Source of the DNA: Phycisphaerae bacterium RAS1
GTDB lineage: Bacteria > Planctomycetota > Phycisphaerae > UBA1845 > Fen-1342
Length of the DNA: 64,000 nt
Assembly: GCA_007859745.1 (NCBI GenBank)
Contig: SMLU01000001.1
Coordinates: forward strand, 310,001-374,000
Direction of reading: 5' to 3'
Shown here: one piece after another, positions 1 through 64,000 of the stretch
Layout of the letters: each line of letters opens with the position of its first letter
Position numbering within the stretch: position 1 is the first letter of the stretch
The notes under the pieces: generated by a model
Told to the model about the DNA's origin: nothing
Seen by the model: the letters and a program-made list of their open reading frames with translations, nothing else
The model's database searches: none
Program-made: the position numbers and the translations under genes

Positions 1-773
1 CCGGCGCGCTGCTGCGGATGAGCGATGGCGACGTTCGCGCCCGGCTTGTGCTGGGCCGCCATCACGCGGCGCATGTCATACTGCGGGCTTTCGCGGCGGA
101 TGCCGATCGGACCGTCGTGCCCGATGATGACGGAGAGCGTGCGCTCGCTGAGATTCTCGATTCCCAGCGACAGCTCGATCAGCGGAGCGCCGCGCTTCAC
201 TTCGTAGGTCTTCGTCAACCGCAGCACGCCGCCGCCGGCCGGATCGTGCAGGGTGGATGTGAAATCAACGCGGTCCGTACTGTGCGACGCGACTCCCCAG
301 ATCAGGTCATCCAGCAGCCACGAGCGGTTGTCGAACTCGCGCACCACGATCTGGTAGGTGGCGAACGACGTGCGCTCGCGGTCGCGGTCGGCGACCGGGC
401 GAATCAGCTCGTAAGGGCGCTTCGCATCGGCCGCGTCCTTGTGAACGAAGCGGTTCTTCTTGTCACGCTCCGTCAGGTGAATCCGCCGGATGGCGGCGCC
501 GCGCGGCGACAGCTCCACCTCCAACCGCTCCTGCCCGTCGCGGCCGCCGAGCGTCAGCAGCTCTTCGCTCTGGCCGGCCGAGAACGCCAGCGCCGGCCCG
601 GGTTGCGAGCCGGCCGGGCTCTCGGCCACGGGCGGAGCGCCCGGGGCGCTGGACCCGGCGGGCGTCGTCTGAGCCGGCGGACGTGGGGGAAAAAAGCGGT
701 TGAGAATGAACGTATAGGCGACGTAGACCAGCAACGCGACCAACAGAGCCTGGACTAACTGCTTACTATCCAT
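1..773 (-). CDS. yidC: Membrane protein insertase YidC, N-terminal part (cut by window edge)
   Basis: Reading from an ATG at 773 toward the left edge gives about 257 residues with no stop. An N-terminal membrane segment (about residues 5-26, ending NRFF) is followed by a Pro/Ala/Ser-rich linker and then a beta-rich region with motifs such as TLGGRDG, LSPRGAAIRRI and YEVKRG, as in the periplasmic domain of Gram-negative YidC. The conserved Oxa1-type membrane core would lie beyond the window. YidC inserts proteins into the inner membrane alone or with SecYEG. An AGGTT sequence precedes the start. The large open frame on the opposite strand is a shadow. Confidence 0.85.
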   Translation of the reverse strand, partial: MDSKQLVQALLVALLVYVAYTFILNRFFPPRPPAQTTPAGSSAPGAPPVAESPAGSQPGPALAFSAGQSEELLTLGGRDGQERLEVELSPRGAAIRRIHLTERDKKNRFVHKDAADAKRPYELIRPVADRDRERTSFATYQIVVREFDNRSWLLDDLIWGVASHSTDRVDFTSTLHDPAGGGVLRLTKTYEVKRGAPLIELSLGIENLSERTLSVIIGHDGPIGIRRESPQYDMRRVMAAQHKPGANVAIAHPQQRA

Positions 774-855
774 GCCAACCTGCGTGGGTTCGGTCGGATC
801 CTCGACGCGCCGGCCGCGCACTTGCCGCGGCCGCCCGGGTAAAGCCGGATCGGCG

Positions 856-883
856 ATTGTAGACGCTCGCTACGCGCGTGCAA
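856..883 (-). promoter_or_regulatory. Putative promoter upstream of yidC
   Basis: On the minus strand, TTGCAC (878-883) and TACAAT (856-861) are 16 bases apart, and the -10 hexamer is about 83 bases before the yidC ATG. It overlaps the end of the gene remnant upstream. The fit to a sigma-70 promoter is by eye only. Confidence 0.35.
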
Positions 884-992
884 ACGCGATGTCACGGACC
901 GTGAAGTTGTCGAACTCGTTGGCCGAGTCGTGGCGGCACCAGAGGCCGACCACGGACACGGTCGCGGGCCCGATCGTGCGTCTGCTTTCATG
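870..992 (-). pseudogene. C-terminal remnant resembling a 3-keto-disaccharide hydrolase (DUF1080) domain
   Basis: A minus-strand frame ending at TAG (870-872) reads VSVVGLWCRHDSANEFDNF and then TVRDIAFARA. This resembles the closing strand of DUF1080/family-16-like domains, typically VGLWTKADSxxxFDD. No start codon or upstream part of such a domain exists, because the frame runs into the DinB gene, which is read in another frame. It is probably the tail of a deleted gene between yidC and the DinB gene. A chance match is possible because the segment is only about 35 codons. Confidence 0.35.
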
Positions 993-1491
993 TGGCGACC
1001 GGCCGCCGCACGCGCACCATGTAGTCCAGCTCGGGCGCCTCCGCCCCGACCTGCCGGAGCATGTTGACCGCCTGCGCCCGGTGATGCGCCGAGTGGTGCA
1101 GCGCTTGCAGGAGCATGTCGCCCAGCGTCGCCGTAAAGAGGCCGCCCTTCGAGTCGCGATAGACCTGCGCGCGGGCCACGTCCGCCGGCGTCAGCGTTGC
1201 GAGGAACGCGTCTCGCTCCTGGTATTGCCGCGTGAAGCGGCTGGACAGGTCGGCCATGGCCACGAGTTCGTCCTCAGACGGCCAGGGAGTCTCGCTCTGC
1301 CGCCGCCAGCGCTGCAGCCAGACGTGCTCGCCGTTGTAGATGTGCAGCAGCGTTCGCCGCAGGCTTCCCACGCCCATGTCGATCGGCCGGTCGAGCGGCG
1401 CGGCTGGCAGCGGCGCGGCGCAGCGAAGCAGCTCGCCGTTGGCCCAGTCGTTGTGAACCAGCAACGTGCGTACGGTGGTTAAATCGACCAT
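988..1491 (-). CDS. DinB-family protein
   Basis: 167 residues, the usual length for the DinB/YfiT-like four-helix fold. The opening LVHNDWANGELL is typical of helix 1. Candidate metal-binding histidines are in LLHIYNGEHVW and LQALHHSAHHRAQ. DinB-like proteins are putative metal-dependent enzymes, often thiol-dependent transferases, and are mostly uncharacterised. The start has AGGGAG about 7 bases upstream. A second, diverged DinB-like gene lies at 15710-16249. The family call is firm; the substrate is unknown. Confidence 0.8.
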   Translation of the reverse strand: MVDLTTVRTLLVHNDWANGELLRCAAPLPAAPLDRPIDMGVGSLRRTLLHIYNGEHVWLQRWRRQSETPWPSEDELVAMADLSSRFTRQYQERDAFLATLTPADVARAQVYRDSKGGLFTATLGDMLLQALHHSAHHRAQAVNMLRQVGAEAPELDYMVRVRRPVAT

Positions 1492-1576
1492 CGAGTTACT
1501 CCCTGGAATACTCGCGCGCGCTCAGCATCGCAGTCGTAGTCGTAGTCGGCTGCGCTGAGCCTGCGAAGTCGTAGTC

Positions 1577-1674
1577 GTAGGCTGGGCTGAGCTTGCGAAG
1601 CCCAGCCCGGGCTGTCGCTGGGCTTCGAGTACTCAGCCCAGCCTACCTAACTTCGAGTACTCAGCCCAGCCTAC
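1577..1674. repeat. Cluster of GTAG hairpins (GCTGGGCT type) between the DinB and VTT genes
   Basis: One copy reads GTAGGCTGGGCTGAG...CGAAGCCCAGC (1577-1606). Two copies in the opposite orientation, CTTCGAGTACTCAGCCCAGC followed by CTAC, follow at 1616-1646 and 1651-1674. The last two are tandem. A related copy occurs at 9286-9316. Short GTCGTAGTC repeats precede the cluster (about 1530-1580). The arrangement can fold into several alternative hairpins. Confidence 0.75.
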
Positions 1675-1695
1675 CTAACTAACTACATAACTTGA

Positions 1696-2445
1696 CTAAG
1701 TGCGCGTCGACGGCGCAGCGGACGACGCGTCCAGCGCGACGCGCCGGTCGACGCCGGGCCGGCGTCGGAGCAGTCCGCCCAGCGCGGCGTAGAGCAGCCG
1801 CGCCGCGAGCAAAAGCACAATCGCAATCTGGATGATGACGATCTGCACGGGCGTCAGGCGCAGTTGCACGGACAAGCCCGCCAGCAGCGCGTATCTCGCG
1901 CAGCGGCCGGCAAAATAGGCGGCGGCGAAGCGCAGCCGCGGGTAACGCCGCAGGATCGCCAGCCAGCGGACGGCGTCGATGGGAATGGGAACGAATGAGA
2001 CCAGCAGGAGCGTGCGGAATGGCGAGACGTTGAACCAGCGGATGGCCCAGGCGTAGACGCGCGAGGCGCGGATTCGCTCGCCGACGCCGTAGCGCATCAG
2101 CACGCCCAGCACGTGATACTCGTTCAGGTTTGCCATGACGGTTGAGAGCCCGCCGGCAACGGCGATCAGCGCGATGCGTCGCAGCGGGTCGGCGACGACG
2201 CCGAACTCGCTCGATGCGGCCAGGAGCACGATCCAGGACGTCGGCAGGGGAAACATCACGTTGCAAAGAGACAGGTAGAAGCACATCAGCGCCAGCAGCC
2301 AGCCGCGCATGCCTGCGCCGTCGCCGCCGTCGTAGCGCTGGAAGAAGTAAATGGACAGGGCGGCGAGTCCGCCCAGCCAAAGAAGGTACAGGACGAACCA
2401 GGCGCGTGAGTGGGGAAGCGGTTTTTCGGCCCTTGGGAGATTCAC
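1696..2445 (-). CDS. VTT (DedA/SNARE-associated) membrane protein
   Basis: 249 residues with five or six hydrophobic segments (for example FVLYLLWLGGLAALSIYFF and IVIIQIAIVLLLAARLL). The central block with FPLPTSWIVLLAAS and LVSFVPIPIDAVRWLA resembles VTT-domain proteins, which act in membrane lipid scrambling or undecaprenyl-phosphate handling. The start is GTG at 2445; six bases upstream is TACAAT, so the mRNA is probably leaderless. It lies 19 bases downstream of the ABC ATPase stop on the same strand, so it may also be read through from there. The C-terminus is Arg-rich and cytoplasmic-looking. Confidence 0.7.
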   Translation of the reverse strand: MNLPRAEKPLPHSRAWFVLYLLWLGGLAALSIYFFQRYDGGDGAGMRGWLLALMCFYLSLCNVMFPLPTSWIVLLAASSEFGVVADPLRRIALIAVAGGLSTVMANLNEYHVLGVLMRYGVGERIRASRVYAWAIRWFNVSPFRTLLLVSFVPIPIDAVRWLAILRRYPRLRFAAAYFAGRCARYALLAGLSVQLRLTPVQIVIIQIAIVLLLAARLLYAALGGLLRRRPGVDRRVALDASSAAPSTRT

Positions 2446-2451
2446 GCGAGG

Positions 2452-2457
2452 ATTGTA
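2452..2457 (-). promoter_or_regulatory. -10-like TACAAT for a leaderless VTT gene
   Basis: TACAAT on the minus strand ends six bases before the GTG at 2445, the spacing at which transcription would start at or near the start codon. No Shine-Dalgarno sequence lies between, and no convincing -35 box is visible. Confidence 0.4.
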
Positions 2458-2463
2458 GCCGGT

Positions 2464-3150
<687 letters not shown>

Positions 3151-3184
3151 CCGCTATTCGCAAATCCCTCGCTCGTTGATATCG

Positions 3185-4408
3185 CTACTCGTGACTCAGT
3201 GCCGCGGCCGGCTCCAGCCGCGCCGCGCGCCATCCGGGATACAGCGCGCTGAGCACGCCGCCGATCAGCCCCACCGCCAAGGCCGAGAGCAGCCGCCCCG
3301 GTTCGAGCGCCACCGTCAGCAGCGGCATGAACGTGGCCAGGCCGAACTTCGCCAGCCACGCCAGCGCAAAACCCACCAGCACGCCGGCCAGCGAGATGAT
3401 CAGCGCCTCGGTCGCCGACAGCCGCAGCAGTCCGCCGCGCGTGACGCCGAGCGATTTCAGGATTCCGATTTCGCGCGTTCGCTCGACCACCATGGTGTAC
3501 ATGGTCAGGAGGATGAAGAGGAAGCACACGACCAGCGCCAGCCCGCTGGACGCATTCAGATAAAGGTTCACCTGCGCAAAGCTGTCGCGCAGCATCCTGC
3601 CGTATTCGCTCTTGGGTTCGACGCGCGCGCCGTTGATGGCGCCCTCGAAGCGGTCGGCCACCGCCGCCGCATCCACGCCGCCGCGCAGCTTGATGAAGTA
3701 CATGCTCGAGAAGGGCTCGCCGCTGTTGAGCATCTCGCGCAGCGTCTGAATCGGCGCGAAGACGCGGCCGGCGACTCCGGCCTCGACCACGCCGGTCAGT
3801 CGGAACGCGCGGCCCATGATTTCGATCGTGTCGCCCACGCGGTAGGAGCGGCCCAGCTTGCGGTCGCCGACGCGGCAGAGGCGCTCGTCGATCACCAGCT
3901 CCAGCCCGCCGGCGAATTCGTCGGGCGAGAGCTCGGCCGGCGCCGGGCCGCTGGTCGCCGCGGCCAGGCGGCGCACCATGCGATCTTCGAACCCCGCGGC
4001 CTGGTCGAACAGCTTGCCGTCGACCAGCTTTCGCGGGCCGAGGAAGAGCTTCATCTGATCCGGGTGGATGCCGAACAGCCGCTGCTGCTGCCCGCCCATT
4101 TTCACCTGGCCGAAGAACGCCGGTATCACGGCGGCCGCGAGCGAGCCGTTCTCATCGCGCAGCTCGCGCAGTGCTTTCTCGAAGCTGCCGGGAAAGACGG
4201 CGCCGCCGGAAAAAATGACGTTCTCCTGCCGTGGCAGGACGACCAGCTCGGCGTCGACGCTCTGCATCCGCTGGGCGACCTCGGCGATGGAGCCGTCGGC
4301 CAGCCCGCCGGAGACCAGCATCAAGGCGATGCCGATGCCGACGGCGAGAATGCTCAGGAGCGTTCGCAGGCGGTGATGAAGCAGGTTGGCCAGGGCCAGG
4401 TGCAGCAT
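3185..4408 (-). CDS. ABC transporter permease, FtsX/MacB fold
   Basis: 407 residues. An N-terminal membrane helix (LRTLLSILAVGIGIALMLV) is followed by a large extracytoplasmic domain of MacB-like type, then three closely spaced helices typical of FtsX permeases; VERTREIGILKSLG between the second and third is the characteristic cytoplasmic loop. It ends WRAARLEPAAALSHE. With the ATPase at 2464-3150 it forms a two-gene export unit; the substrate is unknown. The open frame extends far upstream, but the ATG at 4408 starts the N-terminal helix and has a promoter right before it, so the longer frame is a shadow. Confidence 0.88.
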   Translation of the reverse strand: MLHLALANLLHHRLRTLLSILAVGIGIALMLVSGGLADGSIAEVAQRMQSVDAELVVLPRQENVIFSGGAVFPGSFEKALRELRDENGSLAAAVIPAFFGQVKMGGQQQRLFGIHPDQMKLFLGPRKLVDGKLFDQAAGFEDRMVRRLAAATSGPAPAELSPDEFAGGLELVIDERLCRVGDRKLGRSYRVGDTIEIMGRAFRLTGVVEAGVAGRVFAPIQTLREMLNSGEPFSSMYFIKLRGGVDAAAVADRFEGAINGARVEPKSEYGRMLRDSFAQVNLYLNASSGLALVVCFLFILLTMYTMVVERTREIGILKSLGVTRGGLLRLSATEALIISLAGVLVGFALAWLAKFGLATFMPLLTVALEPGRLLSALAVGLIGGVLSALYPGWRAARLEPAAALSHE

Positions 4409-4414
4409 GGGGTG

Positions 4415-4443
4415 AGGGTATGAGTGCGGCCTGCGCGCGTCAA
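4415..4443 (-). promoter_or_regulatory. Promoter of the ABC permease/ATPase operon
   Basis: Minus strand: TTGACG (4438-4443), a 17-base spacer, TACCCT (4415-4420), then six bases to the ATG at 4408. This is a good sigma-70 match and the clearest promoter in the window. The spacing predicts a leaderless transcript; no Shine-Dalgarno sequence lies before the ATG. Confidence 0.55.
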
Positions 4444-4471
4444 CGCCGCGTCGGCTTGCGAGCTGCGGGGG

Positions 4472-4643
4472 ACGTGGCCAAAGCTTTTTGGCCGATGCCG
4501 CGGGCCGGGCCGTTTTTCCGAACCCGCCGCGCCAAGCGGCGGGTTGACGATCGTCAGCGATTGGCGCCTCACGGCGGCGGACGTCACCCCGCCGCTTGGC
4601 GCGGCGGGTTCGGACAGAAATGCCCGTCGAGCCTGCCAAATCT
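4472..4643 (-). repeat. Long palindromic element, copy A
   Basis: Inverted arms of 33 bases at 4517-4549 and 4582-4614 differ at one position; each carries the core CCGAACCCGCCGCGCC. The shared sequence continues outward to GTGGCCA (left) and GCCCGTCGAGCCTGCC (right). The GTGGCCA end is about 64 bases from the permease start. The gene-free stretch 4409-4783 holds this element, the permease promoter, and about 120 bases before the radical SAM gene in which I see only its Shine-Dalgarno sequence. Confidence 0.9.
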
Positions 4644-4783
4644 GTGGCACACCCGCGGCGGAGGATTGAGGACCCGTTGCGGATCAGATTCGACGGTAGA
4701 CGGCTAACCCGGCCGCGAGCAAAATGTCTTTGGCTCCAGTGGTGTTTGTCCCCCCCGGATCGTCTTACCGTGGAGGTGCTGAC

Positions 4784-6553
4784 GTGGTTTCTGCGCACGC
4801 CGCCGTCCATCGCCGCATTCGATTCATCAACCCCAACGCGGCCCTGACGAATATCACGATGCCGGCGCTGATCCGGCGGATGACGTTTTCGCGCAAGGCG
4901 ATCTTTGCGCCGACCGGGCTGACGATCTGCGCCCAGGTTATGCCGCGGCACTGGGATGTCGAGGTGGTGGACGAGTGCACGCTCGAGTCGCCGCATGTGC
5001 CGCGCGCGGACGTGGATATCGTCGGCATCACGGCGATGACGACGCAGGCCAAACGGGCGTACCAGATCGCGGATGCCTATCGAAAGCTGGGCGTGACAGT
5101 CGTGATGGGCGGAATTCACCCGAGCGCGATGCCGGAGGACGCGCTTCAGCACTGCGACAGCGTTTGCAAAGGCGACGCCGAATCGACGCTGCCCTACTTG
5201 ATCGAGGATTGGGAGCGGGCCGAAAGTAGCCCGGCCGCCTGTAGCCCGGCCGCCCCCGGCCGGGACGAAATTACCCTCGGCCCAGACGCCCCGGCCGCGG
5301 CTGGTCGTGACGCCGTCCCGGCCGGGGGCGGCCGGGCTACATGCGGCGGCCTCAAGCGCATCTACGACTGGGCGTCCTATCCCGAAGCGCCGATCGCGAC
5401 GCCGCGCAAGGATTTGCTGAATCCCTCCGATTACCTGATCGCCAACCCGATCCAGACCACGCGCGGCTGCCCGCACACGTGCAGCTTCTGCACCACGCCC
5501 GGCGTTTTCGGCCGCAAGTTCCGGCTGCGGAAGATCGAGGATATCGTCGAAGAGATTCGCGAGGCGAAGGAGCGGCACAACTCGTGGTGCTTCATCTTCG
5601 CGGACGATGATTTCGGCGGAAACCACAAGTGGGCCCTGGAGCTGTGCGCGGCGCTGAAGCCGTTGAAGATCGCGTGGGCCAGCCAGTGCGACATTCTCAT
5701 CAGCCGCAACGAGAAGCTGCTGACGGCGATGCGCGAGAGCGGGTGCGCCGGGCTGATTCTGGGGCTGGAGAGCCGCAAGCAGGACACGCTGACGGAGAGC
5801 GGCAAGCGATTCGTCAAGAGCGACACGTACGAATGGCGGATTCGGCGGATTCAGGCGGCGGGGATCACGCTCTGGGGCGCGTTCATTTTCGGCTTCGACA
5901 CGGACAACTGGCAGGACCTGATGCAGACCTGCCGCTGGGCGCAGCGGATGAACCTGGGCATGTCGTGTTATCCGATTCTCACGCCCTATCCCGGCACAGA
6001 TTTCTTCCGTGAGTTCGAGAGAGCCGGGCGAATTCGCACGTTCGACTGGGAGCGTTACAACGGCGCGTCGGTGGTTTACGAGCCGAAGCGCGTCAGCCCC
6101 AAGCAGCTTCGCCATGCGCAGATGGCGGCGTTTGCGGAGTTCTACTCGCCGCGCTCGGCCCTGCGACGGCTCGGGGTGTATCCGTTCAAGTCGCGCGCCT
6201 GGGCGGCGAACCTGGCGATCTGGCAGGGCATCCGCTTCTACTATCGCCGGCGGAACCGGTCCGTGCCGCGTTTTTCGGACTTCCTGAGCCCGCAGTCGTC
6301 CGCGTGGAACTATCCGAATGAGAGCTGGGCGGATGAGTACTACCGGGCGCGCGGCGCGGCGGCGCAGGTCGCGTCGGCGGCGACGGACGGCGCCGCGCGA
6401 GGTGAATCGGCCACGGTCCGCGACGAGGGCGAGGGCTGCGCCTGTCCGAGCCTCGAGACGCTTGCGGCCACGGCCGTCTCAGGGGCGGATCCGTTCGTGA
6501 TGGCGGCGCAGGCGCTCGGGAGTCGCGTGGCCGGGGCGGCCCGCGCCGGATGA
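4784..6553 (+). CDS. B12-binding radical SAM protein with an in-frame palindromic insert
   Basis: 589 residues from a GTG at 4784, chosen because GGAGGTG lies five bases upstream. The first 140 residues look like a cobalamin-binding domain (VVDECTLE, VDIVGITAMTTQAKRAYQIA, VMGGIHPSAMPEDAL). The radical SAM motif is RGCPHTCSFC with Cys229, Cys233 and Cys236, followed by the barrel (FADDDFGGN, LILGLESRKQDTL). It is close to family members that modify lipids or hydrophobic substrates (HpnP/BchE-like superfamily); the reaction cannot be assigned. Residues about 148-186 are encoded by an inserted hairpin element, Ala/Pro/Gly-rich and unlike the rest. It is transcribed divergently from the ABC operon. 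Confidence 0.85.
   Translation: MVSAHAAVHRRIRFINPNAALTNITMPALIRRMTFSRKAIFAPTGLTICAQVMPRHWDVEVVDECTLESPHVPRADVDIVGITAMTTQAKRAYQIADAYRKLGVTVVMGGIHPSAMPEDALQHCDSVCKGDAESTLPYLIEDWERAESSPAACSPAAPGRDEITLGPDAPAAAGRDAVPAGGGRATCGGLKRIYDWASYPEAPIATPRKDLLNPSDYLIANPIQTTRGCPHTCSFCTTPGVFGRKFRLRKIEDIVEEIREAKERHNSWCFIFADDDFGGNHKWALELCAALKPLKIAWASQCDILISRNEKLLTAMRESGCAGLILGLESRKQDTLTESGKRFVKSDTYEWRIRRIQAAGITLWGAFIFGFDTDNWQDLMQTCRWAQRMNLGMSCYPILTPYPGTDFFREFERAGRIRTFDWERYNGASVVYEPKRVSPKQLRHAQMAAFAEFYSPRSALRRLGVYPFKSRAWAANLAIWQGIRFYYRRRNRSVPRFSDFLSPQSSAWNYPNESWADEYYRARGAAAQVASAATDGAARGESATVRDEGEGCACPSLETLAATAVSGADPFVMAAQALGSRVAGAARAG
5226..5340. repeat. Face-to-face GTAG hairpin pair inside the radical SAM gene
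   Basis: GTAGCCCGGCCGCCT (5226-5240) is followed by a longer copy, GTAGCCCGGCCGCCCCCGGC and on to CGGGACG (5241-5267). The reverse complement occupies 5314-5340 and ends CTAC. The gene frame stays open across it and the flanking sequence (IEDWERA before, LKRIYDW after) reads as a continuous protein family. A fragment ending in the same GGCCGGGCTAC occurs at about 50008-50020. Confidence 0.85.
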
Positions 6554-6570
6554 CGCGTCCGGGCCTTTCT

Positions 6571-6632
6571 GTAGCGTCGGACCTCCGTGTCCGACGCTGA
6601 AATCGCCGTCGGACACAGAGGTCCGACGCTAC
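6571..6632. repeat. Face-to-face GTAG hairpin pair (CGTCGGACC type)
   Basis: GTAGCGTCGGACCTCCGTGT and CCGACG (6571-6596) are followed by the inverted copy at 6606-6632, ending GACGCTAC. It lies between convergent genes (radical SAM stop at 6553, S9 peptidase stop at 6650), so it could end transcription on both strands, but there is no T-run. Related copies are at 43220-43247, 49241-49313 and 58196-58223. Confidence 0.8.
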
Positions 6633-6649
6633 AGTTTCTTCGCGACCTG

Positions 6650-8860
6650 CTAGAGATTGTCGAACAGATACCGCAGCCGCGTCTCGATCCAGTGGCGCGA
6701 GTTGAATTGCATGCCGTGGCCGTTGCGCGGATAGATCATCAGGTCGAAGGGCCTGCGGGCCTTCTGCAACTCGTACATGAGCTGCTCTGAGTTCTGCCAA
6801 TGGACGTTGTCGTCCATCAATCCGTGGATCAGGAGCAGCTTGCCGCTCAGCTCCGCCGCCGCCTTCACCGCAGACGAGGCGTCATACCCCTCCGGGTTGT
6901 TCTGCGGCGTCTGCATGTAGCGCTCGGTGTAGATCGTGTCGTACAGCCGCCAGTCGGTGGGCGACGCCACGGCGATGCCCACTTTGAAAGCCGTGCTGTG
7001 CGTGAGCGCGAAGGCGGTCATGAAGCCGCCGTAGCTGTGACCCCAGATGCCGACGCGCTGCGGATCGACGTACTCAAGCAGCGAAAGCCACGTGACGCCG
7101 TCTTCGAGGTCCTGCAATTCGGTGACACCCAGCCGCCTGTACGCGTGCCAGGACGAAATCGCACCCGCGCCGCTGGCGGAGCGCGGATCGCAGACCCACA
7201 CCAGGTAGCCATGCTGCGCTACGTAGTGATGCAGCAGATTGCCTGAGCCGCCCCAGCGGTTCGACACGATCGGATTCTGCGGCCCGCCGTAGACCAGGCT
7301 CCAGACCGGATATTTTTTCTGCGGGTCGAAGTCGTGGGGCTTGATGAGCATGGCGTTCATCAGGAAGCCGTCGCGCGTCGGCACGCGGTGAAACTCGACC
7401 GCGCCGAAGGCGTATTCCTCGAGCGCCGCCGGCTTGTTCTCGCTGATCGTGCGGATGGGCGTGCCGTCGACGTAGCGCAGCACGACCTGCGACGGGCGGC
7501 TGACATTGCTGAAGGTGTCGAAGAAATAGCGAAGCTGCGGGTCGAAGTTGGCACGATGCCAGGCGCCCGGCTCGGTCAGGCGTTCGATCGGCCCGCCGTC
7601 GAGCCGGACGCGATAGGCGTGCTCTTCGATGGACGAATCGCGCGTGCCGCTGAAATAGACCCAGCCCGTCTTCGGATCGACGCCGTGCAGACTGCGCACC
7701 TCCCAGTCGCCGCCGGTGACGCGGCGGATGAGCCGGCCGTCGCGGTTGTAGTGATAGAGATGGCGGAAGCCGTCGCGCTCGCTTTGCCAGAGGAACGATC
7801 CGTCGGTCAGGAAGGTCGGGTTTTCGAGACGGTTCACCCAGGCGGGCGTGCGTTCGGCGATGAGCGTGCGGCTCTTGCCGCCCTGCGGATCGGCTTCGTT
7901 CAGGTCGAGCCAGCGCTGCTCGCGGTCCTGCACCTGGTAGAGCAGCTTGCCGTCGGGCGCCCAGCAGGCGTTGACGATCAGCGTTTCCTGCGAGCCGTAC
8001 TTCGTCATATTGACCCAGGTGGTCGGTCCGCCGGCGGCGCGCACGATTCCGAGCCGCACTTTGGGATTCGGATCGCCGGGCTTGGGGTAGTTGTATTGCT
8101 CGACGGCGGGGCGAGTAGTGAGCTGGTTGAGCAGCGTGAAGCTGGGCACGGCTGACTCATCGAGTTGCAGATACGCGATGGATTGCTCGTCGGCGCTCCA
8201 CCAGAAAGCAGCCCAGCTTCCGCGGCCGTAGACCTCTTCCTGATACACCCAGTCGAGCAGGCCGTTCAGGAGGGTCGGGCTGCCGTCGCGCGTCAGTTGC
8301 GTTTGCCGTCCGGCGGCGTCGGCGACGAAGAGGTTGCTGTCTTTCACGTAGGCGACGAGCCGGCCCTTTGGGCTGAGGCGGGCCTCACGGCGTGGCGTCG
8401 CGTCGGGCGTGAAGCGCGTCAGCTTGCCATCGACAAAGCTGTAGCCGTACAGGCGGTCCTGATGTTCGATCAGGACGTGGGCGCGGTCGGGGGTGAAGTC
8501 GCCCGGCGAGCGCGAGAAGCGGCGGGCAGCGGCCTCGTCGAACTCGCCGCTTTCCTTGAGCGCGGCGGCGAGGGCGTCGGCGTCCCAGGCGCGCTCAGCC
8601 TCGTCGGTGAGCGCGTCGACGGCCATCAGGGCGCCGTCGCGGCGGGCGAGGTAGTGCTCGCCGTCGGGCAGCCAGGTGAGGCCCATGAGCATGGGACCGG
8701 AGAAATCGACCTTGCCCTCGGGGCCGTAGATGGCGTCGAGGGTGAGCGGTTTCTTGTCGGCGGGCGCGGTTGACGGCGGCGGGGCGTCGGCCGGGGCGGA
8801 CTGCTGCGCGGCGGCGGGGGCGAGGGGAATCGCCAAGAGGAGTAGAAAGAGGCGGCGCAC
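6650..8860 (-). CDS. Secreted S9 family (dipeptidyl peptidase IV-like) serine peptidase
   Basis: 736 residues from a GTG at 8860, chosen because it opens a signal peptide (RRLFLLLLAIPLAPAAAQQ). An N-terminal beta-propeller region with WSADEQSIAYLQLDE and DFTPDRAHVLIEH is followed by an alpha/beta hydrolase domain. The nucleophile is in GHSYGGF, the Asp in LIHGLMDDNVHW and the His in NGHGM, all canonical for DPP-IV. It would cleave Xaa-Pro-type dipeptides from extracytoplasmic peptides. The frame stays open upstream through the palindromic element to an ATG at 9136 with its own -10-like box (see findings). Confidence 0.9.
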   Translation of the reverse strand: MRRLFLLLLAIPLAPAAAQQSAPADAPPPSTAPADKKPLTLDAIYGPEGKVDFSGPMLMGLTWLPDGEHYLARRDGALMAVDALTDEAERAWDADALAAALKESGEFDEAAARRFSRSPGDFTPDRAHVLIEHQDRLYGYSFVDGKLTRFTPDATPRREARLSPKGRLVAYVKDSNLFVADAAGRQTQLTRDGSPTLLNGLLDWVYQEEVYGRGSWAAFWWSADEQSIAYLQLDESAVPSFTLLNQLTTRPAVEQYNYPKPGDPNPKVRLGIVRAAGGPTTWVNMTKYGSQETLIVNACWAPDGKLLYQVQDREQRWLDLNEADPQGGKSRTLIAERTPAWVNRLENPTFLTDGSFLWQSERDGFRHLYHYNRDGRLIRRVTGGDWEVRSLHGVDPKTGWVYFSGTRDSSIEEHAYRVRLDGGPIERLTEPGAWHRANFDPQLRYFFDTFSNVSRPSQVVLRYVDGTPIRTISENKPAALEEYAFGAVEFHRVPTRDGFLMNAMLIKPHDFDPQKKYPVWSLVYGGPQNPIVSNRWGGSGNLLHHYVAQHGYLVWVCDPRSASGAGAISSWHAYRRLGVTELQDLEDGVTWLSLLEYVDPQRVGIWGHSYGGFMTAFALTHSTAFKVGIAVASPTDWRLYDTIYTERYMQTPQNNPEGYDASSAVKAAAELSGKLLLIHGLMDDNVHWQNSEQLMYELQKARRPFDLMIYPRNGHGMQFNSRHWIETRLRYLFDNL

Positions 8861-8913
8861 GCGGCGCGGGGCGCGGGCGCGGCTTGGGGTCGGTGTGTCG
8901 GCGGAACAGACGG

Positions 8914-9086
8914 GCGTGGCCAGCGTTTTTGGCAGACGCCGCGGGCCGGACCGTTTTTCCGAACCCGCCGCGCCAAGCGGCGGGTTGACGATCGTAGGCG
9001 AGTGGCGCCGCAGAGACCGGGGACGTCGACCCGCCGCTTGGCGCGGCGGGTTCGGACAGAAACGCCCGTCGAGCCTGCCAGAATCC
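8914..9086 (-). repeat. Long palindromic element, copy B
   Basis: 33-base arms at 8958-8990 and 9024-9056 match those of copy A, and the outer sequence also matches (GTGGCCAGCGTTTTTGGCAG on the left, GCCCGTCGAGCCTGCCAGAA on the right). The GTGGCCA end is about 55 bases from the S9 peptidase GTG. The gene-free stretch 8861-9334 holds this element, the TACAAT box at 9144 and a hairpin at 9286. Confidence 0.9.
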
Positions 9087-9143
9087 ACGGTCACACTCGA
9101 ACGGACGGCGTTGTCGTGAAGGGATAAGTTCACCATGGGCGGC

Positions 9144-9149
9144 ATTGTA
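9144..9149 (-). promoter_or_regulatory. -10-like TACAAT upstream of the S9 peptidase
   Basis: TACAAT on the minus strand, within GTATACAATGCCGCC, ends seven bases before an ATG at 9136 that is in frame with the peptidase. Transcription from here would run through palindromic element B before the signal peptide. A similar TACAATGCCGCC occurs at 48727. Confidence 0.4.
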
Positions 9150-9285
9150 TACTGTTGTGGATCACCAGCGATGCAGATGGACAGCACACTCCTTCGCGCG
9201 TTCATCGACGAGGCGTTCGGTTTCGGAATGAGGGAGATTCACGGCGGGCTGAGTTAGTTGGCGAGAAGCGCGGGTCGGCACAATC

Positions 9286-9316
9286 GCTGGGCTTCGAGTA
9301 CTCAGCCGAGCCTACG
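9286..9316. repeat. Single hairpin of the GCTGGGCT type
   Basis: CGCTGGGCTTCGAGTACTCA continuing to GCCTAC matches the copies at 1616-1674 with one or two changes. It lies about 20 bases upstream of the gene at 9335. Confidence 0.7.
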
Positions 9317-9334
9317 AACTGAAAGGAGCGCGGT

Positions 9335-10180
9335 ATGCGCAATCGTCGGACGGCACTTCTCGTTCTGCTGGCGCTGATGCCGACCTTCGCACATGCTGAC
9401 GACGTCGTCACCGCCATTCGGACGAAGGCCTTTTTTCAATCTCTCGGACTTCATGCCCCCGATGGGCGCGTCTATGAACTCGGCCAACAGTATGTCGTGG
9501 GCGACCGTTGGCGCTCTATCAAGATCGACAGAATTGTCCTCGCCGTGCATGGGACGCTTGAACAGGCCCTGGAAACGTACCGCCTCAACGCGCGCACGCG
9601 CCAGATTCCGGCGACCCAGCCCGCCGACTTGCCTGCGTCGTTCGGCGATCAGCGCAGCCTCTTCGTGGTAAACCGAGCGAGAGGCGGGAGCTTGGATTTT
9701 CTGCGCGGCAACGTGTTTGTGGGCCTCTCTTGGACCGGACCCGTGGAAGACGCGGTTGCTCTCGCAACGCGCATCGATGAATTGATTCAAAACAACCGCG
9801 ACGTGGCGCCGCTCGGCTCGTTTGCCGTTATGCCGCGTGTCGAAAACACGGGATTGCCGACAATTCTACAGCTTGGCGAACAGCGCGACATCGTGCCGCT
9901 CGTTGAAGGGCTCGGCGCCGTTGAGTCGATCAGCATGAAGGTCGAAACGGTGTCCGGCGGATCGAGATCGCTTCGCCGCCCCGACGGCACGTTGAGAATC
10001 GTCGCGCCGCACACGATGCCCAAGCCCGGCGCGGAGATTGTCCAGAACGCGGACGGATCGCGAACCGTCATTCCCGACACCGCATCCGGACCGGCGACTG
10101 TCCGCTACGTTCTCAGCGCAGCCAACGTGGACAATGTGTACGTCAGGGCCTACGCCACCGTCGAACTCCGCGAGCCGTAA
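9335..10180 (+). CDS. Exported protein of unknown function
   Basis: 281 residues with a clean signal peptide (RRTALLVLLALMPTFAHA, cleavage before DDV). AAAGGAG lies seven bases before the ATG. The mature part has no domain I recognise; segments such as VLAVHGTLEQALETYRL and VMPRVENTGLPTILQL suggest a mixed alpha/beta protein, and the C-terminal part (YVLSAANVDNVYVRAYATVEL) looks beta-rich. It converges with rseP downstream and is not in an obvious operon. Base use appears slightly less GC-rich than its neighbours. Confidence 0.65.
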   Translation: MRNRRTALLVLLALMPTFAHADDVVTAIRTKAFFQSLGLHAPDGRVYELGQQYVVGDRWRSIKIDRIVLAVHGTLEQALETYRLNARTRQIPATQPADLPASFGDQRSLFVVNRARGGSLDFLRGNVFVGLSWTGPVEDAVALATRIDELIQNNRDVAPLGSFAVMPRVENTGLPTILQLGEQRDIVPLVEGLGAVESISMKVETVSGGSRSLRRPDGTLRIVAPHTMPKPGAEIVQNADGSRTVIPDTASGPATVRYVLSAANVDNVYVRAYATVELREP

Positions 10181-10224
10181 TAGGACCCGACGGGCTCTGA
10201 TCGCGGCGGCGCACGCTCGCCGCA

Positions 10225-12489
10225 TCAGCCGTTTACGAGCTTCGTAATATCCTGAAACGTCACGTAGATAAAGCAAATCGCAATCAGCGCCAGCCCCACC
10301 AGCGTCGTGGCCACCTGCGTCTTCACGCTCACCGGGCTGCCCTTGAACTTCTCGATCAGCAGAAAAACCATCAGCCCGCCGTCCACCACCGGCAGCGGCA
10401 GGAAATTCAGCACGGCCAGGTTCACTGACAGAAACGCGAGGAAGAATAGAAGCTCGCCCAATCCCGCCTTGGCTCGGTCGATCGCGACGTTGAAGATGCC
10501 GATCGGGCCGCTGACGCTCTCGGCGCCGATGTTGCGCTTGGCGACCTGGTTCAGCGTCTGGTAGACGTTGACCATGATGTAGTGCGTGGTCTTGACTCCC
10601 ATCCACGTCGCGCGGATCGGATTGCCGCCGGCGTGCACGCGCTCCATGCGGATGCCGAACTGCTCGGGCGGATAGACCACCACCACGCTGAGCTGCCAGG
10701 GGTCAATGTTGTCCTTGGTGACCGCAAACGCCGCCTCTTTCTCGCCCGGTTGGCCGAGCACGGCGTAGCGGATTTTCACCGTGCGGCCGATGCGCTCGGA
10801 CAGAAGGGCCCGCAGCGCCGCCGACCCAGGCAACCGCAGCGTCTCACCGCTCTCATTTCTGATGCTGGTTTCGCCGTCGACCGCGGTCACGCTCGCCGCA
10901 GGCGAGAGCGGTATCTCATTCACCAGGCTGCTGGGGACGGCGAGGCGGCCGCCGGCTTCGTCCGGCCCGGCGCGATAGCGCACCGCGATCGTGCGGCCGG
11001 CGGAGGCGCGCAGGATGTCGGCCACGTCGTTCCAGTTTTTCGCCGGCTTGTCGTCGAGCGCCAGAAGCTCGGCGCCGCGCGGGAGGTTGAGGGCGGCGGC
11101 CGGCGTCCCGGGCGCCACTGCCGCCACGATCGGCCGCTCAGTCTCGCCCAGCGTCAGGCTCACGCCGACGCGCGGTGGCGGCGAGCTGAACAGGCTGAAG
11201 GCCCGCTTGGGCGTGACTTCGAGCTTGATCAGCTTGCCGCTGCGCTCGACCGTCACGGGAGTGGGCTTTCCGGCGCCGGCGGCGATGCTGGCGAGAATTT
11301 CGGCGTACGTCGGGTTCGCTACTGATCCCCATTCCACGATGACGTCGCCGCGGAGGATTCCACCCTTCTCCGCCGGCGAGCCTTTCTCAACCTGGCTGAT
11401 CCAGCGGCGCTGCACGAGGCCGAGAATGCTGGGCGTTTCGCGCGCGTCCTTTTCGTCGCCGTCGTCGATCGACGGACGGGCGTAGAGCCGGCCCTGCTGG
11501 TACGTCTCAATCGTCTCGCGCGGCGAGTTCGGGTCGCTCGGGTTGCGCGGCCGCTGAACGGTGAATTTCATCACGCGCCCGCCGCTCTCCTGTACGACGC
11601 GCAGAATGTCGATCGCGCTGGCCACCGGGGCGCCGTCAACGTGCGTGACCTCGTCGCCTTTCCGGGGCGCCGGCAGGTCGCCGACCGGCGTCGGCTCCGC
11701 CTCGAAGCGCGTCGTCATAGGCGGGCTGATGCCGATGCTGGGAATGTTCTCGTTGCGGAGCTTCTGTGGCGTAACCACCAGCGGCGTGTCCAGCTCTTTC
11801 CCATGCCGCGCGACGCGCAGCGTAATCGGGCCGGATGTGAGAATCTCGGCGTTGCGAAGGTCCATGTAGGAATCGGCGTGCCGGCCGTTGATCTCGATCA
11901 CGCGGTCACCCGGCAGCAGGCCTGCTTTCTCCGCCGGCCCGCCGGGCTGAAGCTCGCCCAGCACGGGCGCGGGCATCTGCTTGCCGACGAGGAAGACGCA
12001 CATGAAGAGCACGGCGGCCAGCAGCATGTTGAAGATGACGCCGGCCGAGACGACCAGCATCCGCCGGCCGACGGACTTGTTCACAAAGGAGCGCGGATCG
12101 GTGGTGAATTTCACGTCGCCGGTCTGCTCGTTCACGTCCACGTCTTCCTGCCCGAGCATTTTCACGTATCCGCCGAAGGGCAGGATTTTCAGGCAGTAGT
12201 CCGTTTCGCCCCAGCCCTTTTGGGCCAGTTGCTCGGGCGTATGGTGCGGGCGCTCGCCGAAAGTGAGGCCCTCGCCCTTGCGCCAGCCGACGACGCGCGT
12301 GAAGAACCCGACAGCGAAGCGATCGACGCGGATATCGACCCACTTGGCGGCCAGGAAATGCCCCAGCTCGTGGATGAAGATGATGAAGGAGAAGCCGATC
12401 AGGACGTACAGGAACATCAGGGCGTTGTAGGCCCAGGCGGCCAGGTCGATGGCCGCCAGCAGCCCGCACCCGTCTAGCGCTCGATGCAT
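10225..12489 (-). CDS. rseP: RseP-like site-2 metalloprotease with several PDZ regions
   Basis: 754 residues, far longer than the roughly 450 of E. coli RseP. The zinc motif HELGH is in the first membrane helix (FSFIIFIHELGHFLAAKW) and the second site is FLPLPVVDGG near the C-terminus. Between them are at least three PDZ-like stretches (for example GLLPGDRVIEINGR, GGILRGDVIVEWG, LPRGAELLALDDKP). RseP cleaves membrane-bound anti-sigma factors and remnant signal peptides. It overlaps dxr by 16 bases, a common bacterial arrangement that suggests translational coupling. The extra length comes from added periplasmic PDZ and linker sequence. Confidence 0.92.
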   Translation of the reverse strand: MHRALDGCGLLAAIDLAAWAYNALMFLYVLIGFSFIIFIHELGHFLAAKWVDIRVDRFAVGFFTRVVGWRKGEGLTFGERPHHTPEQLAQKGWGETDYCLKILPFGGYVKMLGQEDVDVNEQTGDVKFTTDPRSFVNKSVGRRMLVVSAGVIFNMLLAAVLFMCVFLVGKQMPAPVLGELQPGGPAEKAGLLPGDRVIEINGRHADSYMDLRNAEILTSGPITLRVARHGKELDTPLVVTPQKLRNENIPSIGISPPMTTRFEAEPTPVGDLPAPRKGDEVTHVDGAPVASAIDILRVVQESGGRVMKFTVQRPRNPSDPNSPRETIETYQQGRLYARPSIDDGDEKDARETPSILGLVQRRWISQVEKGSPAEKGGILRGDVIVEWGSVANPTYAEILASIAAGAGKPTPVTVERSGKLIKLEVTPKRAFSLFSSPPPRVGVSLTLGETERPIVAAVAPGTPAAALNLPRGAELLALDDKPAKNWNDVADILRASAGRTIAVRYRAGPDEAGGRLAVPSSLVNEIPLSPAASVTAVDGETSIRNESGETLRLPGSAALRALLSERIGRTVKIRYAVLGQPGEKEAAFAVTKDNIDPWQLSVVVVYPPEQFGIRMERVHAGGNPIRATWMGVKTTHYIMVNVYQTLNQVAKRNIGAESVSGPIGIFNVAIDRAKAGLGELLFFLAFLSVNLAVLNFLPLPVVDGGLMVFLLIEKFKGSPVSVKTQVATTLVGLALIAICFIYVTFQDITKLVNG

Positions 12490-13625
12490 CGCTCAACCTC
12501 TTGCCTGGCCCATGCGTCCGCCGCCAGCAGCTCTTCCAGCGTCGGCGACGCGATCAGCGCGTGCCTGCGCAGCGTCTGTTCGATCAGCGTCGTGATCCGC
12601 CCGAAGCCGATCCGTGCGGCGCGGAACGCCTCGACCGCGGCTTCATTGGCCGCGTTGAAGACCGCGCCGCTCGTCCCGCCGGCCCGCGCCGCTTCGAAGC
12701 CCAGGCGCAGCGCGGGGAACCGCTGCGCGTCCGGCGGCTCGAAATGCAGCCGGCGGGCCTGTTTCCAGCACAGCGTCGGCGCCACGGCCGCTTTCCTGTG
12801 CGGAAACGTCATAGCATACTGGATCGGCGTGCGCATGTCAGGCGTGCCGAGCTGGGCGATCAGCGACCCATCGGCGAACTCGACCATCGAATGCACGATC
12901 GACTCGGGGTGAATCAGAACTTCGATCTGATCGACGCGGAGGCCGAAGAGGTGATGCGCTTCGACGATCTCGAGCGCTTTGTTCATCATCGTGGCGCTGT
13001 CGATCGTGATCTTCGGCCCCATCGACCAGACGGGATGGTCCAGCGCCTGCTCCAGCGTCGCATCGGCGATCTTCTCGGCGTTCCACGTGCGGAAGGGACC
13101 GCCGGAGGCCGTCAGGTAGATGCGGCGGACTTCTTCGGGCCGGCCGGCGTGCATGGCCTGAAAGATCGCGGAGTGTTCGCTGTCGATCGGGATGAGCTTG
13201 CCGCCGTTGCTCTTCACAAGCGGCATCAGAATGGAGCCGGCGACGACCAGCGACTCTTTGTTCGCCAAGCCGATGTCGAGGCCGCGCTCGACGGCGGCCA
13301 GCGTCGCCGGAAGTCCCGCCGCCCCGACGATCGCGGCCAGTACGAAGTCCGCGTCGGTCTCGCGCACCAGATCGACGAGGCCGGCGGCGCCGGCGAAGAC
13401 GCGCGTTTCCGCCGGGAGACGACGGCGAAGGTCGTTAGCGCGGGCGGCGTCGGCAATGGCGACGCTGCGGACGCCGAACTCCAGGGCTTGGGCCGCGAGC
13501 TTCTCCCACGAATTGCCGGCGGCGAGACCGACGATCTCAATCTCGTCGCGCAGGGCGCGGGCGACATCGAGGGCGGCGGCGCCGATCGAGCCGGTGGAGC
13601 CGAGAAGGAGGACGCGGCGGGTCAT
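12474..13625 (-). CDS. dxr: 1-deoxy-D-xylulose 5-phosphate reductoisomerase
   Basis: 383 residues from the ATG at 13625. The NADPH-binding start MTRRVLLLGSTGSIG is diagnostic. Other Dxr motifs are LANKESLVVAG, PIDSEHSAIFQ, LTASGGPFR, HPVWSMGPKITIDSATMMNK and HPESIVHSMVEF. The enzyme makes 2-C-methyl-D-erythritol 4-phosphate in the cytoplasmic MEP isoprenoid pathway. An earlier in-frame start at 13646 would add MTVHSRS; the shorter form fits the family and has a -10-like box eight bases before it. First gene of a dxr-rseP pair. Confidence 0.97.
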   Translation of the reverse strand: MTRRVLLLGSTGSIGAAALDVARALRDEIEIVGLAAGNSWEKLAAQALEFGVRSVAIADAARANDLRRRLPAETRVFAGAAGLVDLVRETDADFVLAAIVGAAGLPATLAAVERGLDIGLANKESLVVAGSILMPLVKSNGGKLIPIDSEHSAIFQAMHAGRPEEVRRIYLTASGGPFRTWNAEKIADATLEQALDHPVWSMGPKITIDSATMMNKALEIVEAHHLFGLRVDQIEVLIHPESIVHSMVEFADGSLIAQLGTPDMRTPIQYAMTFPHRKAAVAPTLCWKQARRLHFEPPDAQRFPALRLGFEAARAGGTSGAVFNAANEAAVEAFRAARIGFGRITTLIEQTLRRHALIASPTLEELLAADAWARQEVERCIER

Positions 13626-13633
13626 CGAACGGG

Positions 13634-13639
13634 AGTGTA
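13634..13639 (-). promoter_or_regulatory. -10-like TACACT for dxr
   Basis: TACACT on the minus strand ends eight bases before the ATG at 13625, with no Shine-Dalgarno sequence between. This fits the near-leaderless pattern of several other genes here. Confidence 0.35.
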
Positions 13640-13733
13640 CCGTCACGATTCGGTGATTCCGAGCGGCCCCGCTCCACGGGGATCCGCTGGCCGCCCCTTG
13701 CCGGCGCTGGTGCTATCTCGGAGAATCGAGCAC

Positions 13734-15146
13734 ATGTCGATTTCGAGCCTGCGACTCCTGAATTTCAAGTGCTTCGAAGATAGCGGCACGATACGCCTCG
13801 CGCCGTTGACAGTTATTTTTGGCAAAAACAACTCGGGGAAGTCCTCGATCCTGCAGAGTTTGCTCTTGCTTCGCCAGACGTTGGACTCATCATCGTACGG
13901 ACCGCATCTGGATCTGCGTGGTCGCCTATACACGGCGGGAAGCTATTCGGACATTGTGTTCGCGCACGACTCAAAACTGAAACTCGGCATTCATGTCACG
14001 CTTCCGACCCTCCGAGAATCGTTGTCTGCCAGTGCCCCCCTAAGGGGCCCTCGGCCAAGTCTGGCGCGTCCCTCCCCGTCGGGCCGAGGGCGCGCCCCCG
14101 CGACGGAGGTCAGGTTGGAGTTCGGTTTGGATGAGCCTCGGCCGCCTCCGTTGACTAGATTGCATGTCTTGGACAAGGCTCTGAAGGCCGATCTGGAGAT
14201 TCGGCGCGGGCGCGGGCGCGGCGGTCCGTACGAATTGTGGATCGACGAGAAGTCGAAAGGGAACGAGCACAAGGCGAACTTCCGATTTCCCGTCAATCGC
14301 TTCTTCCCGTTGTTGGGCGAAGAGCCGCCTCGGGGTGGACGCCCCAGCGAGAGGCACGATGAGGTAAGGGAGTACGCCCGGGATGCGCTGGATGAGCTCG
14401 AGTCCGCGCTCAAGGGGTTACGAGCAGTCGGCGCATTCCGCAGGCCGCCCGAGCGCAGCTACGACTTCGAGGGCCGCGCAGCCGAAATCGTCGACGTCTT
14501 GGGTGAAAACGTGGTCAACGCGCTCATCGATGACGCGACGCGCAAGCGCCACGCGGGCGAGCTAATTCGGAACGTCAACCGGTGGCTCAAGGAAGTCGGA
14601 CGCGTCAAGCTCTGCCCTTTCAAGCCGATCAGTCAGCGCTCCAAGAAGTATGAAGTGCGACTTCGCGACGTCGACTCGGGGCGATGGGCGCACTTTGCAG
14701 ACGTGGGGTTCGGAATCGGCCAGATGTTCCCGGTAATCGTCGAAGGGCTGCGCACACCGCCGGACGGGACGTTTCTCGTTCAGGAACCGGAAATCCACCT
14801 GCACCCCGATGCTCAGCTCGGCATGGCTGATTTTCTAATCTACCTGGCTGAATCGGGAAGGCGCGTTATCGTCGAAACACACAGCGAGGCGCTGCTCTTG
14901 CGATTGCGGCGCCGATTGGCCGACTCACGGCGCGGCAATGGCCGCGTCGGCAATGCCCTGGCGACCCACGATGTGAGCATCGTCGTCGTAACCAAGGACG
15001 AACGTGGTGCTAGTCGCACAAATGCCATGGAGATTGACGAACTCGGCCAGATTGACCGCTGGCCAGCGAATTTCATGGACGAGGCTGGCGATGAACGCAT
15101 GGCGCTCCTTGAGGCAATCGCACGACGCTCCGAGTCGCGCAGATGA
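13734..15146 (+). CDS. OLD/ABC-type ATPase with DUF3696-like C-terminus
   Basis: 470 residues from the ATG at 13734 (GGAGAA upstream). It opens with LRLLNFKCFEDSG, typical of SMC/OLD-like ATPases. Walker A is GKNNSGKSS at about 30-38. Walker B/D-loop is QEPEIHLHPDAQLGMADFL and the H-loop VIVETHSE. The end, MEIDELGQIDRWPANFMDEA, matches DUF3696. The next gene, a PIN-like nuclease, overlaps its stop by four bases, so the two are probably one unit. Residues about 101-124 (from 14035) are Pro/Arg/Ser-rich and come from a hairpin sequence. The gene looks less GC-rich than its neighbours, suggesting transfer. Such ATPase-effector pairs are common in anti-phage systems; that role is inference. Confidence 0.85.
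   Translation: MSISSLRLLNFKCFEDSGTIRLAPLTVIFGKNNSGKSSILQSLLLLRQTLDSSSYGPHLDLRGRLYTAGSYSDIVFAHDSKLKLGIHVTLPTLRESLSASAPLRGPRPSLARPSPSGRGRAPATEVRLEFGLDEPRPPPLTRLHVLDKALKADLEIRRGRGRGGPYELWIDEKSKGNEHKANFRFPVNRFFPLLGEEPPRGGRPSERHDEVREYARDALDELESALKGLRAVGAFRRPPERSYDFEGRAAEIVDVLGENVVNALIDDATRKRHAGELIRNVNRWLKEVGRVKLCPFKPISQRSKKYEVRLRDVDSGRWAHFADVGFGIGQMFPVIVEGLRTPPDGTFLVQEPEIHLHPDAQLGMADFLIYLAESGRRVIVETHSEALLLRLRRRLADSRRGNGRVGNALATHDVSIVVVTKDERGASRTNAMEIDELGQIDRWPANFMDEAGDERMALLEAIARRSESRR
14048..14090. repeat. Hairpin inside the ATPase gene
   Basis: CCCTCGGCC (14048-14056) and GGCCGAGGG (14082-14090) are perfect inverted arms around a 25-base loop. The flanks are C- and G-runs unlike the rest of the gene. 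The encoded stretch has the composition of an insert. Confidence 0.5.
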
Positions 15147-15616
15147 GCCTTCTGTGCGCGATTGACACCAACGTGTTGTGGAAGGCGAATCGATCGCCGG
15201 CAGAACAGCCGCGGCCCGGTTCCGAGTTTGCGCGCCGAATCCGGTTTCTGAAAGCCGTCAGAGATGGCGACGTCGTAGTGCTCATAAGCCGCATGCTCCT
15301 GAACGAGTACATGGCGACGCTCAAGAAGCCGGTGAACGACCTGGTTCAACTCCTGCTCCAGCTTCTGGTTGATCCCAAACCGAACCGGGCGCGCATCAAC
15401 TGGAAAACCCCTTGGAGCGGTCGCGATCGTTCCGCTGCGCGAAAATGCCGCTATCCGAAACATGATGAGCATGTGCTGCGAACGGCCATGCTTGAAAACG
15501 AGCAAAGTTGGATCGCGACGGAGGAAAAGCCCATGCTCGGGACCAACGCATGCATCTACCGCCGCTTCCGCGTGCACATCCGCCGGCCCGATCAAATACT
15601 GGCGGAAATCACGTAG
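15143..15616 (+). CDS. PIN-like domain protein, probable RNase partner of the ATPase
   Basis: 157 residues. The N-terminus CAIDTNVLWKA is the standard PIN start with catalytic Asp8. Further acidic positions are Glu55 (MLLNEYM), Asp108 (PKHDEHVLRTA) and Glu127/Glu128 (WIATEEKPML). The spacing fits a PIN fold; the last position is usually Asp (TxD), so the site is slightly variant. PIN domains are metal-dependent ribonucleases, often toxins. The ATG overlaps the ATPase stop (ATGA). No antitoxin-like gene is adjacent, so the ATPase is the likely controller. Base composition is like the ATPase gene. Confidence 0.75.
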   Translation: MSLLCAIDTNVLWKANRSPAEQPRPGSEFARRIRFLKAVRDGDVVVLISRMLLNEYMATLKKPVNDLVQLLLQLLVDPKPNRARINWKTPWSGRDRSAARKCRYPKHDEHVLRTAMLENEQSWIATEEKPMLGTNACIYRRFRVHIRRPDQILAEIT

Positions 15617-15709
15617 CCGCGCACCGAACACGACCTGACTCGACGCCCCGTGAACGAACCCGCGGTATCCTCCGCCGTACCATCCGCATCGCGAGCCCAA
15701 GGAGCCCAC

Positions 15710-16249
15710 ATGTCCGCCGCCGCTGCCACCGCCGTTGTTGATAAGGGAACCACCGCCGCTTATCGCGACAAGCTGGCCGGCCTGCTCGGTCAGCGCGATC
15801 CGTTCAGCGTCCTGGCGTCCACCGCCGACGAGATCGGAAAACTCTTCGCGCCGCACCCGGCGGAGAAGCTCCGCCGCCGCCCGTATGAGGGCAAGTGGAC
15901 GCCGACCGAGATCATCGGGCACCTATGCGATTCGGAGTGGGTCTACGGCTATCGCGTGCGGTTGATTCTGTGCGAGGAGAAACCGACGATTCTGAGCATG
16001 GACCAGGACCTGTGGGTGCTGGGGCAGCGCTATAACGAGCGCGACGCGGGCGAGCTGCTGGCGGATTTCCGGTCGCTGCGCGCGGTGAATCTGAAACTGT
16101 GGCGCGGCGTCCGGCCGGAGCAGATGGCGCGCTACGGGCGGCACAACGAGCGCGGCGAGGAATCGCTGGGGGCGATGCTGAAGATGCTGGCGGGGCACGA
16201 CCTGTCGCACATCGACCAGATTCGCCGGTACATCGCGGCGCTTGCGTAG
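15710..16249 (+). CDS. DinB-family protein
   Basis: 179 residues from the ATG at 15710, which has AAGGAG seven bases upstream; a start at 15650 would add 20 unlikely residues. The pattern WTPTEIIGHLCDSEWVYGYR, then a long middle helix, then LAGHDLSHIDQIRRYIAAL is that of the DinB/YfiT superfamily, with candidate metal ligands in GHLCDSE and GHDLSHIDQ. It is closer to the DinB_2 subgroup than is the gene at 988-1491. Function unknown; possibly thiol-dependent chemistry. Confidence 0.8.
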   Translation: MSAAAATAVVDKGTTAAYRDKLAGLLGQRDPFSVLASTADEIGKLFAPHPAEKLRRRPYEGKWTPTEIIGHLCDSEWVYGYRVRLILCEEKPTILSMDQDLWVLGQRYNERDAGELLADFRSLRAVNLKLWRGVRPEQMARYGRHNERGEESLGAMLKMLAGHDLSHIDQIRRYIAALA

Positions 16250-16272
16250 CGCCGGCCGCGGGCCTTCGCGAA

Positions 16273-16785
16273 TCAGGCGAAATCACTGCCGCCGGCGAAT
16301 GTCATGTTCTCGCGATCCTTCAGGACGCCGGGGAATCGAAGGACGCGGTTGTGCATGACGCAGTAGACGCCCGCGGGCAGCAGCCGCGCCGCCAGCAGCG
16401 CCTCGGTGAGGTTCTGGAATGCGTCGGTGTCGCGGAAGATATAAGGCCGCATGGCTCCGGTCAGGATGATTGGCCGGCTCAGCTCCGCCAGCTTCGCGTG
16501 CAGATATTCGCCGGTCACGGGCAGCGTGTCGGTGCCATGCACGACGATGACCGCGTCGTCGTTGACCAGCGCGTACTCGACCGCCGAGAGGATCATGCGG
16601 CGGTCGTCGTCGTTCATCTCGAGCGAGTCTTTGCTCATGATTGGTACGTGCCGGTGCGTCACGTCGTGCAGCCGCAGCCCGCGCAGGATTTCGTCCAGCA
16701 CGGAACGCACATTGCGCAGGGCGCCAGTCCCCTCGTCGTAGACTTTTTCGATGGTCCCGCCGGTGGTAATGATCGTGACGCGCAT
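16273..16785 (-). CDS. Short asparaginase-like protein (N-terminal domain only)
   Basis: 170 residues from the ATG at 16785. The start MRVTIITTGGTIEKVYDE carries the catalytic Thr motif TGGTI, and VIVVHGTDTLPVTGEYL carries the second Thr motif HGTDT. Type I/II asparaginases are about 330 residues with a C-terminal domain that completes the site between subunits; here the protein stops after the first domain (VYCVMHNRVLRFPGVLKDRENM). Stand-alone one-domain forms exist, so this need not be a truncation. Activity is uncertain. The longer frame to 16884 runs toward a repeat and is less likely. Confidence 0.78.
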   Translation of the reverse strand: MRVTIITTGGTIEKVYDEGTGALRNVRSVLDEILRGLRLHDVTHRHVPIMSKDSLEMNDDDRRMILSAVEYALVNDDAVIVVHGTDTLPVTGEYLHAKLAELSRPIILTGAMRPYIFRDTDAFQNLTEALLAARLLPAGVYCVMHNRVLRFPGVLKDRENMTFAGGSDFA

Positions 16786-16793
16786 GGAACGAA

Positions 16794-16799
16794 ATTGTC
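16794..16799 (-). promoter_or_regulatory. -10-like GACAAT for the asparaginase gene
   Basis: GACAAT on the minus strand ends eight bases before the ATG at 16785. The match is weaker than the TACAAT boxes elsewhere. Confidence 0.3.
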
Positions 16800-16889
16800 G
16801 CCTCGGAAGCGCCCGCGGCGGCTGATCACGTCTGCCGGGCGGGTATTCGCCGCGAAGCGTAGTCCGGGATTGCCGGGCTGTCACGCGCG

Positions 16890-17030
16890 AGGGGCTGCCG
16901 TCCTGTCCGAACCCGCCGTGCCAAGCGGCAGGTCAACAATCGTTAGCGCTCGGCGCTCCACCGGCCGCGGGCGTCACCCCGCCGCTTGGCGCGGCGGGTT
17001 CGGACGGATCGCCGCCGTCTGCCGCGCGCG
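16890..17030 (-). repeat. Long palindromic element, copy C (diverged)
   Basis: Arms at 16906-16938 and 16972-17004. The right arm is identical to copy A; the left arm has several changes (CCGTGCC, GGCAGGTCAACA). The outer flanks match the other copies poorly, so it may be older. It lies upstream of the asparaginase gene in the shared orientation and follows the stop of the small membrane protein gene. Confidence 0.8.
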
Positions 17031-17037
17031 GCGCTGA

Positions 17038-17259
17038 TCAGCGTCCGGTCGCGAGGAAATAGGCGTCGCTCGCGACCGTCTGAAGGTCCTGCCCCGACAC
17101 CGCCAGCAGACACAGGAGCACGGCCATGAGGATGGTGAGGAATGAAACGGGCGTGGCCACGGCGCGGAAAGAGGACCCCGGCCGCACCGTGAGCCACCAT
17201 CCGGCGGCGATGCCGCCGGTCAGCGTAAGCATCCAGAATAGAAATCCGCGCGCGATCAT
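17038..17259 (-). CDS. Small membrane protein next to Flp pilin
   Basis: 73 residues with two hydrophobic segments (FLFWMLTLTGGIAAGWWL and VSFLTILMAVLLCLLAV). No domain recognised. It starts 15 bases after the Flp pilin stop on the same strand, so the two are probably co-transcribed and it may serve pilus assembly or membrane anchoring. The short length leaves some doubt that it is translated. Confidence 0.5.
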   Translation of the reverse strand: MIARGFLFWMLTLTGGIAAGWWLTVRPGSSFRAVATPVSFLTILMAVLLCLLAVSGQDLQTVASDAYFLATGR

Positions 17260-17274
17260 GGTTTCGCCCGCCGG

Positions 17275-17463
17275 CTAGAAGCCCTCGGGCAGCGATCCGT
17301 CGATGTTCTGGTAAATGTTCATCATCCGCGACCCGATTCCCTGGATGGCCGCCACTGCCACGAGGACGAGCATGGCCAGCAGAATCGCGTATTCGGTTGC
17401 CGTGGGACCGTCTTCGTCGCGCAAGAATCGGACGAGCGTGTGATACACGTTGCAGGCGTTCAT
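17275..17463 (-). CDS. Flp/Fap-type pilin subunit
   Basis: 62 residues from the ATG at 17463, which has AGGGAG upstream; an earlier start at 17511 is unlikely. The segment RDEDGPTATEYAILLAMLVL has the Glu-Tyr pair and long hydrophobic helix of Flp pilins; prepilin peptidase would cleave before this helix, at the Gly in EDG. Tad/Flp pili mediate surface attachment. No tad secretion genes are in the window, so this is a solitary pilin gene. Confidence 0.85.
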   Translation of the reverse strand: MNACNVYHTLVRFLRDEDGPTATEYAILLAMLVLVAVAAIQGIGSRMMNIYQNIDGSLPEGF

Positions 17464-17646
17464 ACTCTCTCTCCCTGCCTTGGGTGGGCTGTCGCTCTCC
17501 CATCGTTCCAAATACGGCGCCTCTTCGTCAACCCGGCGGCTGCAATCTCGGGAATTCGCCGGCGACGCGAGCGAAGTCGCGGCCGGTGAAGGCCCCGCCG
17601 GCAGGCGTTACCGGACGGGCGTCTTGCCGTGAAAGGCGCGGGGCGG

Positions 17647-17652
17647 CATAAT
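17647..17652 (+). promoter_or_regulatory. -10-like CATAAT upstream of the zinc-ribbon gene
   Basis: CATAAT within GGCATAATCCCGG, 43 bases before the ATG at 17696. Similar CATAATC(C/T)C sequences stand before sdhB (29240) and the PpiC gene (61135). Confidence 0.3.
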
Positions 17653-17695
17653 CCCGGGTTCGCATGGGCTCTGAGGTGAACGCGGGAGAGCGTGA

Positions 17696-18427
17696 ATGGG
17701 CGCAGCGCTCGATGCCTTGCTCCGATTGCAGGATCTCGAACTCCAGATTGCTGATATTCGCAGGCAGCTTGCGAGGCGCACGCGGATCGTCGCTGAGCAG
17801 GCGCGGAAAGTTGAGACGCTGCGCAGCAGCGTCGAACACGAGCGAGAACAGCTCCGCCGCTCGCAGGTCCAGGTGGACGAGCTCGACCTGGACCTGAAAT
17901 CGCGCAGCACGCACATCGCCAAGCTGCGCGAGCAGCTCAATTCGGTCAAAACGAACAAGGAATACGCGGCGGTTCTCTCGCAGCTCAATACGGAAAAAGC
18001 GGACAGCACGCGGGTCGAAACGCGCGCGCTGGAGATGATGTCCGGAATCGAGACGCAGCGCCGCTCGATGGCGGACCGCGAGAAGGCGATCGAGGCGGAA
18101 GTCGCCCGGCTCAGCGACCTCCAGGCGCAGGCCGACCAGGCCCAGAAACTCTTCGCCGAGCGCCTGGCCGGTCTCCAGACGCGCCGCGTCGAGGCCGCGG
18201 CCCAGGTTGAGCCGGCCCAGTTGGTCATCTTTGAGCGGCTGGCCGAGCGGCATGACGGCGAGGCCATCGCCGCGGTGGAGCGGATCCACCCGCGGCGCGA
18301 CGAGTTCATCTGCGGCGGTTGCAATATGGGGCTGACAACCGAGGTGGCCAACGCGCTGCTCACGCGCAACGACGTCATCACCTGCAAGAACTGCGGCCGG
18401 ATTCTGAACATGATCCGCGGCAGCTAG
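17696..18427 (+). CDS. Coiled-coil protein with C-terminal C4 zinc ribbon
   Basis: 243 residues with GGGAGAG before the ATG. Residues about 1-170 form a long heptad-rich coiled coil (IADIRRQLARR, REQLNSVKTNKEYAAVLSQL). The C-terminus has FICGGCNMGL and VITCKNCGRIL, two CxxC pairs of a zf-RING_7-type zinc ribbon. The EYAAVLSQL-type motif is conserved in this widespread family (CdsZ/DR0291-like), proposed to bind nucleic acid. The RNase HI gene follows 17 bases later on the same strand, suggesting joint expression and a nucleic-acid role. Confidence 0.85.
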   Translation: MGAALDALLRLQDLELQIADIRRQLARRTRIVAEQARKVETLRSSVEHEREQLRRSQVQVDELDLDLKSRSTHIAKLREQLNSVKTNKEYAAVLSQLNTEKADSTRVETRALEMMSGIETQRRSMADREKAIEAEVARLSDLQAQADQAQKLFAERLAGLQTRRVEAAAQVEPAQLVIFERLAERHDGEAIAAVERIHPRRDEFICGGCNMGLTTEVANALLTRNDVITCKNCGRILNMIRGS

Positions 18428-18444
18428 GCACGCGAGGGGCCTTC

Positions 18445-19245
18445 GTGGGACTGCTCATCCACATTGACGGGGGCGCTCGCGGCAATCCCGGTCCGGCCGG
18501 GGCGGGCGTCGTCATTCAGCGCGACGACGGCCGGGCGCTGCACGAGGCCGGCTATTTTCTCGGGACGCAGACGAACAACTCGGCCGAGTACCGCGCGTTG
18601 CTGCTGGCGCTGCAGCGCGTGAAGAGCATGGGCCATGAGCCGCTGAGCATTCACTCCGACAGCGAGCTGCTCGTGCGGCAGGTGACCGGCGAATATCGCG
18701 TCAAGAGCCCGAGCCTGGCGGAACTCTTCCGCCAGGCGCAGATGATGCTCCTGCGATTCGCCTGCTGGAGCATCAAGCACGTCCGCCGCGAGGAAAATCG
18801 CCGCGCGGACGAACTGGCCAACCTGGCGATGGACGCCGGACGCGATGTGATCGTGTTCGACGCCGACGAAGATCCGCGCGCAGCGCCCGGCGAGGTCGCG
18901 CTGACTGGCCCCACCACGGCGGCGGCGGACGCGCAAGCCGCGCGGGGGGCGCCGGAACCAACACCTGTATCGGCGGGGGCGATTCGAATCACACTTGACC
19001 GCGCGCCAGGCCAGTGTCCGGCCGGTTCGTGGATGGTCGAGCCGATCGTCTGCCGGCACGTGCTGCCAACGCCGATGTGCGTGCATGCCGCCGGCGCCTT
19101 GCTGCCCACGATTATCGCCATGCTCAAGACGGATGCGCAGGAGTTTGCGGCGGTTCCGACGATGACGGTGCGCTGCTCGCGCGCCGGATGCGGGGCGGTG
19201 TTTCTTCTGGCGCCGCAGCGCTCGAGCAACGGACGGCCGAAATAG
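18445..19245 (+). CDS. RNase HI-family protein with a Cys-rich C-terminal extension
   Basis: 266 residues from a GTG at 18445. Residues 1-130 are an RNase HI fold: LLIHIDGGARGNPGPAGAG (first Asp), NNSAEYRALLLAL (Glu), IHSDSELLVRQ (Asp) and ENRRADELANLAMD (Asp). It would cut RNA in RNA-DNA hybrids. After an Ala-rich linker (about 150-170) comes a second domain with CPAG, TPMCVHAAGALLPTI and CSRAGCGAVF, resembling the TIGR04076 family and possibly binding metal or a cofactor. The fusion is unusual. It follows the zinc-ribbon gene in a likely operon. Confidence 0.8.
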   Translation: MGLLIHIDGGARGNPGPAGAGVVIQRDDGRALHEAGYFLGTQTNNSAEYRALLLALQRVKSMGHEPLSIHSDSELLVRQVTGEYRVKSPSLAELFRQAQMMLLRFACWSIKHVRREENRRADELANLAMDAGRDVIVFDADEDPRAAPGEVALTGPTTAAADAQAARGAPEPTPVSAGAIRITLDRAPGQCPAGSWMVEPIVCRHVLPTPMCVHAAGALLPTIIAMLKTDAQEFAAVPTMTVRCSRAGCGAVFLLAPQRSSNGRPK

Positions 19246-19279
19246 CCCGTCCGCCGTGGACCGCACGTGCGGGAATCCG

Positions 19280-20617
19280 TTACGGATTGATCACCTCGAT
19301 GCCGGCCATGTATGACCGCAGCGCCGCCGGAACGCGGACGCTGCCGTCGGCATTCTGATTCAGCTCCAGCAGCGGAATCAGGATCCGTGGGGACGCGATC
19401 ACCGTGTTGTTCAGCGTGTGGCACACCTCCGGCTTGCCGCTCTTCTCGCTGCGGTAGCGGATGTTCAGCCGGCGGGCCTGGAAATCGTGGAAGCGGCTGG
19501 CCGAGTGCGTCTCGCTGAACGCCTCGCGGCTGGGCATCCACGTTTCGATGTCGTACATGCGGACCTTGCCCTGGCCCATGTCGCCGGTGCAGACCTCCAG
19601 CACCCGGTAAGGCAGCTCCAGCGCCGCAAGCACCTTTTCGGCGTTGGCGATGATCACGTCGTGCCAGCGGGCGGATTCGTCCGCGTCCGCCCGGCACAGG
19701 ACCACCTGCTCCAGCTTGTCGAACAGGTGAATGCGGTACAGCCCGCGCGTGTCTTTTCCGGCGGCGCCCGCCTCGCGACGAAAGCAGGTGCTGCGGGCGA
19801 CGTAGAGCTTGGGCAGCTCGGCCTCTTCCAGAATCTCGTCCATGTGATAGCCGGTGACGGGCACCTCGGCCGTGCCGACCAGGCTCTGCCCGTCGCGCTC
19901 GCAGAGATAGACCTCTTCGCGGTGCAGCGGGAAGAAGCCGGTGCCGTACATGAGCTTGTCCTGCACCAGCACGGGCACGCTCATCGGCACGAAATTCAGC
20001 ACGTCCTTGCCGCGGGCGTCCGTCGGCAGCGCCGCGGCGTCGCGGCCGTAGCGCTGCCGCAGCATGATGTCCCACGCCAGGCGCAGGACGGCTTCGTGCA
20101 GCATCGCCCCCGCGCCGCGCAGCACATAGTTCCGCGAGCCGGCGATCTTCACGCCGCGGTCAATGTCGACGATGTTCAGATGCAGGCCCAGATCGAGATG
20201 ATCGCGGAAGGGGAAGCCGAAATCGGCCTTGTATTTCGGCGTTCCGTGGCGGCGGACTTCGACGTTGCCGGAGGCGTCCGGTCCGATCGGCGCGTCGGGA
20301 TGCGGGATCTGCGGCACGAGCAGCATCAGCTCGGCCAGTTCCGCGTCCGCCTTTTCGCGCTGCTCGTCCAGCTCCTTGACGCGCTGCTTGATCGCGCCCA
20401 TCTCGGCGATGCGAGCGGCTTTCTCTTCCTTGGGAGCCTTGGCGATCTGCTCGCCGATCTTGTTCTGCTGGTGGCGCAGGTCGTTGAACTCGGTCTCCAG
20501 CGCCCGCCGCCGCGCGTCGACTGCCAGCACCTGGTCTATGTCGCAGCGCATGTTCTTGTCGCGGACGGCTTTCCTGACCAGTTCCGGATTATCGCGAATC
20601 AGCTTGATGTCGATCAT
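19280..20617 (-). CDS. serS: Seryl-tRNA synthetase
   Basis: 445 residues, normal for bacterial SerRS. It begins MIDIKLIRDNPELVRKAV, followed by the long antiparallel coiled coil that binds tRNA-Ser (about 35-100). Class II motif 1 lies around GAGAMLHEAVLRLAWD, motif 2 is STCFRREAGAAGKDTRGLYRIH, and motif 3 is near HTLNNTVIASPRILIPLLE. It charges tRNA-Ser with serine. The 293-base gap to the next, divergent gene holds palindromic element D. Family assignment is certain. Confidence 0.98.
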   Translation of the reverse strand: MIDIKLIRDNPELVRKAVRDKNMRCDIDQVLAVDARRRALETEFNDLRHQQNKIGEQIAKAPKEEKAARIAEMGAIKQRVKELDEQREKADAELAELMLLVPQIPHPDAPIGPDASGNVEVRRHGTPKYKADFGFPFRDHLDLGLHLNIVDIDRGVKIAGSRNYVLRGAGAMLHEAVLRLAWDIMLRQRYGRDAAALPTDARGKDVLNFVPMSVPVLVQDKLMYGTGFFPLHREEVYLCERDGQSLVGTAEVPVTGYHMDEILEEAELPKLYVARSTCFRREAGAAGKDTRGLYRIHLFDKLEQVVLCRADADESARWHDVIIANAEKVLAALELPYRVLEVCTGDMGQGKVRMYDIETWMPSREAFSETHSASRFHDFQARRLNIRYRSEKSGKPEVCHTLNNTVIASPRILIPLLELNQNADGSVRVPAALRSYMAGIEVINP

Positions 20618-20682
20618 GTTGCCTCATGCAGAGTGGGGCGAACGCCGCGCCCGCTGCCGGTCACCGGGTGGGCGTCGCACGT

Positions 20683-20860
20683 GGCCCGGGCCGTTTTTCC
20701 GAACCCGCCGGACCGTTCTTCCGAACCCGCCGCGCCAGGCGGCGGGTTGACGATCGAGCGCGATCGGCGCCACAGAGACGCGAACAGGCCGCGGACGTCA
20801 ACCCGCCGCTTGGCGCGGCGGGTTCGGACAGGCAGGCCCGCCGAGACTGCCAGAATCCGC
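20683..20860 (-). repeat. Long palindromic element, copy D, with partly duplicated arm
   Basis: Arms at 20720-20752 (one base changed, CCAGGC) and 20796-20828. Just outside the left arm, 20691-20710 repeats its outer end (CCGTTTTTCCGAACCCGCCG), a partial duplication not seen in the other copies. The left end is about 63 bases from the serS start and the right end about 50 bases from the gene at 20911. Confidence 0.9.
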
Positions 20861-20910
20861 TACCATACCCACGATTTCGCCCCCGAGAAACCCGCAGCGG
20901 AGAGCGCAGC

Positions 20911-21330
20911 ATGCTTCACGTCTACCTGGCCGGCGCCGTGCGCGGCACGCACGGCGGCTGGCGCGACCGGATTCCCAGGATCGACAACGTCTGCTTCTTG
21001 CACCCCGGCGCCGCCATCCCCGGCCCTGATCCGGAGCGGCGGACCGAACTGTACGGCCCGGCCGACCGGCTGGCGGTGAAACGCTGCGACGTCCTGCTGG
21101 CGTATTGCGACCGCATCGAGGCCGGCCACGGGACGGCGGTTGAGATCGGAATGGCCGTCGCCCTGGGCAAGGAAGTGATGATCGTCTGCCCGTCCGAGGA
21201 AACGCGCTACGTGTGGCGTTTCGCGGTCGGATGCACGCCGACGGTTTACTCGCGCCTGGAAGATGCAATCGACGTGATCCGCTACGCCGCCGGCCAGGTC
21301 AGCGGGACGGCGCGCTGCGCCGCGACGTAG
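20911..21330 (+). CDS. Nucleoside 2-deoxyribosyltransferase-like protein
   Basis: 139 residues from the ATG at 20911. It starts LHVYLAGAVRGTHGGWRDR, like the YLAGP start of this fold. KRCDVLLAYCDRIEAGHGTAVEIGMAVALGKEVMIV contains the conserved D, then G(T)xxEIGxA with the catalytic-type Glu. Family members cleave or exchange the base of deoxynucleosides or related N-glycosides. A TACCAT about 35 bases upstream might be a -10 box. The open frame extends upstream through the palindrome but has no better start. Confidence 0.75.
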   Translation: MLHVYLAGAVRGTHGGWRDRIPRIDNVCFLHPGAAIPGPDPERRTELYGPADRLAVKRCDVLLAYCDRIEAGHGTAVEIGMAVALGKEVMIVCPSEETRYVWRFAVGCTPTVYSRLEDAIDVIRYAAGQVSGTARCAAT

Positions 21331-21375
21331 GTGTTGTGGGCACGGCCTACAGGTTTTTCCAAGCCGCGGCGTCTT

Positions 21376-21436
21376 CCGAGCCGCGACCGTGAGGGAGCGG
21401 AGGCTTGAACACTGCTTGCTTACACGCGCGGCTCGG
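21376..21436 (+). repeat. 61-bp inverted-end element
   Basis: Begins CCGAGCCGCGACCGTGAGGG and ends CGCGGCTCGG, so the outer ten bases are a perfect inverted repeat; the interior has AGCGGAGGCTTGAA and TGCTTAC. It ends 15 bases before the sigma factor ATG and would form its 5' leader. Confidence 0.9.
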
Positions 21437-21451
21437 ATTCGAAACGGCGGT

Positions 21452-22081
21452 ATGAGCGATATCGATGATCTACTGATCCGCACGGCGGTCGCGGGCGACG
21501 AAGCGGCGCTGATGGCCCTGCTGGCCGCGCGGCGGCCCGGGCTGTGCGCCTACGTCGCCGCGCGCCTGCCGCCGGACGTGCAGGGGCGGCTCGACGCGGA
21601 AGACCTGGTGCAGGAGGGGTTCGTCGAGATCTTCCGCCACGTCAGCCGCTTCGAGCCGCGCGGGCCGCAGGCCTTCGACCGCTGGGTGCGGACGATCCTT
21701 CTGCACAAGGTTCGCGACATGATCCGGCGTCAGCGTGCGCAGCGGCGCGGCGGCGAGCGTCGCGCCGTCAGCCCGACCGCCGCGTGGCAGCAGAACTCGA
21801 TCGTCACACTGCTCGAGTTGATCGCCACGGAGGAAGCCACGCCCAGCCGGGTTGTCGCCGGTGTGGAGGCCGTGGCGGCGCTCCAGGCCGCGCTGCCGCA
21901 GCTCGCGCCGGACTACTACCAGGCGATCAAGTCCATTCACATTGACGGGCGCAGCGTGGCGGAGGTGGCGGCGGAGATGAATCGCTCGGAAGGCGCCGTG
22001 CACCTGCTGTGTCACAAGGCGCGGAAGAAGCTGCGCGAGATCCTGGGCAGCGCGTCACGGTTTCTGAGCCGGACGGATTGA
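21452..22081 (+). CDS. Sigma-70 family RNA polymerase sigma factor
   Basis: 209 residues from the ATG at 21452; an earlier frame start lies in the repeat. Region 2 is LDAEDLVQEGFVEIFRHVSRF with FDRWVRTILLHKVRDMIRRQR; region 4 is LPQLAPDYYQAIKSIHIDGRSVAEVAAEMNRSEGAVHLLCHKARKKLRE, a helix-turn-helix. The size and separated regions fit planctomycete ECF-like factors. The linker between them is longer than in compact ECF factors. No anti-sigma gene is adjacent. A 61-bp hairpin element lies in its leader. Confidence 0.9.
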   Translation: MSDIDDLLIRTAVAGDEAALMALLAARRPGLCAYVAARLPPDVQGRLDAEDLVQEGFVEIFRHVSRFEPRGPQAFDRWVRTILLHKVRDMIRRQRAQRRGGERRAVSPTAAWQQNSIVTLLELIATEEATPSRVVAGVEAVAALQAALPQLAPDYYQAIKSIHIDGRSVAEVAAEMNRSEGAVHLLCHKARKKLREILGSASRFLSRTD

Positions 22082-22096
22082 CGCGCGGCGCCGCGC

Positions 22097-23098
22097 TCAG
22101 TGCAGGTCCTCCGCCTTTGGCGGGCGCGTCATCAACGTGGAAATCGCCGACAGCGGCGGCACGCCGTCGAACAGGACGCTGCTGACGGCTTCGGTGATCG
22201 GCATCTCCACGCGATGACGGCGGGCCAGGGCCAGCACGGCCTGCGTGGTCGGGATGCCCTCGATGACGGACTTGCTCTCACAGACGACCTTCTCGACGCT
22301 CACGCCGCTGCCGATGCGCTGGCCGGCGGACCGGTTGCGGCCCACGGGTGAAACGCAGGTGGTTACCAGGTCGCCGACGCCTGCCAGCCCGACGAACGTC
22401 TCCGCCCGCGCGCCCATCGCCACGCCCAGCCGCGTGATCTCGACCAGCCCGCGGGTGATGAGCGCCGCCTTGGCGTTGTCGCCGGCGTGAAGGCCGTCGA
22501 GGATTCCCGCCGCCAGGGCAATCACGTTCTTGGCGGCGCCGGACAGCTCGACGCCCAGCACATCCGGATTCGTGTAAATGCGAAACCAGGAAGTGCTCAT
22601 GGCTTCCTGCACGCTGCCCGCGACCGCCTGCGAATCACATGCCACGACGACGGTTGCCGGCAGGCAGCGCGCCAGCTCCGGGGCGATGCTCGGTCCGGAA
22701 AGCACCGCCACCGGCCGCCCCGGCAGAAGCTCCGCCAGGATTTCCGACGGCCGCAGGAGCGTGGCAATCTCGATACCCTTGGTGACGCTGCACACGGCTG
22801 CATCCGCGGGCGTATGCTCTGCCAGCACCCGCCACGTCGCGCGAAGAAACTGCGACGGAACCGCTGAGATGATCAGCTCCGCCCCGGCGAGCGCCCGGTC
22901 CGCGTCGCCGGTCGGCAGGATGCGCTCGGAGAGCCGCATGCCCGGCAGGTAGCGGCGGTTCTCGCGCGAGACGATCAGCTCCTGAACGCGCCCGGCCCGC
23001 GGAAGCAGGAGAGAAACGTGGACGCCGTTGGTGGCGAGAATCTGGGCCGCGACCGTGCCCATGGCGCCGGCGCCGACGACGGTGGCTTTCGTAAGCAT
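22097..23098 (-). CDS. gpsA: Glycerol-3-phosphate dehydrogenase [NAD(P)+]
   Basis: 333 residues. Dinucleotide-binding start KATVVGAGAMGTVAAQIL; SVTKGIE and VLSGPSIAPELA are GpsA signatures; the catalytic Lys is in GVELSGAAKNVIALAAGI; GLAGVGDLVTTCVSPVGRNR is also diagnostic. It makes sn-glycerol 3-phosphate for phospholipid synthesis. It converges with the sigma factor gene (15 bases between stops). A TACACT box seven bases before the ATG predicts a leaderless message. Confidence 0.96.
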   Translation of the reverse strand: MLTKATVVGAGAMGTVAAQILATNGVHVSLLLPRAGRVQELIVSRENRRYLPGMRLSERILPTGDADRALAGAELIISAVPSQFLRATWRVLAEHTPADAAVCSVTKGIEIATLLRPSEILAELLPGRPVAVLSGPSIAPELARCLPATVVVACDSQAVAGSVQEAMSTSWFRIYTNPDVLGVELSGAAKNVIALAAGILDGLHAGDNAKAALITRGLVEITRLGVAMGARAETFVGLAGVGDLVTTCVSPVGRNRSAGQRIGSGVSVEKVVCESKSVIEGIPTTQAVLALARRHRVEMPITEAVSSVLFDGVPPLSAISTLMTRPPKAEDLH

Positions 23099-23105
23099 CG
23101 CGCGA

Positions 23106-23111
23106 AGTGTA
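23106..23111 (-). promoter_or_regulatory. -10-like TACACT for leaderless gpsA
   Basis: Minus-strand TACACT ends seven bases before the ATG at 23098, with TCGCGCG between and no Shine-Dalgarno sequence. Confidence 0.4.
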
Positions 23112-23165
23112 TCGGGAGTCGGCGTGGGTTGGGGGGCTGAGGCAATCGGCGGCGTCTTTCGGAGT

Positions 23166-23269
23166 ACTGGTCAAGTTCGCGGGGAGCATCGGCGTCCCGC
23201 CGGTGCAATTCTGCACTCGCACCGGCGGGACGCCGATGCTCCCCGCGCCGGGAGTCAAACTTGACCAGT
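23166..23269. repeat. Nested perfect inverted repeat
   Basis: Outer arms ACTGGTCAAGTT (23166-23177) and AACTTGACCAGT (23258-23269); inner arms of 28 bases, perfectly complementary, at 23179-23206 and 23219-23246 with the core GGGGAGCATCGGCGTCCCGC. The loop is only 12 bases. Partial relatives are at 54579-54603 and about 63419-63452. It lies in the 302-base gap between gpsA and the subtilase gene. Confidence 0.9.
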
Positions 23270-23400
23270 CCCTCTTTCGGAACTCCGCTTCTTTTGGCGG
23301 TTGGGACCCGCTAAACTGCATGCGACGCTCGCACCGCGCTGGGCGGGCGCTTCCGCGATCTTCCCCGGATGAAGAAGCACTCCAACCCGGAGCTACGAGC

Positions 23401-25746
23401 ATGGCAACGCTCATTCGGATTGCGTCCGTCCTCACGACCCTGATCGTTACCGCTTTCGTCGCCGTGGCAGAACCGGCCGACAAAAATGGCCGCGACGCCG
23501 CATCCGTCGAGATCCTCGCAGGTGACGTGCGAATCGAACGCACCACGGCCGTCACGGACGTAAACTGGACTCAGGTCGAAGGCTCGCCGGCGGTCGTGGC
23601 CTGGTGGAATGAAGCCGGCCGGCCCTGGTATGCCTTGAGCCTCGACGGCGGCCCGGCCGTCGTCCGTCCGGCCTCGCACGTGATCCCCCTGCTCTTTCGC
23701 GCGTTCGATCCGCTGCGCGAAACGCCGGTGTTGCGGCCGGCGCTCGCGGCCGATGAATCGGTCAACTTGCACCTGGTGCAGTTCGTTACGCAGCCGATCG
23801 CCGAATACTTCGACGTTATCGCGACGCTGGGCGGCCGAGTCCACAAGGCAGTAGGCGGCCAGACGGTGATCGTGTGCGCGGCGCCGGGGGTGATCGACCA
23901 GGTCGCCGCTCTTCCCTTCGTTCGCTGGGTCGGGCCGCTGCACCCTGCCTATCGCCTCGAAACCTACATCCTGGACGAAGTGCTGGCCGAACCGGCCGAC
24001 CCCATGCCGCGCGAGTACAGCATCCTCGCGATTCGCTCCGGCCTCGACGCCCGACAGGAAATCGCGGACCGCATCGAGGCGCTGGGTGGCGTCGTGAACA
24101 AGCTCCCGGCGGGCGGCGTCGTTCTCGAAGCAACCCTGACGCCGGAGCAATTGCTGGCCGTGGCGCGCCATGATGAAGTGCTCTTCATCGACCGCGTATT
24201 GCCGGTCGTCGATTACCTGGACATCGTCCGAATCGTGGGCGGCGCCAACTACGTCGAGTCCGTCGCCGGATTCACCGGCGCCGGCGTGCGTGGCGAGGTG
24301 ATGGACTCGAACCTGTTTGACGCGCACCAGGCCTTCGCGGCCATCCCACCGATTTTCCACGGCTCGCACAGCGGTAGCGCGTCGCACGGCACATCGGTCT
24401 ACGGCATCTGCTTCGGCAGCGGCGCCGGCAACGCCGCCGGCCGCGGCCTGATCCCCGCGGCCCAGGGCATCTTTGCCGATTACGGCTTCCTGGTCGATCG
24501 CTACACGCACACGGGCCAATTGGTGCAACCGCCGTACGAGGCGGTGTTCCAGACCAATAGCTGGGGTTCCTGCTGCACAACCGCGTACGGCACGGCGGCG
24601 GCGGCGATCGACGACGCCGTCTTCGACCACGACATCGTCCTGCTGCAGGCGCAGGCCAACAGCGGCAGCCAGAGCTCGGACGCGATCGCCTTCGCCAAGA
24701 ACATCGTCTCGGTGGGCGGCATCCGGCATATCAACACGGCCACGCTGGCGGACGACAACTGGTCCAACGCCGGCAGCATCGGCCCCGCCAGCGACGGCCG
24801 CATCAAGCCCGATCTCGCCTTCTGGTACGACAGCATCCTGACGACGGCCGACGGCGGCGGGTACACCACCGGCTTCGGCGGCACGAGCGCCGCGACCCCT
24901 ACGACCGCGGGTCATTTCGGGCTGTTTTTCCAGATGTGGAATACCGGCGCGTTCGGCAATCACGTCGCGCCCGGCGGGACGGTCTTTCAGAACCGCCCGC
25001 ACATGGCGACCTCGAAAGCCATGATGATCAACAACTGCACGCCTTATCCCTTCGCCGGCGCCGCCGCCGACCTGACCCGCACGCATCAGGGCTGGGGCCG
25101 TGCGGACGTGAAGCGCCTGTGGGACTCGCGGAATTCGCTCTTCGTGGTCGATGAGACGGATGTGCTTACGAATCTCCAGGTTCGCACCTACCAGTTCGTG
25201 GTGCTCTTTGATTCGGAGGAGTTCCGCGCCACGCTCGTTTACACGGACCCACCCGGCGTCCCGAACTCCACGCAGCACCGCATCAACGACCTGACGCTGA
25301 AGGTCACGTCGCCGATCGGGACGGTCTATTGGGGCAATCGCGGCCTGCTTGAAGGCAACGCGTCCACTGCCGGCGGCGTCGCCAACACGATCGACACCGT
25401 CGAAAATGTCTGGGTCTCGCTGCCGACTTCGGGCATCTGGACCGTCCAGGTGCTGGCGGACGAAGTTGTGCAGGACTCGCACGTCGAAACGCCCGGCGTC
25501 GACGCGGACTACGCCCTGGTCGTCAGCGGAATCGTCCCGCCGTCACGGCTGCTGGGTGATGTGAACTGCGACGGGTTCGTCAACGTGCTGGATGTGAATC
25601 CGTTTGTGCTGGCACTGCTCGACGCCGACAGCTATCGCGCCCTGTATCCGCTGTGCGACATCCTGAACGCCGACGCCAACGGCGACGACAGCGTGGATGT
25701 GCTGGATGTCAACGCGTTCGTGGACCTGATCGTCGGCGGACTGTAA
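23401..25746 (+). CDS. Secreted S8 (subtilisin-like) serine peptidase with dockerin-like tail
   Basis: 781 residues from the ATG at 23401, chosen for its signal peptide (IASVLTTLIVTAFVAVA). A propeptide-like region occupies about 25-290. Catalytic residues are Asp302 (GEVMDSN), His329 (SASHGTSVYG) and Ser496 (GGTSAATP). A beta-sandwich (P-domain-like) follows. The last 62 residues, from GDVNCDGFVNVLDVNPFVLA, are two calcium-loop motifs of dockerin-I type. The protein is probably exported and anchored or displayed through this tail. No cohesin is seen in the window. TAAACT about 90 bases upstream may be its -10 box. Confidence 0.9.
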   Translation: MATLIRIASVLTTLIVTAFVAVAEPADKNGRDAASVEILAGDVRIERTTAVTDVNWTQVEGSPAVVAWWNEAGRPWYALSLDGGPAVVRPASHVIPLLFRAFDPLRETPVLRPALAADESVNLHLVQFVTQPIAEYFDVIATLGGRVHKAVGGQTVIVCAAPGVIDQVAALPFVRWVGPLHPAYRLETYILDEVLAEPADPMPREYSILAIRSGLDARQEIADRIEALGGVVNKLPAGGVVLEATLTPEQLLAVARHDEVLFIDRVLPVVDYLDIVRIVGGANYVESVAGFTGAGVRGEVMDSNLFDAHQAFAAIPPIFHGSHSGSASHGTSVYGICFGSGAGNAAGRGLIPAAQGIFADYGFLVDRYTHTGQLVQPPYEAVFQTNSWGSCCTTAYGTAAAAIDDAVFDHDIVLLQAQANSGSQSSDAIAFAKNIVSVGGIRHINTATLADDNWSNAGSIGPASDGRIKPDLAFWYDSILTTADGGGYTTGFGGTSAATPTTAGHFGLFFQMWNTGAFGNHVAPGGTVFQNRPHMATSKAMMINNCTPYPFAGAAADLTRTHQGWGRADVKRLWDSRNSLFVVDETDVLTNLQVRTYQFVVLFDSEEFRATLVYTDPPGVPNSTQHRINDLTLKVTSPIGTVYWGNRGLLEGNASTAGGVANTIDTVENVWVSLPTSGIWTVQVLADEVVQDSHVETPGVDADYALVVSGIVPPSRLLGDVNCDGFVNVLDVNPFVLALLDADSYRALYPLCDILNADANGDDSVDVLDVNAFVDLIVGGL

Positions 25747-25750
25747 CGCG

Positions 25751-25817
25751 CGGGTGGGACGGGCGTCTCGCCCGTCGCTGCGGTCTTGCGAAACGGGCAA
25801 GATGCCCGTTCCACCCG
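25751..25817. repeat. Inverted hairpin pair after the subtilase gene
   Basis: CGGGTGGGACGGGCGTCTCG continuing CCCGT (25751-25775) faces ACGGGCAAGATGCCCGTTCC continuing ACCCG (25793-25817). Each half also folds on itself. It begins five bases after the stop at 25746 and could end transcription, but no T-run follows. Confidence 0.8.
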
Positions 25818-25881
25818 AAGAAGTTCTTGGGCTCATAGGCTCTCTGCGCAGCCCCAACCCCCCCCGGAACATCGACGCGAG

Positions 25882-25887
25882 TAGTAT
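25882..25887 (+). promoter_or_regulatory. -10-like TAGTAT for leaderless cca
   Basis: TAGTAT ends seven bases before the ATG at 25895 (TCGTCGC between). No Shine-Dalgarno sequence. Confidence 0.4.
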
Positions 25888-25894
25888 TCGTCGC

Positions 25895-27166
25895 ATGGGC
25901 CCGCTGTTGGCAGTTGACCGCCCGCTCCCGCCGGATGCCGATCCGGCGATCGGCGTGATTCGCCGCCTGACGGACGCCGGCCACGTGGCACTGCTGGCGG
26001 GCGGCTGCGTGCGCGACCTGCTCCGCGACGCTGAGCCGCATGATTTCGACGTGGCCACCGACGCCCTTCCGGATCGCGTCTGCTCGCTGTTCAAGGCGAC
26101 GCGCAAGGTCGGAGTGCAATTCGGCGTCGTGCTGGTGAAGCAGCGCGGCGTCTGGGTCGAGGTGGCCACTTTTCGCAGCGATGGACCGTACGCCGACGGC
26201 CGTCATCCCGAGCACGTCACGTTTTCCGACGCCGAGCATGACGCCCGGCGGCGCGACTTCACGATCAACGGCATGTTCCTGGACCCGCTCGCGCGGCGCA
26301 TCGTGGATTACGTCGGCGGGCAAACCGACCTTCAGCGCGGCATCATCCGCGCCATCGGCGACCCGGCGGCCCGCTTCGCCGAGGATCACCTGCGGCTGAT
26401 CCGCGCCGTGCGATTCGCCGCTCGCCTGGGCTTTGAGATCGAGCCGCAGACATGGAATGCGATCGTCGCCGCCGCGTCGCAAGTCGGCCGGGTGGCTGCG
26501 GAGCGCATTCGCGAGGAACTGGAGAAGATGCTGGCCCATCCCGGCCGGGGAGGCGCGCTGCGGCTGCTCGGTGAAACCGGCCTGCTGCAGCACCTCTGGC
26601 CCCAGCCGCGCTGGGATCCGACCCAGACACCCGCGGCCGTGGAGCGACTCGCGGCGCTGCCGCCGCAGGCCGGCTTCGAGGCGGCTTTCGCCATGCTGAC
26701 GGCGCGGCACGATTCGCCGACACTCGAACGCATCGCGCGATCGCTGGCGTTCTCGAACGAGCAGCGCGAGGCGGTCGGGTGGCTGGTGGAGAAACAGGCC
26801 GTACTGGATGATGCGGACGCGCCAAGCCTGGCTGAGTTCAAAACCGTGATGGCGCACCGCGCCTTCCGCGATCTGGCCGCGATCGCCGACGCCCGTTATT
26901 CGCTCCTGCGGGACGGCGACGCGCGCCGCGCGCGCCTCGCCGCGCGAATCGCGTCGATCCGCCCGGAATCCGTGCAGCCGCCGCCGCTGGTGCGCGGCGA
27001 CGACTTGCTGGCGCTGGGCGTGCGGGCCGGGCCGGTGTACAAGCAAGTGCTGGACGAACTGTATCGACGGCAGCTCAACGAGGAGCTGCAGACTCGGGAG
27101 CAGGCCGCCGCCGCGCTGCAGGAACTGCTGCGGACGCTGCCGCAGTCGCCGGGAGAAATGCCATGA
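25895..27166 (+). CDS. cca: CCA tRNA nucleotidyltransferase / poly(A) polymerase family
   Basis: 423 residues from the ATG at 25895; the frame is open upstream through a repeat but the family starts here. Nucleotide-binding motif LLAGGCVRDLL, catalytic acids in HDFDVATD, RRRDFTINGM, and DPAARFAEDHLRLIRAVRFAARL are class II CCA-enzyme signatures. It adds or repairs the CCA end of tRNAs; whether it is a full CCA, an A-adding or a CC-adding enzyme cannot be told. The next gene overlaps its stop by four bases. Confidence 0.9.
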   Translation: MGPLLAVDRPLPPDADPAIGVIRRLTDAGHVALLAGGCVRDLLRDAEPHDFDVATDALPDRVCSLFKATRKVGVQFGVVLVKQRGVWVEVATFRSDGPYADGRHPEHVTFSDAEHDARRRDFTINGMFLDPLARRIVDYVGGQTDLQRGIIRAIGDPAARFAEDHLRLIRAVRFAARLGFEIEPQTWNAIVAAASQVGRVAAERIREELEKMLAHPGRGGALRLLGETGLLQHLWPQPRWDPTQTPAAVERLAALPPQAGFEAAFAMLTARHDSPTLERIARSLAFSNEQREAVGWLVEKQAVLDDADAPSLAEFKTVMAHRAFRDLAAIADARYSLLRDGDARRARLAARIASIRPESVQPPPLVRGDDLLALGVRAGPVYKQVLDELYRRQLNEELQTREQAAAALQELLRTLPQSPGEMP

Positions 27167-27651
27167 TCCGCCGGCTCGCCTTCTGTTTTCTGATCGCCGC
27201 CGTCGCCCTGCAGGCGGCCTGCACGCAGTCCGCGGCAGAGCCGCAGGACGACCTGGCGCCCGCCGCCCGCCCGGGTCCGATGACCGTCCGCTTTCACATC
27301 GCCTCGACCGAGGCTCACCCCGGGTGGCGCGAGATGAAGGACGAGTCCGGCCAGCGCCTGTTCGTCTCGCCCGAACCGCTGCTGACCGAGGCGGACATCG
27401 TCTCCGCCGAGGCCCTGCACGGGGCCGCCCGGAGCATCGTGCGGTTGCGGTGCAGCGGCGTCGGCGGCGACCGCCTGCGGCGCGCCACGGCGGAAAACAC
27501 CGGCAAGCACCTGGCCATTTTGATTGACGACAAGCTGCTGACGGCGCCGCTGATCCAGGCCGAAATCGCGGGCGGCGTCGCGCACATAGACGGGCGCTTT
27601 TCGCCGCAGCGTGCGTCCGAGATCGCCGAGTCCCTGAACCCCGGCCCGTAG
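27163..27651 (+). CDS. Lipoprotein with a SecD P1-head-like domain
   Basis: 162 residues. Lipobox LQAAC with Cys20. The mature part reads LFVSPEPLLTEADIVSAEAL, then HLAILIDDKLLTAPLIQAEIAGGVAHIDGRFS and RASEIAESLN, the pattern of the periplasmic head subdomain of SecD (normally part of a multi-spanning Sec accessory protein), here without membrane helices. The ATG overlaps the cca stop (ATGA), so translation is coupled to cca. Role unknown; perhaps a Sec-associated or inhibitor-like periplasmic lipoprotein. Confidence 0.7.
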   Translation: MIRRLAFCFLIAAVALQAACTQSAAEPQDDLAPAARPGPMTVRFHIASTEAHPGWREMKDESGQRLFVSPEPLLTEADIVSAEALHGAARSIVRLRCSGVGGDRLRRATAENTGKHLAILIDDKLLTAPLIQAEIAGGVAHIDGRFSPQRASEIAESLNPGP

Positions 27652-27699
27652 CGCGTCAATTGGGGGGACCGGACTCCGGCGCCTCCGGCCGGTCTTGGA

Positions 27700-27862
27700 A
27701 TGGTCTCGGCGGGCATTTCTGTCGGAACCCGCCGTGCCAAGCGGCGGGTCGACCATCCTCCGCAAACGGCGCCACACAGGCCGGAGACGTCAACCCGCCG
27801 CTTGGCGCGGCGGGTTCGGAAAAACAGCCCGCCTGCGGCGTCTGCCAAAAACTCTGGCCACG
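27700..27862 (+). repeat. Long palindromic element, copy E (inverted in the window)
   Basis: Arms near 27722-27754 and 27788-27820. Here the GTGGCCA-type end is on the right (GCCAAAAACTCTGGCCACGC, about 27843-27862). The element therefore faces the acyl-CoA dehydrogenase gene in the same way that copies A-D face theirs, with the end about 72 bases before the ATG at 27934. Confidence 0.9.
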
Positions 27863-27907
27863 CCCCGATCGCTCAAACTGGCCCGTTCGCCGGACGCTGG
27901 CGGCGGG

Positions 27908-27913
27908 TACAAT
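27908..27913 (+). promoter_or_regulatory. -10-like TACAAT for acyl-CoA dehydrogenase
   Basis: TACAAT within GGGTACAATCGACCC, 20 bases before the ATG at 27934. It lies downstream of palindrome E, so the element would sit upstream of the promoter here. Confidence 0.35.
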
Positions 27914-27933
27914 CGACCCGGAGCTCGTCACCC

Positions 27934-29148
27934 ATGATTGACACCGCCGCGGCCGACTATCAGGTACTCGTCGATACGGTTCGCGATTTCGCGCGCGCGG
28001 AGCTGATCGAAAAAGACCGCCGCTGGGACCGGGAGGAATCCTCTTGCTGCACCGAGCTGCGCCCGCTCTATGAGCTGGGCCTGCTCGCGTTGCGCGTCCC
28101 CGAAGAAGCCGGCGGGCTGGCCTGCCCGGTTGTCCCGTACGCCCACATCATCCGCGAGCTGGCCTATGCCTCGGCATCGGTGTCCGTGACGGTCGGCGTG
28201 CACAACATGGTTTGCGAAATCGTCCGGCAGTTTGCCCAGCCCGCCGTCCGCGACGAGATGCTCCCGAAGCTGGCTCAGCCCGGCAATCTGGCCGCTTTTG
28301 CGATCAGCGAACCCAACGCCGGCTCTGACCCCGCCTCCGCCTGCACGCGCGCCGAGCGCGTCCCCGGCGGCTTCCGGCTGCACGGCGCGAAAATGTGGGT
28401 GACCAACGGCATCACCGGCCGTTGGTTCGTCGTCCTGGCGCGCCTCAATGACGTCCCGCGCGCCGCCGCCCCGATGGCCCATGACGACCGCTTCGGCAGC
28501 GACGACGGCGGCCGCAGCTCGGTCGATCGCAGCCCGCCCAGAGACCTGTGCATGTTCCTGATCGACGCCGAGCAGCACGAGGTGAGGCGCAACCCGATCC
28601 ACGGCAAGCTCGGCATCCGCGGCAGCGAAACCGCCGACATGAGCCTGGATGGAGCGTTCGTGCCCGAGCAGAACCTGCTCGGCCAGCCCGGCTGGGGCAT
28701 GCGCATCGCTCTGGCTGCGCTCGACGGCGGACGCATCGGCATCGCCTCGCAGGCCGCCGGAATCGCCTCGGCCGCTCTCGACCTGATGACCGGCTACTCG
28801 CAACAGCGCGAGCAATTCGGCCGCCGCATCGCCGATTTTCAGGCCGTTCAGTGGATGCTGGCCGACAGCAAGACGGAGTTGATGGCGGCCCAGCAACTGA
28901 TCGACCGGGCGGCCTGGCTCAAGGACCAGGACCGCAGCTTCACGCAGGAAGCCTCGATGGCCAAGCTCTACACGTCGGAAGCCGCCAATCGAATCGTGTA
29001 TCGCGCCGTCCAGACCCACGGCGGCTACGGATTCGTGAACGAGTTTCGCGTCGAGCAGCTTTACCGCGACGCGCGCATCACGACCATTTACGAGGGGACC
29101 AGCGAAGTTCAGCGGCTGGTGATCGCCCGCAATCTCCTGAGGCGCTGA
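27934..29148 (+). CDS. Acyl-CoA dehydrogenase family protein
   Basis: 404 residues from the ATG at 27934. FAD/substrate motifs AFAISEPNAGSDPAS and KMWVTNGITGRWFVV; GKLGIRGSETADMSLD; YSQQREQFGRRIADFQAVQ; the C-terminal RITTIYEGTSEVQRLVIARNLLRR with the catalytic Glu in YEGTSE, as in short-chain enzymes. An insert around 190-210 (PRAAAPMAHDDRFGSDDGG) is not typical. It oxidises acyl-CoA to trans-2-enoyl-CoA with electrons to ETF. sdhB follows 134 bases later. Confidence 0.93.
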   Translation: MIDTAAADYQVLVDTVRDFARAELIEKDRRWDREESSCCTELRPLYELGLLALRVPEEAGGLACPVVPYAHIIRELAYASASVSVTVGVHNMVCEIVRQFAQPAVRDEMLPKLAQPGNLAAFAISEPNAGSDPASACTRAERVPGGFRLHGAKMWVTNGITGRWFVVLARLNDVPRAAAPMAHDDRFGSDDGGRSSVDRSPPRDLCMFLIDAEQHEVRRNPIHGKLGIRGSETADMSLDGAFVPEQNLLGQPGWGMRIALAALDGGRIGIASQAAGIASAALDLMTGYSQQREQFGRRIADFQAVQWMLADSKTELMAAQQLIDRAAWLKDQDRSFTQEASMAKLYTSEAANRIVYRAVQTHGGYGFVNEFRVEQLYRDARITTIYEGTSEVQRLVIARNLLRR

Positions 29149-29239
29149 CGCGCGCGTCGTGCCGCCCGTCGCAGGCGGGGGCCCCCGCCGGACCCGTGCC
29201 GGTCGCTCCGCGCCCCTTTCTCCAACGCCCCCCGCCCCG

Positions 29240-29245
29240 CATAAT
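29240..29245 (+). promoter_or_regulatory. -10-like CATAAT upstream of sdhB
   Basis: CATAAT within CGCATAATCTCCGCC, 37 bases before the ATG at 29283. Confidence 0.3.
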
Positions 29246-29282
29246 CTCCGCCGACGCGACCAATCTCCGAGCGGAGTCCTTC

Positions 29283-30035
29283 ATGGCGACGGCGACCTTT
29301 CGTGTCTGGCGCGGCGACGGTGGCGGCGGGAAGTATGTCGACTACCGGACCGAGGCCGGCGAAGGCATGGTCGTGCTCGATGCCATGCACCAGATTCAGG
29401 CCCAGCAGGCCCCCGACATGGCCATCCGCTGGAACTGCAAGGCCGGCAAGTGCGGCTCCTGCTCGGCGGAGATCAACGGGATGCCGCGGCTGATGTGCAT
29501 GACGCGGCTGAACCAGCTCAACCTGTCGGAGCCGGTGACGGTCGAGCCGATGAAGGCCTTTCCGCCGGTGAAGGACCTGGTGACGGACGTGTCCTGGAAT
29601 TTCCGCGTGAAACAGAAGATCAAGCGGTTTCGCCCGCGGCCGGCCGATGCGCCGGACGGCACGCACCGCATGCAGCAGATGGACGTGGACCGCGTGCAGG
29701 AATTCCGCAAGTGCATCGAGTGCTTCCTGTGCCAAGACACGTGCCATGTCCTGCGCGACCACCACAAGCACGACGAGTTCATCGGACCACGCTTCCTGGT
29801 CTACACGGCGGCGCTGGAGATGCATCCGCTCGACACGGAAGACCGCCTGCCGGAGCTGCGTCAGGCGGCCAGCATCGGCTACTGCAACATCGGTAAGTGC
29901 TGCACCAAAGTGTGTCCGGAGGAGATTCACATTACGGACAACGCGATTATTCCGCTCAAGGAGCGCGTGGCGGACCGTTACTACGATCCGTTGCGGATGT
30001 TTCTGCGGGTGCATCAGCCGAAGAAGACGGTGTAG
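29283..30035 (+). CDS. sdhB: Succinate dehydrogenase / fumarate reductase iron-sulfur subunit
   Basis: 250 residues. The N-terminal ferredoxin domain has CKAGKCGSCSAEINGMPRLMC for the [2Fe-2S] cluster. The C-terminal domain has CIECFLCQDTC and CNIGKCCTKVC for the other clusters. Its form is that of the actinobacterial/fumarate-reductase-like group. It passes electrons between the flavoprotein subunit and quinone. The A and C/D subunits are not in this window, so the operon is split. A 251-codon frame with a clean start; a GTAGCGAG-type repeat begins just after the stop. Confidence 0.93.
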   Translation: MATATFRVWRGDGGGGKYVDYRTEAGEGMVVLDAMHQIQAQQAPDMAIRWNCKAGKCGSCSAEINGMPRLMCMTRLNQLNLSEPVTVEPMKAFPPVKDLVTDVSWNFRVKQKIKRFRPRPADAPDGTHRMQQMDVDRVQEFRKCIECFLCQDTCHVLRDHHKHDEFIGPRFLVYTAALEMHPLDTEDRLPELRQAASIGYCNIGKCCTKVCPEEIHITDNAIIPLKERVADRYYDPLRMFLRVHQPKKTV

Positions 30036-30046
30036 GGGGAGCAGCG

Positions 30047-30132
30047 AGTGTCGAGTAGCGAGTAGCGAGTTGAAGACGCCGGCGACGCTTGTGGCTTCTG
30101 TTTTCAACTAGCTACTTGCTACTCGCTACTCT
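30047..30132. repeat. Inverted GAGTAGCGAG repeat pair
   Basis: GAGTGTCGAGTAGCGAGTAG continuing to TTGAA (30047-30075) faces TTCAACTAGCTACTTGCTAC continuing to CTACTC (30104-30132). A direct-repeat version with the same GTAGCGAGTT unit is at 62344-62410. It fills the space between sdhB and the TPR gene. Confidence 0.85.
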
Positions 30133-30152
30133 GAACTTCGCCGGAGCGGACC

Positions 30153-30659
30153 ATGTTTGACCTGAAACCCATCTCGCCCGAAGCCCTGCCGCGGGCGCTG
30201 GAAAAGGCCGAGCGCTATCGGCTGCTGAATGAGCCGCGGCAGGCGGAGAGCATCTGTCGCGATGTGCTGCGCACTGATCCTGAGAATCAGCAGGCGCTGG
30301 CGACGCTGCTCTTGTCACTGACCGACCAGTTTCATGAGGGGTTCGGCGTCGGCGCCGAGGCGGCCCGGAGCATCATCCCCAGGCTTCGCGGCGAATATGA
30401 GCGCGCCTATTTCGCCGGCGTAATCTCGGAGCGCTGGGGGCGACACCTGCTCGCCAGTGGCGTGCCGGGACAGGCGGCGCGCGACTGGCTGCGCAGCGCC
30501 ATGAGCGCCTTCGAAGATGCCATCGAGCACAGCCCCGCCGGCAATGAAGACGCGGCCCTGCGCTGGAACGCGTGCGCGCGCGTACTGATGCAGCTAGAGC
30601 AGCAAGCCCCGCGCGACGCCCAGGAAGCCCGCAGCGCCGGCGATCTGCCGCTGCATTGA
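30153..30659 (+). CDS. TPR-like protein of unknown function
   Basis: 168 residues with a CGGAG sequence before the ATG. ALEKAERYRLLNEPRQAESICRDVLRTDPENQQALATLLLSL is one tetratricopeptide-like repeat; the rest is helical (AARDWLRSAMSAFEDAIEHS). No signal peptide, so cytoplasmic. TPRs mediate protein contacts. No partner is evident; the next gene is on the opposite strand. Confidence 0.7.
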   Translation: MFDLKPISPEALPRALEKAERYRLLNEPRQAESICRDVLRTDPENQQALATLLLSLTDQFHEGFGVGAEAARSIIPRLRGEYERAYFAGVISERWGRHLLASGVPGQAARDWLRSAMSAFEDAIEHSPAGNEDAALRWNACARVLMQLEQQAPRDAQEARSAGDLPLH

Positions 30660-30690
30660 GGCGGTCGCGCCCGGCCCGCGTGCGAGTTTG

Positions 30691-30827
30691 GTAGCGGCCG
30701 GCCCCCGCGCCGGCCGTCGGACGCCGCGGAACATCCGGTGCCGCGCTTCTGCACAGCGGGGGAGCTTTTGTTGAACCTCTGAACGGATTTCCTACGATCG
30801 ACGGCCGGCACGGGGGCCGGCCGCTAC
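30691..30827. repeat. Face-to-face GTAG hairpin pair (CGGCCGGCCCC type)
   Basis: GTAGCGGCCGGCCCCCGCGC continuing CGGCCGTCGG (30691-30720) and its inverted copy at 30799-30827, ending CCGCTAC. The 78-base spacer (GGAACATCCGGTGCC...) is not repeated elsewhere that I can see. It lies between convergent genes. Confidence 0.8.
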
Positions 30828-30849
30828 CGCCCGAAGCGCCAATCGTCCG

Positions 30850-32235
30850 TCAGACGAGCGCTCTGCCGCGCATGTCCGCCGGCGGCGACTGGCCCATCAG
30901 CTTCAGGATCGTCGGCGCCACGTCGTAAATGGACGCGTCGCGGCGGCCGGCGGCCAGCGACGGATGCGACAGGATGTACATCCCCTGCTGGGCGTGATTC
31001 GCGTCATCCGGGCCAGTGTCATTTTCATAAGTGTAGATGTCGGGATTGCCGATCGTCCCCACGCTGCGCCAGTGCAGATCGCCGAAGATCACGATCAGAT
31101 CCGGCGGAACGCCGTTGCATTTTTTGTACACGTTTTCCGGCCGGTAGACGCGCGTGCCCATGGGCCGGCCCTTCGGATCGGGCACGGCTTCGAGCCTGGC
31201 GATCAGCTCGTCGCGCAGTGTCTCATACTCCCCCGGCTGGACGATGCCGCCCGGCTCGCGGCCGGCCTTGTTGATGAAACAGCGTCCGTAGTAGCCCCCC
31301 TCACCCCAGACGCGCGTCCGCGTCCAGTCCACGTCGGAGAATTCGAATTTGCGCTTTCCGGCGATAGGCGTCTTCATTTTCAGATAGCCCTCGCGGATCA
31401 ACCAGTCGTTGAAGCACAGGCCGCCGTCCATACGCTTGGCGCCGTGGTCGGATACGACCCAGATGGCCGTCGTCTGCGGATCGAACTGCGTCAGCAGCTC
31501 GCCGATTTTCCCGTCGAGGTGCACGTAGTAATCGTGAATCGCGTTCTCGAAGGCGTTGCCGCGCTCGTAGCGGTGATGCTGCGGGTCCAGATGCTGCCAG
31601 TAGCCGTGGTGGATGCGGTCGGTCCCCATCTCGACCATCCAGAACAGATCCCACGGCCGCGTCGCCAGGAGATGGCGACACACCTTGAACCGCTTGTCGG
31701 TCATCTCGTAAATCTGCTTGAGCAGCCAGGCCTTGTCGTCCGTGCGAAAGCCCTTCACGTCGAAGTAGTACTCGCCCACCAGGTTCGCGATCTCTTCCTT
31801 GAGCTGCGGCGGATGAGCGTACGGGCTGTCGATCGAAGGCGTCAGAAAGCACGTGATCTGCACGCCCGGCGGCGGCTGGGTGATTGGAAACGTCTGCGGC
31901 ACGCCCACGGTGATCGACTGCTTGCCGGTCTTGCCGAGAATGTCCCAGACGCGCGGCTCGCGGATTTCGAGGTTGGTCGCGATGCCGAGGTTTTCGTACG
32001 ACCAGTCACGGCGATTGCGAAAGCCGTAGACGCCCAGCGTGCCGGGGTCTTTGCTGGTGGCCATGCAGCTCCACGCCGGCACGGTGATGGGCGGCATGCA
32101 GCTTTCGAGATGGCCGTGCAGGCCTGACCGCATCAGCCGCCGCAGGTTGGGCAATTCCTCGACCCAGCGGTCGAAAACCAGGCTCGGCTCGGCACAATCG
32201 AGCCCGATGACGGCGACTTTCTGAACGACGGGCAT
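30850..32235 (-). CDS. Alkaline phosphatase superfamily (type I phosphodiesterase/nucleotide pyrophosphatase)
   Basis: 461 residues with AGGAG before the ATG. Metal-site elements: VAVIGLDCAEPSLVF, the nucleophile region PPITVPAWSCMATSKDPGTLGVYGF, MGTDRIHHGYWQ, and VVSDHGAKRMDGG. These fit the phosphodiesterase branch of the superfamily. No signal peptide, so it is probably cytoplasmic. The substrate is unknown; relatives are often annotated as AP-family hydrolases of nucleotide-like phosphodiesters. The LOR/SDH gene lies upstream on the same strand, 36 bases away. Confidence 0.88.
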   Translation of the reverse strand: MPVVQKVAVIGLDCAEPSLVFDRWVEELPNLRRLMRSGLHGHLESCMPPITVPAWSCMATSKDPGTLGVYGFRNRRDWSYENLGIATNLEIREPRVWDILGKTGKQSITVGVPQTFPITQPPPGVQITCFLTPSIDSPYAHPPQLKEEIANLVGEYYFDVKGFRTDDKAWLLKQIYEMTDKRFKVCRHLLATRPWDLFWMVEMGTDRIHHGYWQHLDPQHHRYERGNAFENAIHDYYVHLDGKIGELLTQFDPQTTAIWVVSDHGAKRMDGGLCFNDWLIREGYLKMKTPIAGKRKFEFSDVDWTRTRVWGEGGYYGRCFINKAGREPGGIVQPGEYETLRDELIARLEAVPDPKGRPMGTRVYRPENVYKKCNGVPPDLIVIFGDLHWRSVGTIGNPDIYTYENDTGPDDANHAQQGMYILSHPSLAAGRRDASIYDVAPTILKLMGQSPPADMRGRALV

Positions 32236-32271
32236 GGCGGCTCCTGCTCAAGCGGACGAGGCGCGGATTCG

Positions 32272-33492
32272 TCAGCGCATCAGTAGATCAACCTCGTGCA
32301 CCAGCTCGCGGAAAAACGGCTCCACGTCCGTCACCAGCCCGATCGTCTGGAACGAGCCGCGGTCCGAGAGCTTCGTCAGCACCGATGGATTGATGTCCAC
32401 GCACACCGCCGGAATCCACGCCGGCAGAATGTTGCCGGTCGCGATCGAGTGCAGCCCGGATGCGACCATCAGCACGAAGCCGACATTCTTGATTCCCGCC
32501 CGCATGCGATCCTGCGCGACGAGCATGTCCGTAATCACGTCCGGCAGCGGCCCATCGTCGCGCACCGATCCGGCCAGGACGTACTCGACGCCGTGCTTCA
32601 CGCAGGCGTGCATGATGCCGCTCTTGAGCAGCCCCTTCTGCACGGCGGCGGGAATCCCGCCGGCGCGGCGGATGGTGTTGATCGCGCGCAGGTGATGCTC
32701 GTGGCCGGTGTCGGCCAGCGTGGCCTTCTCGATGTAGACGCCCAGGCTCGTGCCATAGAGCGCGTGCTCGCAGTCATGAACGGCAAGGGCGTTGCCGGCG
32801 AACAGCACGTTGACCAGGCCGCGCTGGATCAGGTGGACGACGTGATCGCTGCTGCCCGTGTGCACAACCGCCGGCCCGGCGACCAGCAGCAGCCGCTTGC
32901 CGTCGTTGTGGCACTGCACCATCAGCTTGGCGCACTGGCGGATGATGGCGTTCTTGGGCTTCTCGGTTGATATCTCGGAGGCCATGAACTCGAACACGCC
33001 CTTTTCGCGCGAGCGCTCGAAGGGCACGACGCGCACACCGCGATGGCCGCGGACCAGGCGGTCGCCGCGCTTCACGCTCGCGACCGGCACGCAGCGAAAG
33101 CCGCCGTCGGACCCGAGCGAGACGCCGCAGTCCATCTCCTGATCGCGGACCTCAACCCACTGGCCGCCGTGGCGGATGAAGGTCTGCATGTTGGTCGAGG
33201 AGTAGAAATCTTCGGGAAACGCGCCGTCCATGTCGGCGGCGGAAATCTCGGCGTCCTGGACGCTGCGGATGAGCGCGCCGTGCTGCTGAAGCTGGTGCAG
33301 AAGCTCGCCCAGCGCGGCTTCGTCCTCGGCGCTGACCTCCAGCCGGGCGTGGCTGCGGTCGTTGCGGCTCTGGCCGACGTGGACTTCGAGGATCCTGAAG
33401 TCGCCGCCGAACGAGATGATGTCGTCCAGCACGCGCGTGAAGACCAGCGAGTCGATGATGTGGCCTTCGAGCGTGATTTCTTCGGTTGGCAT
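32272..33492 (-). CDS. LOR/SDH-domain protein (TIGR00300; possible ornithine cyclodeaminase)
   Basis: 406 residues from the ATG at 33492. The N-terminal part (EEITLEGHIIDSLVFTRVLDDI, FRILEVHVGQSRNDRSHARL) and the C-terminal Rossmann part (LLVAGPAVVHTGSSDHVVHLI, VLFAGNALAVHDCEHAL, TGNILPAWIPAVCVDINPS) match TIGR00300 throughout. In cyanobacterial arginine-degrading fusions this domain is linked to ornithine-to-proline conversion, so a role in arginine/ornithine breakdown is plausible. This copy stands alone, without the guanidine-hydrolase domain. TACAAT lies six bases before the start. Confidence 0.85.
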   Translation of the reverse strand: MPTEEITLEGHIIDSLVFTRVLDDIISFGGDFRILEVHVGQSRNDRSHARLEVSAEDEAALGELLHQLQQHGALIRSVQDAEISAADMDGAFPEDFYSSTNMQTFIRHGGQWVEVRDQEMDCGVSLGSDGGFRCVPVASVKRGDRLVRGHRGVRVVPFERSREKGVFEFMASEISTEKPKNAIIRQCAKLMVQCHNDGKRLLLVAGPAVVHTGSSDHVVHLIQRGLVNVLFAGNALAVHDCEHALYGTSLGVYIEKATLADTGHEHHLRAINTIRRAGGIPAAVQKGLLKSGIMHACVKHGVEYVLAGSVRDDGPLPDVITDMLVAQDRMRAGIKNVGFVLMVASGLHSIATGNILPAWIPAVCVDINPSVLTKLSDRGSFQTIGLVTDVEPFFRELVHEVDLLMR

Positions 33493-33498
33493 CAGCGG

Positions 33499-33504
33499 AT
33501 TGTA
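33499..33504 (-). promoter_or_regulatory. -10-like TACAAT for the leaderless LOR/SDH gene
   Basis: Minus-strand TACAAT ends six bases before the ATG at 33492 (CCGCTG between). Confidence 0.45.
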
Positions 33505-33578
33505 ACGCGGCGCTGCGCCGCCGTGGGACCGGCCGAACGCCGTAGCCACTCTCGCGCTTCGCGCTGGTGACGCATTGT

Positions 33579-33637
33579 CCGAGCCGCGACCGTGAGGGAG
33601 CGGACTGGAGAACCGCTTGCTTACGCGCGCGGCTCGG
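33579..33637 (+). repeat. 61-bp-type inverted-end element
   Basis: CCGAGCCGCGACCGTGAGGG ... CGCGGCTCGG as at 21376, two bases shorter inside. It lies between the LOR/SDH start and the end of the HlyD-like gene. Confidence 0.88.
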
Positions 33638-33661
33638 ATCGGAGCGACGGACACGGGGTGG

Positions 33662-35191
33662 CTATGGAGCGCCGCCCGTCGCCTGCGTCGCCGCCGGCAC
33701 GGCCGCGGACGATGACTCGGAGGCGCCGCTCGCGGCGCCCGTCTGAATCGTTGGGTTGTACAGCAGCACGCGGTCGCCCTCCGCTACGCCTTCGGCAATC
33801 TGGATGTACGTGTCGTTGCTCAGTTCGGGTTTGACCGCGACACGCTGCGGCTGGCGGCCGCGCATGACGTAGCTGTAATGCGTGCCCTCCTCGATGAAGA
33901 CGCACTGCCGGGGGACATAGAGCACGTCGTCGCGCTCATCGACGAAAATCTCCGCCTTGGCGCTGATGCCCGGCTTGAGCGTCAGGCCTTCGGTCGAGTC
34001 GAGCACGATGTCGACGGTGAACTTCTTCACCTCCTCGTTGCCGCCGCCGCGCCAGCCGCCGCCGCCCTCGCCGGCGATGGTGGCGATCTTGGTGACTTCG
34101 CCTTTGAGAACCAGCCCGGGATACGTGTCCATGGTGACGGTGGTCTTCTGCCCGTCCTTGATCTTGTTGATGTCCGCCTCGTGCACCTGCACCTGCACCT
34201 GCATCACGCGCAGGTCGGGAATCGTGAACAGCGTGAAGCCGCCCCAGATCTGGCCGCCGAGCTTGATGTCCTCGCGCTGCCAAGGCTGGTTCGGCTCGCC
34301 GTAGATGACGATGCCCGGCGACGGACACTTGATGGTGAAGCGTTCAATTTCATCGCTGACCTCCTTGAGGTTCTTCTTCTGCGATGAAAGTCGCTGCTCT
34401 GCGCCGGCGACAGCCGCCTGCTTCTGTCCCAACGTCGAGGCGGCCCGTTTCTCGGCGCTGTTCAGCCCGCGCTGCGCGTCGGCGACGGCCGCTTCCTTGT
34501 CCACCAGCGTCATGGGGAGCGTGTACTTGTCGAACAGCTCAAGATCACGGCGCGCGCCGACCAGCTTGATCTCGGCCCGCTCAAACTCGATCTCATCCTG
34601 CGTGGCCTGCGACTTGTTGATGTAGTTCTTCTCCAGCAGCTTGATCGAGTCTTCGTATTTCTTTTTCGCCCGGCTGTGATCGGTCTCGGCCTGCTTGATG
34701 AGCACTTCCAGGTTGCGTCGTTCCTTAGGCGCCTCGCCGTCGCGATACCGTTCCAGTTCATTCCTGGCCTTGTTCAGCGCGATCTGTGCTTTCTCGATGT
34801 TGGCCACGTTGTCCGTTTTCTGGATGTCCAACTCGGTTCTGGCGGAGACAAGATCAGCGTCGGATTTCACGATGTCCAGCTCGAGCTGCTGCTTCTGGTT
34901 CTCGAGGTCCATCGTGTCGAGCTTGCACAGCACCTCTTCCGCCGCGACCGTCTTGCCCTCCTCGATCAGCATGGTGATCTTCCCGCCGCGCCGCCCGCGA
35001 AAGACGATCTTCTCCGAGTTCTTCGCCATCAGCGAGCCATTCTCGGTGATGGTCACCGTCAGCCGGCCGCGCCGCACGGAAAAGAGCATTTCGTCGCCTT
35101 CGGCGCGCGACGGCCGGAAATACCCGCCCAGTTGCAGCACGCCCAGGCCGCCCAGCAGCACCACCGCGCCGATGATCACCGTCAATTTCAT
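33662..35191 (-). CDS. HlyD/MacA-type periplasmic adaptor protein
   Basis: 509 residues from the ATG at 35191, which overlaps the TolC-like stop as ATGA; a GTG at 35203 is also possible. An N-terminal membrane anchor (LTVIIGAVVLLGGLGVLQL), lipoyl-like halves around GKITMLIEEGKTVAAEEVLCKLD and CPSPGIVIYGE, a very long alpha-hairpin (about 95-290, rich in Lys/Glu), then beta-barrel and membrane-proximal domains (EVTKIATIAGEGGG, KPGISAKAEIFVD). It would link an inner-membrane transporter to the TolC-like protein in the same operon. The pump itself is not adjacent. Confidence 0.9.
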   Translation of the reverse strand: MKLTVIIGAVVLLGGLGVLQLGGYFRPSRAEGDEMLFSVRRGRLTVTITENGSLMAKNSEKIVFRGRRGGKITMLIEEGKTVAAEEVLCKLDTMDLENQKQQLELDIVKSDADLVSARTELDIQKTDNVANIEKAQIALNKARNELERYRDGEAPKERRNLEVLIKQAETDHSRAKKKYEDSIKLLEKNYINKSQATQDEIEFERAEIKLVGARRDLELFDKYTLPMTLVDKEAAVADAQRGLNSAEKRAASTLGQKQAAVAGAEQRLSSQKKNLKEVSDEIERFTIKCPSPGIVIYGEPNQPWQREDIKLGGQIWGGFTLFTIPDLRVMQVQVQVHEADINKIKDGQKTTVTMDTYPGLVLKGEVTKIATIAGEGGGGWRGGGNEEVKKFTVDIVLDSTEGLTLKPGISAKAEIFVDERDDVLYVPRQCVFIEEGTHYSYVMRGRQPQRVAVKPELSNDTYIQIAEGVAEGDRVLLYNPTIQTGAASGASESSSAAVPAATQATGGAP

Positions 35192-36942
35192 GTCGGCCAC
35201 CACAATCCGTCTTCGACGACGAACAGCACGCCCAGGCCGCGCATCAGCCGCAGCCGGGCCACGAAATGCTGCACCTTCAGATTAATCAGCGCGTTCTGGG
35301 CGTTGGTCAACCCCTGCCGCGCATCCAGCAGGTCGCGCGTCTCGGCGTCGCCGGATTCGTAACGCAGCCGCGTCACCTCCACGGCGCGCGTCTCGTACGC
35401 GATCTGGTCCTGCTGCAGCGCGATTCTCTTCTCGATCTGCGTCAGCACGCGGAGCTGGTTCAGGATGTCGCGCTCGATCTCGTCCTCGGTCTGCTCCAGG
35501 TTGCGCCGCGCCTGGGCCAGCGTAATCTGCGCCGAGCGAAAGGCGTTGCGCTCCGCCTGCCGGTTCAGCGGCAGGTTGAGCGTCATGCCGATCGAACCAT
35601 CGCCCACGCTGGGCGTCGCGTCGTCGCCCGCGTCCGGCCCGCTGCTCACGCGATAGTCCGCCGCCAGGTCCAGGTTCGGCAGCAGCCGGTTGGCCGCGAT
35701 GCGCACCTGGCGGGCGGCGTCGTCCACGCGGTCGCGCTGCGTGTGCAGATCGAGCCGGTTTGTCAGCGCCACGTCCACCGCCGAAGCTGCGTCAAAGCTC
35801 ACCGCCGAGAACTCCGGCTCCTGCGGCGCGATCTCGATTTCCGTCGCGGTCGGCAGCGCCAGCAGAATCTTGAAGTTGTCCAGCGCCAGGCGGTAATCCG
35901 TCTTGGAAACCAGCAGGGCGTCCTCCGATTGAATCTCGCGCCGCCGCGCCAGGAACACGTCGTCATCCTTGTTGCGGTCGAGCTGCCTCAGGGCTTCGGC
36001 CTTCTGCCGGTCATAGACCGCGTCCAGGTAGTTCTGCTGATCGTTCGCCAGCCGCACCTGCTGACTCACCAGCCCGTAATACACCTGCGCGACGTTGATC
36101 GCAAAATCCTGCCGGAACAGCTCAAAGGAGCGCACCGCGTAGATCAGGCCGCGCTGCGCCGCGGTCAGCTCTTCGTGCGAGGCCTCGTAGCCCACGCCGC
36201 GCAGCAGCGGCTGCCGCAGGCTGACCTGCAGCGACGAATCCCACGCGAAGCGCTGCTGCCAGAGCGGCGTGGCGATGTCGTTGACGCGCGCCGCCGACGC
36301 CTGGGCCGTGCCGGTGAGCGTGCCGCCCGTGGGCAGAATCTGTCGCGCGCTGAGCGTAGCGTTGCCGTCGTCGCTGCTGGGCTGGTCTTCCGTGTTGCGC
36401 CACACGTACGAGATGGTCGAGTCGAGGATCGGGCCGAAATTGAAGCGGGCCAGCGAGTAGTCGAGGCCGGAGCGATAAAGCGCGTCGCGCTGATCCAGAA
36501 AATCCCGGCCGCTGCGGAAGCCGATCCGCAGCGAAGTCGCCAGGTCCAGCGGGAGCACGCCGGGCTGGGGCGCGGGCGGGCCGGATGCGGCGGCCGCGTC
36601 GGCGGGCCGGGGCGTGTCGGCGTCGGTGGGTGCTGATTGGGTGGCGCTGCCCTGGGCGGATGCGACGGCGTCGCTGGTCGGCTGCGACTCTGTCGCCAAC
36701 GGCTGTGGCCGCTTGACCTGCTGCTGCCGCCCGCCGAGCGTTCGGCGGCCGTACTTGTCGAGGGCGCGATAGACGTCGCGATCGGCGGAGGATTCGTACC
36801 ACGAGGCGCAGCCCGGCAGCAGCGCCGGACAGAGGAGCAGCGCGGCGGCGCATGCGACGCGGCCGGCCGTGACGACGCGCGTCCGGCGTCGTCGCGACGC
36901 GCGGTCGCGGCTGGTCTCCATGACGTGCGGCGATTGGGCCAC
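35188..36942 (-). CDS. TolC-family outer-membrane efflux lipoprotein
   Basis: 584 residues from a GTG at 36942 (GAGGG upstream); an ATG at 36921 is the alternative. Arg-rich start, then a hydrophobic segment and lipobox ALLPGC (Cys45), so probably lipid-anchored. Two internally similar halves have the TolC helical pattern (LFRQDFAINVAQVYYGLVSQQ; ARRNLEQTEDEIERDILNQLR; TRLRYESGDAETRDLLDARQGLTNAQNALINL). First gene of an adaptor-channel operon; the channel would span the outer membrane. An Ala/Pro-rich linker (about 85-135) is unusual. Confidence 0.9.
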   Translation of the reverse strand: MAQSPHVMETSRDRASRRRRTRVVTAGRVACAAALLLCPALLPGCASWYESSADRDVYRALDKYGRRTLGGRQQQVKRPQPLATESQPTSDAVASAQGSATQSAPTDADTPRPADAAAASGPPAPQPGVLPLDLATSLRIGFRSGRDFLDQRDALYRSGLDYSLARFNFGPILDSTISYVWRNTEDQPSSDDGNATLSARQILPTGGTLTGTAQASAARVNDIATPLWQQRFAWDSSLQVSLRQPLLRGVGYEASHEELTAAQRGLIYAVRSFELFRQDFAINVAQVYYGLVSQQVRLANDQQNYLDAVYDRQKAEALRQLDRNKDDDVFLARRREIQSEDALLVSKTDYRLALDNFKILLALPTATEIEIAPQEPEFSAVSFDAASAVDVALTNRLDLHTQRDRVDDAARQVRIAANRLLPNLDLAADYRVSSGPDAGDDATPSVGDGSIGMTLNLPLNRQAERNAFRSAQITLAQARRNLEQTEDEIERDILNQLRVLTQIEKRIALQQDQIAYETRAVEVTRLRYESGDAETRDLLDARQGLTNAQNALINLKVQHFVARLRLMRGLGVLFVVEDGLWWPT

Positions 36943-37294
36943 AATCCGCCCTCAGCGTACAAACCGGTCCACTCGCCGACGGCGGCGCCCGCCGCGCCCC
37001 GTCGCCGGCGTCCGAGAGTATTACACCGATTCATGCTGGACGCGCCCCCGATGACAGATTGTCGGATTTTGTCCGGTCTCGCGCGGCAATTCGTGCGGGT
37101 CACAGGAACCACAGGCTCTGCGTTCTTCTGCTTGCTTCTCGCCCTCGAGCTCACTCGCCCGGCGGGGGCTGACCGGCCGGCTGGCTCGGACGTCTCCTTT
37201 TTCTGCTTGCGTTTTTTTTTCTGATATGCTCCGTCCGAAATTTGGCGTAATGTGAATTATCATGTCGTGTCAGTGTTACTTACAGGAGTGAAAG
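36943..37294. other. Intergenic region, partly AT-richer
   Basis: 352 bases between divergent genes. From about 37190 the sequence becomes AT-richer than anything nearby, with a run of nine T (about 37210) and TGATATGCTC. AGGAG lies about seven bases before the ATG at 37295. A strong promoter for the 37295 gene is plausible here but I cannot place it. No repeat copy seen. Confidence 0.5.
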
Positions 37295-37765
37295 ATGCCA
37301 CGAATTCAGCTGGCGGCTGTCACGATCTTGTTGTCGTTGCCGTTCGAATCCGCGTATGCGCAGTGCTTCGATGTTTCGCAAGATCAGGTCCAAACCTGCT
37401 GCTATACCATCGATTGCGTGTGTTCGGGGTTCCCCGGGGCTGGGTGTCCGCAGGAGGACTGGCAATGTAATAAGCGAAAACTGGTAACCGGCGGCCTGTA
37501 CGATCTTACGTACACGCCACAGCCATGCTACAATTCCACGCCCTGTGCGCCGGAGAACTACCCAGGTGGATGCCATCCGCAGACAAATCCGTGCATTCTC
37601 ACCGGACCCGCGACGCCAAACGGTTCATTTCCAAAGTACTATAGATTGGATATTTGTGCAATTGGTGCGCGCCTCGACAGGAGATTCGATACGGCAGAAT
37701 TCGCGAACGGTGTTCATTCAGACCAGGGACGGTTGCGCAAGCGCATTGGTGAATTGTGGCGCTAG
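37295..37765 (+). CDS. Cys-rich exported protein of unknown function
   Basis: 156 residues with a signal peptide (LAAVTILLSLPFESAYA) and about eleven cysteines over the first 80 mature residues (QTCCYTIDCVC, CNKRK, CYNSTPC, PGGCHPQTNPC), suggesting disulphides. No family recognised. The last 45 residues (ARLDRRFDTAEFANG) look different; in the +1 frame the same DNA reads TVFIQTRDGCASALVNCGA, which continues the Cys-rich style, so a frameshift near 37650 is possible. Base composition appears lower in GC than most of the window. Confidence 0.6.
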   Translation: MPRIQLAAVTILLSLPFESAYAQCFDVSQDQVQTCCYTIDCVCSGFPGAGCPQEDWQCNKRKLVTGGLYDLTYTPQPCYNSTPCAPENYPGGCHPQTNPCILTGPATPNGSFPKYYRLDICAIGARLDRRFDTAEFANGVHSDQGRLRKRIGELWR

Positions 37766-37776
37766 GATTCCGGGAC

Positions 37777-39219
37777 ATGAACGCCGCGGTACATGGACAC
37801 GTACAGTTGTCGCGCCGCGTCGCGCGGGGAACCGTCGCCATGGCGCTGTGCGGGGCTGCCTGCGCGGCGGCGGAGAAGCCTGCCGTGCTCCAGGCTGCGG
37901 AGTCCGTCGGAGACTCAATTTCGACGGCGCGCATCTCGTACTCGCACTGGATTCGGGAACTCGATTCAGACGAGCCGCCGCACACGGAGTTCTTCCTGTA
38001 CCAGTGCGCCGGTGACCGATTTATAACCCGCATTCTAGGCGACGAAGAGGGTGTCGTGCTTCGCGGTCGCGACGGCAGGCCGGCGACTCAGTATTCATTC
38101 ATCGGCCCGCGCCATGTACTGTCGGACAAGAGCGGCATATGGATCCATGCTGAAGGCGATCCGGGTGCGACGGTATCGAGTGTGCAAGGACGCCACTCCG
38201 AATCCGGGCGAGTGCTCGATCTGCGCAGTTTTTCCGCCACTCCAAACGCCCGCGGGACCATGGACAATCTCCGAATGGCGGCGGGATTGCCTCCAGCAAC
38301 CTACACAACGTCGACGGATGGGGAGCTTGACGTTGTTGAAACGACAAACGAGGGCTGGACCATCAAGTGGTGGATCGACCGAACAAGAGATTTCAACGTC
38401 GTGAAATCTCAGACCTTGCGTGAAGGTCAACTTCTGGGGGAGGTGCGTTATCAGGTCGAGCGTATCGACGGTATCTGGTTCCCAACGCGCGTCGAGCGGT
38501 TCCGACTGGACTCAGGAGGCGATCGGCCGATCGAAGTTCTTCAGATACATAAGGCTGAGTTCAATCGATCAAACCAGCCGCCCGCACTGACGCCGGCGGA
38601 CATCGGAGTCGAGGTCGGCACAGACGTGCAGTTCAACGACCGTCCCCAGGAAGACGGATACTGGGATGGCGAGAAGGTCATTCCGGTCGATCAGTTCTTT
38701 CGAAAGCTCCATAGCGGAGAGCTGGTGCGCGGCCCGGGCGTCCAGGCCGCGATGGAACGCCTTCCGCGCCTGACGCCTGAGATACTCGAGGAGCACCGCG
38801 CCGCCGAACGTGCCGAAAACGCGCAGCCCGCGGACGAGACTCCCACAGGACTGGAGTTGCCAAAGCCGGCCGCGGCGCTGCGGCGACAAACGGACTCGGA
38901 ATGGGCGAGATACACGCGCAAGTTCATTGCCGATTTCAGTCTGGACCGCGAGCAGTGCCAGAAGGCCTGGGGAATCCTGCGCGATTGCCAGGAACAGGCG
39001 GCGCGCTACCTGAAACGCGAGCGCCTGGCATTTGAAAAGCTCGACGACGCCGAACCGGGCGCGGCTACAGGCGCGCCGGCTTCGTCGCCTGCGGGAAGCG
39101 CTCGCGCGATTAGGCTCCGTGAGCCGATCGACAAGATTTTCGAAGCCGAACTCAAGCCCCGCCTGAACCGCCTCCCGACGCGTGCCCAGCGGCAACGCAC
39201 CGAACGGACCAGGCAGTAG
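37777..39219 (+). CDS. Exported protein of unknown function, partner of the Cys-rich protein
   Basis: 480 residues from the ATG at 37777 (a GTG at 37756 would overlap the previous gene). Signal peptide-like start RRVARGTVAMALCGAACAAA. The middle (YQVERIDGIWFPTRVERFRL, WIHAEGDPGATV) is beta-rich and recalls LolA/outer-membrane lipoprotein-sorting folds, weakly. The C-terminal 130 residues are helical and charged (DREQCQKAWGILRDCQEQA). It follows the Cys-rich gene by 11 bases and shares its moderate GC, so the two probably form one acquired operon. Confidence 0.65.
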   Translation: MNAAVHGHVQLSRRVARGTVAMALCGAACAAAEKPAVLQAAESVGDSISTARISYSHWIRELDSDEPPHTEFFLYQCAGDRFITRILGDEEGVVLRGRDGRPATQYSFIGPRHVLSDKSGIWIHAEGDPGATVSSVQGRHSESGRVLDLRSFSATPNARGTMDNLRMAAGLPPATYTTSTDGELDVVETTNEGWTIKWWIDRTRDFNVVKSQTLREGQLLGEVRYQVERIDGIWFPTRVERFRLDSGGDRPIEVLQIHKAEFNRSNQPPALTPADIGVEVGTDVQFNDRPQEDGYWDGEKVIPVDQFFRKLHSGELVRGPGVQAAMERLPRLTPEILEEHRAAERAENAQPADETPTGLELPKPAAALRRQTDSEWARYTRKFIADFSLDREQCQKAWGILRDCQEQAARYLKRERLAFEKLDDAEPGAATGAPASSPAGSARAIRLREPIDKIFEAELKPRLNRLPTRAQRQRTERTRQ

Positions 39220-39224
39220 TTTTC

Positions 39225-39290
39225 GTAAGGTGGGCCGCGCCCGTCATCCGCCGTGTTCGAGCACAAGCAAGGTGGGCACGGCCCACCCTG
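39225..39290. repeat. Inverted hairpin pair (GGTGGGCC type)
   Basis: GTAAGGTGGGCCGCGCCCGT (39225-39244) and the inverted AAGGTGGGCACGGCCCACCC (39269-39288). Related single copies at 48607-48628 and 49943-49963. It follows directly after the stop at 39219. Confidence 0.75.
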
Positions 39291-39373
39291 CCGTTCCGTC
39301 GCCGCACCAAGCGCGACGCCGACGGACCCGTTCGAGCTTGACGCCTCGGCCGGATCGCGCCAATAACCCGCAC

Positions 39374-40183
39374 ATGGCCGAACCCCCGAATGCCGACGCC
39401 TGGCCCGCGCACGTCGGCGCCGCCGCTGAATCGGCCGTCGCCTCCGCGCGTTTCCGCCCTCGCGGCAAAGACGTCTCCCGCATCGAAGCCTTCTTCGACG
39501 CCGCCTTCGCTTTCGCCGTCACGCTCATGGTCGTTTCGCTGCAGGTGCCCGCAACCTACGACGAGCTGGTCGATACGCTCCGCGGCGTGCCGGCGTTCGC
39601 CGTCTGCTTTCTGCTGCTATTCCAGATCTGGCTGGCCCACTACACGTTTTGCCGTCGCTATGGGCTGGCGGACATGACCTGCATCGTGCTGAACTGCGGA
39701 CTGGTCTTCCTGCTGCTCGTTTACATTTTCCCGCTCAAGTTTCTGTGCCTGCTGACGATCGAGGTGCTGACGGGTTTCGGACCGCGCTCGAGCGTGCCCT
39801 TCTATCAGCGCTGCCCGACGGACAAGCTCGACAATATCTTCATCATCTACGGTCTCGGCTTCGCGCTGGTCTGGCTGCTGGTGGCGGGGCTCTACTGGCA
39901 CGCCTACCGCCGCCGCGGGGAGCTGCGGCTGGACGCGGTCGAGACCTGCGACACACTTGAGTCGGTGACGCGCTTCCTCGGATTGGCGCTGGTGGGCCTG
40001 ATCTCCTGCCTGCTGGCGGCGGTGTTCGCGGGCGGGCGAATGGTTGTGATCGCCGGCTGGGCGTACGCGCTGATTGGCGTGATCGAGTTCTTCGTCGGCT
40101 GGACATTCGGCCGGCGCCGCGATCGCATCCGCCGCGCACCGATCGGCGCGACGAACGCCGAAGCGGCCGTCGCACCTTCGTAG
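39374..40183 (+). CDS. TMEM175/DUF1211-like membrane protein
   Basis: 269 residues. SRIEAFFDAAFAFAVTLMVV matches the FSDAxFAxxxTL motif on the first helix of TMEM175-family potassium channels, and FQIWLAHYTFCRRYGL matches the following Trp/His motif. At least six hydrophobic segments follow. Family members form potassium or proton-permeable channels; the bacterial ones usually have one repeat per chain and tetramerise. The FSD Ser is replaced by Phe (FFD), so selectivity may differ. No partner gene evident. Confidence 0.8.
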   Translation: MAEPPNADAWPAHVGAAAESAVASARFRPRGKDVSRIEAFFDAAFAFAVTLMVVSLQVPATYDELVDTLRGVPAFAVCFLLLFQIWLAHYTFCRRYGLADMTCIVLNCGLVFLLLVYIFPLKFLCLLTIEVLTGFGPRSSVPFYQRCPTDKLDNIFIIYGLGFALVWLLVAGLYWHAYRRRGELRLDAVETCDTLESVTRFLGLALVGLISCLLAAVFAGGRMVVIAGWAYALIGVIEFFVGWTFGRRRDRIRRAPIGATNAEAAVAPS

Positions 40184-40289
40184 TCCGTTGAAAAATCTGA
40201 CGAACGGTGCGCCGTCGTCGCGACAAGCGGCTTCGAACGCCGCCGCCGCATCGGCGCGACGCCAACTTACCCTGCTGACTCAGCGCCGA

Positions 40290-42950
40290 CTACCTCGGCG
40301 TCATGACCAGATCCCACTCAAGGATGAAGTTCCTTTCCGTCGGCAAGCTCGAGTAGCGGTGCTTGGTCTTCCACTGCACGCGATTCATCGTGGGGAAAAA
40401 AGCATTGCTGACTACTCCGAGGGCATCGGTCATTTCGGGAAAAAACTGACCGGCGCCGGAGTGAATGAGCTCGCTCTCTGTGACTGGCCCACCGCCGAGA
40501 CAGGGATCGGTCTGGATGCCGGACGCCGAAGCCCTGAAAGGTTCGCCCTTGTCGCGCAGGAAGATTGCCAGGCCTTTTTCGCCGAAGCAGACAAATTCGC
40601 CCTCCACTTCGGCCTCACCCATGACTTCGTTGAATTGCCATACGATCTCGCGCGGCTCGGGGCATTGCGGCGGCGCCGAGGATGCCTGAAACTCGTACCT
40701 GGCGTTGTACGTGAATTTCACTCTGCCGGTGAGTTTGCCGCCGGCGGCGGTTTGCAGCGTGTACTCGGTCTTGATGGTCTGGACGTTGTGGTTTGGCGGA
40801 TCGTCGCGGTCCTTGGTGCGAAGCCGCGTGCCGGTGATCTTGCGCGGGTCGTCTGACCGTTCATACGGGTCGGATTCGCCCTTGTCCGTCTGCGCCTTGC
40901 CGTCCAGGTTCCAGTCCTCCACCCCATCCGGCAATCCGCCGCCGTCGGTGTCCATGAGCAACTCCGGCCTTCGTCCTCCTGGCGAGGCGTTTCCCGGCGG
41001 ATTTCCGCGGGCCTTCCCGTCGCCCTTCTTCTGATTCAGCTTGATGGCGTAGCCGTGCTTTTCGTCGAGTACGCTGCGCTGGATGTCGATCTTGTCGTGC
41101 AGGCAGTCCTTGTCCGAGTCTTGCGAGGGAACGTCGCCGACGGCGCGCCCGTCCCAGAGCGTGCCGAAACGGCTCTTCTCGTCGAAATCAAAGACGCCGT
41201 CGTTGTCGGTGTCGGTCGTGACCTCTTTCTCCTGCTTCTTGCCGGCGACGCCCTTGGGAACGATGTAGATTCGCACCAGGCGGTTGGCCAGAGCGTAGAA
41301 CTCCATCGGCCCGCGCCTGGCCGACGCGCCGCCGTGGTTCCATGGATCGTTGACGATGATCGAATACTTGTGGGGCACGACCGTCGTGTCGATCTCGTAT
41401 CCGTGGGCGGCGATGCTGTGCGTGCCGGCGCCGGCGACAATTACCAGCAGCATCGGCCGGTCGTCGTCGATCGCACCGGTCAGCGCCGTCCAGAGCGAGG
41501 CGTAGCTGTAGACTGCCGGCGTCGTGTATCCAACCGGCGCGCCAAGCGCAAACCGCAGCGGCTTGTCCGGCCAGTTCCCCTCATTGAAGTTCAGGTCCGT
41601 CTCAGGCCCGGCGGCGTCGGCGTGATGCGCGTCGTAGCCGATGCGGTCTTGCGTCAGGTCGCCGCCGTAGAAGTGGTTAATCATCTGCGTCGACGCCAGC
41701 GTGCAGTTCATCTTGTCGGCCGGGTCGTTCGTGTCGCAGGTCACATGCGGGCCGTCCCAGGCGTGCCCCGCGGCCGTTTTGTCAGACTCGAGCAACAGCA
41801 GCGGCGAATCCTTCCTCTGCGAGATGCTCGGAAACGCGCCGCCGGGGGCGTGGGCATCGAGGTTCACGCGCGTGACCATGCCGCGGCCTTGCGCGCGGCC
41901 GCGCGGCTTGGACGTGTCGGCGTCGTCCGTCGCACTCGTGTCCACGACCGTCGCGACGTAGAGGACGTTCACCGGCGACCAATCGGCCGCAATGCCATCC
42001 GCGTCGATCGCCTGCACGCGCCAGTGGTACGTGCCTTCGGCGAGCGTCTGCGTCGTCACGGACGTGTCGGTCATGACATCGATCACCACCGAGGCGAAAT
42101 CGGCATCCGTCGCGACCTGCAACTTGTAAGTGTCGGCGTTCTCCACCGGATACCACGAAAGCTGCACTTCGCCCGCTTCGACGGTGAACCCCGACAACGG
42201 CAGCAGTACCGCCGCCCCGGGGTTCGGATTCGGCAGGCCGGGGGTGGCTTGCGGCGGAGCAAAGCTCGTCCAGCCCTCCCAGCCGATCACCAGCGACTGC
42301 GGATACCGGCCGATCGTCATTCCCACGGTCGGATCCTCCGGCCCGGCCCCGCCGCCGGTTGAAAGCCGGGCGGCTTCGGCCTGCTCCGGGCCCCAGGCGA
42401 TGCGATCGAGCGCGGCCCCGGCGACGTCCAGAAGCGTGAGCGAGCCGGAGACCGGATTGAGGAAATCCGCGGGTGCGGCGCTGATGGTGTCTTCATTCAC
42501 GACTGTGCGGCCGTCGAAAACGACGATGGCGATACCTGCATCATCCGTCTTCGCGCCGTTTGGAACCACGAACTCGCCGCCGGCTTCATTGACCAGCTTG
42601 AGATTGGCAAGCGACGCGCCGGTCGGCGCCTTCAATTCGGCAAACGCAGATTCACCGTCGCGCGGCAAGAACCGGATTTCATTCAGCAGCGCGGTCGCTG
42701 CGAGCATCGGCGGCGGGGCTGGCTCGTCCGGCGCGGCGGGAGGCGCGTCCGCGACGATCGGCTCAGCCCGCGGCGACGTGGCTGAACCGCCGCGGCCGGT
42801 GTTGTCGTTTGCGTTCGCGTTGGCGTTCGAGTTGGAATTCGAGGGCGCCGGCGTGTCGTCGGTTGCGCCGTCGGACGGCGGACAGCCGTTGATCGAAAGA
42901 AGGCAGAGCACGGAAAGGGCAAAACCACTAGCCAGAAGTCGTCGAGGCAT
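40290..42950 (-). CDS. Large lipoprotein with C39-like cysteine peptidase domain and calcium repeats
   Basis: 886 residues. Lipobox LLSINGC (Cys23), then an Asn/Ser-rich linker. About 85-190 resembles a lamin-tail domain (LLNEIRFLPRDGESAFAELK). About 250-335 is fibronectin-III-like (EVQLSWYPVENADTYKLQVA). About 395-540 is papain-like of C39_2 type: Cys416 in MNCTLASTQMINHFYGG, a His in GTHSIAAHGYE, an Asp in IIVNDPWNHG. Then thrombospondin-3-like calcium loops (TDTDNDGVFDFDE, DSDKDCLHDK, DTDGGGLPDG). A cell-surface protease or amidase is a reasonable guess; activity unproven. Confidence 0.75.
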   Translation of the reverse strand: MPRRLLASGFALSVLCLLSINGCPPSDGATDDTPAPSNSNSNANANANDNTGRGGSATSPRAEPIVADAPPAAPDEPAPPPMLAATALLNEIRFLPRDGESAFAELKAPTGASLANLKLVNEAGGEFVVPNGAKTDDAGIAIVVFDGRTVVNEDTISAAPADFLNPVSGSLTLLDVAGAALDRIAWGPEQAEAARLSTGGGAGPEDPTVGMTIGRYPQSLVIGWEGWTSFAPPQATPGLPNPNPGAAVLLPLSGFTVEAGEVQLSWYPVENADTYKLQVATDADFASVVIDVMTDTSVTTQTLAEGTYHWRVQAIDADGIAADWSPVNVLYVATVVDTSATDDADTSKPRGRAQGRGMVTRVNLDAHAPGGAFPSISQRKDSPLLLLESDKTAAGHAWDGPHVTCDTNDPADKMNCTLASTQMINHFYGGDLTQDRIGYDAHHADAAGPETDLNFNEGNWPDKPLRFALGAPVGYTTPAVYSYASLWTALTGAIDDDRPMLLVIVAGAGTHSIAAHGYEIDTTVVPHKYSIIVNDPWNHGGASARRGPMEFYALANRLVRIYIVPKGVAGKKQEKEVTTDTDNDGVFDFDEKSRFGTLWDGRAVGDVPSQDSDKDCLHDKIDIQRSVLDEKHGYAIKLNQKKGDGKARGNPPGNASPGGRRPELLMDTDGGGLPDGVEDWNLDGKAQTDKGESDPYERSDDPRKITGTRLRTKDRDDPPNHNVQTIKTEYTLQTAAGGKLTGRVKFTYNARYEFQASSAPPQCPEPREIVWQFNEVMGEAEVEGEFVCFGEKGLAIFLRDKGEPFRASASGIQTDPCLGGGPVTESELIHSGAGQFFPEMTDALGVVSNAFFPTMNRVQWKTKHRYSSLPTERNFILEWDLVMTPR

Positions 42951-43289
42951 GGATTAAGCCCTCATATACGTAGAACGGCGCGGTAATCCCGTGCGTCCGG
43001 CGATTGAGGCGGCCGCGGTCGGCGCGAATCGCACGCCAGCGACGATTCTCAACCCCTGAAAAATACCTCAGGCGACGCGAATCACGGGGAGGTCAGCCCA
43101 GTGTTGAAACGCTACGCTCTTTCCGAGCCAACAGCAACAGATCCGCACGCAGCGCGGCGGGACGGGGCGGAACGGGTGGGCGGCCGGCGCGCGTGGTTTC
43201 ATTCACCCCCTCGCCTCTCGCCGTCGGACACGGAGGTCCGACGCTACGCGCGCAACGAGGCGCTACGCGTGCAACAACTCGTGCCGCGG
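42951..43289. other. Intergenic region with one GTAG hairpin
   Basis: 339 bases between genes on the same strand. A CGTCGGACC-type hairpin occupies 43220-43247 (CCGTCGGACACGGAGGTCCG and ACGCTAC). GAGGG lies about 12 bases before the ATG at 42950. Nothing else recognised. Confidence 0.7.
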
Positions 43290-44357
43290 TTATCGCCGCT
43301 GGCGCATGAGCAACGCCGCAAGGCCGAGAAGGGTGATCGTCGCCGGCTCCGGAATCGCCGCCGCGCCGACGAAAATGCCGCCCGTGTAGGACGGCCCGAA
43401 GGGCAGCAAGCCGTCCAGCGGCGTGCCTCCCGTCGAGAAGATCCCAAGCTGCCCGGCGGAGGGCTCGCCCAGCGCCGCGGCGAGGTAGGGCGTGCCGTCG
43501 CCGGCGACGTCTCCGGTCGCGACGCGGACGCCGCCAGTGAAACCGGTGAATGCAAAGAAGTTTGCGGAAAGCTGGCCGGTCGCGCCGTCGAAGACTTTTA
43601 CGTGTCCGTGGGGTGCGCCGGCTCCCGCGCCGGTGATGATGTCGGCCAGGCCGTCGCCATTGACATCGCCCGCGGCGACGTACACGCCGCCGCTGAATCC
43701 GTCGTACGAGAAGAAGCTGCGCAGCTCCTGTCCGGTGCTGCCGTCGAAGACCTTGACGTGTCCGCCCGGGCCGCCGCCGGCGCCGGTGATGATGTCGTCG
43801 AAGCCGTCGTCGTTCACGTCAGCGCTGGCGACGCGCACGCCGCCGGTGAACGACGCGCCATACGCCAGAAAGCTGCGAATCTCCTGGCCGTTGACGCCGT
43901 CGAAGACCTTGACGTGTCCGGCGGCGCCGGCGTCCGTGCCGGTGACGATATCGGGCCGCCCGTCGCCGCTCACGTCGCCGGCGGCGACGAAGACGCCACC
44001 CGAGAAGCCGAAGTCGTAGGCGAAGAAATTTCGAAAGAGCGCGCCGCTGACGCCGTCATAGGCTTGCACGTTTCCGCCCGCAGCTCCCGGCCCCGCGCCG
44101 GCAAGTACGTCGGGATGGCCGTCGCCATTCAGATCGCCCGCGGCCACGCGCACACCGCCCGAGAAACCGCCGAAGGGCGAGAGCGTGAGCACGGGACTTC
44201 CGCTGGCGTCAAACGCCCGCAACTGCCCGGGGACGCCGGAGTCGGTCCCCGCCACCAGCATCACGTCGGCGCGGGCGACGGTGAATGAGGCGGCGGCGGC
44301 GCTGAGGGCCGCCGCGCGCAGAAGCGCGGAGCGAGCGATGGTCCGATACATGCGCAT
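43290..44357 (-). CDS. Secreted FG-GAP repeat protein with PEP-CTERM tag
   Basis: 355 residues with a GAGGAT before the start and a signal peptide ending ARA. Six or seven repeats of about 45 residues, each with V(F/Y)VAAGDVNGDGLADIITG and GHVKVFDG, form an FG-GAP/integrin-type beta-propeller with calcium loops. The C-terminus IPEPATITLLGLAALLMRQR is a PEP-CTERM sorting signal, cut by exosortase and linked to EPS-associated export. No exosortase gene is in the window. The repeats are nearly identical, indicating recent expansion or gene conversion. Confidence 0.88.
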   Translation of the reverse strand: MRMYRTIARSALLRAAALSAAAASFTVARADVMLVAGTDSGVPGQLRAFDASGSPVLTLSPFGGFSGGVRVAAGDLNGDGHPDVLAGAGPGAAGGNVQAYDGVSGALFRNFFAYDFGFSGGVFVAAGDVSGDGRPDIVTGTDAGAAGHVKVFDGVNGQEIRSFLAYGASFTGGVRVASADVNDDGFDDIITGAGGGPGGHVKVFDGSTGQELRSFFSYDGFSGGVYVAAGDVNGDGLADIITGAGAGAPHGHVKVFDGATGQLSANFFAFTGFTGGVRVATGDVAGDGTPYLAAALGEPSAGQLGIFSTGGTPLDGLLPFGPSYTGGIFVGAAAIPEPATITLLGLAALLMRQRR

Positions 44358-44594
44358 GAAATCCTCGCTGCGGGAGTCCTCTGTGAAAGACGTTGTGCTG
44401 AGAATGCTAGGATCGCTTTTCGGCGAGATTCAAGTTCGGTCCGTGGAATTGTCGCCGCGCGGCCCGTTGTCAGCGGTTTTGCGAAATTTGTGTCAGGTTC
44501 GTCCGTTGCCTGACTATTCTGGTTAGGCAGGGTGTTCACGCTGCTCTGCACTGCCGCCGAAGGCCCCTTTTCTTGTTGTGCATGGGAGATTGCC

Positions 44595-47500
44595 GTGCGT
44601 ACTCGTAGGCTGTTATCGGTCTGTCTCGCGCTTGGGTTCGCCACTTCTTTCGTCTCGTCGACCGTCGCGGAGAATGCCGTGACCAACGGCGATTTCTCGC
44701 AGGGCCTCGGCGGCTGGACAACGCATATCGTGACGACTTCATTCGGCGGGACGTTTCCGCAGTTCGGCGCCACCGGACATGGCCACTGCGTCGCCGCATC
44801 GTACGGAGACTCGGCCAACATCAACGTCCCAAGCGGCGCGGTCGGCTATATCGAGCAGACCGTCACGCTGCCGGAAGGAACTGTGACGCTCACGTTCAAA
44901 ACCTGGGGGGAAGACGATCCCACTGATGTCACCGTGTTTATCGTCAACGCCGGCGGAAGCTCGACCCTGGTCGATTCGTTCAGCCCGCCCTCTCTTTTTC
45001 AATGCCAGGGCTTTTTTGACTGCGCCTGCGTCAGCAGCGTTCCCGGAAGCCGCAGCGTCGACCTCTCGTCGTTTCACGGTCAGACGGTGCGGCTGCAATT
45101 CCGCGCCACCAGCGGCGGCGTCAACGGTACGTTCGCGCTGTTCGACGACATCGTGATTGACGGCGATCCGGCCCAATTGACGGCGACGCTCACAGCATCG
45201 GCGACCGCGGTCGTGCCTGGCGATGACGTGGAGTTGACGCTGGTTGTTCGCAATCCCGGCGGACTGACGATCAACAACCTGATGGTTCCCGCGGAGCTGA
45301 CCCGCACCGGCGAAGGGACGGCGTTCAAGAGCGTTTCGTCGCCGCCGCTGGCGCCGATGGCGCTGGCGCCCGGCGCTCAGCAGACGTTTCAATACATCTA
45401 CGTGGCGTCTCAGGCCGGTCCGGTGACGTTCAGTGCGCAGGCCACGGGCGTCGCCAACATCACCAACGACAACATCAGTTCCAACGTGGCGATGAGCGCC
45501 GTCGTGAATATCCAGCTTTCGCCGCTGGTCGCCGTGCTGACCGCCACGCCGACCGAGCTTGAAATCAAGGATGAAATGGACGTGGTGCTGCGGTTGACGA
45601 ACAGCGGCGTGGGCCCGATCAAGGCGGTTACATCGCCGGTTAAGCTGATCGAAGCGGGCGACGCCCAATTCGAGACATTGTCCGGTCCGGAGCCGGCGCT
45701 GATCGACGAACTCGCGGCGGGCGCGTCGGCGGACGTTCGCTATCGCCTGAAAGCCAAGGGCGCCGGCACGGTGGTCCTGACCGGCGAAGCGACCGGCATG
45801 CAAGGCGATCAGGCCATTCGCTCAAACGCCGCCGCCACCGAGAACATTCAGGTGCAGGGTCTGGAAGTTCGGATGCTGGAGCCGGTGCAGGTTGTCTACG
45901 GCGTCGATCTCGTCGCGGGCAAGCCGACGCTGGTTCGCGCCACGCTGGTGAGCGGGTTTGTCGAGAAGAAATCGATCGACGTGTTGCTGGAAGTCGAAGA
46001 CCCGGCGGGAGCGGGATTCAGCGAGCGAGTCACGATCGAGCTTGATCCGGGTGACAACGCCGTGTTGCTGCCGCGAACCGGCCACTTCGCGCTGGGCGGT
46101 CCGGGCAAGATCACCGTCACGCTCGATCCCGAGAACACGGCGACGCAGGAACAGGAGAGCAAGAAGCGCGAGGAAAGCCCCGCGGTCCATGTCATTGCGC
46201 CGCTCGGGCTGCGCCTGGCGCGGATGACCGTTACGAACGTCTCTACGCTGGACATTTTCACCGGCGAGCCGGTCATCCAGACCGCCATCGCGCCGGACCT
46301 CGCCACCGTTCTGCCCTCGGCCGAGGCGGCGATTGAATTCCTGAACGCGGTCTATCCACTTCCGGCGTTCGAAAACGCGGCCGGCCTGTTCTACCCGAAT
46401 GCGGTCGAGGTCAGCGGCCGGCACATTCTGATTCCGGTGACCAGCAGGATTCTCAACTACCTGAGCCAATTTGGAAGGTTGAATTATGCGGAGAAGCTGA
46501 TCGCATATACGCCCGACCTTGCCAAGTACCACACGGGTAAGGTCATTGGTAAATCGACGCTGTGGGATGGGCTGGGCGGCGACGACGCCAACACCACCGG
46601 CGAGGCGAAACGCAACGGCAAGGCTGGAATGGTCACGCCCTACATGATCCCCGGGAATACGCGCACGATCACGCCGGGCATCGTCGCGCACGAGCTGGGT
46701 CACACCTTCGGCTTGCCGCTTCCGCAGAACGGCTCGCCCTGCGGCGTGTTCACGACGTGCGAGGAGTACGCGCGTTTCGGCGAGGGCGGCCGAGCGGCGG
46801 GGGAGGGCGTCTGGGTGCGCGGCCGTGATTTCGGCCTGACCGACGAACAGATCAAGATTCCGGCGAGCGCGCGAAACTTCATGGGTGTGAATCCGCTCTT
46901 CCGGGACGGGCCGAAGATCTTCACGTGGGTCGCCAAGGACGATTACGAGCACCTGCTGTCGAAGATGCGCAGCCTGTTTCGCGATCCCGAGGCTTTGCTC
47001 ATCAGTTTCGAAATCTCGCAGGCCGGCGAAGTGACCCCGCAGCCGTGGTACACGTTCTGGACCAGCGACCTGTCTGAGAGCGACGACGAAGGCACGCACG
47101 CGGTGCGCCTGCTCGACGCCGAGGGCCGGGTGCTGGCCGAGCACAAGTTCTCGCCGACGTTCATTCGTGAAACTGAGCCGGCTATGGAAGATCCGACGGT
47201 GGACGCGACCGCGGTCACGATGGCGATCAAACGGCCGAGCGGGCTGGCACAGATCGAGATCGTCGCCGGCGACGAGATCGTCTTCGAACGTGACGTGACC
47301 GCCAGCGCGCCGGTCGTCGAAGTAATCGCCCCGGAAGGCGGCGAGACGCTCGCCGCCGGCAAATCGTTCACGCTGAGCTGGAAGGGCAGCGACGCCGACG
47401 GCGACGCGCTTCACTACGCGCTCTCATTCAGCGACGACAATGGCGCCACCTGGTCTCCCGTCGTTGTCGATTTGGACAAGCCCGAATTCGACTGGACGGC

Positions 47501-48119
47501 GCCGGATGCGCCGACGCGTTTCGGCCTCATCCGCATTTTCGCGACCGACGGCGTTAACACGTTTGACATTACCACCCAGCCGTTCACGATCACCGGCAGC
47601 GGCGAGAGCTCCGGACGCACCGGGCTGCTGGCCAGCGCGGGCCCCGGACAACAGGTGAAGGTCGGAGCAAAGGTCACGCTTGATGGCCGCGCCAGTCGCG
47701 ACACTTCCGATCTCGATGCCGTCCTGACCCATCAGTGGCGTACGGTGGGCGTACCGACGGCGGACCGCGTCGAGCTCTCGGATGCGACGGCCGCGACGCC
47801 GACCTTCACCGCCGCGGCCGAGGGTCGATACCTGTTCGAGCTGGTCGTAAGCAAGGGGGGCCAGCAGAGCAAGCCGTCGCTGGTCACGATTACGGCGCTG
47901 GCGGGCGAAGTCGTCCAGCCGCCGACGCGTCGCGTCGCGCCGGCGAAAACGGACACCGCCGCGGGAGCGCCCGACGACGAGTCACCGGTCGATCTCATGC
48001 AGCCGGACGCCTGCGGGGCGGGCGCGTGCGGGGCGGGCGTGAGCGCCTTCATGCCGCTGATGTTCTCGGCGCTGCTCGGAATGAAGCGTCGCCCGCGTCG
48101 CCAGCCGAACAGGCGGTAG
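44595..48119 (+). CDS. Large secreted zincin-like protein with Cys-Gly C-terminal tag
   Basis: 1174 residues from a GTG at 44595 (GGGAGA six bases upstream). Signal peptide RLLSVCLALGFATSFVSSTVA, then a carbohydrate-binding-like domain (NAVTNGDFSQGLGGWTTH), two or more CARDB-like beta domains (VPGDDVELTLVVRNPG, IKDEMDVVLRLTNSG), and a zincin motif HELGHTFGL at His699 without the usual third ligand at the metzincin position. Ig/PKD-like domains follow. The end is PDACGAGACGAGVSAFMPLM, a hydrophobic run and RRPRRQPNRR: a C-terminal sorting signal with cysteines. Probably a surface protease or an inactive relative. Confidence 0.78.
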   Translation: MRTRRLLSVCLALGFATSFVSSTVAENAVTNGDFSQGLGGWTTHIVTTSFGGTFPQFGATGHGHCVAASYGDSANINVPSGAVGYIEQTVTLPEGTVTLTFKTWGEDDPTDVTVFIVNAGGSSTLVDSFSPPSLFQCQGFFDCACVSSVPGSRSVDLSSFHGQTVRLQFRATSGGVNGTFALFDDIVIDGDPAQLTATLTASATAVVPGDDVELTLVVRNPGGLTINNLMVPAELTRTGEGTAFKSVSSPPLAPMALAPGAQQTFQYIYVASQAGPVTFSAQATGVANITNDNISSNVAMSAVVNIQLSPLVAVLTATPTELEIKDEMDVVLRLTNSGVGPIKAVTSPVKLIEAGDAQFETLSGPEPALIDELAAGASADVRYRLKAKGAGTVVLTGEATGMQGDQAIRSNAAATENIQVQGLEVRMLEPVQVVYGVDLVAGKPTLVRATLVSGFVEKKSIDVLLEVEDPAGAGFSERVTIELDPGDNAVLLPRTGHFALGGPGKITVTLDPENTATQEQESKKREESPAVHVIAPLGLRLARMTVTNVSTLDIFTGEPVIQTAIAPDLATVLPSAEAAIEFLNAVYPLPAFENAAGLFYPNAVEVSGRHILIPVTSRILNYLSQFGRLNYAEKLIAYTPDLAKYHTGKVIGKSTLWDGLGGDDANTTGEAKRNGKAGMVTPYMIPGNTRTITPGIVAHELGHTFGLPLPQNGSPCGVFTTCEEYARFGEGGRAAGEGVWVRGRDFGLTDEQIKIPASARNFMGVNPLFRDGPKIFTWVAKDDYEHLLSKMRSLFRDPEALLISFEISQAGEVTPQPWYTFWTSDLSESDDEGTHAVRLLDAEGRVLAEHKFSPTFIRETEPAMEDPTVDATAVTMAIKRPSGLAQIEIVAGDEIVFERDVTASAPVVEVIAPEGGETLAAGKSFTLSWKGSDADGDALHYALSFSDDNGATWSPVVVDLDKPEFDWTAPDAPTRFGLIRIFATDGVNTFDITTQPFTITGSGESSGRTGLLASAGPGQQVKVGAKVTLDGRASRDTSDLDAVLTHQWRTVGVPTADRVELSDATAATPTFTAAAEGRYLFELVVSKGGQQSKPSLVTITALAGEVVQPPTRRVAPAKTDTAAGAPDDESPVDLMQPDACGAGACGAGVSAFMPLMFSALLGMKRRPRRQPNRR

Positions 48120-48555
48120 TCGCGCGGAGTACGGTGGCGCCGTGCGGGGACCGGGCCGGTCTTCGGAGCAGGTCGGCGGATATCAATCGCCCGAATACTC
48201 GCGCACCGTCGGCTGGGATTGCCGTCGCCCAGCCGCCGTCGCAACACGGATGCCAGTTCACGAGGCCGGTTTCCGCCGTCCAGCGAAAGGGCTTTTCCAT
48301 CCCGCCGTCAGCGGCATATCCGACGACAACCGAGCCGTCGGCGGACAGGCCAATTGCCTCACTCGATATCGGCTGCCCGTCGAAATCGCCCAGCGCGACG
48401 ATCCCTGATCCGACGGCCCATCGGAATGGGTTGTCGTTGTCGAAAACGCCCGCCACGACGCGACCATCGTCGGAAATCGCGATGTTGCCGATCAAAATCA
48501 CGATCAAAACCGAACTGGATGCCACCGGCGTCACTCGCAAGGCCCTCCGCCGCAC
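48049..48555 (-). pseudogene. Fragment of a HAF-repeat/extracellular repeat protein
   Basis: An open frame of 168 codons. The part coded by about 48192-48489 has GNIAISDDGRVVAGVFDND, PFRWAVGSG, IGLSADGSVVVGYA and PFRWTAETGLVNW, the repeats of HAF-family exported proteins. The first 22 codons lack a signal peptide, and the last 45 run into the end of the metalloprotease gene on the other strand with no family resemblance. Full members have several more repeats and usually a sorting tag. Most likely a gene remnant. Confidence 0.5.
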
Positions 48556-48606
48556 GCCTGAATTGTACCCGATCGGGAGGCGGAAATCGCGCGCAATCGC
48601 GGCGAA

Positions 48607-48665
48607 TGGTGGGCAATGCCCACGCTACAAGTTCGAAGAACCGCTCCCTCACGGTCGCGGCTCGG
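48607..48665. repeat. Two partial hairpin elements
   Basis: GGTGGGCAATGCCCACGCTA continuing to CAA (48607-48629) is an inverted GTAG hairpin of GTGGGC type. Next, ACCGCTCCCTCACGGTCGCG and GCTCGG (48640-48665) is one end of the 61-bp element in reverse orientation; the other half is missing. Confidence 0.65.
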
Positions 48666-48726
48666 ACAGACCGCTTCCTAGCGGGCGTGCCGCTGCTTCG
48701 GCCGCGCGGCCGGCGGCGACGTGGTT

Positions 48727-48732
48727 TACAAT
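48727..48732 (+). promoter_or_regulatory. -10-like TACAAT for the thioesterase gene
   Basis: TACAAT within GTTTACAATGCCGCC, the same string as before the S9 peptidase, 38 bases before the ATG at 48771. Confidence 0.35.
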
Positions 48733-48770
48733 GCCGCCGGATGTAAGCCTGCTTGGAGGACGCCGACGGT

Positions 48771-49181
48771 ATGCCGACGCCGATTTCCACGTGCGACGTC
48801 GAGATTCGCGTGCGCTACGCCGAAACCGACGCGATGGGCTACCTGCACCACGCCAACTACTTCGTGTACTTCGAAATCGGCCGGACGGAGCTGCTGCGGC
48901 GCAACGGGCTGACGTATCGCGAAATGGAGGAGCGCGGCTTCTTCTACGTCGTTGCCAAGCTGGAGTGCCGCTTCCGCGCCCCCGCTCGCTACGACGACCT
49001 GCTCACGCTGACCACGTCCACCACGCGGCTCTCGCCGTTTCGCGTTGATCACGCCTATCGCGTTTCGCGCGGGCAGACGCTGCTGACCGAGGCCACGTCC
49101 ACGATCGTCTGCGTCGGCCGCGAAGGCAAGCCGGCGCCGCTGCCGGATGACATCTTTGCGGCGCTGAGCGGAGGGACGTAG
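48771..49181 (+). CDS. Acyl-CoA thioesterase, 4HBT/YbgC-like hotdog fold
   Basis: 136 residues from the ATG at 48771; a GGAGGA lies 12-17 bases upstream, rather far. RVRYAETDAMGYLHHANYFVYFEIGRTELL is the hallmark of 4-hydroxybenzoyl-CoA thioesterase/YbgC proteins, with the catalytic Asp in AETDAMG. A TTG at 48753 in frame would give MEDADG first. It hydrolyses acyl-CoA thioesters; the acyl chain is unknown. YbgC relatives often sit with tol-pal genes; none are here. Confidence 0.9.
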   Translation: MPTPISTCDVEIRVRYAETDAMGYLHHANYFVYFEIGRTELLRRNGLTYREMEERGFFYVVAKLECRFRAPARYDDLLTLTTSTTRLSPFRVDHAYRVSRGQTLLTEATSTIVCVGREGKPAPLPDDIFAALSGGT

Positions 49182-49240
49182 CAGCCGGTCGCCAGAGGCT
49201 GCCTTAGCCGGCCGTTGAAATAGGGCGTGCTTGACCGATC

Positions 49241-49313
49241 GTAGCGTCGAACCTCCGCGTCCGACGGTGTTTCAGCGGTTTTCACGCCGTCGGACACGGA
49301 GGTCCGACGCTAC
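49241..49313. repeat. Face-to-face GTAG hairpin pair (CGTCGGACC type)
   Basis: GTAGCGTCGAACCTCCGCGT and CCGACGG (49241-49267), a 19-base spacer, and the inverted copy CCGTCGGACACGGAGGTCCG and ACGCTAC (to 49313). The layout is the same as at 6571-6632. Confidence 0.85.
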
Positions 49314-49344
49314 AGGCGTTTTTAAAGGGGTGTTAGGATTCATT

Positions 49345-49405
49345 CCGAGCCGCGACCGTGAGGGAGCGGAGGCTTGAAAACCGCTTGCTCACGCGCGCGG
49401 CTCGG
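49345..49405 (+). repeat. 61-bp inverted-end element
   Basis: CCGAGCCGCGACCGTGAGGG ... CGCGGCTCGG, nearly identical to the copy at 21376. It lies between the thioesterase gene and the end of a dockerin-like gene on the other strand. Confidence 0.9.
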
Positions 49406-49447
49406 ATCGAAATGGCGGCTTGGGGCGGGGGCCCACTCGCGCGCCGC

Positions 49448-49876
49448 TCATCCGCCGATCAACAGATCCACAAACGGGTTGATATCGAGCACGTTCACAT
49501 TGCCGTCGCCATCGATGTCACCGTTGTCGCGGTTGCAGCCGGGGAACTGGGCCGCATACGCCGCCGGATCGAGGATCGCGAGGACGAACGGATTGACGTC
49601 CAGCAGGTTGAACACGCCATCGCAGTTCATGTCGCCCAGGACATCGCCGGCGACGGCGGCGCCGGGCCAGAAGCCGCCCTGGAGCACGAACGAGCCGGCG
49701 GCAAGCGTTCCGGCGTCGGGCTGTCCGATGGTTCCGCCGAGGGTGTAGCTGCCAGACGAGCTGAACGTCAACCCGCCGCCGTCGATCGTGTACCAGTTGA
49801 TCGCGAGCTGCCCGACGGCCGGCGGAGCCGCGCACGCGAACGCCACGAACGCCAGCAATGCAAGTGCACTTCTCAT
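49448..49876 (-). CDS. Small secreted protein with dockerin-like tail
   Basis: 142 residues from the ATG at 49876 (GGGAGA upstream), with a signal peptide (LALLAFVAFACAAPPAVG). The mature start NWYTIDGGGLTFSSSGSYTLGGTIGQPDAGTLAAGSFVLQGGFWPG is a short beta domain common in secreted planctomycete proteins. From GDMNCDGVFNLLDVNPFVLA the 62-residue dockerin-like module follows, ending DLLIGG. The longer frame to 50131 is a shadow. Function unknown; probably a cell-surface or matrix protein. Confidence 0.85.
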   Translation of the reverse strand: MRSALALLAFVAFACAAPPAVGQLAINWYTIDGGGLTFSSSGSYTLGGTIGQPDAGTLAAGSFVLQGGFWPGAAVAGDVLGDMNCDGVFNLLDVNPFVLAILDPAAYAAQFPGCNRDNGDIDGDGNVNVLDINPFVDLLIGG

Positions 49877-49942
49877 TTCCAATCTCCCATTTGTGATTTC
49901 TTGATTCTTTGTCGGGTGAGCACTGCCCACCATACGCCGCTC

Positions 49943-50040
49943 GTAGGGTGGGCCGTGCCCACCATTCGCCTCCGGACACCTCGGTCCGACCCGACGGACC
50001 GGCCGGGGCGGCCGGGCTACACGCGGCCGTCCGACGCTAC
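49943..50040. repeat. Cluster of hairpin pieces
   Basis: GTAGGGTGGGCCGTGCCCAC (49943-49962), then GGTCCGACCCGACGGACCGG, GGGGCGGCCGGGCTAC (to 50020) and CCGTCCGACGCTAC (to 50040). These are parts of three different GTAG hairpin types joined end to end. The last overlaps the end of the protease gene. Confidence 0.65.
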
Positions 50041-51701
50041 GGCACGCCGATGCGCGCCACTCCGCCGGCGCCTTCAATCCGCAATGGCCGGTTGAACGTA
50101 ATGTTCTCCACGTAGGCTCCAGGGTGAACAATCATGCGCAGGTTGTCCTGCCAGATGGCGTTGTACGCCATGCCGACCGTAAGGAACGGATTGGCGGCGC
50201 TGCCGTCCCACGGCGGCGTTAGATTGCTGTCATCGACATGCAGCGTGCCGCCGAGGTTCAGCCAGTAGATGATGTCCGGATAGGTCTGAGCAAATTCGCC
50301 GTACAGCAGGCACCAGTCTCCGGTGTGTGTGCAATCCTCGGCGTCGGGGCAGAGGCCGCAATGACCGTACAACTGTCCGATGATCTGGCCCGAAGTCGTG
50401 AACATGCCCGAGCCGCTGGAGCCGCCCTGCACGATTCCGTCGTCCGCGGTGTAGTAGGCGTAGTTGGTCTGCGAGAAGCAACTGCAATCCGTGTCGCAAA
50501 ACGTGACGTAGTGGCCGAACACTGCGCGCTTGTGCGACCCCTGCGGATGGTGAATGCCCACGTCGCCGATTTCTTCGTTCGTCGTCCAGCCGGCGAAGCC
50601 TCCACTTGCGGGCGGGTTGCCGTTCAGTCGTGCGAAGGTCGCGTCATTGCCGAAGTTCGCACCGGAGGTCGTCAGCAGCACACCGCCGTAGCTGTATTCC
50701 CACAGGTTAGAGTCGAGCGAACCGTTACAGATCAGCGTCTGGTAGTTCCAGCGGACCTCGAGCGTGTTGAACACGTCCTGGCTGTCAATGCAGTGATTGG
50801 CCGTCAGAAAATAGGGCACATAGGTGGCGGAGTCGTTGTCGGCCAGCAGCGTGCCGGTGCAGACGAAGTACTCGCCGTCGACGAGAAACCGCATGCGGCC
50901 GGTCGCCTGGCGTGCGGCCACGCTGACCGATTCACACATCACGTCCAGATGACAGGAGCACACGCCGACGCAGTCGCCGCGTTCCGGGTGACTGGGGATC
51001 GTGTCTTCATCGCGGTCGCAGTGAATCACGCGGCTCAGCACGAAATGGGGCTCCTCCGCACCGGTTACCTCAATGAACATAGTCTCGCCCGGGACGCTGG
51101 GCGACCAGAATTCGCCGTCGGCTTCCATCCCGGCGCCGCTGAGCGGGCCGCGGGCGACCAGCCGGCCGGAATCGTCAAAGCCATACACGATCGCCCGGCC
51201 GGCGCCGACGTCGAATTGTTGAAGCAATACGCGCATTTCGAGCGCGCCGGCGGATCGCACCGCCAGCGTCCAGACCCGCCGTCCGTCGTCCAGCGGCGTG
51301 ACAACCGCGTCGTCGGGCATTTGCAGCGGCTGAGCCAGCGTCCGAGCCAGGCCGACGCGTGGCGGAGCGGGGCGTTTGTCCTGATAGCGTCGCTGCGCCG
51401 CGGCGTCCGCGGCCTCGATTTCCTGCGGCGCGGGGCTGTCGAGCTCGACGAAGTTTCCGCCGCGCTGAAATGCCTCGGGCAGTCCGGTGCTGATCGGGAC
51501 GGGCAAGGCGTTGCGACGAAAGAACCCCTCGGGCAGCAGCTCCGCCGGGCGTTCGTCGATGAAACCCGGCGCGCCGCCGGCCGGCGTCGGTTGCGGCCCG
51601 GCGGCGACCGCGACGCGGAGCGCGGTCAACATGCCGAGTGCGGCTGACGGCGCCGTCCATCGTCGCAGCAGGCGGCACACGAATGCCAGTTTTGTATGCA
51701 T
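50037..51701 (-). CDS. Secreted trypsin-like (S1) protease with a beta-helix-like end
   Basis: 554 residues; TTGGAG lies about ten bases before the ATG. A signal/anchor and prodomain to about 220, then a trypsin fold related to lysyl endopeptidases: His in FLTANHCID, Asp in FGNDATFARL, Ser in GIVQGGSSGSGMF. Many cysteines (CDTDCSCF, CGLCPDAEDC) suggest disulphides. The last 60 residues (DNLRMIVHPGAYVENITFNR and PLRIEGAGGVARIGVP) look like the first turns of a pectate-lyase-like beta-helix that stops early, so the C-terminus may be truncated. No dockerin tail. Confidence 0.8.
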   Translation of the reverse strand: MHTKLAFVCRLLRRWTAPSAALGMLTALRVAVAAGPQPTPAGGAPGFIDERPAELLPEGFFRRNALPVPISTGLPEAFQRGGNFVELDSPAPQEIEAADAAAQRRYQDKRPAPPRVGLARTLAQPLQMPDDAVVTPLDDGRRVWTLAVRSAGALEMRVLLQQFDVGAGRAIVYGFDDSGRLVARGPLSGAGMEADGEFWSPSVPGETMFIEVTGAEEPHFVLSRVIHCDRDEDTIPSHPERGDCVGVCSCHLDVMCESVSVAARQATGRMRFLVDGEYFVCTGTLLADNDSATYVPYFLTANHCIDSQDVFNTLEVRWNYQTLICNGSLDSNLWEYSYGGVLLTTSGANFGNDATFARLNGNPPASGGFAGWTTNEEIGDVGIHHPQGSHKRAVFGHYVTFCDTDCSCFSQTNYAYYTADDGIVQGGSSGSGMFTTSGQIIGQLYGHCGLCPDAEDCTHTGDWCLLYGEFAQTYPDIIYWLNLGGTLHVDDSNLTPPWDGSAANPFLTVGMAYNAIWQDNLRMIVHPGAYVENITFNRPLRIEGAGGVARIGVP

Positions 51702-51741
51702 GCCAAATACTCCAAGTGACCTAGTGCGCTGCCGGCCGGCG

Positions 51742-53157
51742 TCACCCGCCGATGCGGGCGAGGCCGAGCGGCGCGGAAAGTCGCATCCTTGTTGAGATCG
51801 TGCCGACGAACGTGTCCGTCCCGGGCTTCAGATTGACTTTCGATCCCGCGGTCAACTGCGTGAGGGCGAAGGCGAATCCGCGGAATGGATAGTTGTAACT
51901 GCCCAGATACGACAATTGCGTCGGCCCCGGCAGAACCCAGAACCCGTCGACGGCCGTTGTCGGCCAGGTCGATTGCGCGTCGAGTTCGTTATCGATCTGG
52001 GCGGCGAACTGCGACGCGAAATTGGCTTCACTCTCGTCGCCGTTCCTCTTGTTGAACCAGATGAAGACATTGGTCCCGTCGCCGCGTTGCCAGAAGCGGC
52101 AATTCACGCCGACCAGCGAGCCGCCGTGCGAGCCGCTCCAGTCCGGCTCAACGGGGGCGCCGATGGACTCCGAGCCTGAGCCGACGTAGTAGCGGTTCAT
52201 GAACTCCAGCGCCGTGGCGGCGCTGATCACCAGCCCGCCTTGTCCAACGCGAGCCTCGTGGTCCCATGAGCCGTAGGGCGAATCTACCAGGATCGAGCAG
52301 CGCAGCCCGGAGCATTCACTCTGAAACACGCACCAGTTCTGCAAGCCCTCGTAGTATGCCTCGCGCGCCGGCTGATCGGCGTGAAACGTGCGCCCCTGTC
52401 TCAAGTCGGTGCTGGGGACCCACATTTCGGGCGTGAGAATGTTCTGCCGCAGGTAGGTCAGCAGCCCGACGCCCGACACATCCTCGACGATCAACCCGGC
52501 CGCCAGGTATCCGATGTTCGAGTAGCACGACGTCGGATCGCCGTCGGAATCCGTGCAGCCGAGCACTCCGGGCGTGTACTGCAACGGCTGGCCCAGAATC
52601 CAGCGCATCGTGTTCGTCCGGCCCGGCGGGCTGGTGACGCCCATGTCGCCGGCGATTTGACATTCTTCGTACGTCCAGTCGCCAACTTCGCCGCGGTCCC
52701 AACCGCCCGTGTGCGTCAGCAGGTGGCGGACGCGGACGTTCCGCAGCCGCGCGTCTCCCAGGGAAGGGAACGGCGTAATTGAAAGCAGCCCGCCGCCGGC
52801 CTGGCCCAGGTCGAAGGCGAAATCTTCGAGGCTGATGACGCCTTGCGTGGCGAGCCGCTGGATCGCGGCGCCGGTGAACGGCTTGGTGCAGCTTGCAATG
52901 CGCACCAGTGCGTTCTCCGGCATGGGCTGCGTTTCCGACTCGTTGTGATATCCAAATCCGCGCTGATAGACGATCACGCCGTTGTGCGAGATCGCCAGCA
53001 ATCCGCCGCGGATGTCGTTGGCCTGCATGAAGCTCTGCATATTGGCGTCGGCCCAGCTCAGCAGGGAGACTGCCCGGCCGGTTACGGGTAACTGGGCCGA
53101 CGCGGCGCCGCCGCCGACGAGTGCAGCGAGTGCAGCAAGGCATTGTGTGGTGCGCAT
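51742..53157 (-). CDS. Secreted serine hydrolase, class C beta-lactamase family
   Basis: 471 residues from the ATG at 53157, with a signal peptide (QCLAALAALVGGGAASA). Catalytic SxxK in RIASCTKPFTGAAI; the Tyr motif is CYSNIGYLAAG (YSN); the third motif is SGSHGGSLVG. This is the penicillin-binding/serine-hydrolase fold (beta-lactamase domain, COG1680). It could be an esterase, peptidase or D-aminopeptidase; beta-lactam resistance is not implied. The C-terminal end MRLSAPLGLARIGG resembles the end of the upstream protease (GGVARIGVP). Confidence 0.88.
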   Translation of the reverse strand: MRTTQCLAALAALVGGGAASAQLPVTGRAVSLLSWADANMQSFMQANDIRGGLLAISHNGVIVYQRGFGYHNESETQPMPENALVRIASCTKPFTGAAIQRLATQGVISLEDFAFDLGQAGGGLLSITPFPSLGDARLRNVRVRHLLTHTGGWDRGEVGDWTYEECQIAGDMGVTSPPGRTNTMRWILGQPLQYTPGVLGCTDSDGDPTSCYSNIGYLAAGLIVEDVSGVGLLTYLRQNILTPEMWVPSTDLRQGRTFHADQPAREAYYEGLQNWCVFQSECSGLRCSILVDSPYGSWDHEARVGQGGLVISAATALEFMNRYYVGSGSESIGAPVEPDWSGSHGGSLVGVNCRFWQRGDGTNVFIWFNKRNGDESEANFASQFAAQIDNELDAQSTWPTTAVDGFWVLPGPTQLSYLGSYNYPFRGFAFALTQLTAGSKVNLKPGTDTFVGTISTRMRLSAPLGLARIGG

Positions 53158-53182
53158 GGCGATTACCCTTGCGTTTGCCAAG

Positions 53183-54541
53183 CTACTGTAGATTCACCAG
53201 CACGAGGACCATTCCCTTTTCGCCTCTGGCCAGGGCGGTCATCGCCTTGCCAATGATGGCGCCGGCTGCCTTGTCGTGGTCGGCAGTGGCCATCGCGTGG
53301 CCGGGCGTGTCGGATGTCGTCAGCATGTCGCCAACGTCGATCGCCCGTTCGCTGGCGTCGCACGATACCCACACACGGCCCGACAGCGCGACCGGCGGAG
53401 CGTCTTCGCAGCCCGGCAGGTGGCCGAGCACAGTGCCGGCGTTCAGACCGTTGGCGCCGCTCACGACGCCGGCGACCTTTCGGTTGTACGCGCCGCGCGC
53501 CAGGCAGAGCTTGCCGGGGTTGTCGGCGTCGATCATCAGCACCATTCCGGCCTTGGGCGTTTCGGCGTCGCTGACCGGGAATTTCTCGGCGAGATCCGCG
53601 CCCACGACTTCGAGAATGTCCACCCGGGCTACGCCGTTGACGTCCAGGTCCACCGCCGGCGCCGTGTTGTTGATGCCGACGCGGCCGGTCGCCACATCCA
53701 TCACAAAACCCCAGCTCGCGCCCGCGTTTCCATAAAACCCGATCTGCGAATCATTGCGCATTCCCACGAAGCCGCGGTCAGCGTTGGGCGTGTCCTGGAA
53801 GAAGTAGATGCCCGCGGAGCTCGTGCCGTTCTGGCGCACGCGCACCCGTCCGTTAACGTCGAGGCGATAAGTCGAAGCGGTCGTGCCGATTCCGACATTG
53901 CCGCCGCCTTCGCACATTGCGACATCGGTGGTGGCATGCAGATTAATGTGCAGGTGCGACCAGGCATTGATCTCGTCGCCGTCGAAGCTCATCAACTGGC
54001 CGAGGAACCCGCCGGGAGAGTGAATGAGCAGCGTGCCGTCGTTGATGGCCGTGTTTTCCTCGCCGTAGACGTGCAGCTTGGCCAGCGGGTTGGTGGTGCC
54101 GATGCCCACGTTGCCGCTGTTCAGACTGTAGATGTCAGTTGCGTCGGTCCAGGGCACGTTCAGCGCGAACGCCGAGTAGGGAGCGGCGGTCAGCGGCTGT
54201 CGCGGCAGGATCGTGTACGCGCCGACGCTCGCGCCCGGGCGCACCTCGACCTGAAGCCAGAGCGCGTTGCCGCTGATGTTAGCGGCGCCGAAATCGAGCG
54301 ACTGCGTAAAGAGTCCGCTGTTGACCGGCTGGTCGTTGCGTGTGATCGAAGCCAGCGCCGAGCCGCCGGCGGAGACATTGAAGAGGCGGAAAATGAAGTC
54401 GTAGTTGCCGTTGGCCGGGTTGTTGCTGTCGGTCAGCCGGCCCTGGAAAGTGAACGCGGTGGTCGCGGGGGTCTGCGCGACGGCCGCACTGCAAAGAAGC
54501 GTCGCAAGGCAGGCACTTCCAAACGTCACGGACTTACGCAT
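53183..54541 (-). CDS. Secreted GIGT-repeat protein (tail-fibre-like)
   Basis: 452 residues from the ATG at 54541 (AAGGAG upstream); signal peptide FGSACLATLLCSAAVA. TTAFTFQGRLTDSNNPANGNYDFIFRLF is a common opening in planctomycete/proteobacterial surface proteins. Repeats SGNVGIGTTNPLAKLHVYG, GNVGIGTTASTYRLDVNG and GRVGINNTAPAVDLDVNG resemble phage-tail-collar or adhesin beta-helices. The last 120 residues (AGVVSGANGLNAG, GHLPGCEDAPPVALSGRVWV) form a separate globular domain. Surface adhesion is a guess. Confidence 0.78.
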   Translation of the reverse strand: MRKSVTFGSACLATLLCSAAVAQTPATTAFTFQGRLTDSNNPANGNYDFIFRLFNVSAGGSALASITRNDQPVNSGLFTQSLDFGAANISGNALWLQVEVRPGASVGAYTILPRQPLTAAPYSAFALNVPWTDATDIYSLNSGNVGIGTTNPLAKLHVYGEENTAINDGTLLIHSPGGFLGQLMSFDGDEINAWSHLHINLHATTDVAMCEGGGNVGIGTTASTYRLDVNGRVRVRQNGTSSAGIYFFQDTPNADRGFVGMRNDSQIGFYGNAGASWGFVMDVATGRVGINNTAPAVDLDVNGVARVDILEVVGADLAEKFPVSDAETPKAGMVLMIDADNPGKLCLARGAYNRKVAGVVSGANGLNAGTVLGHLPGCEDAPPVALSGRVWVSCDASERAIDVGDMLTTSDTPGHAMATADHDKAAGAIIGKAMTALARGEKGMVLVLVNLQ

Positions 54542-54578
54542 GTTCGTCTCCTTGACGAAGAGGTTTACGGTATGAGAG

Positions 54579-54603
54579 CGCCGGCGGGACGCCGACGCTT
54601 CCC
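54579..54603. repeat. Partial copy of the CCGGCGGGACGCCG hairpin
   Basis: CGCCGGCGGGACGCCGACGC and TTCCC resembles one arm of the inverted repeat at 23179-23246 with a few changes. It lies in the 86 bases between two secreted-protein genes. Confidence 0.45.
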
Positions 54604-54627
54604 ACTCACAGCTCAATGCGGGCTGCG

Positions 54628-57261
54628 CTATCCGCCGGCGAGCAGCGCGACGAACGGATTGATGTCGAGCACATCCACAAACCCGTCGTCGTTGATGTCG
54701 GCGTTGTTGATGTCGCAGTTCGGAAACATTGCGGCATAACCGGCCGGATCGATCAGCGCCAGCACGAAGGCGTTGATGTCGAGCACGTTTGCATCGCCGT
54801 CGCAATCCATGTCGCCTGGCACGCCGGCCGGACCGCACGGATACAGGGCGGCGATGAACGGACTGGGAACGGCGCCTGCCAGGGTGAACGCGCCGCCGGC
54901 GACCAGCACCTCCGTCTGCGGCCCGGAGCCGTCCGGATCCCAGGTCGTCAGCGCGTTCGCGAATTGGTTCAGCCCATCGCCGAGCGGTTGCCAGTTTCCG
55001 TCCCAGCGGGCGATGTTGTTCAGGGCCGGCTCCGGGCCGCCGATGGTGTTCGCGAAGAGACCGCCGGCGACGACCTGCTCGCCCAGCGGCCCGCCGCCGT
55101 CTGGATCCCACGTCGTGAGGCCGTAAACGACGGCCGCGATCGGGCCGCTCAGCCCTGGTTCGAACGCATTTTCGATCCAGCTTGATCCGGTCCATCCCGC
55201 GATGCGATACGCAATGGTCGCGTTATATGCCTGACCAAAGGCGCCGCCGATCACTAGCGCCGGAGATGGCGCACTGCGGACGGTCATACATTGAACGTAT
55301 GAATCGACGCCCTGGTACAGTTGTTGCCAACTCGCCCCATCCCACTGTGCAATGAGCTGATAAGGCGGCGCGCCGCCAAGGCCAAAGGAGCCGCCCGCGT
55401 AGACGCGCGTGTCGGCCGGATTGCCGCTCGGGCTGAACGTTGCCAGCGAGAACACTTCGTTGATAAACCCGCTTCCCATGCCCTGCCAGGAAGCGCCGTT
55501 CCACATGGCGACGAAGTTGCCGGGATTGCCCGCCGCCTCGGTAAAGTGCCCGCCGACAACAATAGCGCCGGGATTGCCGCCGGGGCCATCGGTGTCCCAG
55601 ACGGTGACGGCTTTCACGTGGTTGCCGATGCCCGCGCCGAATGCCTGCCATTGCGTGCCGTCGTAGCGTGCGACCTGGTTCACAGTGACGCCGCCGGCCG
55701 TAACGAAGTCCCCGACGGCGACCACTTCGTCCGGCAGCGGTCCGCCGCCGTCTGGATCCCAGGTCGTCAGTCCCCACAGCGTGCTGCTCAGGCCGGTGCC
55801 GAGCGGCTGCCATTCGACGCCGTCAAATCGGGCGATGCGGTTGACCGTCTTTCCGGTCGCGATGGTGAAGCTTCCGCCGGCGACGAGTTGTTTCATCGCC
55901 GGTCCGGCGCCGTCGGGATCCCATGTGGTGAATGCGATCACCTGCCCGGTGGTCGGCCCCCACAAGCCGTCGCCGAGTTGCCGCCAATCGCTTCCATTCC
56001 AGGTTGCGATATTGTTCACGGTTCGCGTCCCGGCGGTCGGCACGTTTCCGACAATCAGCGGCGTTGCGACCGCGGAGCCGCTTCCGTCCGCATCCCACAT
56101 CGTCAAAGCCAGGATGCTGGTCGAAATCGTGGTGTTGAACCCCTGCCAGCTCACGCCGTTCCAGCGCGCGATCTTGCTGACCGTGTTTCCGCCCGCCCAG
56201 TTGAAATTGCCGGCGGCTACGACTTCGGGATTCATCGGGCCCGGTCCGTCCGGATCCCACGTCGCGACGCCGTTGCTGCTGCTGCCGACGCCCAGGCCCA
56301 GCGGCTGCCACGCGGCGCCATCAAAACGGGCGATGAACTGGCACGCGGTGGTTCCGGACATCGTGAAGCTGCCCGTCGCGACGACCTGCTCGCCGTGCGG
56401 TCCGGGGCCGTCGTCGTCCCATGCCGTCAGTCCGACGACTGAGCCGGAATTAAAGCCGACATTCATCGGCTGCCACGCCGCGCCGTCCCATTGGGCGATG
56501 CGGTTGACCGTCGTGCTGCCGGACGTGGACCAGTTTCCGCCGGCGACCAGCCGCGGCGTTTGCGGGCCGCTCCCATCGGAGTCGTACACCGCCAGTGCGG
56601 TCGTGTTGCCATTAACGAATCCAGCGCCCATCGGCTGCCAGGCGGCGCCATCCCACATGGCGACGCGGCCGACGGTTGTCCCGCCGGGCGTCGCGGCGAA
56701 GTTGCCGCCGGCGATGAGTCGCTCGCTCAGCGGGCCGGTCCCGTCGGGGTCCCACGCGATGAGCGAGTAGACGCCCGTGACGAAGTTGCCATCAAAGCCC
56801 ATGTCCATCGGCTGCCACACGGCGCCGTCCCAGCGGGCGATGCGATTCAGGGTGGTTGACCCGGAACCCAGAAAATCTCCGCCGGCGATGAGCTGACGCG
56901 GCTGCGGCCCGGCGCCGTCCGGATCCCACGTGGTCAGCGCCCGAACCGTCCCGCCAAACCCGACCGCCGGCGAAGAGCCAAACGGCAGCCAGGTCACGCC
57001 GTCAAATCGCGCAATGCGCCCGGCGTAGATTCCGCCGGCGTTCGTGAACTCACCGCCAATTACGGGCTGCGCGGTCAATGGACCGTCGCCATCCGGGTCC
57101 CAAAGCGTCGCGGCGCGAACTTGTCCGTCCGCTCCCGGCGGGACTCCGAAGATCGGGCGCCACTGGTCGGGGCACTGCGCGCGGACCTGCGAGACGCTCA
57201 TCGCGGCGGCGAGAATTGCTCCCAGGGACATCGGCAGCGCTAGTCGGCTCACTGTGTTCAT
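54628..57261 (-). CDS. Secreted propeller-like repeat protein with dockerin-like tail
   Basis: 877 residues from the ATG at 57261 (AGGAG upstream); signal peptide ending VRAQ. About thirteen repeats of 60-65 residues, each with LTTWDPDGxGP, xxLVAGGxF, NRIARWDGxxWQPLGxG, form a beta-propeller or delta-60-like array. From GDMDCDGDANVLDINAFVLA the dockerin-like module ends DINPFVALLAGG. The repeats carry acidic WDPDG loops that may bind calcium. Upstream and downstream genes are of the same secreted type. Function unknown. Confidence 0.82.
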   Translation of the reverse strand: MNTVSRLALPMSLGAILAAAMSVSQVRAQCPDQWRPIFGVPPGADGQVRAATLWDPDGDGPLTAQPVIGGEFTNAGGIYAGRIARFDGVTWLPFGSSPAVGFGGTVRALTTWDPDGAGPQPRQLIAGGDFLGSGSTTLNRIARWDGAVWQPMDMGFDGNFVTGVYSLIAWDPDGTGPLSERLIAGGNFAATPGGTTVGRVAMWDGAAWQPMGAGFVNGNTTALAVYDSDGSGPQTPRLVAGGNWSTSGSTTVNRIAQWDGAAWQPMNVGFNSGSVVGLTAWDDDGPGPHGEQVVATGSFTMSGTTACQFIARFDGAAWQPLGLGVGSSSNGVATWDPDGPGPMNPEVVAAGNFNWAGGNTVSKIARWNGVSWQGFNTTISTSILALTMWDADGSGSAVATPLIVGNVPTAGTRTVNNIATWNGSDWRQLGDGLWGPTTGQVIAFTTWDPDGAGPAMKQLVAGGSFTIATGKTVNRIARFDGVEWQPLGTGLSSTLWGLTTWDPDGGGPLPDEVVAVGDFVTAGGVTVNQVARYDGTQWQAFGAGIGNHVKAVTVWDTDGPGGNPGAIVVGGHFTEAAGNPGNFVAMWNGASWQGMGSGFINEVFSLATFSPSGNPADTRVYAGGSFGLGGAPPYQLIAQWDGASWQQLYQGVDSYVQCMTVRSAPSPALVIGGAFGQAYNATIAYRIAGWTGSSWIENAFEPGLSGPIAAVVYGLTTWDPDGGGPLGEQVVAGGLFANTIGGPEPALNNIARWDGNWQPLGDGLNQFANALTTWDPDGSGPQTEVLVAGGAFTLAGAVPSPFIAALYPCGPAGVPGDMDCDGDANVLDINAFVLALIDPAGYAAMFPNCDINNADINDDGFVDVLDINPFVALLAGG

Positions 57262-57402
57262 GGAACGCTCCTGACTTTGCTCCATTCGCGGTGCGGATTT
57301 GCGAATCCCCAAACGCCGGATCATGCCCTACCCCTAAGGGCGGATTTCGAAGGCCAGGCCCTTGGGAAAATTCCGAAACTCAGCATGAAGCGTCCGAGCC
57401 CA

Positions 57403-58119
57403 TCATCCGCCGCTCAGCAAGGCGACGAATGGGTTGATGTCGAGCACGGTCAGGCTGCCGTCGCCGTCGATATCGCCATTGCTGATGTTGCAGCCGGGAA
57501 ACATGGCCGCGTATGCAATCGGATCGGAGAGGGCCAGGACGAACGGGTTGATGTCGAGCACGTTGACCGCGCCGTCGCAGTTCATGTCGCCCGGCAGATT
57601 TCCGCACACGGACGGATCGAGCGCGACGAAATGAGCGGCGTCATCGAGGTTGATCCAGCCGAGATTCTCTGCCCACGCGAAGCCGCCTAGCCGGCAGGCG
57701 CCCCCGGCCGTGTCGATTCGAGCGGGGTTGGCGGGCATTGCGGCGGCTCCACCGTCGAAGTTGATCCAGCCGCCGTTCTCACTCCAGGCGTAGCCGAAGA
57801 GTTCGTCGCTGAGCGGATCGCGATTGACGCCGAAGTCGGCGCCGTCCAGATTCGCGTAGTGCTGGCTGGTTCCGCCGCCGGAACCCGGGGCCCCATCGCC
57901 GAGGTTGATCCAGCCGACGTTTTCGGCCCAGATGAAGCCCGACAGAAACGTCGCGCCGATGCGGACGCCCGACGACCCGGCCGGATCGCCCGCGTCGCGC
58001 CAATTCAGCCAGCCGGCGTTTTCGCTCCAGGCGAACCTGTCGGTCGTGTCGATGTTTGAATCGGCCGGGGCGGCGGCTGCGAGCAGCGCGACGCACGTTG
58101 CAGAGAGGATCGTCTTCAT
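57403..58119 (-). CDS. Secreted protein with WAENxGWINL repeats and dockerin-like tail
   Basis: 238 residues with AAGGAG before the ATG and a signal peptide (ILSATCVALLAAAAPA). Four repeats share FAWSENAGWLNW, FIWAENVGWINLGDG, YAWSENGGWINFDG and FAWAENLGWINLDD, about 45 residues apart. The middle has a gap with HYANLDGADFGVN. From GDMNCDGAVNVLDINPFVLA the dockerin-like module follows, ending VALLSGG. The WxENxGWIN repeat occurs in many secreted bacterial proteins of unknown function. Confidence 0.82.
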   Translation of the reverse strand: MKTILSATCVALLAAAAPADSNIDTTDRFAWSENAGWLNWRDAGDPAGSSGVRIGATFLSGFIWAENVGWINLGDGAPGSGGGTSQHYANLDGADFGVNRDPLSDELFGYAWSENGGWINFDGGAAAMPANPARIDTAGGACRLGGFAWAENLGWINLDDAAHFVALDPSVCGNLPGDMNCDGAVNVLDINPFVLALSDPIAYAAMFPGCNISNGDIDGDGSLTVLDINPFVALLSGG

Positions 58120-58195
58120 GGCTGCTCCTTGCTGGCCGCGGCTGCCGTGTCGGCGACGACGTGGCGGTCCCCGGTATTTGCAGATTCAGCGATCC

Positions 58196-58223
58196 GCCGT
58201 CGGCCACAGAGGGCCGACGCTAC
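58196..58223. repeat. Single inverted GTAG hairpin (variant)
   Basis: GCCGTCGGCCACAGAGGGCC and GACGCTAC, a CGTCGGACC-type copy with paired changes in both arms (ACC to GCC), so the stem is kept. Confidence 0.7.
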
Positions 58224-58253
58224 GGCCGACTCGGTGGTCGGCTGCTGTGTCGG

Positions 58254-59699
58254 TCAGTACGAGAGGTTCGCCCACGGATTCGTGGTACCGACGCCCGCGC
58301 CGCCGGTATCGCCGCTGATGGCGACGCTGTCCGGCGCCAGGACGATCGGCGCGACCTTGTTGCTGGCGGCGATTTCGTAGTTGATGGTGTTGCCGGCGCA
58401 CGAGTTGCGCAGGATCAGGTTGCCCGTGCCGTTGACATCGATGCCGCGGTCGGCGTCGGTGACGCTGTTGCCGTCGATGCGATTGTCGGAGCCGGTCGCA
58501 AAAATACCGGCCCCGTCGTTTGTACCGCTGCCGTTGTTGTCGCAGTGATTGTCGACAATGCGGCAGTCGGACGAGCACTGGATTCCGTCGTGCACGTTGT
58601 TTACCACGTTGCAGCCGCGGACGGTGCCGCCGATGGTGGTCACGATTCCGTCGTCGCTGTTGGCCGTCACGGTGCAGTTTTCGATGAGCGAGTTGCCGGT
58701 GGCCGAGATGCCGTCATCGCCGTTTTCGCGCGCGGTGCAGCCGCTGACGGTGCTCTCGCCCACGCTGATGCCGTCGATGTCATTACTCCAGGCCGAGCAG
58801 GAGACGACGGTGGACGTCGAGCCGGCGCTGAATCCGCTGCTGCGGTTGTCGTTGGCGGAGCATTGCGCGATCAGCCCGCCTTCGCCGACGACGATGCCCA
58901 CGTTGTTCTGATTGGAATGACAGTTCGACACGATTCCGCCGTCGCCGGCGCTGATGCCGTCGCCATTGTTGAGCGTGGCGTTGCAGTTGGAGATGGTGCC
59001 GCGCCCGCCCAATACGACGATGCCGCCGGCATTGTTGATGTAGCCCTCGCAGTTCATGATGTTCGAGTTTGTGCCGGCGGCGATACCGTTCGCCCCGTTT
59101 CCGCCCGCAACGGTGTTGCGAATGAGGACGTTGTTGCTGGTGGCAATGCCGTTGATCGAGCAGCTCGAGATCCGGCAGTTCTCGATGAGCGAGCTGGTAT
59201 TGACGCTGATTCCGTTGCCGGTGATCTGCGTGATGACCAGGCCGCTGAATTCGTCCGAGCCGCTTTGGTCGCCCTTGATGCCGTCGTTGCCCCAGCCGCG
59301 GAGGGTGCCGTTACGGATCGTAATGCCAAAGAGCGTGCCGACGGCGCCGTTGTTAATGTCGATTCCCGCCAGCGAACCGGCGACGCCGACCAGCTCAAAG
59401 CCGCGCAGGTCGATTGTGACGTGGCTCGCGACGACTTCGACGCCCATCTTACCCGCCACGCCCTGCACGTTGCCCGTCAGGTAGTACGACCCCGGCTGGG
59501 TGATCTTGTAGAGCGAGTCGCCGTCGCCGGGCGTCGTCGCTGACGAGATCGGCGTGCGCGGCTCAACTTGGGCCAGGGTCTTCATCGTTGAAGCAATCGG
59601 CCCCGCCGGCGGAAGCAGGTCGCCGGCGGACGCGCCTGAAACCGCAACCAGTGCGGCAGCCCAACGGAACAACGCACGCGCGTTTGCGCAGGACTTCAT
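58254..59699 (-). CDS. Secreted parallel beta-helix protein
   Basis: 481 residues from the ATG at 59699 (AGGAGA upstream); signal peptide to about 25 (ALFRWAAALVAVSGASA). After an opening common to secreted right-handed beta-helix proteins (YKITQPGSYYLTGNVQGV and VTIDLRGFELVGV) come about fifteen Asn-rich turns such as SLIENCRISSCSINGI and GIVSNCHSNQNNVGI. The C-terminus (NPWANLSY) lacks a dockerin tail. Such folds bind or cleave polysaccharides; no catalytic residues are recognisable. Confidence 0.82.
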   Translation of the reverse strand: MKSCANARALFRWAAALVAVSGASAGDLLPPAGPIASTMKTLAQVEPRTPISSATTPGDGDSLYKITQPGSYYLTGNVQGVAGKMGVEVVASHVTIDLRGFELVGVAGSLAGIDINNGAVGTLFGITIRNGTLRGWGNDGIKGDQSGSDEFSGLVITQITGNGISVNTSSLIENCRISSCSINGIATSNNVLIRNTVAGGNGANGIAAGTNSNIMNCEGYINNAGGIVVLGGRGTISNCNATLNNGDGISAGDGGIVSNCHSNQNNVGIVVGEGGLIAQCSANDNRSSGFSAGSTSTVVSCSAWSNDIDGISVGESTVSGCTARENGDDGISATGNSLIENCTVTANSDDGIVTTIGGTVRGCNVVNNVHDGIQCSSDCRIVDNHCDNNGSGTNDGAGIFATGSDNRIDGNSVTDADRGIDVNGTGNLILRNSCAGNTINYEIAASNKVAPIVLAPDSVAISGDTGGAGVGTTNPWANLSY

Positions 59700-59869
59700 G
59701 AGTTTCTCCTGGAAATCGGGTTCGGAGGCAGCCGGTCGCAAGGCCGGCAGGACGTGGGGGCGGCGCGGCGCCGGACCGGGCCCGGCGCGGAGCGCCGCCG
59801 TCTAACTCTCAGGGCGGAATATCTCGCGCCCGCCCTTGAAATAATTCCCCGATTCTCCAGGCATGTTCG

Positions 59870-60955
59870 CTACGATTGCCGCATCACCGCCGCCGCGGCT
59901 GCCATGACATGTTCGGCCCGCACGCCCCGCATGCAGCGATGATCCAGCGGGCAGACGCGAAGCTGACAGGGTCCGCACTCCACCGGCTCCTGCAGGCGAA
60001 TCTCGCCTGCACCGTCCGTGTGCGTCCACTCCTGATGCGTCGGCCCGAAGATCGTCACGGTCGGCGTTCCCAATGCGATCCCGTAGTGCCGCGGGCCGCT
60101 GTCATTGCAGACCAGCACGGCCGCGTCGCGAATCAGCGGCTTGAGCGATCCCAGCGACGTGCCGGGATTCTCGCAGCAGATCACGCGACGGCGGGCGTGC
60201 GACGCGATCAGCCGCATCAGCGGCGCCTCGCGTGGGGCTCCGCAGATCAGCGACGTTAGGCCGCATTGCTCGTTGAGTGCGTCGCACACCTGCGCGAAGC
60301 GCTCAGGCAGCCAGCACTTCGCCGCGCCGAATGCGGCCCCCGGGTTGATGACGGCGTAGGGCTGAACGCACGCCGCCGGCCCATCCGCCGCGGAAGTCAT
60401 TAAGCCGTAATGCTGCAACAGTTCGCGTGCGGCGCGCTCCTCGTCGGGGGTGACGCCCAGCCGCGTTCGCCGATCGCTCACCGCGACGCCCAGCCGCTCG
60501 GCCAGCGGCGCGAAGTAGTTGATCAGCGCCGTGGGGACGAACTGTCCGCCGTGCTTGGGCGGGTGCAGGCGGTCCGTGAGCAACAACCCGCGGCCGTCGC
60601 GGGCGTATCCGATCCGCCGCGGGATGCCGGCCAGCCAGGCGGCCGCCGCGGAGCGAAAGGAGTTGGTGAGCATGAGCGCGGCGTCGAATTGCTGCTTGCG
60701 AATCGCGCGGGCCAAGTGCATCAGCCCGTCGTGGCCCAGCATTCGGCCGCGGGCGGGCCAGTGCAACTCTGCATCGTGCCATCCGCCTCCGGCGAGAACC
60801 GGGCTCAGATGCGGCCGGAGCAGGACCGCGATGCGGGCGGCGGGAAGCTGCCGGCGCAGGGCTTCCAGGATCGGCGTCGCCATCACCAGGTCGCCCACCC
60901 AGTTGGGAAGAAAGACGATGAGACGCTGAATGTCGTCGCCGCGTGCGCCGGCCAT
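59870..60955 (-). CDS. Glycosyltransferase family 9 (heptosyltransferase-like)
   Basis: 361 residues from the ATG at 60955. LIVFLPNWVGDLVMATPILEALRR is the GT9 N-terminal motif; the acceptor/donor region has YAVINPGAAFGAAKCWLPERFAQV and the C-terminal LVCNDSGPRHYGIALGTPTVTIFGPTHQEWTH is diagnostic. It transfers a sugar, in LPS a heptose, onto a lipid-linked core. A TACACT box six bases before the ATG suggests a leaderless mRNA. An upstream start at 61033 is unlikely. Confidence 0.92.
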   Translation of the reverse strand: MAGARGDDIQRLIVFLPNWVGDLVMATPILEALRRQLPAARIAVLLRPHLSPVLAGGGWHDAELHWPARGRMLGHDGLMHLARAIRKQQFDAALMLTNSFRSAAAAWLAGIPRRIGYARDGRGLLLTDRLHPPKHGGQFVPTALINYFAPLAERLGVAVSDRRTRLGVTPDEERAARELLQHYGLMTSAADGPAACVQPYAVINPGAAFGAAKCWLPERFAQVCDALNEQCGLTSLICGAPREAPLMRLIASHARRRVICCENPGTSLGSLKPLIRDAAVLVCNDSGPRHYGIALGTPTVTIFGPTHQEWTHTDGAGEIRLQEPVECGPCQLRVCPLDHRCMRGVRAEHVMAAAAAVMRQS

Positions 60956-60961
60956 GCACGA

Positions 60962-60967
60962 AGTGTA
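60962..60967 (-). promoter_or_regulatory. -10-like TACACT for the leaderless GT9 gene
   Basis: Minus-strand TACACT ends six bases before the ATG at 60955 (TCGTGC between). Confidence 0.4.
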
Positions 60968-61001
60968 GGGAGCGATTCTCTCCCCGAACAGCACGCACGA
61001 T

Positions 61002-61062
61002 CCGCGCCGCGCGCGTAAGCAAGCGGCTCCCAAGGCTCCGCTCCCTCACGGTCGCGGCTCGG
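61002..61062 (-). repeat. 61-bp inverted-end element, reversed
   Basis: The same sequence as at 49345 on the opposite strand; one end (CCGCGCCGCGCGCG) has diverged, the other (CGCGGCTCGG, 61053-61062) is intact. It lies between two divergent starts (60955 and 61148). Confidence 0.82.
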
Positions 61063-61134
61063 ATTCCAGGCCGGTGCTGGGATAGTTCGGACGGAATTCC
61101 GCGCGGCGGCCTGTCAGGTCACGGCGATTGTTCG

Positions 61135-61140
61135 CATAAT
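61135..61140 (+). promoter_or_regulatory. -10-like CATAAT for the leaderless PpiC gene
   Basis: CATAAT ends seven bases before the GTG at 61148 (CCCGCCT between). No Shine-Dalgarno sequence. Confidence 0.4.
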
Positions 61141-61147
61141 CCCGCCT

Positions 61148-62350
61148 GTGCACCCTCTTCGCGTAACGCTGCTCGTGTTTCCGCTGGTCGTCCTCGCAGC
61201 CTGCCGCGACAGCGCTGGAGCGCGTCCGCCCTCGCCGGTACGGCGAACGGCGTCGCAGCCGAGCAGCGCGTCGGCGACACAGGTTGCGATGCTCGACGCG
61301 GCGGATTCGCTCGGCGGCGAGGGTCCGCGCTCGATTGCCGCGGACGTGCTGGTCGTGAACGAGGCGACCCTCACCGCAGTCGAGGTGCTTTATCCGCTGT
61401 GGGGGCGGCTCGAAGAGTCCCGGCGCAGGCAGACGCCGGAGGGTTTCCTCGAATCCGCCCGCCGCCTGATTCGCGTACAGATTCAGCAGGACGTCGGCTC
61501 GATCCTGATCTACGGCGAGGCCCTGGCGCGGCTCGAGGAGCGGCACAAGGAGGCGCTCAAGCAGGCCGTGGGGCAGGCCCGCGAGCGGCGCATCGCGATC
61601 GAATTCGGCGGCAGCTCGGCGAAGCTGGAGCGCGAGCTGAAGCTCCGCGGGCTGACGCTGGCGCAGTATGACGCGCGGCTGCAGCGGGATCTGGTCGTGC
61701 GCGACTACGCTCGCGAGCGGCTCGATCCGCAGGTCACGCTGTCGCGCGACGACCTGCTCCAGTATTACGAGCAGCACCTGTCGCGCTTCCAGTCGCCGGC
61801 GACGCGGGAACTGCGGCTGATCGAGGCGCCGTTTGCCAGGTTCCTGCCGGAGGACACGACCTGGGATGGGGCGACCGAGGCGCTGCGCAACCAGGCGCGT
61901 CTCAAGGCGCTGCGGCACATTCGCACCGCCGCCGAGACGCTCAAGCAGCATCCGTTCGACGAGGTGGCGCGGGAGTACTCGCGCGGGCTGCACGCCGAGC
62001 AGGGCGGGTCGTGGGGCCAGATCGGCAAGCCGCTCCAGCCGCCGTACGATGATCTGAGCAGGCTGATTTTTGAATACAGCGAGGGGCAGACGAGCGAGCC
62101 GATCGAGACGCCGCGCGGGTGGTACCTGGTGCAGTGCGGGAAGATCGAGCCGGAGCGGTCGGTGTCGTTTTCACAGGCTCAGGAGGTGATCCGCAAAGAG
62201 CTGGGGGAGGAGCGCTTCAACGCGCTGGCGAATACGTTCATCCAGCGGCTGGCGGCGAAGGCGACCATCTCGAATATCGAGGAGTTCACAGCCGCGGCGG
62301 TGCGGCTGGCGGAGGCGCGGACACGGGGGACGGGGACGAGTGCAGAGTAG
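61148..62350 (+). CDS. PpiC/SurA-like peptidyl-prolyl isomerase lipoprotein
   Basis: 400 residues from a GTG at 61148. Lipobox VVLAAC with Cys19. A helical SurA-like region (about 70-210: LIRVQIQQDVGSILIYGEAL, RELKLRGLTLAQYDARLQRD) precedes a rotamase domain (about 215-360: LRLIEAPFARF, FDEVAREYSRGLHAEQGGSWGQIGKPLQ, GWYLVQCGKIEPE). It would help fold outer-membrane or periplasmic proteins. The stop TAG lies in the first unit of a GTAGCGAGTT repeat, so the C-terminus may have been replaced by the repeat. Confidence 0.88.
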   Translation: MHPLRVTLLVFPLVVLAACRDSAGARPPSPVRRTASQPSSASATQVAMLDAADSLGGEGPRSIAADVLVVNEATLTAVEVLYPLWGRLEESRRRQTPEGFLESARRLIRVQIQQDVGSILIYGEALARLEERHKEALKQAVGQARERRIAIEFGGSSAKLERELKLRGLTLAQYDARLQRDLVVRDYARERLDPQVTLSRDDLLQYYEQHLSRFQSPATRELRLIEAPFARFLPEDTTWDGATEALRNQARLKALRHIRTAAETLKQHPFDEVAREYSRGLHAEQGGSWGQIGKPLQPPYDDLSRLIFEYSEGQTSEPIETPRGWYLVQCGKIEPERSVSFSQAQEVIRKELGEERFNALANTFIQRLAAKATISNIEEFTAAAVRLAEARTRGTGTSAE

Positions 62351-62410
62351 CGAGTTCAGAGTAGCGAGTTGCGGGTTGCGGGTTGCGGGTGAGTAACGAG
62401 TACCGAGTGC
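62344..62410. repeat. Direct GTAGCGAGTT repeats
   Basis: AGAGTAGCGAGTTCAGAGTA, GCGAGTTGCGGGTTGCGGG, TTGCGGGTGAGTAACGAGTA, CCGAGTGC: tandem copies of a short unit related to the inverted pair at 30047-30132. The first unit supplies the stop codon of the gene before it. Confidence 0.75.
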
Positions 62411-62443
62411 ATCCGAACGACACCAGTTAGGCGGTCCTCTGGA

Positions 62444-63313
62444 TCAGTTCGCTAATCGCTGCCGGACGTTGCGCAGGGCGCTGCGCTGCTCGTCGCTCAC
62501 TTCCGGGTATTTCAGTTTCAGGTCCTCGAGCGTTTCGCGCAGCACGCGTGAGATGATCAGGCGCGCGTTGCGCTTGTCGTCGGCCGGCACGACGTACCAG
62601 GGCGCCCCCGGTGTACTGGTGGCGCCAAGGCAAGCCTCGTACGCCTTCATGTACTCTTTCCAAAGCTCGCGCTCCTCGATGTCGGCGGGGCAGAATTTCC
62701 AGTTCTTCTCGGGGTCATCGATCCGCGCCAGCAGCCGCTTGCACTGCTCCTGCTTCGAGACGTGCAGGAAGAACTTCACGATCCGCATTCCGTTGCGATG
62801 CAGGTGCCGCTCCATGTCCACGATCGAGCGGCAGCGCTCCTTCCAGATTGCGGGCGGACCGGCCGCGTCCGGCGGGAGATTCTGGCCATCCAGGATCTTG
62901 GGGTGCACACGGACGATCAGGACTTCCTCGTAATACGAACGATTGAATACGCCGATTCGCCCGCGCTCCGGCAGGCAGCGCGTCGTGCGCCAGAGAAAGT
63001 CGTGCTCCAGCTCCTCGTTGCTGGGTTGCTTGAAGCCGAAGACTTGAAAACCCTGTGGATTCACGCCGGAAAAGACGTGCCGGATGGCGCTGTCTTTGCC
63101 GGCCGCGTCCATGGCCTGAAAGATGACCAGCAGGGCGTAGCGGTTGGAGGCGTAGAGCACGTCCTGGAGCTTGCTGAGCTGCGCGACCGCGTCCGCCAGG
63201 AGCGCCTCGTATTCCTCCCGCGACTCGTAGAACGGCTTCACCTTGGTCGGCCACTTGTCGAGGTCGACCTCCTGGCCATCGCCGACGCGGAAATCATCCG
63301 GATCGATCTTCAT
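62444..63313 (-). CDS. ppk2: Polyphosphate kinase 2 family protein
   Basis: 289 residues from the ATG at 63313. Walker A-like [21 protein letters not shown]; the lid and substrate region [71 protein letters not shown]. These are hallmarks of PPK2, which uses polyphosphate to phosphorylate nucleotides. The subclass (AMP, ADP or both) cannot be told. A longer start at 63538 would read through a repeat and is unlikely. A TATGAT box lies about 60 bases upstream. Confidence 0.92.
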
Positions 63314-63456
63314 GGGCGGCACCTGTCGCGAAAAACGCGGTTGCGGCACGGATCGAACAACGTCGAATGCGCGAATCATACAGCGACTACGGGAAAATGA
63401 CCGCCGTGCGCACTGTGGGGAGCATCGGCAATCGGCTGGTGCGATTCTGCGTCCTT

Positions 63457-63517
63457 CCGAGCCGCGACCGTGAGGGAGCGGAGCCTGCAGAACCGCTTGC
63501 TTACGCGCGCGGCTCGG
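63457..63517 (+). repeat. 61-bp inverted-end element
   Basis: CCGAGCCGCGACCGTGAGGG ... CGCGGCTCGG, with a two-base change inside (GCCTGCAG). It is preceded by GGGGAGCATCGGCAATCGG, which resembles the 23179 repeat, so two families are joined here. Confidence 0.88.
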
Positions 63518-63537
63518 AAAGAGCGTCGGGAGAGCCA

Positions 63538-63666
63538 CTAGTTCGGGCCGCCGGCGACGGAGATGATGATGACCGACGCATCAGACTTTCCCAGCCCGCC
63601 GTTGTCCGTTGCGATGAGCCGGAAGCGATAGTCGCCGGGCGCCGGGATGACAAATGAAATCTCCGA
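63538..63666 (-). pseudogene. C-terminal fragment of a PKD/Ig-like domain protein
   Basis: A minus-strand frame ending at TAG (63538-63540) reads SEISFVIPAPGDYRFRLIAT and then [22 protein letters not shown], the last strands of a PKD-like domain, typical of the secreted proteins in this genome. Upstream the frame enters a CCAGGGACT hairpin and has no signal peptide or first half. Probably the tail of a lost gene. Confidence 0.4.
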
Positions 63667-63682
63667 TGGCGCACGACCATTG

Positions 63683-63702
63683 CCAGGGACTTCAGTCCCT
63701 GG
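63683..63702. repeat. Perfect 20-base hairpin
   Basis: CCAGGGACTTCAGTCCCTGG, nine-base arms and a two-base loop, 41 bases before the archease ATG. Possibly another of the GTAG-type hairpin families; only one copy here. Confidence 0.55.
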
Positions 63703-63742
63703 ACGCTGAGACCTGTGATACGATGCGTCGAGGCCGTCGGAC

Positions 63743-64000
63743 ATGAATCAACGCACGGGTTACGAGTTGCTAGACCACACCGCCGATCTGGGCGTGCGTG
63801 TGACGGCCCCGACATTTTTGGCGCTGCTGCCGGTCGCGGTTGAGGCGCTGTACGCCACGATTGGGGACGTGCGCCCGGGCGCGGTTGTCGGGCGCGAGCG
63901 GCTCGAATATCAGGGCTCGGACCTGGCGGCGCTATTTCGGGATTTTCTGGCTGACCTGCTCTACCGGTTCGAGACGCGGAGCGAGGTGGCCGTTCGGATC
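63743..64000 (+). CDS. Archease (tRNA ligase cofactor), N-terminal part
   Basis: An ATG at 63743 opens 86 codons with no stop before the window end: YELLDHTADLGVRVTAPTFL, then VAVEALYATIGDV and LAALFRDFLADLLYRFETRS. The start E(L)LDHTADLG with its metal-ligand Asp is diagnostic of archease. Archease assists the RtcB RNA ligase in turning over during RNA repair or tRNA splicing. It is cut by the window edge. rtcB would be expected nearby, beyond the edge. Confidence 0.85.
   Translation, partial: MNQRTGYELLDHTADLGVRVTAPTFLALLPVAVEALYATIGDVRPGAVVGRERLEYQGSDLAALFRDFLADLLYRFETRSEVAVRI

Follow-up and report, generated by a model that had tools for sequence, protein, structure and literature searches.

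How did GTAG palindromes come to lie inside an open reading frame, between two recognisable protein domains, and what could have carried them there? The question is raised by positions 5226–5340 of a 64-kb stretch of DNA (the window), which corresponds to C1:310001-374000 of a 5.5-Mb genome in seven contigs (G000). We consider it probable that a REPIN-like pair of GTAG REPs was inserted in the loop between the B12-binding and radical SAM domains, was mobilised by a RAYT residing in gcvP, and survived in frame.

Anatomy of the array and of its host gene

The coordinates 5226–5340, which an earlier note had assigned to the GTAG palindromes, proved correct: the core GTAGCCCGGCCG starts at 5226 and 5241 on the forward strand, and its reverse complement ends at 5340 (Table 1). 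The same note described a hairpin pair. GTAG hairpins and inverted arms are present, the arms (5234–5267 and 5314–5347) being 34 nt long, 97% complementary and 46 nt apart, but three units were found, not merely two. Unit 5241–5267 falls within the definition of the GTAG REP superfamily (unpaired GTAG, stem of 5–13 bp, loop of 2–20 nt), and the many genomic copies, often in inverted pairs, that characterize this superfamily were also found, with over 100 matches in both orientations, including pairs. When 5226–5340 was folded as single-stranded DNA, the z-score was −8.65 and none of 200 shuffles folded equally well. A chance palindrome is ruled out by this fold and by the many matching genomic units. 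Across the 64-kb window, the 13-mer core with up to two mismatches was matched 14 times, compared with 6.3 expected and 13 in the largest shuffle.

The repeat sits between the two domains, as the note had placed it, since Pfam matches precede and follow it (B12-binding, residues 36–135 counted from 4793; Radical_SAM, residues 220–383). No NCBIfam equivalog scored above its cut-off for the gene product. The description as an in-frame insert of 115 bases holds in that frame 4724–6553 is open throughout, but 115 alone is not divisible by three.

Of the other 26 genomes in the same family, 15 contain an orthologue, the nearest being about 72% identical; the alignments show no variation in the CxxxCxxC cysteines of the radical SAM domain. 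The spacing from GDAEST to ATPRKD is 75 residues here, 42 in 13 of the 15 orthologues, and 47 and 33 in the remaining two. Segment 5226–5347 is regarded as an insertion because of this difference between 42 and 75 residues; all 15 orthologues lack the element, and none has a linker of similar length. The usual linker has the form DWEAAxERGDDPRxGIxRIYDW, and the corresponding stretch here reads DWERAE[SSPAAC...GRATC]GGLKRIYDW. The alignment thus gives a gain of about 40 codons and the disappearance of 7–8 usual linker residues (xxRGDDPR), a net increase of 99 nt. Precise absence of the repeat from relatives had been proposed as a check: the repeat is indeed absent, but no exact empty site was seen, because part of the usual linker is missing, and for the same reason it does not hold that the flanking protein continues as if nothing had been added. 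The ends of the insert are approximate, as the relatives are too distant to fix them. Judging from the sequences, the 7–8 codons were lost during insertion or afterwards. Eight loci from named planctomycete or Phycisphaerae metagenome-assembled genomes, some being probably the same genomes, gave a similar alignment. The 47-residue orthologue (G015) has LSASSSQRSAGKD in its linker, apparently another repeat.

The AlphaFold model of the radical SAM protein has a mean pLDDT of 51.5 and at this low confidence suggests that residues 147–187 are unstructured. The proposal that such elements can act as linkers is unsupported as it was stated.

Table 1. Positions of the repeats, host genes and embedded transposases. 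Plain numbers are window positions; other locations carry a locus or contig prefix.
Feature	Location	Strand	Evidence or remarks
B12-binding radical SAM gene, longest ORF (start may be 4793 or nearby)	4724..6553	+	ORF list, Pfam, 15 orthologues
GTAG-type REP array	5226-5340	+ frame	One full forward, one truncated forward and one inverted unit
Truncated forward REP unit GTAGCCCGGCCGCCT	5226..5240	+	Exact core match, sequence, comparison with other units
Full forward REP unit, GTAG foot, 8-bp stem, 4-nt loop	5241..5267	+	Fold with unpaired GTAG, z −4.3; exact core match
Spacer between inverted units, 46 nt, in frame (translation predicted)	5268..5313		Inverted repeat pair
Inverted REP unit, CTAC at 5337-5340	5314..5340	-	Inverted repeat pair, exact minus-strand core match
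Approximate inserted stretch, about 40 codons in place of 7–8 linker codons	5226..5347	+	Orthologue alignment
Lone REP unit of the GTAGCCCGGCCG family	49999..50020	-	Sequence matches; no open frame through the unit
gcvP, sole copy, with embedded RAYT and REPs	L065:1916-5599; G000:C1:698415-702098	-	
RAYT inside gcvP	C1:699195-699596		REPs of the window's family at 699041-699167 and 699662-699786
ileS, sole copy, 1428 aa	L067:2-4285; G000:C3:128501-132784	-	RAYT and GGTGVSPVQA repeats in frame
purH, sole copy, 961 aa	L142:2052-4934; G000:C1:616551-619433	-	RAYT in frame
valS of G000, sole copy, 1581 aa	L066:681-5423	+	One IS200-like transposase in frame
alaS of G018	L149:2780-7837	-	Two IS200-like transposases in frame
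rarA/mgsA AAA ATPase, G023	L138:2076-4010	+	RAYT in frame
MmeI-like DNA methylase, G051 and G084	L209:52-4137; L208:1084-3852	+; -	RAYT of the gcvP/rarA clade in frame

The REP family and the RAYT inside gcvP

Among the family matches in G000, 103 units were read at about 40 loci. The array matches dozens of units of this genome at 88–100% identity over 25–40 bases, most of them outside coding frames. These many further copies show that the family has spread, which is in line with the earlier statement that the elements move. The label of an intergenic type is too narrow, as at least seven other genes of the genome carry the family in frame. In the seven proteins, the repeats lie between or inside Pfam domains of one ORF: in the GAD region of AspS, inside the kinase domain of a Ser/Thr kinase, on either side of the embedded RAYT in gcvP, and, in a heparinase, a GH38 mannosidase, a ketosynthase-acyltransferase protein and a PQQ-type beta-propeller protein, surrounded or spanned by Pfam domains. 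Copies were sought via open frames running through REP sites, a procedure that leaves frame-breaking copies uncounted. The tally also leaves aside L180, L183, L190, L194 and L084, which have an open frame and no Pfam support, and L080, L182, L196, L197, L199 and L178, where the REP lies outside recognised domains.

In AspS, the matches of most relatives stop near residue 388–391 and resume near 453–457, with the gap at the repeat. The aspS gene of G010 (L203, C112) carries unrelated repeats in frame in the GAD loop that holds GTAGCCCGGCCG REPs in G000; by comparison of the two sequences, this appears to be one loop with two independent fillings.

The window contains other repeats. A second GTAG family (GTAGCGTCGGACCTC) is represented by an inverted pair at 6571–6633, directly past the radical SAM stop codon, and by further copies near 43233, 49241–49315, 50026 and 58209. 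Five inverted AACCCGCCGCGCCAAGCGGC pairs, with about 70–80 nt between the partners (4521–4610, 8962–9052, 16910–17000, 20724–20824 and 27726–27816), represent a REPIN-like family without GTAG. Repeat units of other families at 48638–48660 (frame 47684–49045, forward) and 58200–58225 (frame 57936–59540, forward) lie in long open frames and are possibly further in-frame insertions.

About 20 Y1 transposases were counted in G000 with Pfam PF01797, and about 20 with NCBIfam NF047646. No RAYT of this genome other than the one inside gcvP is flanked within a few hundred bases on both sides by the window's REP family. The 1228-aa gcvP frame matches TIGR00461 (E 0) on either side of the RAYT, which itself matches NF047646 with 85.3 bits (cut-off 80). 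It is not a free-standing gene, nor does NF047646 demand one. It retains the HUH motif MPDHIH and the catalytic tyrosine region YVCQN, and the flanking REPs are read in frame as VARPPSV... and RPGAAGLH.... Because the same family flanks it, we infer that this RAYT serves the window's REPs, with GTAGCCCGGCCGCCCCCGGCCGGG as the putative single-stranded substrate. The gene also holds short in-frame repeats of another kind (KSEVRSQKSEVKT).

A non-autonomous REP pair, from a GTAG REP family that has multiplied in this planctomycete, placed in Phycisphaerae on the basis of its named relatives, entered the radical SAM gene, as the comparison with orthologues shows. By analogy with other RAYTs, for which cleavage and joining of single-stranded REPs are known (PMC8266576), the transfer would rely on the cutting and joining of a single strand at the REP hairpin, and the flanks of the gcvP RAYT point to it as the mobiliser. 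Seven to eight codons would have been removed upon entry or lost later. The insert would have been kept because it leaves the reading frame open and unshifted: a net 99 nt adds a flexible, Pro/Ala/Gly-rich tract to an already variable linker. The reading frame predicts that the REP tract is translated, and the poor structural model is compatible with its being tolerated as a disordered linker.

Two other histories of the locus were weighed. Drift of a fast-evolving, low-complexity linker into palindromic sequence, with no mobile insertion, is hardly credible: the genome is rich in G+C and the orthologous linkers vary in length (33, 42 and 47 residues), but drift would account neither for the dozens of matching units, mostly outside coding frames, nor for a fold far exceeding that of shuffled sequences. 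Mobilisation by another RAYT, lost or stand-alone, the gcvP RAYT having merely picked up REPs as targets, is unlikely on balance. The genome has its score of Y1 transposases, REPs are able to spread in trans, and REP clusters also occur far from any RAYT; yet no other RAYT of G000 is flanked so closely on both sides by the family, and the one in gcvP has kept both its HUH and its tyrosine motifs.

Transposases embedded in enzymes

The gcvP RAYT would belong to a set of RAYT lineages living as an additional domain inside purH, ileS, gcvP, valS, alaS and rarA between in-frame REPs. The gcvP, ileS, valS and purH chimeras of G000 score as true host enzyme plus transposase, and each is single copy. 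The inserts in valS, ileS and purH are each bounded by in-frame repeats of another kind than the window's family, and the transposases of valS (G000) and alaS (G018) lie between PLPHGRGSE-like repeats. Several further in-frame repeat tracts (GNREQGTGNREQG) were noticed in the ileS of G000.

Among the 27 genomes of the family, ileS RAYTs occupy two places, one near the start of the CP1 insertion (G000, G001, G004, G018 and G010) and one further on (G006 and G019), and purH RAYTs occupy one. A RAYT is also in frame in the gcvP of G010. The ileS (L116) and purH (L144) of G010 contain RAYTs that no longer share an unbroken frame with the host gene; the breaks may be errors of a 390-contig draft or true decay. 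In the order (114 genomes), purH with a RAYT was also found in other families, and ileS in G099, G103 and G109 and gcvP in G109 were added to the set. A phylum-wide purH search in a 294-genome sample, limited by the strict threshold of E ≤ 1e-100, returned the own genome only. HUH lineages that are unrelated to one another, RAYT-like and IS200-like, share the single purH site, the transposase in the purH of G022 being of the IS200-like lineage; the site measures 17–59 residues without insert and 237–546 when filled.

The ileS RAYT used as query gave 33 matches in 26 of the 114 genomes, all in open frames of at least 480 codons, some of which end at contig ends. Because all 33 lie in such frames, the order sample yielded no free-standing member of this subfamily. 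Frames of ordinary stand-alone RAYTs in the same genomes are mostly about 160–300 codons long, and on this ground G+C-driven open frames were rejected as the whole story. RAYT matches in long frames with no recognisable host gene (L141 and L147) were left uncounted.

In 13 pairs of embedded transposases, differing codons amounted to 0.31–0.68 at the third position, 0.15–0.35 at the first and 0.09–0.25 at the second. Since third positions change most, the embedded transposases appear to be under protein constraint, that is, purifying selection. The HUH and tyrosine motifs are retained in nearly all embedded sequences; one ends before the tyrosine region, that of G026 has an arginine replacing the first histidine, and those of valS and alaS escaped the search pattern, their NHVH being read by eye. 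In a tree of 37 RAYTs, the embedded ones group by host gene, with five changes of host-gene label, the minimum possible, against 17.2 in shuffles. The ileS RAYTs form one clade (96/99), those of purH two blocks, and those of gcvP, rarA and mmeI stand together, the rarA RAYT of G023 being nested among gcvP RAYTs. On the tree of the purH host, filled and empty states are scattered, a pattern independent of G022. These sequences suggest that lineages remain attached to a gene, where units are gained, lost or exchanged at the site, and that they rarely move to another gene or from one ileS place to the other. A cluster of four near-identical stand-alone RAYTs within 5 kb (L075; G000:C1:2614672-2619398), three direct and one inverted, was also observed, suggesting recent duplication.

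We infer the mobility, translation and function of the embedded units from these data. An insertion in an essential gene would be retained only if the frame stays open, and the host gene might then guard the unit from loss; the unit would travel mainly with its host gene and rarely hop to another. Sole-copy status, open frames and clustering by host gene are all compatible with this hypothesis. The chances are about even that there are REPtrons living solely as in-frame domains of essential enzymes, maintained by selection on the host, spreading between alleles and occasionally between genes, and seeding in-frame REP pairs; the RAYT, translated as part of the enzyme, would seed pairs like the one in the radical SAM gene.

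It is improbable that the embedded segments are removed before the enzyme works, whether by RNA excision, ribosome bypass over the hairpins or protein splicing. The segments do lie between strong hairpins, an extra domain of about 200 residues would seem to burden IleS, ValS, PurH or GcvP heavily, and frames are broken in the ileS and purH of G010. However, skipped segments need no open host frame, yet nearly all have one; no intein or Hint domain was found among the Pfam matches of the chimeras scanned; and the breaks in G010 may stem from its draft assembly. Domestication, whereby the embedded RAYTs would be fixed, useful domains of their host enzymes and no longer mobile, is doubtful. It would account for the purifying selection, the clustering by host gene and the subfamily never found free in 114 genomes, but not readily for the scattered states on the purH tree, the two insertion places in ileS, the same RAYT clade in gcvP, rarA and the MmeI-like methylase, or the unrelated HUH lineages at one purH site.

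Known systems and significance

Intragenic, in-frame GTAG REPs have been published (Di Nocera, De Gregorio and Rocco 2013, PMC3733652), and the radical SAM copy alone is therefore another case of a known phenomenon. The published REPs likewise have a GTAG foot and a hairpin, form dimers, occur inside ORFs and are translated, tRNA synthetase genes and PVC bacteria included. What differs is that orthologues here reveal the insertion and a partial loss of the linker, and that a RAYT flanked by the same family is in frame in another gene, an arrangement that does not appear to be reported there. Rickettsia palindromic elements are similar as far as described there, as palindromes in frame in protein genes and tolerated in loops (PMC3733652). 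They work alike, and their lineage and repeat sequence are presumably unrelated. We know of no transposase of these elements embedded in host enzymes.

REPtrons, or TnpA-REP systems (PMC8266576, PMC6006769), likewise comprise an HUH-Tyr transposase flanked by GTAG REPs, five subclasses being so arranged. In those papers the transposase gene stands free, REPtrons are described as not being mobile as a unit, and unexpectedly long proteins were set aside as fusions or annotation errors. Here, by contrast, the transposase is embedded in frame in essential enzymes, and different genes harbour related units. The IS200-like transposases of purH, valS and alaS fit TnpA-Y1 class 3 (PMC6006769), an assignment made by eye from motifs only (NHVH, W[TA] and Y....Q), and share its planctomycete hosts, but they are embedded in frame between repeats read as EPRASARA or PLPHGRGSE. 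Inteins and homing endonucleases also place a DNA-cutting domain in frame in essential genes, with reuse of genes and patchy presence; in contrast, the sites here are loops and the ends are REPs. The open-access literature that was searched contained no report of RAYTs or REPtrons in frame in housekeeping enzymes, and REPtrons embedded in essential genes look undescribed.

A whole REP system, including its transposase, seems to have become established within coding sequence. If the chimeras are made as read, a nuclease domain of about 200 residues, together with repeats, is tolerated by single-copy tRNA synthetases and by enzymes of purine and glycine metabolism, insertion has recurred in the same few enzymes, and a mobile element has gained a refuge like that of inteins, though without splicing. 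The embedded units would be natural maps of loops that accept large insertions, and REP-coded tracts and RAYT domains in enzymes should not be dismissed as errors in annotation. How RAYTs persist and move becomes testable.
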